Source of the DNA: Bacteroidales bacterium
GTDB lineage: Bacteria; Bacteroidota; Bacteroidia; Bacteroidales; F082
Assembly: GCA_017428285.1 (NCBI GenBank)
Contig: JAFRRE010000192.1
Location: 1 to 7,851, forward strand
Direction of reading: 5' to 3'
DNA length: 7,851 nt
Positions 1-7,851 of this stretch are shown here, one piece after another. Made by a program: the position numbers and the translations under genes. The notes under the pieces are model-generated. The model was not told the DNA's origin, did not search any database, and saw nothing but the letters and a program-made list of their open reading frames with translations. Each line of letters opens with the position of its first letter. The stretch's first letter is position 1.

Positions 1-134
1 CCATATGCGACGGAATACTGCTGATAGACATAGTTGCCTATTAAGATGACGAAGGCAATGGAAATGATGAGACCCACTGCCTCAATGACGGTGTAGAGTT
101 TGTTTCGGGAGAGGAATTTCAGGTAGCTGCTCAT
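1..134 (-). CDS. ABC transporter permease, MacB/FtsX type (N-terminal part only)
   Basis: The first 44 codons of an inner-membrane ABC permease are visible; the gene continues beyond the left edge. The product begins MSSYLKFLSRNKLYTVIEAV and then runs into a hydrophobic helix at about residues 20-38. This is the N-terminal anchor that precedes the first periplasmic MacB_PCD domain in the family. It is almost the same as the start of the complete permease at 3147-5519 (MSSYIKFLSRNKLYSIIEAI), so the two are paralogues, and that match fixes the ATG at 132-134. A sigma-54 promoter and tandem palindromes lie upstream, so transcription is probably activator-dependent. Family members work with a separate ATPase in export or extrusion from the membrane, not import; the substrate cannot be told. 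No ATPase gene is visible. Confidence 0.88.
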   Translation of the reverse strand, partial: MSSYLKFLSRNKLYTVIEAVGLIISIAFVILIGNYVYQQYSVAY

Positions 135-136
135 TG

Positions 137-173
137 CTGTTTAATTGTTGATTGTTTAACTGTTTAATTGTTG
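137..173. repeat. Direct repeat in the permease leader, copy A
   Basis: CTGTTTAATTGTTG occurs at 137-150 and again at 160-173, 23 bp apart. Read on the transcribed minus strand this is CAACAATTAAACAG twice in the 5' leader, between the predicted transcription start (about 172) and the ATG at 134. The leader of the 5519 permease has the same arrangement. It could be a translation-enhancing A-rich leader or a binding site; no function is established. Confidence 0.6.
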
Positions 174-182
174 TAGGTCGTG

Positions 183-198
183 TGCATAATCCGTGCCA
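183..198 (-). promoter_or_regulatory. Sigma-54 (-24/-12) promoter of the left permease
   Basis: The minus strand reads TGGCACGGATTATGCA, matching TGGCACG-N4-TTGCW at all fixed positions except one (A for the first T of TTGC). The GG and GC doublets have the canonical spacing. Transcription would start near 172, giving a leader of about 38 nt. Tandem palindromes lie about 63 bp upstream of the -24 element, where an enhancer-binding activator would be expected. A near-identical promoter precedes the complete permease. Confidence 0.82.
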
Positions 199-216
199 AA
201 ACCATAAAACAATATG

Positions 217-229
217 AATCAACAAAATA
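217..229. promoter_or_regulatory. IHF-like DNA-bending site, copy A (tentative)
   Basis: AATCAA followed by four bases and ATA resembles the IHF consensus WATCAA-N4-TTR with one mismatch in the second half. It lies between the palindromes and the sigma-54 promoter, where bending sites usually sit in NtrC-type promoters, and it is kept in copy B (5603-5615). The motif is weak, and Bacteroidetes HU/IHF proteins may not recognise it. Confidence 0.3.
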
Positions 230-251
230 CGATTTTGCCCTTTTGTAAAAG

Positions 252-290
252 TGTAAAGTTTCTTTACAGTGGGTGTAAAGAAACTTTACA
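252..290. promoter_or_regulatory. Tandem palindromic activator sites (upstream activating sequence), copy A
   Basis: Two perfect 17-bp palindromes of the form TGTAAAG-N3-CTTTACA lie at 252-268 (centre TTT) and 274-290 (centre AAA). Their centres are 22 bp apart, about two helical turns, which suits cooperative binding of dimers on one DNA face. Because the centres are complementary, the two sites also form one larger inverted repeat with a 5-base loop. Their position upstream of a -24/-12 promoter suggests an NtrC-family enhancer-binding protein. The regulator is not in the window. Confidence 0.75.
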
Positions 291-363
291 GTGAACGCGT
301 CTTTCTAACTCGTCGTAGACTTAATGAATAAGAAATATATAGCGCCATTTCAAAAAAGATTGT

Positions 364-371
364 TATTTTTG
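364..371 (+). promoter_or_regulatory. -7 box of the PIN toxin-antitoxin pair
   Basis: TATTTTTG fits the Bacteroidetes -7 consensus TAnnTTTG. Transcription would start near 376, about 18 nt before the antitoxin ATG at 394. No TTTG lies at the expected -33 position, so only half the promoter is supported. An imperfect inverted repeat, GAAAT-N10-ATTTC at 332-351, covers the region just upstream and could be an autoregulatory operator; that is a guess. Confidence 0.5.
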
Positions 372-393
372 CACTCAAGAAAATGAATTGGAT

Positions 394-648
394 ATGACGA
401 CATTGCAATTAAACGAGGCCTTATTCCATGAGCTGAACATCATCGTTTCTGACGAGGAGATGATGAAAGAAGCCATTAAGGCACTCCGACTCATCGTCCT
501 GAATTGGGGAAAAATCGCTCCCGAAAAGAGCGGAGAAGAGCATGGAACGGGACTCCCTGAGGCCATCAAGCAGATGCGGGGTGTGGTGGAATTTACTCCA
601 GAAGAAATCAATAGTGACGACCGACTTTTATATCTCCACAGTAAATGA
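394..648 (+). CDS. Putative antitoxin of a PIN-domain toxin-antitoxin pair (VapB-like role)
   Basis: A small acidic protein of 84 residues directly upstream of the PIN toxin. Its stop overlaps the toxin start as ATGA (645-648), the usual sign of translational coupling in antitoxin-toxin pairs. The N-terminal half (MTTLQLNEALFHELNIIVSD, then a helix through about residue 35) resembles small proteins that precede PIN genes in Bacteroidales. I do not recognise a named DNA-binding fold (AbrB, RHH or Phd) with confidence. The C-terminal end (about residues 65-84, with FTPEEINSDDR) is probably the toxin-binding tail. Expected role: bind and inhibit the PIN RNase and repress its own promoter. I chose the ATG at 394 over an in-frame TTG at 388 because of its spacing from the -7 box. 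Function is inferred from context. Confidence 0.72.
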   Translation: MTTLQLNEALFHELNIIVSDEEMMKEAIKALRLIVLNWGKIAPEKSGEEHGTGLPEAIKQMRGVVEFTPEEINSDDRLLYLHSK

Positions 649-1058
649 GACGCGTTTTTATTGACACCAACATTCTGATCGATTTTGTTGAAAACAGGCC
701 AGGAGCTGATGCCGCCGAAAAGGTTCTTGAAAACGGCGCGAACAAGGTGATTTCCCTTTTCGCATCCCCTTTGACATTTGCCAACATGGCCTATATTTTG
801 GGCAAACGCTTCGACAAGGAAAAACTATATCCGATGCTTGACGCTCTGGAAAAACAAATAGCGGTTCTTCCCATGGACCGAGACCAATTACGCAAAGCCA
901 TTGATTCTCCGTCGAAAGACTTCGAAGACATGCTTCAATACCAATACGCTTTGGCTGGCAACTGTGATGTCATTCTTACCAGAGATGCCAAAGGTTTTTC
1001 AGATTATTCGCTCATTCCTCTTATGTCAGCCGATGAATTCATCAATTTATATGTTTAA
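645..1058 (+). CDS. PIN-domain ribonuclease toxin (VapC-like, PIN_3 type)
   Basis: A 137-residue single-domain protein with PIN signatures. The first catalytic aspartate is in FIDTNILIDF (D7). A DFEDMLQYQYA segment supplies D92, E94 and D95, and ILTRDAKGFSDY (D114) is the usual end of the active site. Such proteins are Mg-dependent endoribonucleases that cleave tRNA or rRNA when the antitoxin is lost; this target is unknown. The position that is glutamate in classical VapC (about 47, in FANMAYIL) is asparagine, which I believe is common in Bacteroidetes PIN_3 proteins. The length is normal for the family. It is coupled to the antitoxin by a 4-bp overlap. The pair lies between the control region of the left permease and a permease remnant, which suggests insertion of a selfish module. 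Confidence 0.87.
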   Translation: MRRVFIDTNILIDFVENRPGADAAEKVLENGANKVISLFASPLTFANMAYILGKRFDKEKLYPMLDALEKQIAVLPMDRDQLRKAIDSPSKDFEDMLQYQYALAGNCDVILTRDAKGFSDYSLIPLMSADEFINLYV

Positions 1059-1068
1059 CTAAGGATTG

Positions 1069-1090
1069 CACGAAATCGAAGATTTCCGTG
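1069..1090. terminator. Stem-loop after the PIN toxin (possible terminator)
   Basis: CACGAAATC (1069-1077) pairs with GATTTCCGTG (1081-1090) across a GAA loop: nine pairs with one bulged C. It starts 11 bp after the toxin stop and lies between convergent units, so it could end transcription in one or both directions. There is no T-tract, so this is a structural guess. Confidence 0.4.
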
Positions 1091-1133
1091 ATGCGATTCA
1101 ATGTCATCGGCCAAGATATTATTTGCTTTTTTA

Positions 1134-1176
1134 CAGAAAGCAATTTTTCCTGAATTCTGCTTATTGCAGAAAGCAA
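1134..1176. repeat. Two-copy 33-bp-phased direct repeat (possible relic iterons)
   Basis: CAGAAAGCAA occurs at 1134-1143 and 1167-1176, a period of exactly 33 bp. This is the same period as the repeats on the AAA-gene promoter (1708, 1741, 1774). The cores are related: TTGCAGAAAGCA in the second copy here against TTGGAAAAAAGCA there. No ATPase gene follows; the 3' end of the permease remnant begins at 1188 instead. It may be the control region of a lost cassette. Confidence 0.5.
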
Positions 1177-1187
1177 AACATTCTACT

Positions 1188-1691
1188 TTACCCTCTCTGC
1201 AACACTTCTGTAATCCTCTTGCTGCAAATGGCCTGCACCACACCCGAAACAATCAGCGAAAGGAGCAGGAAAGCCGTGAAGAACGACAACAGGGCCACGG
1301 TCAGCACAAGGGAAACGGGCACATGATAGGCAAAGCCTTGCAGCCATTGCAGCGAGAAATAGACCGACAATGCCGTTGCCGCAATGACGGGCAGGATGTA
1401 CATCCGCAACCTGGTTTTCAGGTAATGCCCTTGCACCTCTCTGGTGCTGGCACCAAACACCTTGCGCACCGCCATATTGAGCGACTCCTGATGCAGATGA
1501 TAGGAAACGACACCAAAGAAGCCAAACAAGGCCAATAGCATCGCCGCAAGGAAATACAACAACGACAAATGCCCGACCTGCCGTTCCTCGCGGTAAAGTT
1601 CCTTCTCGCCCAAAAACGAATAGGAAAAGACATCCGTATAATTAAACGGACGCACCACTTCTTGAATGTAGGCCAAGGTCAGGCTATTTCC
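1188..1691 (-). pseudogene. 3' remnant of an ABC transporter permease (last FtsX domain)
   Basis: An open frame of 167 codons equal to the last fifth of a MacB/FtsX permease. It starts inside the end of the periplasmic domain (LAYIQEVVRPF, FSYSFLGEKELYREE) and holds three membrane helices, the conserved AVRKVFGAS loop that couples to the ATPase, and a native-looking C-terminus ending in TAA at 1188. About 620 N-terminal residues are missing compared with the 790-residue paralogue. The frame is closed upstream by TAG at 1692-1694, and the next bases belong to the AT-rich AAA cassette. There is no ATG at the start (only TTG at 1676) and no promoter, so it is almost surely dead. The sequence differs clearly from the C-termini of the permeases at 3147 and 7318, so it comes from another paralogue. 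Confidence 0.85.
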
Positions 1692-1707
1692 CTATTTTTA
1701 TGAATAA

Positions 1708-1787
1708 GTTGGAAAAAAGCATAAAAACATCCTAATTAAGGTTGGAAAAAAGCAAAATAGTTGTATTTTTGCGGTTGGAAAAAAGCA
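1708..1787. repeat. Three 33-bp-phased direct repeats on the AAA-gene promoter
   Basis: GTTGGAAAAAAGCA occurs without mismatch at 1708-1721, 1741-1754 and 1774-1787, with a period of exactly 33 bp (about three helical turns). Repeat 2 supplies the predicted -33 element. Repeat 3 covers the predicted transcription start and ends 7 bp before the ATG. Repeat 1 lies one period upstream. This suggests cooperative binding along one DNA face, either by a repressor (possibly the ATPase itself) or as a recognition site for cassette movement. Confidence 0.85.
1741..1771 (+). promoter_or_regulatory. Promoter of the AAA_14 ATPase gene
   Basis: TATTTTTG at 1764-1771 fits the Bacteroidetes -7 box TAnnTTTG. 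GTTG at 1741-1744, one base off TTTG, lies exactly 19 bp upstream. Predicted start is near 1776, with a leader of about 19 nt. The -33 box is part of direct repeat 2, so anything bound to the repeats would affect RNA polymerase. Confidence 0.65.
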
Positions 1788-1794
1788 TTAAAAA

Positions 1795-3132
1795 ATGATT
1801 AATAGAAAGATTTACAGTTCTTTAAAAGATTTCTTTTTGAATGACAAAAAATCGCTCCTTGTTACGGGTGCACGACAAGTAGGAAAAACATTTGCCATAC
1901 GCAAGGTGGGAGAAGAAACATTCAAGCATTTTGTGGAATTCAATTTCATCAAAAATCCGAAACTCAAAACCATCTTTGCCAATCCGCTCGACACAAACGA
2001 TATCCTGTTGCGCATTTCTGCGTTGACCGCCACAAAATTGGAATCTGGCAGCACCTTGATTTTCTTCGATGAAGTGCAGGAATGTCCAGAAATTGTCACG
2101 GCGATTAAGTTTCTTGTCGAGGAAGGAAGTTATCGTTATGTCATGAGCGGCTCTCTTTTAGGTGTCGAATTGAAAGACTTGCGAAGCGTCCCTGTCGGTT
2201 ACATGGCTGAAAAAGAAATGTTTCCACTCGATTTCGAGGAGTTCGCATTGGCTTTAGGCATGAGCGATGAGGTGATGACGCATCTTCATGAATGTTACGA
2301 TAAGAGAATTCCCATCGATTCTGTCGTTCATGAGAAGATGATGGAATTGCTTCGTCTATACCTTGTAATCGGAGGAATGCCAGCTGTTGTGGAGAAGTAT
2401 CTGGATACCAACAACATGCAGGAAGTCCGACACGAGCAGGAGAACATCCTGAAACTATACAAAAAGGACATTGCCAAATATGCCGACAACAAGCTATTCA
2501 TCAAAGAGATTTTTGAAAGGATTCCGTCGGAACTCAATGCCCAAAACAAGAGATTTATACTAAAATCGCTGAACGATAGAGCAAAATTCGAAAAATACGA
2601 GAACAGCTTCCTTTGGCTGACCGATGCAGGGGTGGCCTTACCCACATATAATGTCGACAAACCTTGTGTTCCGTTGAAACTCAATGAACAACGCAACTTG
2701 TTCAAGTTGTTTCTTAATGATGTTGGCCTGCTGTCCTGCATGTACTCATCTGGTTTTCAACTCAATATCATGATTGGCGAAATCAATGCAAACTTCGGTG
2801 CCGTTTTTGAGAATTTTGCCGCACAAGAACTTCGTTCGCATGGTTACGACCTTTACTATTTCAACAGCAAAAAGCAGGGAGAACTCGATTTCGTCATTGA
2901 ACACGACGGTCAAGCTCTCCCGATAGAAATCAAGTCAGGGAAGGATTACAAACGGCATAACGCTCTTTGCAATGTGATGAAAAACGAAGAATATGCGATA
3001 AAAGAGGCTTTTATATATACGACAAAGAACATTGAAATCCTTGACCGAAACATATATCTTCCGGTGTATCTGTTGATGTATCTCCGTGAACGAGAACTAC
3101 CGAACAAAAAGATAGTGTTCAGTCCGATGTAG
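1795..3132 (+). CDS. AAA_14 / DUF4143 family ATPase
   Basis: A 445-residue protein with an N-terminal AAA_14 ATPase domain. Walker A is GARQVGKT (25-32), Walker B is LIFFDE (88-93), and VMSGSLLG (116-123) sits at the sensor position. The middle part (about 180-320) is helical. The C-terminal DUF4143 region (about 325-430) has a PD-(D/E)xK nuclease-like pattern: E339, D365 in GELDFVIE and E378-I-K380 in PIEIKSG. The family is very common and variable in Bacteroidetes and archaea and is usually regarded as accessory; its cellular role is not established, and nuclease activity here is inference. Length is typical. The gene is clearly more AT-rich than the flanking permeases, runs against them, carries its own repeat-bearing promoter, and stops only 14 bp from the end of the convergent permease gene, which suggests acquisition as a cassette. 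ATG 1795 is the only sensible start. Confidence 0.9.
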   Translation: MINRKIYSSLKDFFLNDKKSLLVTGARQVGKTFAIRKVGEETFKHFVEFNFIKNPKLKTIFANPLDTNDILLRISALTATKLESGSTLIFFDEVQECPEIVTAIKFLVEEGSYRYVMSGSLLGVELKDLRSVPVGYMAEKEMFPLDFEEFALALGMSDEVMTHLHECYDKRIPIDSVVHEKMMELLRLYLVIGGMPAVVEKYLDTNNMQEVRHEQENILKLYKKDIAKYADNKLFIKEIFERIPSELNAQNKRFILKSLNDRAKFEKYENSFLWLTDAGVALPTYNVDKPCVPLKLNEQRNLFKLFLNDVGLLSCMYSSGFQLNIMIGEINANFGAVFENFAAQELRSHGYDLYYFNSKKQGELDFVIEHDGQALPIEIKSGKDYKRHNALCNVMKNEEYAIKEAFIYTTKNIEILDRNIYLPVYLLMYLRERELPNKKIVFSPM

Positions 3133-3146
3133 TTTTTCTGGCATTG

Positions 3147-5519
3147 TTATTCCTTCTTCAACGCCATCACTGGGTTCACCCTCGCCACGGAGACGATCTG
3201 CCAAAGGACCGAGCCGATGGCGATGACGAACGACAGCACTACCGTCACCACGAAGATCCAGGGATGCAGGTCGATGCGATAGACAAAGTCCTCCAGATAG
3301 CGCCCGCAGACCCAAACCGCCATGGGGATGGCGATAACATTAGCGATGAGAATCATGATGACGTATTCCTTCAGGTTGCGGCGAATCTCGCTTTGCATCG
3401 TGCCGCCAAACACCTTGCGGACGGCGATGGTCTTCTCGCGCTCGGAGGCGAAATGCGTGCTCATGGCCACCAGTCCCAACAGCGAGAGCATTACCGCCAC
3501 CGCCATAAACAAGTCCACAAGGCGCATTTTGTTTTTGGTGCTCTGCAAACTTTGCAGCAAAAGGTCATCTATAAAGCCCTCTCTGAAAGGTTCCCAATAG
3601 GTTTCTTGCATTTTGATATGTTTGTCATACACCGCATCGATCGCCTTGCGAGCTTCGGCGTGGTCGCCCACAATATCCAGTACAGGATTGAAACTTACCC
3701 ATTTGAACATCGGCTCGTCTCCCACAATCTGCACGGCACCGAACTTCTCGTCAACCACAGAGGCAGCACTGTTGATGGCGAAATCGCCCACCACGCCACA
3801 CAGGTCGTAGCCGACATTATGCTTGTACCAAACACCCAGCGAGTCGGGGTCGAACTTGCTCATCGGCATCCCCAGTTGGCTCTCCAAAAGCCCCCGCGTC
3901 AATAACCACTTGCCTTCCTCCAATTGGCTGTACATCACCTTGGTATCGAAGTCGTAAAGGTCGAAAGCCGCCGTGTCGCACATCAGGTACCCAACGGAAA
4001 TAAAATTGTCGGGATCGTTGAGGCGCACAAAGTTAGAGCCCATCATTGCACTGCCAGGATAGCCGTAGGAATGGCCCATCCGCTTCACACAAGGCAATGA
4101 AAGCAAATCATTCTCGAATGCCTCATTGCCCGTAAGGACGGATTCAAGATAAAACAGGTTTTCAGTGCGGCATCCCACCGGCCTCCGCTCCATGTGGCGC
4201 ATTTGCGCTTCCATCGTGATCACCAAGGCAATCAGAACGATGGCAATGACGTTTTGCAGGACGATGAACACCTTCGAGAGCACCATCTTGTTGCGGAAGC
4301 GGAACATGCCCTTCACCACATCGATGGGCTGGGCGCGCAACACCACCACCGCAGGCGTGATGCCCGCCAACAAAGCCACAACCACCACCATCAGTAGGTA
4401 GGAAACCAAATAGAAAGGCGAGAGCGAAATCCTAACCCCAACACTTCCGCCCAACAGCCGATTGACCATAGGGCAAAGCGCCTCGGCCAAAAGGATGCCC
4501 AGCACCATACACACCGAAGTGAACGCCAGCGACTCCCAGAGGTATTTCCCGATGATTTCACCCTTCATCGCGCCAAGCAGCCGCCTCGAAGCCATCTCCT
4601 TGGCCCGTTTGCTCGTCAAGGCAACGTTGAGGTTGATGTAGTTGAATATGGCAGAAATCAGCAGCAGCAAGCCAATGGCCAACAGGCTGTGCATCATCGT
4701 TTTGTCGCCTTTCTTCAGGTTGGTTTGGGCATCGGTGTAAAACAACTCGTCCAAGCGAACCAACATAGTGTTTTCTGCAATTTCAAACGGGGGCTCCATC
4801 CCTAAAATCTCAGAGTAAAAGGTCACAATCGCCGCCGACATTTTTTCAAGAAGTGTCGCACGGTCAGTGTTGGGAAGCACTTTCACAAAGACATTCACCG
4901 TGGTAAACACATTGGCCGGTCGGGATGGGCTGTTGAGGCCACCATAGAACACCACGCCATCGCTGACATCCACATTAACAATCACGTCGGGCGTTTCGTA
5001 GAAAAGCGAACTGCCGAAGTCGGAAATCACGCCAGCCACGGTGTAATCGCGCTTAAACAAATGGATGTTGCGCCCAACCACTTCGCCTGTCTCGGAAAGC
5101 AATTGCGCCATACGCTCCGAAACGAATGCCGCCGAAACTTCGTTGATTTGGTCTGGCTGGCCTACGGCGAACTCGACGGGAAAGATGTCGAAGAAATCGC
5201 GGTCGCAGCCCAGCACATACACCGCTCGGGATTGGTCGTCGGCCTTCATATCGGTATGCATCATCTGGAACTCTGTGATCGATTCAATTTCTGGTATGCT
5301 CTCGCCGATGCTGCCTTTCAATCCATACTCGAATTTAATCAGGTTCTTCAACCCCACAGCGTATATCTCCTTTCGGTGCGGGTTTTCACGTGTCACAGCG
5401 ATTTGCTGCGCCACATAGCAGAAGATGATGACCACGAAGGCGAGGCTCACCGTCAGGCCAATGGCCTCGATGATGCTGTAGAGTTTGTTTCGGGAGAGGA
5501 ATTTGATGTAACTGCTCAT
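3147..5519 (-). CDS. ABC transporter permease, MacB/FtsX type, full length
   Basis: A 790-residue inner-membrane permease with eight predicted helices: about 20-40, 279-299, 330-350, 371-395, 412-435, 668-688, 718-740 and 753-776. Two periplasmic MacB_PCD-like domains (about 41-275 and 440-660) precede two FtsX domains, the duplicated layout usual in Bacteroidetes. The cytoplasmic loops carry the ATPase-contact motifs ASRRLLGAM (310-318) and AVRKVFGGT (699-707); the C-terminus ends VNPVMALKKE. It needs a separate ATPase, not seen here; family members act in extrusion or mechanotransmission, and the substrate is unknown. The start matches the left-hand paralogue. A sigma-54 promoter with tandem palindromes precedes it. 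The next upstream gene on the strand is hipA, but the promoter between them suggests separate control. No frameshift is visible. Confidence 0.93.
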   Translation of the reverse strand: MSSYIKFLSRNKLYSIIEAIGLTVSLAFVVIIFCYVAQQIAVTRENPHRKEIYAVGLKNLIKFEYGLKGSIGESIPEIESITEFQMMHTDMKADDQSRAVYVLGCDRDFFDIFPVEFAVGQPDQINEVSAAFVSERMAQLLSETGEVVGRNIHLFKRDYTVAGVISDFGSSLFYETPDVIVNVDVSDGVVFYGGLNSPSRPANVFTTVNVFVKVLPNTDRATLLEKMSAAIVTFYSEILGMEPPFEIAENTMLVRLDELFYTDAQTNLKKGDKTMMHSLLAIGLLLLISAIFNYINLNVALTSKRAKEMASRRLLGAMKGEIIGKYLWESLAFTSVCMVLGILLAEALCPMVNRLLGGSVGVRISLSPFYLVSYLLMVVVVALLAGITPAVVVLRAQPIDVVKGMFRFRNKMVLSKVFIVLQNVIAIVLIALVITMEAQMRHMERRPVGCRTENLFYLESVLTGNEAFENDLLSLPCVKRMGHSYGYPGSAMMGSNFVRLNDPDNFISVGYLMCDTAAFDLYDFDTKVMYSQLEEGKWLLTRGLLESQLGMPMSKFDPDSLGVWYKHNVGYDLCGVVGDFAINSAASVVDEKFGAVQIVGDEPMFKWVSFNPVLDIVGDHAEARKAIDAVYDKHIKMQETYWEPFREGFIDDLLLQSLQSTKNKMRLVDLFMAVAVMLSLLGLVAMSTHFASEREKTIAVRKVFGGTMQSEIRRNLKEYVIMILIANVIAIPMAVWVCGRYLEDFVYRIDLHPWIFVVTVVLSFVIAIGSVLWQIVSVARVNPVMALKKE

Positions 5520-5522
5520 TAC

Positions 5523-5558
5523 CGTTTAATTGTTGATTGTTTAACTGTTTAATTGTTG
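5523..5558. repeat. Direct repeat in the permease leader, copy B
   Basis: CGTTTAATTGTTG at 5523-5535 and CTGTTTAATTGTTG at 5545-5558 repeat the leader arrangement of the left permease. They lie between the predicted transcription start (about 5558) and the ATG at 5517-5519. Confidence 0.55.
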
Positions 5559-5568
5559 TATGTCGTAT

Positions 5569-5584
5569 GGCATAATCCGTGCCA
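5569..5584 (-). promoter_or_regulatory. Sigma-54 (-24/-12) promoter of the full-length permease
   Basis: The minus strand reads TGGCACGGATTATGCC. The -24 TGGCACG is perfect and the -12 GC has correct spacing; the differences from consensus are the first T of TTGC and the last W. Predicted transcription start is near 5558, about 40 nt before the ATG. Palindromes lie about 62 bp upstream. It is the near twin of 183-198. Confidence 0.82.
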
Positions 5585-5602
5585 AATTTGTAAAATAATA
5601 TG

Positions 5603-5615
5603 AATCAACAAGATA
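5603..5615. promoter_or_regulatory. IHF-like DNA-bending site, copy B (tentative)
   Basis: AATCAA-N4-ATA, as at 217-229, between palindromes and promoter. The surrounding bases (TATGAATCAACAA) are unchanged between copies while neighbouring spacer bases differ, which hints at function. Confidence 0.3.
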
Positions 5616-5636
5616 CAATTTTCACTTTTGTAAAAG

Positions 5637-5674
5637 TGTAAAGATTCTTTACAGTGGTGTAAAGAAACTTTACA
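5637..5674. promoter_or_regulatory. Tandem palindromic activator sites, copy B
   Basis: TGTAAAG-N3-CTTTACA occurs at 5637-5653 (centre ATT) and 5658-5674 (centre AAA), with centres 21 bp apart. The two form an inverted repeat with 17-bp arms (one mismatch) and a 4-base loop. It starts 10 bp after the hipA stop. Besides being a likely activator site for the permease promoter, the RNA form could fold into a strong hairpin that ends the hipBA transcript; that second role is inference. Confidence 0.75.
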
Positions 5675-5683
5675 GTCCTTATT

Positions 5684-6778
5684 TCACGCCATCACTGTGT
5701 TCCCCTTAACCATAGAAGCGATTCCTTCAAACACTTCTTCGGCCTCATCTTTCCGAAGCCCGAACTTTACGGCAAGCTGAACAGCGTCCATTTTCCCTGG
5801 ATCTTTGTAGTTGCCATTCACGGAAAGGCTGTGGAATCCACCCAAGCCTTCGCAGGGCAGCACATCGTAGGCTGGAGCCAACTGCCAAACATCATTGCGA
5901 CGAATGAAAGCAAAGTTCTTTACATGGTCGTCGCAATTGCCGATGATGAGGTTGAACGCCATCAGGCGGAACACCTTCCACAGCTCCTTGACGGAATGCG
6001 TGAGTTGGCTGCAAGCCCAGAACAGATGACCGTAATCGGCGGTGGGCAGGTGATAGTCGAGGTTCATCAGGGCGGAGAGACTGATAACGTGCAGTTTGCC
6101 GCCATCTTCGGTACGGTCGAAGCGCTTTGAGCCGAAGTATTTTCCTTCGAAAAGTCGGGTCTCGGCCATCTCAATGCCACATTCGCGAGCCAACAGTGAG
6201 GTCTCATATTCGATTTTGCCTACATTGGGCGGGTCGGTGCGGTCGCGGAACTTCACTAACCACTCGGCACCGTCGTGATGCACAAACACTTTGGGTCTCG
6301 TGCCGCCCGAGGAGCCGCCGCGTCGCCAAGCCTTGTCGAGGTCGTCGGAATAGTCGGTATTCAATACCCGCTGCGACTCTTCCGTCATGTGGTCGAGGTC
6401 GATGATGACCTGCTCGTCAACGGTGCTTAGGTCGGGATGGTATTCCAAGGCACCTCGCCCACGGCTGCCAACAAACATCAGTTGCTCCAACAAATCCAAC
6501 GAAGCCAACGACTTGCCTTGCGACCTCAGATAACGGTCGAGCACCAATGCACTCCAGCCGTCGGGCAGGCTGTCGTCGAACACACCGAAGTTGCCGTCAA
6601 AAGGCTTCGCATCGGCGGTGAACAACCTCGATTCCAACGGCAAGTGAAACGGCGAGATGGAAAAGCCATTCCGAATCCAGTCCGCATCGTATTCGAACAA
6701 AGCGCGACCGTCTCTATCCAAAGCTATCCGCCCGACTTTACGGGAGCCTAGCGTTACTTCAACTATCTTTTCACTCAT
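5684..6778 (-). CDS. hipA: HipA-family serine/threonine kinase toxin
   Basis: A 364-residue kinase toxin. The N-terminal part (about 1-110, with FGVFDDSLPDGW at 64-75) is the Couple_hipA/N-subdomain, and the HipA_C kinase domain follows. Visible motifs are the glycine/serine-rich loop GGSSGGTRPK (154-163), ATP-binding LVKF with K176, the catalytic loop GNCDDHVKNF (280-289; D283 and N288 correspond to the catalytic aspartate and metal-binding asparagine) and LAPAYDVL (300-307; D305 is the metal-binding aspartate). E. coli HipA phosphorylates glutamyl-tRNA synthetase and causes growth arrest; the target here is not shown. The protein is shorter than E. coli HipA (440) but all core motifs are present, so it looks active. 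The start MSEKIVEV is chosen because it overlaps the hipB stop by 8 bp, as expected in a coupled hipBA operon; a longer frame to 6865 only repeats hipB sequence in another frame. Confidence 0.92.
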   Translation of the reverse strand: MSEKIVEVTLGSRKVGRIALDRDGRALFEYDADWIRNGFSISPFHLPLESRLFTADAKPFDGNFGVFDDSLPDGWSALVLDRYLRSQGKSLASLDLLEQLMFVGSRGRGALEYHPDLSTVDEQVIIDLDHMTEESQRVLNTDYSDDLDKAWRRGGSSGGTRPKVFVHHDGAEWLVKFRDRTDPPNVGKIEYETSLLARECGIEMAETRLFEGKYFGSKRFDRTEDGGKLHVISLSALMNLDYHLPTADYGHLFWACSQLTHSVKELWKVFRLMAFNLIIGNCDDHVKNFAFIRRNDVWQLAPAYDVLPCEGLGGFHSLSVNGNYKDPGKMDAVQLAVKFGLRKDEAEEVFEGIASMVKGNTVMA

Positions 6779-7097
6779 TGCGTTTCCCTCGCTTTCTGTT
6801 TGTTGTGGTGGCATTAAGTGCCTCATCCAAAGTGGCGTATTTGCGCGACTCAAACAATCGGTCAAAGTCGTTCAAGGCATCCAAAGCGTAAGCGATATGG
6901 AGCAAGCCATCCAAAGAAATCTTGCCTGTCCGCTCAAAGCGGCGGTAGGTCGCCAAAGGCAATCCCGAGCGCACAGAAAGACCTTCCTGCGTTAGGTTCA
7001 TCTCCAAACGACGCGCTTTCACCCGTTCCGCCAAAGCCATGGCCTTACCTTCTGGTGAGACAATATCAAATGACAATATATTGTTATTTATATCCAT
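6771..7097 (-). CDS. hipB: HipB-like antitoxin, helix-turn-helix repressor
   Basis: A 108-residue XRE/HTH_3 protein directly upstream of hipA, overlapping it by 8 bp. The helix-turn-helix spans about residues 22-75, with LTQEGLSVRSGLPLATYRRF (35-54) as the central helices. The C-terminal tail is basic (RKRGKRNE). The expected role is to bind and neutralise HipA and repress the operon. The 20-residue N-terminal extension (MDINNNILSFDIVSPEGKAM) resembles those I recall in Bacteroidetes HipB-like proteins, which supports the ATG at 7095-7097. The promoter at 7132-7162 gives that ATG a leader of about 28 nt. A shorter start at M20 (7040) is possible. Confidence 0.87.
   Translation of the reverse strand: MDINNNILSFDIVSPEGKAMALAERVKARRLEMNLTQEGLSVRSGLPLATYRRFERTGKISLDGLLHIAYALDALNDFDRLFESRKYATLDEALNATTTNRKRGKRNE
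7073..7084. promoter_or_regulatory. Palindrome inside the hipB 5' end (possible operator)
   Basis: ACAATATATTGT is a perfect 12-bp palindrome within codons 5-9 of hipB, about 42 bp downstream of the predicted transcription start. It could be a HipB site in the early transcribed region, but the sequence is AT-rich and chance is possible. Confidence 0.3.
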
Positions 7098-7106
7098 TAT
7101 TAACCA

Positions 7107-7125
7107 CTAAATGATTATATTTTAG
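7107..7125. promoter_or_regulatory. Inverted repeat at the hipBA transcription start (possible operator)
   Basis: CTAAA-N9-TTTAG spans the predicted transcription start (about 7126) and leader. Its position suits HipB autorepression. The arms are only 5 bp, so support is modest. Confidence 0.35.
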
Positions 7126-7131
7126 CAGTTG

Positions 7132-7162
7132 CAAAGATACAAAATCTTTTTGAATTGGCAAA
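7132..7162 (-). promoter_or_regulatory. hipBA promoter, Bacteroidetes vegetative type
   Basis: On the minus strand TTTG (7159-7162) is followed by exactly 19 bp and TATCTTTG (7132-7139), a perfect match to the Bacteroidetes -33 TTTG / -7 TAnnTTTG consensus. Transcription would start near 7126, before the hipB ATG at 7097. Confidence 0.82.
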
Positions 7163-7169
7163 TATAATT

Positions 7170-7305
7170 GAGATTCCCCTTCGGGGAATGGAGTGTGTCT
7201 TTGAAATTTAAAGCGGCGGCAAAAACAAATTGCCTGTCAGTAAATGTCACAAGCCGCCGCGGTTAACGACCACACCCGATCTCAATTCCCCGTCAGGGGA
7301 ATCTC
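7170..7305. repeat. 136-bp quasi-palindromic element (REPIN/MITE-like)
   Basis: The outer ends GAGATTCCCC (7170-7179) and GGGGAATCTC (7296-7305) are a perfect 10-bp inverted repeat. Each end also folds on itself: ATTCCCC-TTC-GGGGAAT (7173-7189) and ATTCCCC-GTCA-GGGGAAT (7285-7302). Inside, GCGGCGGC (7213-7220) pairs with GCCGCCGC (7253-7260) around a 32-base loop. The two arms thus share the order hairpin, GTGTG-like spacer, GC-rich block, in inverted orientation, like two REP units facing each other. It lies between the 3' end of a permease and the hipBA promoter. The right-hand hairpin, 16 bp after the permease stop, could also act as a terminator, though no T-tract follows. Confidence 0.65.
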
Positions 7306-7317
7306 CTTGTTTCATTA

Positions 7318-7851
7318 TCATTCACTCCGCAGCGACTTCACCGGATTCATCGTTGCCGCCCGCAGACTGCGCAAGGTGACCACCGCTATCGTTACGCCCA
7401 AGACGGCCAACAGCGCGATAGCAAACACCCAAACGTGCAGCGGCACCTGATAGGCAAAGCCTTCCAAATAACGCCGCATGATGACGATGCTCACGGGCAC
7501 GGCGATGACGAAGCACACCAACACAATCTTCACGAAGCGCGAGTTAAACATCGCCAGGATCTGCCCCACCGTGGCGCCATGCACACGACGGATGCCAATC
7601 TCCTTGCGGCGGTGCTCCGTCTCGAACATCACCAAGCCGAACACGCCCATCAGCGAGATGACGATGGCCAACACTGTAAACAAAGTGACCAACTTCGAAA
7701 GGTTTTGCTCCTTTTTATATTGGTTTTCAATGGCTTGTTTAAATGGTCTCATCCATACCGAGAAACCATCGCCTAATGTCGGATCAAGGTCGTTGAGGGT
7801 ATTTATTGTGCGTTCCATCAAAGCTTGGGTATCAACGCCAACTTCAGTGCG
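7318..7851 (-). CDS. ABC transporter permease, MacB/FtsX type (C-terminal part only)
   Basis: The last 177 codons of a third permease; the frame is open to the right edge. It holds the end of a periplasmic domain, then the final FtsX domain with three membrane helices, the ATPase-contact motif IGIRRVHGAT and the canonical C-terminus MNPVKSLRSE before TGA at 7318-7320. It is closer to the general family consensus than the two C-termini at 1188 and 3147, and differs clearly from both, so it is not a recent duplicate of either. An internal ATG at 7816-7818 is not the true start because homologous sequence continues upstream to the edge. The promoter lies outside the window. It runs in the same direction as the other permease genes. 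Confidence 0.9.
   Translation of the reverse strand, partial: RTEVGVDTQALMERTINTLNDLDPTLGDGFSVWMRPFKQAIENQYKKEQNLSKLVTLFTVLAIVISLMGVFGLVMFETEHRRKEIGIRRVHGATVGQILAMFNSRFVKIVLVCFVIAVPVSIVIMRRYLEGFAYQVPLHVWVFAIALLAVLGVTIAVVTLRSLRAATMNPVKSLRSE

Follow-up and report, generated by a model that had tools for sequence, protein, structure and literature searches.

The window, i.e. the whole stretch of 7,851 nucleotides analysed here, contains two blocks of about 107 bp in which a pair of inverted repeats (hereafter dyads) is combined with a sigma-54-type promoter motif, and the question is what these blocks control and which protein reads them. We interpret each block as an enhancer-dependent sigma-54 control region, at which an NtrC-family regulator (enhancer-binding protein, EBP) would switch on a MacB/FtsX permease, and assign this reading a probability of about 0.85. 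The dyad pair itself is real and occurs far beyond chance; the sites, their fixed geometry, the downstream genes, the linkage to a regulator, the recurrence with homologous regulators and the correlation between regulator helix and site were all computed. Positions of the features are listed in Table 1.

Table 1. Control regions and FtsX-type permease genes in the window.
Feature	Position	Strand	Remarks
Distal dyad copy 1, TGTAAAG-N3-CTTTACA	274..290	-	exact match; proposed activator dimer site
Proximal dyad copy 1	252..268	-	exact match; centre 22 bp from distal dyad centre
Spacer copy 1, 53 bp, dyads to -24 element	199..251	-	proposed loop region
Sigma-54-type promoter copy 1, TGGCACGGATTATGC, -24 GG / -12 GC	198-184	-	motif match
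Distal dyad copy 2	5658..5674	-	exact match
Proximal dyad copy 2	5637..5653	-	exact match; centres 21 bp apart
Sigma-54-type promoter copy 2, TGGCACGGATTATGC	5584-5570	-	motif match
MacB/FtsX-like permease, 5' end, runs off window, behind copy 1	1..134	-	translation MSSYLKFLSRNKLYTVIEAVGL...
MacB/FtsX permease, 790 aa, behind copy 2	3147..5519 (ATG 5519)	-	Pfam FtsX 6.7e-23, MacB_PCD 1e-11
FtsX permease fragment, C-terminal 162 aa	1188..1676	-	Pfam FtsX

Both palindromes of copy 1 are perfect and spaced as a preliminary description of this DNA had claimed, and the promoter motif which it gave as TGGCACG-N4-ATGC with -24/-12 spacing is confirmed in both copies (GG-N10-GC in a TGGCA..TGC context, present twice in the window as TGGCACGGATTATGC). 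Its distance of about 63 bp fits the centre of the nearer dyad, whereas the gap from dyad edge to TGG is 53 bp in copy 1 and 52 bp in copy 2. With up to three mismatches the dyad matches four times in the window (0.27 expected), a number that none of 200 shuffles reaches. The TGGCACGGATTATGC motif with up to two mismatches is not rare in the window (four matches, 8.0 expected); the promoter is therefore called on the strength of its position and conservation. The dyads are repeated and helically phased upstream of the -24 element, as in an NtrC-type UAS. On the downstream side of the pairs the sigma-54-like score reaches 14.5 and 14.0 of 14.5, against 8.75 and 9.25 on the other side; no comparable promoter exists there for either pair, and control is thus one-directional, away from the PIN and HipA genes. 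Transcription would start near 172 for copy 1, judging from the usual distance to the -12 element, and is predicted near 5558 for copy 2. Both control regions precede permease genes, as described earlier (ATGs at 134 and 5519). The two copies are paralogous and align almost throughout, including the 5' leader; they are therefore not independent evidence, and only other genomes can test the control regions.

The protein that starts at 134 begins with MSSYLKFLSRNKLY...; its product is too short for a domain call and was named by its likeness to other MSSYxKFLSRNKLY permeases. The C-terminal FtsX fragment is 92-95% identical to residues 626-787 of the permeases of L058 and L077. This fragment (1188-1690) abuts the AAA_14 region and lacks the 5' part, the promoter and the dyad pair, and at its place L058 and L077 possess a whole permease gene with its own dyad pair and promoter; it may reflect either a deletion or an assembly fault. 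An AAA_14/DUF4143 ATPase gene occupies 1795-3132, and an AAA_14-like AAA gene is found within about 1.6 kb on the upstream side of 33 of the 105 exact pairs described below (a count taken without a control run). A mobile AAA_14 cassette carrying the site was considered and rejected: in L013, L057, L058, L062 and L150 a distance of 20-22 bp separates the 1680-3163 block from the pair, which fits a conserved locus order. A phage origin was likewise discarded, with no megablast match among 50,697 phage records. A small ORF and a PIN-domain gene, toxin-antitoxin-like, are located between copy 1 and the FtsX fragment (388-1058), and HipA-like and HTH (HipB-like) genes directly upstream of copy 2 (5684-7097), an arrangement that L090 shares by sequence likeness. 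The window contains no regulator gene, the placement of which is taken from relatives. Among the genomes with a linked EBP, G006 matches the window over long parts at 94-97% DNA identity.

At a -24/-12 promoter, sigma-54 polymerase stays idle until it is reached, through a DNA loop, by an upstream-bound AAA+ activator. In the mechanism proposed here, two dimers of a phosphorylated NtrC-family regulator (receiver, Sigma54_activat and Fis-type HTH domains) would bind the two dyads, which share one face of the helix at a distance of about two turns, a placement that would fit two dimers seeding an AAA+ ring. The ring would loop over the 52-53-bp spacer and remodel RNA polymerase at TGGCACGGATTATGC, presumed to be sigma-54-dependent, so that transcription of the permease would require activity of the partner histidine kinase; the receiver domain suggests that the regulator is phosphorylated by the neighbouring kinase. 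As the module is repeated along the chromosomal locus, a MacA(HlyD)-MacB/FtsX-ABC ATPase-TolC exporter and some secreted or outer-membrane proteins would be switched on together. Exporter and surface-protein targets point to an envelope-stress, toxic-compound or antimicrobial cue as the possible signal.

When 84,980 species genomes were searched for two exact dyads separated by 3-6 bp, 89 stretches were found, where about 1e-5 exact pairs would be expected in uniform random sequence of the same size. All but two of these stretches (87) are labelled Bacteroidota or belong to the MAGs 'P3' and 'F082' (Cacconaster counted as Bacteroidales after a check); the exceptions are one Desulfuromonadaceae MAG (L001) and one Lachnospiraceae-labelled contig (L011). 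Including the window there are 105 exact pairs, many of them duplicates or orthologues and hence not 105 independent events, with gaps between dyads of 5 bp (53 pairs), 4 bp (51) and 3 bp (1). The pairs are not scattered at random in related genomes, in line with the preliminary description: in 88 of 105 cases the 17-mer that scores best as a sigma-54-like motif, among those within 150 bp, begins at a distance of 51-54 bp. In the remainder the motif lies at 100 bp (8 pairs, all of the rteC-like class), elsewhere (6) or is weak (3), and some copies have a weak -12 element (TGGCACGGATTATGA, TGGCACGAAGATTGT). A sigma-54 motif scoring at least 11 of 14.5 occurs at 46-58 bp from 91 of the 105 exact pairs, but in only 59 of 2100 Markov-shuffled flanks. 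Among 22 whole genomes searched with up to three mismatches and a dyad gap fixed at 4 or 5, matches are present in all 15 genomes with the exact pair and in none of the seven family members without it; the reversed control pattern has no match in any of the 22.

Transporter genes come first downstream in 61 of the 105 pairs, as had been anticipated: a MacB/FtsX permease in 45, and a TolC-type (11), ABC ATPase (4) or HlyD (1) gene, together 16. Secreted or outer-membrane proteins follow in 27 (a DUF2807 secreted protein in 17, a CarboxypepD_reg protein in 10), rteC-like genes in 9 and an EBP gene in one (L001), while for 7 pairs the first gene has no class (4 unclassified, 3 at contig ends). 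Matches to a small set of references were considered within 900 bp, on the flank with the better sigma-54 score, and the nearest of them was used as first gene, its family being named by Pfam on one example each; the side was thus set by score, and the weak-motif sites (second pair of L002, L069, L074) may be wrong-sided. In G001 four exact pairs occur within 16 kb on one contig. A regulon of FtsX permeases, as initially proposed, therefore agrees with 45 of the first genes and is too narrow: TolC, HlyD, ABC ATPase, DUF2807 and carboxypeptidase-regulatory-domain genes belong to it as well, nine exact pairs precede rteC-like genes with another spacing, and a target set of permeases only is ruled out by these gene classes. 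In the Desulfuromonadaceae MAG (L001, 1692-1728), the exact pair is situated about 170 bp before an NtrC-type EBP gene with an SRPTL helix, possibly a case of self-regulation.

In G001 and G018 the permeases are accompanied by genes for a response-regulator EBP and a putative histidine kinase (EBP domains Response_reg, Sigma54_activat and HTH_8 checked in the G001 protein, the kinase domain in G018). The nearby NtrC-type regulator foreseen in the preliminary description is found, as a PF00158 EBP on the pair-bearing contig, in 12 of the 15 site-bearing genomes (not in G017, G019 and G022); in G005 and G009 the pair on the EBP contig has one mismatch. Distances from EBP to nearest pair range from 0.9 to 12.7 kb in 16 genomes, some coordinates being approximate. 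Ten linked EBPs form one clade on the tree, together with that of G022 and apart from the other EBPs of these genomes. The clade is characterised by the helix ISRPTLY and the loop GAFTDA; other sampled EBPs have SERTLY or DRKTLY helices. GAFTDA replaces GAFTGA and is counted among the loop variants held to keep activity in the available text of PMC4641369. Off the tree, the EBP of G016 has the same helix and loop, and that of G009 (L113, G009:C32, 1901-3210) is split into two frames, by mutation or MAG error perhaps, with helix and loop visible in the pieces. RpoN (PF04552) is present in 14 of 15 related genomes, G018 showing none, and G125 has the pair with no EBP match; incompleteness of the MAGs may account for both absences. 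When 119 members of the family were sampled, 15 genomes encoded an EBP with 86% or more identity to that of G001, and 12 of these contained the exact pair, versus 1 of the 104 others; the cut was chosen once the data had been seen, and the association is confounded by kinship. From the sequence evidence we infer the identity of the activator: the NtrC-type response regulator is likely to act on the pair sites.

At E<=1e-110, homologues of this EBP occur in at least 62 of 119 Bacteroidales genomes, in many cases with MacA/MacB/TolC-type genes beside them. Around 60 EBPs, out of 88 matches listed (883,193 bp), TGT-N11-ACA pairs with gaps of 3-6 bp were detected 23 times (including one overlapping match and one inside an ORF), against 0.4 in shuffles. 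Such a loose pair is present at 18 of 28 loci with an R[PQ]T helix (RPT or RQT), the weak L160 (poor dyad) and L175 (no GG element) included, versus 1 of 32 with other helices (Fisher 4e-7). In-ORF pairs were left out of these per-locus counts and of the half-site tally, and the overlapping L150 pair was dropped from the tally and from the helix reading of the tree. A second sample, taken afterwards from the family search and treated by the same rule, has the pair at 13 of 20 loci (8 of 12 RPT, 5 of 8 RQT; 0.1 expected); all 13 pairs, four of them identical, are intergenic with a GG element 51-65 bp away. By the strict pattern 10 of 28 R[PQ]T loci of the first sample lack a pair, as do 7 of 20 loci of the second, among them L225, whose EBP is the closest of its sample to that of G001 (83% identity). 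L151 possesses a strong sigma-54-like motif (8386) before a TolC-like gene, near an SRPT EBP and with no pair by the strict pattern.

The loose pairs imply that the system extends beyond the exact site and that the dyad sequence changes along with the regulator. At base 4, half-sites have A in 54 of 56 cases for SRPT regulators including L160 (52 of 52 without it), C in 22 of 28 for SRQT, and A in 34 of 48 for TRQT including L241 (31 of 44 without it). On the EBP tree SRPT is a single clade, so within the family this helix appears to be one single change; in the sister SRQT group (L237-L239) the two members with a pair, L237 and L238, have TGTC. As these sequences are related by descent and duplication, the p-values overstate independence. 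Two further SRPT EBPs lie beside an exact TGTAAAG pair, namely a Prevotella-type RteB on another branch of the tree and the off-tree EBP of L001. The match between helix and site, together with this recurrence of SRPT, is the best evidence and suggests that the EBP itself reads the dyads.

The sigma-54 promoters could be genuine and the dyads bound by a different protein, either another EBP or a palindrome-binding repressor. Additional PF00158 matches exist in all 15 genomes, and many regulators make use of such dyads. We nevertheless consider such a binder unlikely, since the occurrence of the sites follows that of the EBP clade whose genes adjoin them, the other sampled EBPs have different helices (SERTLY, DRKTLY), base 4 of the site changes with the helix, and the two further SRPT EBPs adjoin the same exact pair.

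Much less probable is an origin of the near-identical regions by gene duplication, gene conversion or a mobile cassette, reflecting descent and no function. The window copies do align almost throughout, 5' leader included, and AAA_14/DUF4143, PIN and HipA/HTH genes lie among the duplicated permease genes. Descent of this sort is opposed by the recurrence of pair and promoter before unrelated genes (TolC, ABC ATPase, HlyD, DUF2807, OMP, rteC), as well as by degenerate pairs, mostly with the same spacing, at EBP loci across the order. Scarcely credible, and rejected on dyad position, is a role of the palindromes as RNA hairpins, in which they would terminate or attenuate transcription of the right-hand genes. 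Judged by its sequence, a 7-bp inverted repeat with a loop of three bases can form a structure in RNA, and the hipA stop codon (5684) immediately precedes copy 2, but the dyads are upstream of the presumed promoter at a fixed distance in 88 of 105 pairs, hence outside its transcript, and a hairpin would need no fixed distance.

As an enhancer-dependent control region, the block has partial precedents. Sigma-54 was tied to FtsX-type permeases in 2025 (PMC12316311): in the available text of that study sigma-54 promoters are predicted before COG0577/FtsX permeases, as here, COG0577 is enriched in Bacteroidia among others, and the link is called first evidence; unlike here, that text gives no enhancer site or dedicated activator. 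Because this link in Bacteroidia is already in print, the 'undescribed' regulon of the preliminary description is reduced to the enhancer and its regulator, which alone seem undescribed. No description of either was found in the open-access literature, among the matches listed, judging from titles and the opening lines of abstracts. In its logic, the closest precedent, as far as its available text goes, is the PrsK/PrsR PEP-CTERM regulon (Haft 2006, PMC1569441), predicted by comparative genomics, with a histidine kinase and an NtrC-type EBP as here; a motif, in some copies repeated, is separated there from a sigma-54 motif by a spacer averaging 62.8 nt. Its targets are PEP-CTERM genes, in contrast to the exporters and surface proteins found here, and TIGR02915 (PrsR) is the top NCBIfam match of the EBP with 402.8 bits, below the cut-off of 502.6. 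In Flavobacterium psychrophilum, also Bacteroidota, sigma-54 promoters (SM4) with -24/-12 elements lie at mapped 5' ends, one of them mutation-tested; the targets named in the available text are chaperones, gliding and exported proteins, and no enhancer site is given there (PMC9723704). The accessible parts of PMC3162934, PMC3333781 and PMC9850573 give no site of the TGTAAAG-N3-CTTTACA type, and those of the iron stimulon paper PMC10434189 have gene lists only and nothing on the site. Sigma-54 activators of Bacteroidota are common in gut genomes and, in our impression from the literature, little studied; one of them can now be given a probable operator and a kinase partner, together with a promoter geometry and the genes it would control (a tripartite exporter and surface proteins), and its recognition helix gives a way to predict sites.

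Another known system close to this one is found in conjugative transposons of Bacteroides and Prevotella, such as CTnDOT, where RteA/RteB control rteC (PMC1976400). The nine exact pairs with an rteC-like first gene (Pfam RteC checked on L060 only) differ from the exporter pairs in that the promoter-like motif is about 100 bp away (8 pairs; 87 bp in L004). The opposite flank of the pair contains, in eight of the nine, the end of an EBP gene with an SRPTLY helix (its frame in L065 interrupted by masked bases), and the loop of this Prevotella-type RteB is GAFTGA, versus GAFTDA in the linked exporter clade. The surrounding gene set is presumably that of a mobile element. In the window both pairs precede permeases and none of the eight proteins scanned is an RteC. 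The F082 assembly (G004) has exporter-type as well as rteC-type sites, although a contig binned into it could be foreign. Searched in 198 genomes, RteB homologues were matched in 15, and the 17 loci examined (43-49% identity) contain no TGTAAAG pair, one (L221) having a TGTAGA pair. An rteC-like gene was seen at just two of them, L208 and L209; most of the 17 EBPs are therefore not RteB proper, for which these two loci provide the whole test, and both possess an IGRTTLY helix and no TGTAAAG pair.

A readable code of the Fis-type helix (SRPT to TGTAAA, SRQT to TGTC), with one operator common to the exporter activator and RteB, is conceivable from these motifs, and we regard it as doubtful. Equally tentative is the extension that a shared operator might let the exporter two-component activator and the RteB of conjugative elements fire each other's promoters. 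If true, rteC and the transfer of the element might be set off by a signal from the envelope, and host exporters might be activated by an element that enters the cell. CTnDOT RteA/RteB raise host gene expression according to the available text of PMC1976400, and an operator in common with RteB would suggest one route for this activation. The Lachnospiraceae-labelled L011 contains an rteB-rteC-like region with an exact pair, like the Prevotella contigs, and may be a mis-binned contig or a transferred element. In L221 a TGTAGA-N5-TCTACA pair (4243-4280) is located just past an EBP gene with a DRKTLY helix, followed about 77 bp on by TTGGCATCCACTTTGAA, and looks like a sister system with another site.
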